Assembly: GCA_015655225.1 (NCBI GenBank)
Contig: JAATFK010000006.1
Location: 1 to 10,680, forward strand
Direction: 5' to 3'
DNA from: Solirubrobacterales bacterium
GTDB taxonomy: Bacteria; Actinomycetota; Thermoleophilia; Solirubrobacterales; Solirubrobacteraceae
Length of the DNA stretch: 10,680 bases
The translations under genes were made by a program, and so were the position numbers. Below, piece by piece: positions 1 to 10,680 of the stretch. How positions within the stretch are numbered: the stretch's first letter is position 1; every line of letters starts with the position of its first letter. The notes below the pieces were generated by a model. The model made no database searches and had not been told where the DNA came from. It saw nothing but the letters and a program-made list of their open reading frames with translations.

Positions 1-849
1 ATCTCCTTCGGCGCCGGCCTCAACCACTGGACGACGCAGCACGGCTCGCTCGTCGGCGCCGACGCGACGGTCATCCAGATCGACCTCGAAGCGGAGGCGA
101 TCGGCGCCCACCGGCCGGTCGACCTCGGCGTCGTCGGCGACGCGAAGGCGGCCGCCGAGGCGCTCACGGAGGAGCTGCGCGAGCGCTGGGCCTCGAACGG
201 CTGGCGCACGCCGGAGACGGCGCGGCGGATCGCCGCCGGCCGCTGGCGCGACGAGCGCTACGAGGACGAGGGCACCGACCACTACGTCGACCCGCGCACG
301 CTCTCGATCGCGCTCAACGAGCTGCTGCCGACCGAGCGGACGGTCGCCGTCGACTCCGGCCACTTCCTCGGCTACGCGGCGATGTACCTCGACGTGACCG
401 ACCCGCTCGCGTGGGTCTTCCCGAACGCGTTCCAGGCGGTCGGGCTGGGGCTCGGCTGCGCGATCGGCGCCGCCGTCGCGCACCCCGAGCGCGTGACGGT
501 CGCGGCGCTCGGCGACGGCGGCACGTTCCTCGCGCTCGCGGAGCTGGAGACGGCCGCGCGGCTCGGCCTGCGGCTCGTCGTCGTGATCTACGACGACGCC
601 GCCTACGGCGCCGAGGTCCACCACTTCCGCGCGCTCGGCCAGGAGGTCGCGCTCGCGCAGTTCCCCGACGCGGACCTCGCGGGGATCGCGCGCGCCGCCG
701 GCGCCGAGGCGATCACGGTCCGCTCGGCCGCCGACCTCGCGCCCGTCTCCGCCTGGGTCGAGTCCGGCTCCGGCCCGCTCGTGATCGACGCCAAGGTGCA
801 TCCTGACGTGTGCGCGGAGTGGCTCGAGCACGCGTTCCGCGCCGGCTGA
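1..849 (+). CDS. Thiamine-diphosphate-binding enzyme (acetolactate synthase/benzoylformate decarboxylase superfamily), 3' part
   Basis: The frame is open from the first base, so the N-terminal Pyr domain and the start lie upstream; 282 residues are visible. Residues about 1-60 look like the end of the central domain, ending in a typical IDLEAEAIG...VDLGVVGDA stretch. Residues about 100-282 form the C-terminal ThDP-binding domain. The cofactor motif is clear: GDG at 171-173, 24 residues, then Asp198-Asp199, followed by AAYGAEVHHF. Asp172 and Asp199 are placed to bind the magnesium that holds the diphosphate. The usual Asn-Asn ending is Asp-Asp here. Family members decarboxylate or ligate 2-oxo acids; the substrate cannot be read from this part. 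The cyclase gene follows after 37 bases in the same direction, so they probably share a transcript. The family is near certain, the exact enzyme unknown. Confidence 0.88.
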   Translation: MSFGAGLNHWTTQHGSLVGADATVIQIDLEAEAIGAHRPVDLGVVGDAKAAAEALTEELRERWASNGWRTPETARRIAAGRWRDERYEDEGTDHYVDPRTLSIALNELLPTERTVAVDSGHFLGYAAMYLDVTDPLAWVFPNAFQAVGLGLGCAIGAAVAHPERVTVAALGDGGTFLALAELETAARLGLRLVVVIYDDAAYGAEVHHFRALGQEVALAQFPDADLAGIARAAGAEAITVRSAADLAPVSAWVESGSGPLVIDAKVHPDVCAEWLEHAFRAG

Positions 850-875
850 TCCCGTCGTCGTCCACCATCACCACC

Positions 876-881
876 GAGGAG
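876..881 (+). promoter_or_regulatory. Ribosome binding site of the cyclase gene
   Basis: GAGGAG lies five bases before the ATG at 887. It fixes the start of the cyclase gene and shows that this short intergenic stretch (850-886) is a translation leader rather than a promoter region. Confidence 0.75.
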
Positions 882-886
882 TCCCG

Positions 887-1666
887 ATGAGCGCCAGCAC
901 CGTCACCGACCTGATCAGCGGGCTGAGCGACGGCTCGGTCGAGCTGGTCGACCTCACGCAGCCGCTCAGCGAGAGCACCCCCGTGCTGATCCTGCCGGAG
1001 CCGTTCGCGAACACGCCGCACCTCTCGCGCCGGCAGCTGAGCAGATACGACGAGGACGGCCCCGCCTGGGCGTGGGACGTCCTCGAGCTGGGCGAGCACA
1101 CCGGCACGCACTTCGATGCGCCGCGCCACTGGATCACCGCCAGAGACGGCGAGGACGTCGCCTCCGTGCCGCCCAAGCGGCTCGTCGGCCCGGCGGTCGT
1201 GATCGACAAGACGGCCGAGGTCGAGGCCGACAACGGCTACCTGCTGACGGTCGCCGACCTGGAGGCCTACGAGGCCGAGCACGGCGCGCTCGCGCCCGGC
1301 TCGTGGGTCCTGCTGCGCAGCGGCTGGGGCTCGCGCGCGCAGGACGAGGCGGCGTTCCTCAACGTCGGCCCCGAGGGACCGGTCACGCCCGGCCCCGACG
1401 TGGCCGCGGCCCGCTGGCTCGCCGAGCATCCGAACGTCGTCGGCTTCGGCACCTAGACGGTCGGCATCGACGCGGGCGCCGCGGGCGGCTTCGACCCCGG
1501 ATTCCCGGTCCACAACTTTCTGCTCGGCGCCGGGCGCTACGGCCTCACGCAGCTTGCGAACCTCGACGCGCTCCCGGTCGCGGGCGCGCTGATCGTCGTC
1601 GCTCCGCTCAAGCTCGTGGACGGCACCGGCAGCCCGTCCCGCGTGCTCGCGTTCGTGCAGCGCTAG
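887..1666 (+). pseudogene. Cyclase-family (kynurenine formamidase-like) metal-dependent hydrolase interrupted by an in-frame amber codon
   Basis: The product belongs to the cyclase/kynurenine formamidase family, metal-dependent amidases or hydrolases. The signature HxGTHxDxPxH is intact as His71-Thr-Gly-Thr-His75-Phe-Asp77-Ala-Pro-Arg-His81 and should hold the metal. Translation from ATG 887 stops at TAG 1454-1456 (codon 190), just after VVGFGT. The same frame then continues without another stop to TAG 1664-1666 and encodes TVGIDAGAAGGFDPG...NFLLGAGRYGLTQLANLD...LKLVDGTGSPSRV, which is the normal C-terminal part of the family. Third positions stay G/C-rich beyond the amber. Family members have an acidic residue at the interrupted position (GxD/E-T-x-x-x-D), so GAG to TAG, a one-base change, is the simplest explanation. 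The full frame is 260 codons, a normal length. It could be a recent pseudogene, a sequencing error or readthrough. The nearby anthranilate-type operon makes a kynurenine link attractive but unproven. Confidence 0.85.
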
Positions 1667-2424
1667 CGGCGCGACTCGGACGCGTCGCGGTCCGGCGGCG
1701 CGAACCCGAGCAGCTCCTCGACCGCCGGCAGGGCGAGCGGCGCGGCCGACTCGCCGTCGCCGGCGGCGGCGCCGTCCGCGAGCGCGGCCGCCGACAGCTC
1801 GGCCGCGCTGCGCAGGTGCGCGGCCAGCAGCGTCACGGCCCCGACGCGGTCGCGCCGCTCCAGCGCCGCGAGCAGCGCGCCGTGCTCGGCCGCGCGCGTG
1901 CGGGCGTGCTCGGGGTGGCGCATCAGCCCGACGCGGTAGCGCTCGCTGGAGCGCCAGACCGGCTCGATCGAGCGCAGCAGCCAGCTCGACCCGGACGCCG
2001 AGTACAACGCGAAGTGGAAGCGCTCGTGCGCGTCGCGGGAGCCGAGCAGGTCGTGGCGCTCGTCGGCGGTCTCCTGCTCCTCCAGCGCCGCCCGCGCCCG
2101 CGCCGCGTCCTCGCGGTCGAAGCGCTCCGCCGCGGTCGCGAGTGCGAGCCCTTCGAGGTGCATCCGCGTGAAGTACGTGTCGACCAGGTCCTCCCGCGTG
2201 AGTGGCCGGACCCACGCGCCCTTGTTCGCGACGACGTCGACGAGGCCCAGGTCCCCGAGGCGTCGCAGCGCCTCGCGGATCGGCATCTTGCTGATCTCCA
2301 GCTGGTCCGACAGCTCCTGCAGCCTCAGGGGCGCCCCGGGTGCGATCGCGCCCTCCATGATCCCCCGGAAGAGCGCGAGCTCCGCCAAGTCGACGGCGGT
2401 CTTCCGGCGGGGCGAGTTCAGCAT
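1663..2424 (-). CDS. GntR-family transcriptional regulator with FCD ligand-binding domain
   Basis: This 253-residue protein has an N-terminal winged helix-turn-helix (about residues 12-75, with LQELSDQLEISKMPIREALRRL as the helical core) and a C-terminal all-helical FCD domain (about 80-215). Such FadR/VanR-type proteins bind operator DNA and release it on binding an acid or acyl-CoA. Metal-site histidines are visible at His137 (RFHFALYSASG), His181 (AAEHGALL) and His203 (AAHLRSA). The position four before His137, normally Asp or Asn, is His133. A low-complexity Ala-rich tail (about 208-235) follows. It is the last gene of the minus operon, 31 bases after the fusion gene, with no good Shine-Dalgarno site. 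The ATG at 2424 was chosen because nothing upstream in frame is a common start. It probably controls the catabolic operon and the divergent thiolase gene; that role is inferred from position. Confidence 0.9.
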   Translation of the reverse strand: MLNSPRRKTAVDLAELALFRGIMEGAIAPGAPLRLQELSDQLEISKMPIREALRRLGDLGLVDVVANKGAWVRPLTREDLVDTYFTRMHLEGLALATAAERFDREDAARARAALEEQETADERHDLLGSRDAHERFHFALYSASGSSWLLRSIEPVWRSSERYRVGLMRHPEHARTRAAEHGALLAALERRDRVGAVTLLAAHLRSAAELSAAALADGAAAGDGESAAPLALPAVEELLGFAPPDRDASESRR

Positions 2425-2455
2425 CGTCAGGACCGGATCGTGGGGCTCGGGTCGC

Positions 2456-4828
2456 TCAGCGCGCGACGCGGGGCGTGGAGGACGGCCGCCAGCGGTCGTG
2501 CTGGGGGCCCGGCTCGACCTCGTCGAACGTGCGCGGCGGCGGCTTGACGGCGTCGAGCGTCCCGTCGTTCGGCTTGCGACGGCCGGCGCGGTACTGGACC
2601 ACCCACGGGTCGCCGCGGTAGTCCTGCTCGGCGGCCGCGTGCAACGTCCAGAACGGGTCGTAGAGGTGCGGGCGCCCGAGCGCGCAGAGGTCCGCGCGGC
2701 CGGCGAGGATCGTCGTGTTGACGTCCTCGTGGCTGCTGAGCGCGCCGACGGCGATCGTCGGCAGGCCGGTCTCGTTCCGGATCCGGTCGGCGAACGGCGT
2801 CTGGTAGCTGCGGCCGAACGCCGGCTGCTGGTCGGGGGAGACCTGGCCGGTCGAGACGTCGACGATGTCGGCGCCGTGGTCGCGCAGCATCCCCGCGACC
2901 GCGACCGCGTCGTCGCCGTCGAAGCCGCCGGGAACCCAGTCGGTCGCCGAGATGCGCACCGAGATCGGCTTGCCCTCGGGCCAGACGGCGCGGCAGGCGT
3001 CGAAGACCTCGAGCGGGAAGCGCGCCCGGTCGTGCAGGTCGCCGCCGTACTCGTCGGTGCGGATGTTCGTGATCGGCGAGAGGAACGAGGAGAGCAGGTA
3101 GCCGTGCGCCATGTGGATCTCGAGCAGGTCGAAGCCGGCGGCGTCGGCGCGCTTGGTCGCCTCGACGAACTGGTCGCGCACCATGTCCATGTCCTCGCGC
3201 GTCATCTCGCGCGGCACCTGGCTGTCGGAGAAGTACGGCAGCGGCGAGGCCGACAGCAGCGGCCAGGCGCCCTCCTCCAGCGGCCGGTCGATCCCGTCCC
3301 ACATCAGCTTCGTCGCGCCCTTGCGGCCGCTGTGGCCGATCTGGGCGCCGATCGCCGCGCGGCTGTGCTCGTGCACGAAGTCGACGATCCGGCGCCAGCC
3401 GGCGACCTGGTCCTCGCGGTAGAGGCCGCCGCAGCCGGGCGTGATGCGCCCCTCGGCGGAGACGCAGATCATCTCCGTCATCACGAGCCCGGCGCCTCCC
3501 ATCGCGCGCGTCCCGAGGTGCACGAGGTGGAAGTCGCCGACCGACCCGTCGACCGCCGTGTACATGTCCATCGGCGAGACGACGACGCGGTTGACCAGCT
3601 CCAGCTCGCGCAGCCGCAGCGGGAAGAACATCGGCGGGCGCACGGCCGCCTGCTCGTCCTGGAGCGTCCGCACGGCGAAGTCGCGGTCGACGCGGTCCAT
3701 GAACAGCTCGTCGCGCAGCCGCAGGTTCTCGTAGGTGATGCGGCGGCTGCGGGTGAGGAGGTTGAAGGCGAACTCGTCCGGTCCCTGCCCGACGTAGCGC
3801 GAGATCTCCTCGAACCACTCGAGGCTCGCCTGCGCGGCGCGCTGGGTGCTCTCGACGACCGGGCGGCGCTCCTCCTCGTAGGCCTGCAGCACGGCGCCGA
3901 CGTCCTCGCGCCCGCGGCGCTCCTTGAACGCCCAGGCGAGCGCGATCGCGTCCTCCATCGCCAGCTTCGTCCCCGAGCCGATCGAGAAGTGGGCGGTGTG
4001 GGCGGCGTCGCCGATCAGCACGATGTTGCCGTCGTGCCAGTGCCCGTTGTGGACCGTCTGGAAGTTGAGCCACTTCGAGTTGTTCGCGACCAGCTGGTGG
4101 CCGTCGAGGATGTCCGCGAACAGCGTGCGGCAGAACGCGATGCTGTCCTCGTCGCTCTCGCCCGGCGTGAGCGACAGCGACTCGCTCGCGTCGAGGCCGG
4201 CGCGCCGCCAGGTCGCCTCGTCGGTCTCGACCACGAACGTGCTCATCGTGTCGTCGTACGGGTAGCCGTGGATCTGGAAGACGCCGAACTCCGACTCGAC
4301 GATGTGGAAGGTGAACGCCTCGAAGACGAGGTCGGTCCCGAGCCACATGAACTTGCTGTGCCGTCTGTCGATCCGCGGCATGAAGGCCTCGGCGCGCTGG
4401 CTGCGGATCTGGCTGTTGATGCCGTCGGCCGCGATCACGAGGTCGTACGTCGCCGACAGCTGGTCGAGCGGGGGCGCCTCGGCCAGGAACGACAGCTCGA
4501 CGCCGAGGTCGAGCGCGCGGTCCTGGAGGATCGTGAGGAGCCGCTGGCGGCTGAGCGCCGAGAAGCCGTGGCCGCCCGAGCTGCGCAGCGTGCCGCGGTA
4601 GTGGATGTCGATGTCGGCCCAGCGCGCGAAGCTGCGCTCGATCTCCTCGTAGGTGACGGGGTCCGCCGCCTGGAACGTGTTCAGCGTCTCGTCGGAGAAG
4701 ACGACCCCGAAGCCGAACGTGTCGTCGGGGGCGTTGCGCTCCCAGACCGACACGTCGTGGCCGAGCCGTCGGAGCAGGATGGCGGAGTAGAGGCCGCCGG
4801 GCCCGCCCCCTGCGATCGCGATCCTCAT
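2456..4828 (-). CDS. Bifunctional aryl-CoA flavin monooxygenase/Old Yellow Enzyme-type reductase (salicylyl-CoA 5-hydroxylase/2-aminobenzoyl-CoA monooxygenase-reductase type)
   Basis: A 790-residue two-domain flavoprotein. Residues 1 to about 380 are an FAD-dependent aromatic hydroxylase: the dinucleotide motif GGGPGG is at 7-12 and the second FAD motif GDAAHTAHFSIGSGTKLAMED starts at Gly273-Asp274. Residues about 395-760 are an Old Yellow Enzyme barrel of the YqjM class. Lys503 (HSGRK), His572 and His575 (HMAHGYL), Tyr577 and Tyr423 match YqjM Lys109, His164, His167, Tyr169 and Tyr28. The position of the YqjM flavin-site Cys26 is Asp421. This fusion is the architecture of Azoarcus evansii 2-aminobenzoyl-CoA monooxygenase/reductase, which hydroxylates C5 of the aminobenzoyl-CoA ring and then reduces it. 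Stand-alone salicylyl-CoA 5-hydroxylase (SdgC) lacks the second domain. The ATG at 4828 begins the Rossmann strand MRIAIAG, has AAGGAG five bases before it, and overlaps the upstream gene's stop as ATGA. Substrate (anthranilyl-, salicylyl- or another aryl-CoA) is inferred. Confidence 0.88.
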   Translation of the reverse strand: MRIAIAGGGPGGLYSAILLRRLGHDVSVWERNAPDDTFGFGVVFSDETLNTFQAADPVTYEEIERSFARWADIDIHYRGTLRSSGGHGFSALSRQRLLTILQDRALDLGVELSFLAEAPPLDQLSATYDLVIAADGINSQIRSQRAEAFMPRIDRRHSKFMWLGTDLVFEAFTFHIVESEFGVFQIHGYPYDDTMSTFVVETDEATWRRAGLDASESLSLTPGESDEDSIAFCRTLFADILDGHQLVANNSKWLNFQTVHNGHWHDGNIVLIGDAAHTAHFSIGSGTKLAMEDAIALAWAFKERRGREDVGAVLQAYEEERRPVVESTQRAAQASLEWFEEISRYVGQGPDEFAFNLLTRSRRITYENLRLRDELFMDRVDRDFAVRTLQDEQAAVRPPMFFPLRLRELELVNRVVVSPMDMYTAVDGSVGDFHLVHLGTRAMGGAGLVMTEMICVSAEGRITPGCGGLYREDQVAGWRRIVDFVHEHSRAAIGAQIGHSGRKGATKLMWDGIDRPLEEGAWPLLSASPLPYFSDSQVPREMTREDMDMVRDQFVEATKRADAAGFDLLEIHMAHGYLLSSFLSPITNIRTDEYGGDLHDRARFPLEVFDACRAVWPEGKPISVRISATDWVPGGFDGDDAVAVAGMLRDHGADIVDVSTGQVSPDQQPAFGRSYQTPFADRIRNETGLPTIAVGALSSHEDVNTTILAGRADLCALGRPHLYDPFWTLHAAAEQDYRGDPWVVQYRAGRRKPNDGTLDAVKPPPRTFDEVEPGPQHDRWRPSSTPRVAR

Positions 4829-5997
4829 GCGTGCTCCTTCCGTGGTGGCGCGAACAGGGCGCGCGCGATGATCTCGCGCTGGATCTCGGATGCGCCTTCG
4901 TAGATCCGGGGCGCGCGCACCTCGCGGTAGAGGTGCTCGAGCAGGTGGCCGCGCTGCAACGCGACGGCTCCGTGGAACTGGATCGAGGCGTCGACCGCCT
5001 CCTGGGCGACCTCGGTCGCCATCAGCTTCGCCATCGCGGCGGCCTGCGTCGTCGGCCGGATGCCGCGGTCGTACGCGGTCGCGGCGGCGTGGACGAGCAG
5101 GCGCGCCCCCTGGACGCGGGTGGCGATGTCGGCCATCCGGTGCGAGACGGCCTGGAAGTCCTTGAGTGGCTTGCCGAACGCGACGCGCTCGTTCGCGTAG
5201 GCGACGGTCGCGTCGATCGCCGCCTGCGCCATGCCGATCGCGAATGCGCCGACGCTCGGGCGGAACATGTCGAGCGTTCTCATCGCGACGCGGAAGCCGC
5301 CGTCGACCTCGCCGAGGCGGTGCTCGCGCGGCACGTGGACGTTGTCGAAGACGAGCCGGCCGACGGGGTGGGGGGAGAGCAGCTCGATGTGCTCGCCGCT
5401 CAGCCCCTCGCTGTCGCCGGGGACGAGGAACGCGGTCAGGCCGCGCGCGCCGCTGCCGGCGCTCGTGCGGGCGAAGACGGCGTAGACGTCGGCCTCCGGC
5501 GCGTTCGAGATCCACGTCTTCTCGCCCGTCAGGCGGTAGCCGTCGCCGTCGGGCTCGGCCGCGAGGGCGAGCGCCGCGACGTCGCTGCCGGCCTGCGGCT
5601 CGCTCAGCGCGAAGCCGGCGACGGCCTCGCCCGCGGCGATCCGCGGCAGCCACGCGTCGACCACCTCGGGGCCGCCCGCCTGCAGCAGCGGGAAGGTCCC
5701 CAGGCCCTGGAGCGCGAACGCGGTCTCGGCCTCGGTGCAGCCGTACGCGAGGCCCTCGCGGATCAGGCAGAGGTCGAGCGCCGAGACGTCGGATCTCCAG
5801 CTGCCGTTCTCCCGTGGGAAGAGGCGACCGAGCAGGCCGTGCTCGGCCAGCAACTTGAGCAGGGGCCGGTTGACGGCGCCCTCGGCGCCGGCCGCCGCGA
5901 CCGGCGCGAGCGTCGTGCGCGCCAGCTCCGCGGTGGAGGCCAGCAGCTCGCGCTGCTCGTCGGAGAGATGCGCGTCGAGGGCGCTGGCGCCGCTCAC
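4825..5997 (-). CDS. Acyl-CoA dehydrogenase
   Basis: This 390-residue FAD enzyme would desaturate an acyl-CoA at C2-C3 and pass electrons to electron-transfer flavoprotein. The helical N-terminal domain is followed by the FAD/substrate motif FALSEPQAGSD, KTWISNA in the beta domain, and a C-terminal helical domain with RVAFGKPLKDFQ and IYEGASEIQREI. The catalytic base is Glu367 in that YEG motif, as in short- and medium-chain dehydrogenases. The start is taken as GTG 5997 rather than the in-frame ATG at 6030: the GTG has GGAGGA nine bases upstream, makes a 4-base GTGA overlap with the Rid gene stop, and removes eleven non-family residues. It overlaps the fusion gene by ATGA at its 3' end. It likely acts on a ring-derived or ring-opened acyl-CoA. 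It is only distantly similar to the second dehydrogenase in the operon, so the two probably handle different intermediates. Confidence 0.9.
   Translation of the reverse strand: MSGASALDAHLSDEQRELLASTAELARTTLAPVAAAGAEGAVNRPLLKLLAEHGLLGRLFPRENGSWRSDVSALDLCLIREGLAYGCTEAETAFALQGLGTFPLLQAGGPEVVDAWLPRIAAGEAVAGFALSEPQAGSDVAALALAAEPDGDGYRLTGEKTWISNAPEADVYAVFARTSAGSGARGLTAFLVPGDSEGLSGEHIELLSPHPVGRLVFDNVHVPREHRLGEVDGGFRVAMRTLDMFRPSVGAFAIGMAQAAIDATVAYANERVAFGKPLKDFQAVSHRMADIATRVQGARLLVHAAATAYDRGIRPTTQAAAMAKLMATEVAQEAVDASIQFHGAVALQRGHLLEHLYREVRAPRIYEGASEIQREIIARALFAPPRKEHA
4834..4839 (-). promoter_or_regulatory. Ribosome binding site of the monooxygenase/reductase gene
   Basis: AAGGAG on the minus strand, five bases before ATG 4828, inside the end of the acyl-CoA dehydrogenase gene. 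It separates the true start from the much longer open frame that extends upstream to 5653. Confidence 0.75.
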
Positions 5998-6407
5998 GGC
6001 AGGCGCTCCTCCGGGAGGACGGCGACGCACATCAGCTCGATCAGCGCCGGCTCGTCGAACAGCCGCGTCACGCCGAACAGGCCGCTCGCCGGGTAGTGGC
6101 GGCCGAAGTGTCTCTGCCAGACGCGGCCCAGCTCCCGCAGGTTGTTGCGATAGTCGGCCGGGTCGGTCACGAAGATCTGGATCGAGACGATGTCCTCGGG
6201 GACGCCGCCGGCGGCCGCGAGCGCTCTGACGACGTTCGCGGCGACCACGTCGAGCTGCTCGACGAGCGTGGTGCCGTGGATCTCCCCGTCGGGGCCGAGC
6301 GCGGTCTGGCCGCCGAGGTGGACGAGCCGCCCGGGGGCGGCGACGACGGCGTGGGCGTAGCCGACCGGCTCACCCAGCTCGGGGGCGACGACGATGCGAT
6401 GGCTCAT
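5994..6407 (-). CDS. Rid-family (YjgF/YER057c/UK114) protein lacking the canonical arginine
   Basis: A 137-residue protein with the whole chorismate-mutase-like Rid fold: LVHLGGQTALGPDGEI near residues 28-43, the TLVEQLDVVAANVVRAL helix, the VSIQIFVTD strand, and the C-terminal ALIELMCVAVLP strand. True RidA enzymes hydrolyse reactive enamines and imines to ketones plus ammonia and need an arginine in a P-x-R motif. Here the matching segment is YPASGLFGVTRL, with Ser108 where the arginine is expected. It therefore belongs with the arginine-lacking Rid subfamilies, whose activities are poorly known. Its place next to an aminobenzoyl-CoA-type oxygenase suggests work on an amino or imino ring intermediate, or on its ring-opened product. 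It starts two bases after the crotonase stop and has GGGAGGG nine bases before the ATG. Confidence 0.88.
   Translation of the reverse strand: MSHRIVVAPELGEPVGYAHAVVAAPGRLVHLGGQTALGPDGEIHGTTLVEQLDVVAANVVRALAAAGGVPEDIVSIQIFVTDPADYRNNLRELGRVWQRHFGRHYPASGLFGVTRLFDEPALIELMCVAVLPEERLP
6007..6012 (-). promoter_or_regulatory. Ribosome binding site that fixes the GTG start of the acyl-CoA dehydrogenase
   Basis: GGAGGA on the minus strand, nine bases before GTG 5997. It lies downstream of the alternative ATG at 6030, so the ATG would be translated through it; this favours the GTG. Confidence 0.75.
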
Positions 6408-6409
6408 GG

Positions 6410-7237
6410 TCAGTGGCCCTCCCAGGCCGGCGGGCGCTTCTCGGTCCACGCTCGGTAGAACTCGCGGTGGTCGTGCGTCAGCATCAGCAGCGCCTGCGTC
6501 GAGGCCTCCAGCTCGATCGCGCTCGCGAGGTCCATGTCCAGCTCCCGCGAGATCAGCGTCTTGGTGGTCGCGAACGCGAGCGCCGGCCCGGTCGCGAGGC
6601 GGCGCGCGAGCGTCTCGGCGCGGTCGGTCAGCTCGTCGTCCTCGACCACGTCGGTCGCGAGGCCGATCGCGAGCGCGCGCTCGGCGCTGACCTTGTCGCC
6701 GAGCGTCAGCAGCTCGGTCGCGCGGCCGAGCCCGACGATCCGCGGCAGCAGGTAGGCGGCGCCCATGTCGGCGCCCGAGAGGCCGACGCGCGTGAAGAGG
6801 AAGGCGAAGGAGGCGGAGCGCGCGAGCAGCCGGAAGTCGCTCGCGAGCGCGAGCACCGAGCCGGCGCCGGCGGCGATCCCGTTGACGGCGGCGATCACCG
6901 GCAGCGGGCAGTCGCGGACCGCCTTGATCATCTGGCCGGTCATGCGCGTGAACTCGAGCAGCTCGGCGGCTTCCATTCTCTGCAGCGCGCCGATGATCTC
7001 CTCGACGTCGCCGCCGGAGCAGAAGCCGCGGCCCTGGCCGGTGACGACGACGGCCTTGACGTCGCCGCGCAGCGGCAGCTCCGCGAACAGGTCGCGCAGG
7101 TCGGCGTAGGACTCGAACGTCAGCGGGTTGAGCTTCTCCGGCCGGTTCAGCGTGACGTAGGCGACGCCGTCGTCGATGCGGAAGTCGAAGTGCTGCCACT
7201 CCTGGGTGAACGGGGGTGAGGCGCGAAACGGGGTCAC
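6410..7237 (-). CDS. Enoyl-CoA hydratase/isomerase (crotonase) family protein
   Basis: A 275-residue crotonase. The core shows DGVAYVTLNRPEKLNPL, the first oxyanion-hole segment GRGFCSGGDVEEI, and the second NGIAAGAGSVLALASDFR. Both glutamates of classical enoyl-CoA hydratases are absent: GGCEL is replaced by GAGSVL (Val128), and the FxxPE segment reads FAFLFTRVGL. Instead Asp157 sits in the motif GLSGADMGAAYLLPR, aligning, with one inserted residue, to the catalytic Asp of PaaG-type isomerases. Plain hydration is thus not assured; isomerisation or hydrolytic ring opening of a 2-oxocyclohexane-carboxyl-CoA type substrate (as BadI does in the benzoate pathway) is plausible. The start is GTG 7237, with GGAGG nine bases upstream, overlapping the SDR stop as GTGA. 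The gene ends two bases before the Rid gene. Confidence 0.9.
   Translation of the reverse strand: MTPFRASPPFTQEWQHFDFRIDDGVAYVTLNRPEKLNPLTFESYADLRDLFAELPLRGDVKAVVVTGQGRGFCSGGDVEEIIGALQRMEAAELLEFTRMTGQMIKAVRDCPLPVIAAVNGIAAGAGSVLALASDFRLLARSASFAFLFTRVGLSGADMGAAYLLPRIVGLGRATELLTLGDKVSAERALAIGLATDVVEDDELTDRAETLARRLATGPALAFATTKTLISRELDMDLASAIELEASTQALLMLTHDHREFYRAWTEKRPPAWEGH
6417..6423 (-). promoter_or_regulatory. Ribosome binding site of the Rid-family gene
   Basis: GGGAGGG on the minus strand, nine bases before ATG 6407, inside the end of the crotonase gene. Confidence 0.65.
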
Positions 7238-7989
7238 GTCTGGATTCCTCCACCGTCGAGAACAAGAGCCTGGCCGTTGACCGAGCGCGCCTCGGGCGAG
7301 GCGAGCCACAGCACGGCGGCAGCGACCTCGTCGGCGTCGAGCAGGCGGCCGAGCGGCGCCATCGCCGCGAGCGCGGCCTCGCCCTCGTCGGCGCTGCGGC
7401 CGGTGCGCTCGGCGATCCGGTCGATCGACGCGCGCGTCATGTCGGTGTCGACGAAGGTCGGGCAGACGGCGTTCGCGGTCACGCCCGAGCCGGCCAGCTC
7501 GGCGGCGGTCGCGCGCATCAGGCCGATCGCGGCGTGCTTGGAGGCGGTGTAGGCGGCCGTGTAGGGGACGCCGACGCGGCCCGCCGTCGAGGCGACCGTG
7601 ACGATCGCGCCGGTCTCCCTCGCGCGCATCCCCGCGATCGCCGCGCGCGTGCAGAGGAAGGCGCCGGTCGCGTTGACGCGCAGCTGGCGCTCCCACGATT
7701 CGAGCGTCGTGCGATGCAGCGGCGCGCTCTCGGAGACGCCGGCGTTGTTCACGAGCACGTCGACGCGGTCGAGCGCGCCAAAGACGTCCGCCACCTGCGC
7801 CTCGTCGGCGACGTCGCAGACCGCGGTCCGGACCGCGCCGTCGAGGCCGTCGAGCTCGTCGGCGAGCACGGCGAGGGCGGCCGCGTCGCGGCCAAGGGCG
7901 AGCACGTCGTCGCCGAGTGCCGCGAAGCGCGCGACGACCGCGCGCCCGATGCCCCGGCTGCCGCCGGTGACGACGACCGCTCGGCTCAC
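7234..7989 (-). CDS. Short-chain dehydrogenase/reductase (SDR)
   Basis: A 251-residue classical SDR, probably an NAD(P)-linked alcohol/ketone oxidoreductase. The cofactor motif TGGSRGIG is at residues 8-15, NNAG lies near residue 83, and the catalytic set is Ser134, Tyr147 and Lys151 (TASTAG-type strand, then YTASK). The C-terminal VNGQALVLDGG is typical. In this operon it could oxidise a 3-hydroxyacyl-CoA or reduce a ring ketone; direction and cofactor cannot be told. The GTG at 7989 overlaps the preceding stop as GTGA. No strong Shine-Dalgarno site precedes it, so translation probably depends on coupling to the upstream gene. It ends in a similar 4-base overlap with the crotonase gene. Confidence 0.9.
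   Translation of the reverse strand: MSRAVVVTGGSRGIGRAVVARFAALGDDVLALGRDAAALAVLADELDGLDGAVRTAVCDVADEAQVADVFGALDRVDVLVNNAGVSESAPLHRTTLESWERQLRVNATGAFLCTRAAIAGMRARETGAIVTVASTAGRVGVPYTAAYTASKHAAIGLMRATAAELAGSGVTANAVCPTFVDTDMTRASIDRIAERTGRSADEGEAALAAMAPLGRLLDADEVAAAVLWLASPEARSVNGQALVLDGGGIQT
7247..7251 (-). promoter_or_regulatory. Ribosome binding site that fixes the GTG start of the crotonase gene
   Basis: GGAGG on the minus strand, nine bases before GTG 7237 and inside the end of the SDR gene. The frame is open for 459 bases further upstream, but that part is only the shadow of the SDR gene. Confidence 0.7.
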
Positions 7990-9179
7990 GCCAGCGCCCG
8001 CTCGCCCGTCAGGGCCTCGCCCAGGATCAGGGTGTGCATCTCGGTCGTGCCCTCGTAGGTGAGGACCGACTCGAGGTTGTTCGCGTGACGCATCACGGGG
8101 TACTCGGTCGTGATCCCGTTGGCGCCGAGGATCGTGCGCGCCTCGCGGGCGATCTCCAGCGCGGCGCGGACGTTGTTGAGCTTGCCGATGCTGACCTGCG
8201 TCGGGTGGAGCGCGCCGGCGTCCTTCAGCGCGCCGAGCCGCCACGCGACGAGCTGCGCCTTCTGCAGCTCCAGCATCATCTCGACGAGCTTGCGCTGCGT
8301 CAGCTGGAAGCCGGCGATCGGCCGTCCCCACTGCACGCGCGTCTTGCTGTACTCGAGCGCCGACTGGTAGCACGCGTTGCCGGCGCCGACGGCGCCCCAG
8401 GCGATCCCGTAGCGGGCCTCGTTGAGGCACGAGAGCGGGCCTCTGATGCCGCGCACGCCGGGGAGGACGGCGGACTCCGGGAGGCGGACGTCCTCCAGGA
8501 TCAGCTCGGAGGTGACCGACGCGCGCAGCGACAGCTTGCGGTGGATGTCGACGGCCGAGAAGCCGGGCGTGTCGGTCGGCACGACGAAGCCGCGGATGCC
8601 GTCGTCGGTCTGCGCCCAGACGACCGCGACCGCCGCCGCGCCGCCGTTCGTGATCCACATCTTCGTCCCGTTGAGGATCCAGTCGCCGCCGTCACGCTTG
8701 GCGCGCGTGCGCATGCTGCCGGGGTCGCTGCCGAAGTCGGGCTCGGTCAGGCCGAAGCAGCCGATCGCCTCGCCGCTGGCCATCCGCGGCAGCCACTCCT
8801 GTCTCTGCTCCTCGCTGCCGAACTTCCAGATCGGGAACATCGCGAGCGAGCCCTGGACGGAGACGAGGCTGCGCAGCCCGCTGTCGCCGAACTCCAGCTC
8901 GCGGCACGCGACGCCGTAGGCGGTCGCGCTCGCGCCGGCGCAGTCGTAGCCGGTCAGGTGCATGCCGAGCAGCCCGAGCTTCCCCAGCTCCGGGGCGATC
9001 TCGCGGGGAAGCGTGCCGGCGTCGAACCACTCGCCGATCTCGGGCAGCACGCGGTCGCCGACGTAGCGGCGGACGGTGTCGCGCACCATCCGCTCCTCGT
9101 CACCGAGGAGGGCGTCGAGGTCGAGGGCGTCGTTGGGCGCGATCGGCCGGGCGGAGGTGGAGGGAGAAGTGGTCGCCAT
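7986..9179 (-). CDS. gcdH: Glutaryl-CoA dehydrogenase-like acyl-CoA dehydrogenase
   Basis: The first gene of the minus operon encodes 397 residues, the usual length of glutaryl-CoA dehydrogenase, which oxidises and decarboxylates glutaryl-CoA to crotonyl-CoA. Similarity runs throughout: GLTEPDFGSDPGSM, LNGTKMWITN, KLSLRASVTSE, NEARYGIAWGAVGAG, ILGANGI, RHANNLESVLTYEGTTEMHTLILGEALTG. Residues that bind the free carboxylate or act in catalysis in human GCDH have counterparts: Glu96 (Glu87), Arg103-Ser104 (Arg94-Ser95), the Thr of GLTEP (Thr170), Tyr375 (Tyr369) and the base Glu376 (Glu370). The true substrate may be glutaryl-CoA or a related dicarboxylyl-CoA from the opened ring. ATG 9179 was chosen over the ATG at 9287 because the 36 extra residues are not family-like and run through the divergent promoter region into the thiolase gene. 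No Shine-Dalgarno site precedes 9179. Confidence 0.88.
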   Translation of the reverse strand: MATTSPSTSARPIAPNDALDLDALLGDEERMVRDTVRRYVGDRVLPEIGEWFDAGTLPREIAPELGKLGLLGMHLTGYDCAGASATAYGVACRELEFGDSGLRSLVSVQGSLAMFPIWKFGSEEQRQEWLPRMASGEAIGCFGLTEPDFGSDPGSMRTRAKRDGGDWILNGTKMWITNGGAAAVAVVWAQTDDGIRGFVVPTDTPGFSAVDIHRKLSLRASVTSELILEDVRLPESAVLPGVRGIRGPLSCLNEARYGIAWGAVGAGNACYQSALEYSKTRVQWGRPIAGFQLTQRKLVEMMLELQKAQLVAWRLGALKDAGALHPTQVSIGKLNNVRAALEIAREARTILGANGITTEYPVMRHANNLESVLTYEGTTEMHTLILGEALTGERALA

Positions 9180-9285
9180 GATCGTGAGTCTACATACCAC
9201 CGTGGTCGCGTGTCGAACTTTCTCGGCAACGCGGTCGGCGGTTGAACGACACGACAGCCCGGTGACCTGTTGTATGTTCCTCGCC
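9180..9285. promoter_or_regulatory. Divergent promoter/operator region between the catabolic operon and the thiolase gene
   Basis: These 106 bases are the only substantial non-coding stretch in the window and are less GC-rich than the genes. Both start codons lack a Shine-Dalgarno site. A -10-like TATGTA on the minus strand (9191-9196) lies 11 bases before ATG 9179, and TATGTT on the plus strand (9273-9278) lies seven bases before ATG 9286. Either would give a leaderless or nearly leaderless mRNA. Symmetry elements include ACCAC-C-GTGGT (9196-9206) and the arms GTGTCG (9210-9215)/CGACAC (9247-9252). No convincing -35 box is seen for either; a weak TTCGAC stands 15 bases from the minus-strand -10. 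Control by the operon's GntR protein is an inference. Confidence 0.6.
9196..9206. repeat. Short inverted repeat, candidate operator
   Basis: ACCAC and GTGGT form perfect 5-base arms around one C. The repeat abuts and overlaps by one base the -10-like TATGTA of the minus operon, a good position for a repressor. With so short a repeat in GC-rich DNA, chance is a real alternative. Confidence 0.35.
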
Positions 9286-10491
9286 ATGCCCGGAGCCTGG
9301 ATCGTCGACGGCGTGCGGACCCCCGTCGGACGCCATCGCGGCGCGCTCGCCGCGGTCCGCCCGGACGACCTCGCGGCGCTCGTCGTGGGCGAGACGGTGC
9401 GCCGCTCGGGGGTCGACCCGGCGACGATCGACGACGTCTACCTCGGCGCCACGAACGGCGTCGGCGAGGACAACCGCAACGTCGCCCGCATGGCCGTGCT
9501 GCTCGCGGGCCTGCCGGACAGCGTGCCGGGCGCGACCGTGAACCGGCTGTGCGGGTCGGGCATGGAGGCCGTCGCGACCGCCGCGCGCGCGATCCGCAGC
9601 GGCGAGGGCGACGTGCTCGTCGCCGGCGGCGTCGAGTCGATGAGCCGCGCGCCGTGGGCGATGCTGAAGCCGGAGCGCTCGCAGCCATGGGGCGACGAGA
9701 CGCTCGCCGACACGACGATCGGCTGGCGCTTCGTCAACCCCGGGATGCCGGAGCGCGCGACCGTCTCGATGGGCGGGACGGCCGAGAACGTCGCCTCGCT
9801 TCACTCCGTCAGCCGGGAGGACCAGGACGCGTTCGCCGTGGAGTCCCACCGCCGCGCGGTCGCCGCGCAGGAGGCGGGTCGCTTCGACGGCCAGCTGGTC
9901 CCGGTCTCCGTTCCCGTGCGCCGGGGCGAGCCGATCGTCGTCGCGGTTGACGAGGGCCCGCGTCCCGACACGGGCCTCGAGGGTCTTGCCCGCCTGCGTC
10001 CCGCGTTCCGCGAGGGCGGCTCCGTCACCGCCGGCAACTCCTCGCCGTTGAACGACGGCGCCGCCGCGCTGCTGGTCGTCAGCGACGACGCTTTGCGTGG
10101 TTTCGCGGGGGAGCCGCTGGCGCGCGTCGTCGCGAGCGCCAGCGTCGGCGTCGATCCCGCGCTGATGGGGATGGGACCGGTGCCCGCGGTCGAGCTGGCG
10201 CTGCGACGGGCCGGCCTGCGGCTCGACCAGATCGGCGTGGTCGAGCTGAACGAGGCGTTCGCCTCCCAGGCGCTCGCGTGCATCCGCGAGCTGGGGCTCG
10301 ACCCCGCGATCGTGAACCCGAACGGCGGCGCGATCGCGCTCGGCCACCCGCTCGGCTCGACCGGTGCCCGCCTGCTGGTCGCGCTCTCGCACGAGCTGCG
10401 CCGGCGCGGCGAGCGCTACGGCGTGGCGACGATGTGCATCGGCGTCGGGCAGGGGATCGCGGTCGTGCTCGAGAACCCCGCCGTCGCGTGA
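9286..10491 (+). CDS. Acetyl-CoA C-acyltransferase (beta-ketoadipyl-CoA thiolase-type)
   Basis: A complete 401-residue thiolase, which cleaves a 3-oxoacyl-CoA with CoA to give acetyl-CoA and a shortened acyl-CoA. The nucleophile Cys89 is in NRLCGSGMEAV, His354 in NPNGGAIALGHPLG, and the second cysteine Cys384 in MCIGVGQG; GGVESMSRAPW and VELNEAFASQ are also present. Length and these motifs are closest to the PcaF/PaaJ group acting on beta-ketoadipyl-CoA, but substrate range cannot be set from motifs. ATG 9286 fits the family N-terminus (MPGAWIVDGVRTPVG); the frame runs further upstream, but only through the promoter region and the antisense of the neighbour. The gene is divergent from the minus operon and overlaps the following dehydrogenase by GTGA. 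It probably provides the last thiolytic step of the pathway. Confidence 0.93.
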   Translation: MPGAWIVDGVRTPVGRHRGALAAVRPDDLAALVVGETVRRSGVDPATIDDVYLGATNGVGEDNRNVARMAVLLAGLPDSVPGATVNRLCGSGMEAVATAARAIRSGEGDVLVAGGVESMSRAPWAMLKPERSQPWGDETLADTTIGWRFVNPGMPERATVSMGGTAENVASLHSVSREDQDAFAVESHRRAVAAQEAGRFDGQLVPVSVPVRRGEPIVVAVDEGPRPDTGLEGLARLRPAFREGGSVTAGNSSPLNDGAAALLVVSDDALRGFAGEPLARVVASASVGVDPALMGMGPVPAVELALRRAGLRLDQIGVVELNEAFASQALACIRELGLDPAIVNPNGGAIALGHPLGSTGARLLVALSHELRRRGERYGVATMCIGVGQGIAVVLENPAVA

Positions 10492-10680
10492 GCGCTTCCG
10501 GCGAGCGGCTCGGGGTCGTCGGCGCCGGAACGATGGGCGGGGGCATCGCCGGCCTCGCCGCGCAGCGCGGGATCGCGACGACGCTCTACGACGTGGCCGA
10601 CGGCCCGCTCGCCGCCGGCCGCGAGCGGATCGAGGGCTCGCTCGCGCGGGCCGTGGCGAGAGGGCGGGTGAGCGAGGAGG
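10488..10680 (+). CDS. 3-hydroxyacyl-CoA dehydrogenase, 5' part
   Basis: The first 64 codons are visible and the gene runs past the window end. GTG 10488 overlaps the thiolase stop as GTGA. The N-terminus contains LGVVGAGTMGGGIAGLAAQRG, the NAD-binding beta-alpha-beta of FadB/PaaH-type dehydrogenases, followed by TTLYDV and an Arg-rich helix typical of the family. It would oxidise a 3-hydroxyacyl-CoA to the 3-oxoacyl-CoA used by the adjoining thiolase. The pair resembles paaH/paaJ or hbd/thiolase modules. Whether a C-terminal domain or fusion follows cannot be seen. Confidence 0.9.
   Translation, partial: MSASGERLGVVGAGTMGGGIAGLAAQRGIATTLYDVADGPLAAGRERIEGSLARAVARGRVSEE

Follow-up and report, generated by a model that had tools for sequence, protein, structure and literature searches.

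Anthranilate, which arises from tryptophan, indole, and isatin breakdown, can be degraded by a route in which the ring is taken apart without a ring-cleaving dioxygenase. This 2-aminobenzoyl-CoA (abm) pathway was reportedly described in Azoarcus evansii by Schuhle in 2001. Passages of several papers place it in Azoarcus evansii and Cupriavidus (PMC4539516, PMC6221969, PMC8879955, PMC2842291), and passages of PMC3534580 report an actinobacterial version in Arthrobacter sp. Rue61a, in which anthranilate is degraded as the CoA thioester. The same passages report an active anthranilate-CoA ligase in this strain, as well as CoA intermediates that include C7H8O4-CoA, perhaps cyclohexanedione-carboxyl-CoA, in anthranilate-grown cells; they refer to work of 1990 for the identification of the product of the fused monooxygenase/reductase. 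In the iad auxin-degradation loci of Variovorax and Bradyrhizobium, isatin is converted to isatinic acid and then to anthranilic acid, as stated in part of PMC9613470. According to a passage of PMC9007349, a 2022 curation omitted tryptophan degradation via anthraniloyl-CoA monooxygenase/reductase for lack of knowledge. The pathway is thus already known, including in Actinobacteria, and the cluster described here is a new variant of it.

The window, i.e., the whole stretch of 10,680 nucleotides analysed, derives from a 77% complete, 3.9-Mb MAG of an uncultured Solirubrobacterales-like actinobacterium, and we describe its gene content, gene order, relatives, active-site columns, and probable contig continuity. 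It most likely represents the central part of a locus for the aerobic, CoA-dependent catabolism of anthranilate (abm type), to which a branch fed by isatin is joined. Six minus-strand genes form a single run (ACAD2–SDR–ECH1–Rid–ACAD1–fusion) in which four of the five junctions are 4-bp overlaps, and this run and the GntR regulator face a thiolase/3-hydroxyacyl-CoA dehydrogenase (HAD) pair. Gene calls and Pfam/NCBIfam matches recovered every gene named in an earlier note on this DNA, at about the positions given there, and the cluster itself is confirmed. Two genes to the left of position 1663, the half gene of a thiamine-diphosphate (ThDP) enzyme and the broken cyclase, were absent from that note's list; they probably belong to the same route as the cluster.

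Features of the window, with the basis of each assignment
Feature	Position	Strand	Basis
ThDP-dependent enzyme, C-terminal half	1..849	+	PF02775
Isatin hydrolase-like cyclase (PF04199), TAG in frame at 1454-1456	887..1666	+	Pfam
GntR/FCD transcriptional regulator	1663..2424	-	PF00392 + PF07729
2-Aminobenzoyl-CoA monooxygenase/reductase-type fusion (FAD monooxygenase + Old Yellow Enzyme)	2456..4828	-	PF01494 + PF00724, NF006101
ACAD1, acyl-CoA dehydrogenase	4825..5997	-	Pfam/NCBIfam; start from gene caller
Rid-family protein without RidA arginine	5994..6407	-	PF01042 + alignments
ECH1, crotonase-family protein without hydratase glutamates, invariant Asp	6410..7237	-	NF006107, column counts, PDB 3g64
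SDR oxidoreductase, Ser-Tyr-Lys pattern present	7234..7989	-	PF13561 + motif
ACAD2, glutaryl-CoA dehydrogenase-like	7986..9179	-	PDB 3sf6/3swo; start from gene caller
Thiolase, 3-oxoadipyl-CoA thiolase-like (below cut-off)	9286..10491	+	TIGR02430 538.9 bits vs cut-off 597
3-Hydroxyacyl-CoA dehydrogenase (HAD), 5' end, first ~64 residues	10488..10680	+	

Relatives of the locus were collected from one scan (80 of 82 retained), an order-level search (fusion in 18 of 151 genomes), and three plasmid records with a match, out of 2,468. L006, L007, and L009 were omitted as duplicates of L136, L120, and L124, and 99 loci were examined, of which L128, L130, and L134 were dropped because no called fusion exceeded the threshold, leaving 96. 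The flanks of the loci were unequal in length, some genomes contributed two loci, and near-copies were included (8 from Thalassospira and about 8 from Dormibacterota). Genes were called with a simple codon-usage script, which misses genes, and labelled by identity thresholds, below which fell the ligase of Azospirillum locus L088, annotated in its record. Eleven of the 99 loci, the window among them, show the SDR–ECH–Rid–ACAD1–fusion run with gene order and strand unchanged, indicating that the cluster is not a chance arrangement; in L135, ACAD2 also stood in front of this run. Among the 96 loci, the fusion was accompanied by ECH and ACAD (module A) in 37 and by a fumarylacetoacetate hydrolase (FAH)/thioesterase set (module B) in 36 by the main definition (42 rows by a looser one), and by both in none. 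Rid accompanied the fusion with either module, and ACAD2 was present in 4 of the 37 module-A loci.

Like the abm pathway, the window locus combines the fusion with genes for further breakdown of the beta-oxidation type, but its candidate aryl-CoA ligase, encoded on the probably abutting contig C595, is of the PaaK type, and it includes an isatin hydrolase/ThDP enzyme pair. Plasmid pAL1 of Rue61a (L086) shares a 62% identical fusion, Rid, a CoA ligase, and PaaX-type regulators, whereas FAH, cupin, and thioesterase genes replace SDR, ECH1, and the ACADs, and the ligase is of the benzoate type. The pAL1 fusion adjoins an AMP-binding gene, which is taken to be the anthranilate-CoA ligase whose assay is described in part of PMC3534580. 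The S. meliloti pSmeAK21a operon (L087) has the fusion, SDR, ECH, two ACADs, Rid, HAD, a 3-oxoadipyl-type thiolase, and a ligase in common with the window locus, but lies on one strand throughout and carries MarR and an extra small thioesterase; its HAD protein is longer and also matches ECH2, and no isatin gene is listed in its incomplete gene table. The conversion of isatin via isatinic acid to anthranilic acid is common to the iad loci (passages of PMC9613470) and the route proposed here, but the window's genes include no iad-type dioxygenase (iadDE) or iorAB, and a single-chain ThDP enzyme occurs instead. In Azospirillum (L088), iorAB and a ring-hydroxylating dioxygenase adjoin the fusion module.

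The earlier note had described an aryl-CoA ligase as missing, which holds for the window, and had proposed looking for it beyond position 10680. The called genes of C713, the contig on that side, gave no match to the reference ligases; instead, a PaaK-type candidate lies to the left of base 1, on C595, together with PaaX, so that the genome does contain a predicted aryl-CoA ligase, whose absence the note had named as grounds for refutation. The probable N-terminal half of the ThDP enzyme (L146:5650-6465) lies at the end of C595, and the C-terminal half opens the window; relative to the L008 ThDP protein, the window part is 62% identical over residues 285–567 and the C595 part spans residues 11–279. 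Because this gene is split between the two contigs, and because of synteny, C595 probably abuts the left end of the window. The two ends share no base overlap of at least 4, and the C713 side shares 4 bases only. On that side, the HAD gene probably continues past 10680 onto C713, since relative to the L007 protein the window part corresponds to residues 3–61 and the C713 part to residues 72–373. C713 adds a second crotonase, ECH2, which retains both hydratase glutamates in the alignment and is a probable hydratase. The best PDB relatives of the C595 ligase are phenylacetate-CoA ligases; we infer that it acts on anthranilate. In G090, a genome of the same genus, the fusion and a ligase of this type share one chromosome and are about 8 kb apart (locus L121), whereas the nearest fusion relative (L136) adjoins a benzoate-type ligase instead. 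The Benzoate-CoA-ligase family matched 29 places in the window's own genome, none over the cut-off, and no other module gene matched around the best of these (C362).

The window fusion scored 1181.5 bits against NCBIfam NF006101 (cut-off 1078) and keeps both the FAD and OYE motifs. Its substrate is likely to be anthranilate (as the CoA thioester) and not salicylate, because the fusion genes of relatives adjoin kynureninase, tryptophan dioxygenase, or isatin hydrolase. For example, the order in Thalassospira (L068 and near-copies) is fusion–SDR–MarR–ECH–ACAD1–ligase–kynureninase–tryptophan dioxygenase, and of the 37 module-A loci, 7 carry kynureninase and 9 carry tryptophan dioxygenase; no kynureninase was found in the window's own, 77% complete genome. 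NCBI names the NF006101 family salicylyl-CoA 5-hydroxylase, and were the fusion such an enzyme, gentisyl-CoA would be hydrolysed and then opened by gentisate dioxygenase, whose company with the hydroxylase defines the salicylate/gentisyl-CoA (Sdg) route. A gentisate dioxygenase-like gene is present in G090, but at 378 bits against a cut-off of 442; none of six genomes exceeded this cut-off, the window's own genome (77% complete) gave only a 30-bit fragment match, and no such gene was found among the window's genes. Furthermore, the beta-oxidation-type gene set would be unexpected for gentisyl-CoA, and passages of PMC3534580 report that Rue61a, despite its similar fusion, does not grow on salicylate or gentisate. 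Together with the anthranilate-forming neighbours, this makes a salicylate route very improbable and suggests that the family name misleads for many members among the relatives compared. Thus, the earlier reading stands as to the fusion type, CoA-dependent anthranilate breakdown, and the lack of a ring-cleavage dioxygenase among the window's genes (Pfam), but not as to the salicylate option or the side of the ligase.

Isatin, which arises as an intermediate when indole and auxin are broken down, is also linked to this pathway by gene neighbourhood. Upstream of the stop, the cyclase matches the isatin hydrolase of PDB entry 5nmp (3.2e-52), and its L008 homologue matches isatin hydrolase 4j0n (1.2e-70); the frame is open in L008 and L125. 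Because of the in-frame stop in the window, the isatin branch may be dead in this genome, unless the stop is a MAG error. TAG recoding was ruled out as the cause, as the window's GntR gene ends in TAG. The ThDP enzyme is a candidate isatinate decarboxylase or oxidase; no ThDP isatinate enzyme was found in the open-licence papers searched.

The broken cyclase could mean that the left-hand genes are unrelated neighbours and that anthranilate comes from another source (tryptophan, indole, or quinoline), and in 34 of the 37 module-A loci the 9 kb around the fusion indeed hold no isatin hydrolase. However, 18 of the 96 loci carry a homologue no more than 9 kb away from the fusion. In 12 of the 96, from several lineages, it directly adjoins the fusion, against a chance expectation of about 1 in 96, calculated from the three PF04199 places in the 3.9 Mb of the window's own genome, although the loci are not independent. 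The ThDP gene, moreover, sits between the ligase and the cyclase, and we consider unrelated neighbours unlikely. The in-frame TAG, together with single stops that interrupt other frames of the assembly, would also fit a decaying or silent cluster in which the MAG holds remnants of a non-functional route. This is still less probable, given that the window genes other than the cyclase are open, overlap tightly, and keep the motifs examined, and that the module is open in relatives of the same order.

Two glutamates are catalytic in enoyl-CoA hydratases, and the arginine of the Pro-Ala-Arg motif is a functional residue of RidA enamine/imine deaminases. In the alignment columns, both glutamates were missing from all 40 ECH1 sequences, in which an Asp is invariant, and the arginine was missing from all 67 Rid sequences, so the textbook roles are not transferable. 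The earlier note had judged the gene set sufficient for nitrogen loss and the later steps; the Rid and crotonase genes are present, but neither nitrogen loss by Rid nor hydration by the crotonase is readable from the family names. ECH1 scored 414.9 bits against NF006107 (cut-off 330), and the BadI and BadH families were not among the best 25 families for ECH1 and SDR. ACAD1 retains the Glu of the YEG motif in all 38 sequences, and its best NCBIfam relative is cyclohexane-1-carbonyl-CoA dehydrogenase (254 bits, cut-off 650). In glutaryl-CoA dehydrogenase, an Arg-Ser forms the carboxylate pocket. ACAD2 matched PDB 3sf6 and 3swo with 562 and 557 bits, with its Arg-Ser aligned to 3sf6, but remained below the cut-off of NCBIfam GlutCoADH_Des (207 vs 470); its identity to the second of the two ACADs in the S. 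meliloti operon is 51%.

These comparisons yield a short list of candidate enzymes for the steps after the fusion. Isatin would be converted to isatinate by the isatin hydrolase (intact only in relatives), isatinate to anthranilate by the ThDP enzyme, perhaps via 2-aminobenzaldehyde, and anthranilate to anthraniloyl-CoA by the PaaK-type ligase. The fusion is predicted to form 2-amino-5-oxocyclohex-1-ene-carboxyl-CoA, its FAD domain performing the 5-hydroxylation and its OYE domain the ring reduction. For all later steps, we infer the following: the amino group would be lost, Rid-assisted or spontaneously, SDR would reduce the 5-oxo group, ECH1 would open the ring at the beta-keto thioester or shift a double bond, and ACAD1 would carry out a desaturation. 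Ordinary beta-oxidation by ECH2, HAD, and the thiolase would follow, and ACAD2 possibly handles glutaryl-CoA; the lower pathway may yield glutaryl-CoA or 2-hydroxyglutarate.

The comparison of loci further predicts two different lower routes, and the distribution of the modules on the fusion tree is compatible with one switch. A more tentative proposal, which we hold to be possible but not probable, is that a single conserved dearomatising enzyme supplies two lower routes that are non-homologous and interchangeable (SDR/ECH1/ACAD1 or FAH/cupin/thioesterase) and share only Rid. In this scheme, ECH1 would be a crotonase that opens the ring or isomerises its substrate, and the substrate of Rid would be a CoA-bound enamine. 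Isatinate would enter via ThDP enzymes or, in the Nanopelagicales type, via an IorAB-like enzyme that yields anthraniloyl-CoA directly without a ligase. Isatin hydrolase was present in seven of the eight loci with IorA, and none of the eight matched any of six ligases at 1e-10 in the stretches examined. Against a ligase-free entry, the eight are close kin, and IorAB and a ligase are both present in L088. In genus g15, one TGA was flagged in the fusion by the frame search; a split fusion was set aside there, as the gene caller gives a single fusion gene.

The fusion of FAD monooxygenase and Old Yellow Enzyme scored above the curated NCBIfam cut-off for the family 'bifunctional salicylyl-CoA 5-hydroxylase/oxidoreductase', and its best plasmid match was the pAL1 fusion of Arthrobacter sp. 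Rue61a (62.3% identical), which an AMP-binding gene adjoins. Among 92 aligned fusions, each of at least 700 residues, most positions of the flavin and Old Yellow Enzyme motifs were conserved: in HxxH the second His occurred in all 92 and the first in 91, the GD motif in all 92, and the N-terminal GxGxxG positions in 76–80, a lower count that perhaps reflects wrongly called starts. The genes named in the earlier note were all found in the window. The minus-strand run consists of ACAD2, SDR, ECH1, Rid, ACAD1, and the fusion, neighbours overlapping by 4 bp at four of the five junctions and being separated by 2 bp at the fifth, followed by a GntR/FCD regulator; the thiolase is encoded on the plus strand, as is the beginning of a 3-hydroxyacyl-CoA dehydrogenase (HAD). 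The window's actinobacterial assignment also stands, since the nearest relatives of the fusion among the matches listed were MAGs titled Solirubrobacterales (L006, 84% identical; L008, 72%) or Actinomycetota (L007, 74%). Genome G141 has two fusion genes, L135 with the full module (cut at a contig end) and L136 adjoining a benzoate-type ligase; the window fusion is closer to L136 (84%) than to L135 (79%).

Coordinates of features in the window
Feature	Position	Strand	Remark
Isatin hydrolase-like gene (cyclase)	887..1666	+	homologous frame runs on to about 1666
In-frame TAG	1454-1456		breaks the cyclase gene
Fusion	2456..4828	-	2-aminobenzoyl-CoA monooxygenase/reductase type

The paper on Rue61a (PMC3534580) describes two anthranilate-CoA ligases active once expressed, CoA thioesters as the sole route of anthranilate degradation, failure to grow on either salicylate or gentisate, and C7H8O4-CoA detected on anthranilate only; an actinobacterial anthranilate-CoA route is therefore already known. 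For the window, where anthranilate or salicylate had been proposed, the choice rests on neighbour genes, which favour anthranilate. Within 9 kb of the fusion in 96 loci (99 examined, 3 dropped), kynureninase occurred in 7, tryptophan dioxygenase in 10, and an isatin hydrolase homologue in 18, directly beside the fusion in 12 of these. The Thalassospira order is fusion-SDR-MarR-ECH-ACAD1-ligase-kynureninase-tryptophan 2,3-dioxygenase. The salicylate part fared worse, as gentisate dioxygenase exceeded its cut-off in none of six genomes tested, our own included; a 378-bit relative in same-genus genome G090 argues somewhat against the anthranilate reading.

As previously noted, an aryl-CoA ligase is absent from the window, but the genome (3.9 Mb, 729 contigs, 77% complete; the window is its 10,680-base contig C394) has a putative one on contig C595, 63% identical to the ligase near the L007 fusion. 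This enzyme belongs with the phenylacetate-CoA ligases in type, scoring 258 bits, well under the PaaK cut-off of 646 (PDB relative, 4r1l). C595 also carries PaaX, 71% identical to the L008 PaaX, which adjoins the same module, and ends within a thiamine-diphosphate enzyme gene, covering residues 11–279 of the L008 homologue; the window's first gene covers 285–567. On the other side of the window, contig C713 begins within HAD (residues 72–373 of the L007 protein; window part, 3–61), followed by a second crotonase, ECH2. From these split genes and synteny, we infer that C595 and C713 flank the window; one join showed no base overlap, the other an overlap of 4 bases. In the single-contig G090, PaaX, a PaaK-type ligase, HAD, thiolase, SDR, ECH, Rid, ACAD1, and the fusion (L121) lie within about 12 kb. 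The ligase type is not constant, being benzoate-type in L136, Thalassospira, Arthrobacter, and Dormibacterota.

Two lower modules accompanied the fusion: module A (ECH and ACAD1) in 37 of the 96 loci and module B (FAH and thioesterase, always with a cupin) in 36, never together, with neither in 23 by the thresholds used. Rid occurred in 26/37 module-A and 33/36 module-B loci, and SDR in 26/37 and 0/36, respectively; HAD (14/37), thiolase (11/37), and the glutaryl-CoA dehydrogenase-like ACAD2 (only 4/37) were found with module A. On a quick tree of 93 fusions (SH-aLRT 79 for the B branch, 97 for A), each module required one change, against shuffled means of 27 and 29 (0/500 as low), a result inflated by near-copy loci. 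Module A occurred in Alphaproteobacteria, Solirubrobacterales, Dormibacterota, Kutzneria, and two Streptomyces, and module B in Micrococcales, Rhodococcus, and one Streptomyces. The complete gene set of the window also occurs in the S. meliloti operon, where the second ACAD is 51% identical to ACAD2 and the thiolase 57% to the window thiolase.

Residue roles here (hydratase glutamates, RidA Arg position) are those we take to apply. Since both hydratase glutamate positions of ECH1 held other residues in 40/40 aligned sequences, and an Asp was invariant, ECH1 is unlikely to hydrate and may catalyse a double-bond shift or ring opening. ECH2 has both glutamates and is probably a hydratase. Arg was absent from the RidA position in all 67 Rid proteins compared, and Rid was also aligned to MMF1. 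Family and neighbourhood support the predicted steps to anthraniloyl-CoA and its dearomatisation; the steps beyond we infer. Schuhle 2001 is reportedly the founding gene paper of the Azoarcus route. Later degradation in Azoarcus is by beta-oxidation enzymes (PMC4539516), and a 2022 curation omitted this route for want of knowledge (PMC9007349).

Up to its stop, the window cyclase matched solved isatin hydrolases (5nmp, 3.2e-52). Its in-frame TAG may be either a sequence error or a pseudogene mark; the frame is open in relatives L008 and L125. Single internal TAGs also occur in matched frames on contigs C544, C515, and C578 of our genome (G000), which may point to errors in the assembly or the reads. 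The Variovorax iad auxin route to anthranilic acid has isatin and isatinic acid intermediates, and iorAB is one of the auxin-locus genes named in a figure legend (PMC9613470). In Azospirillum (L088), genes annotated as a Rieske dioxygenase, a ligase, and indolepyruvate oxidoreductase subunits adjoin the fusion module. A third, Nanopelagicales-like locus type (L042, L044, L046, L048, L050, L058, L060, L081) has IorAB-like genes, with isatin hydrolase in 7/8; it is not visible in L060 because that stretch ends shortly past the fusion. These eight stretches had no match to six ligases in a search that recovered the L008, L088, and L136 ligases, and a direct route from isatinate to anthraniloyl-CoA is possible there. 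In Dormibacterota-type loci (L010, L011, L014, L015, L034, L065, L083-L085, L134), a creatininase-family hydrolase lies between or beside the ligase and fusion, possibly performing an amide-opening step ahead of anthranilate.
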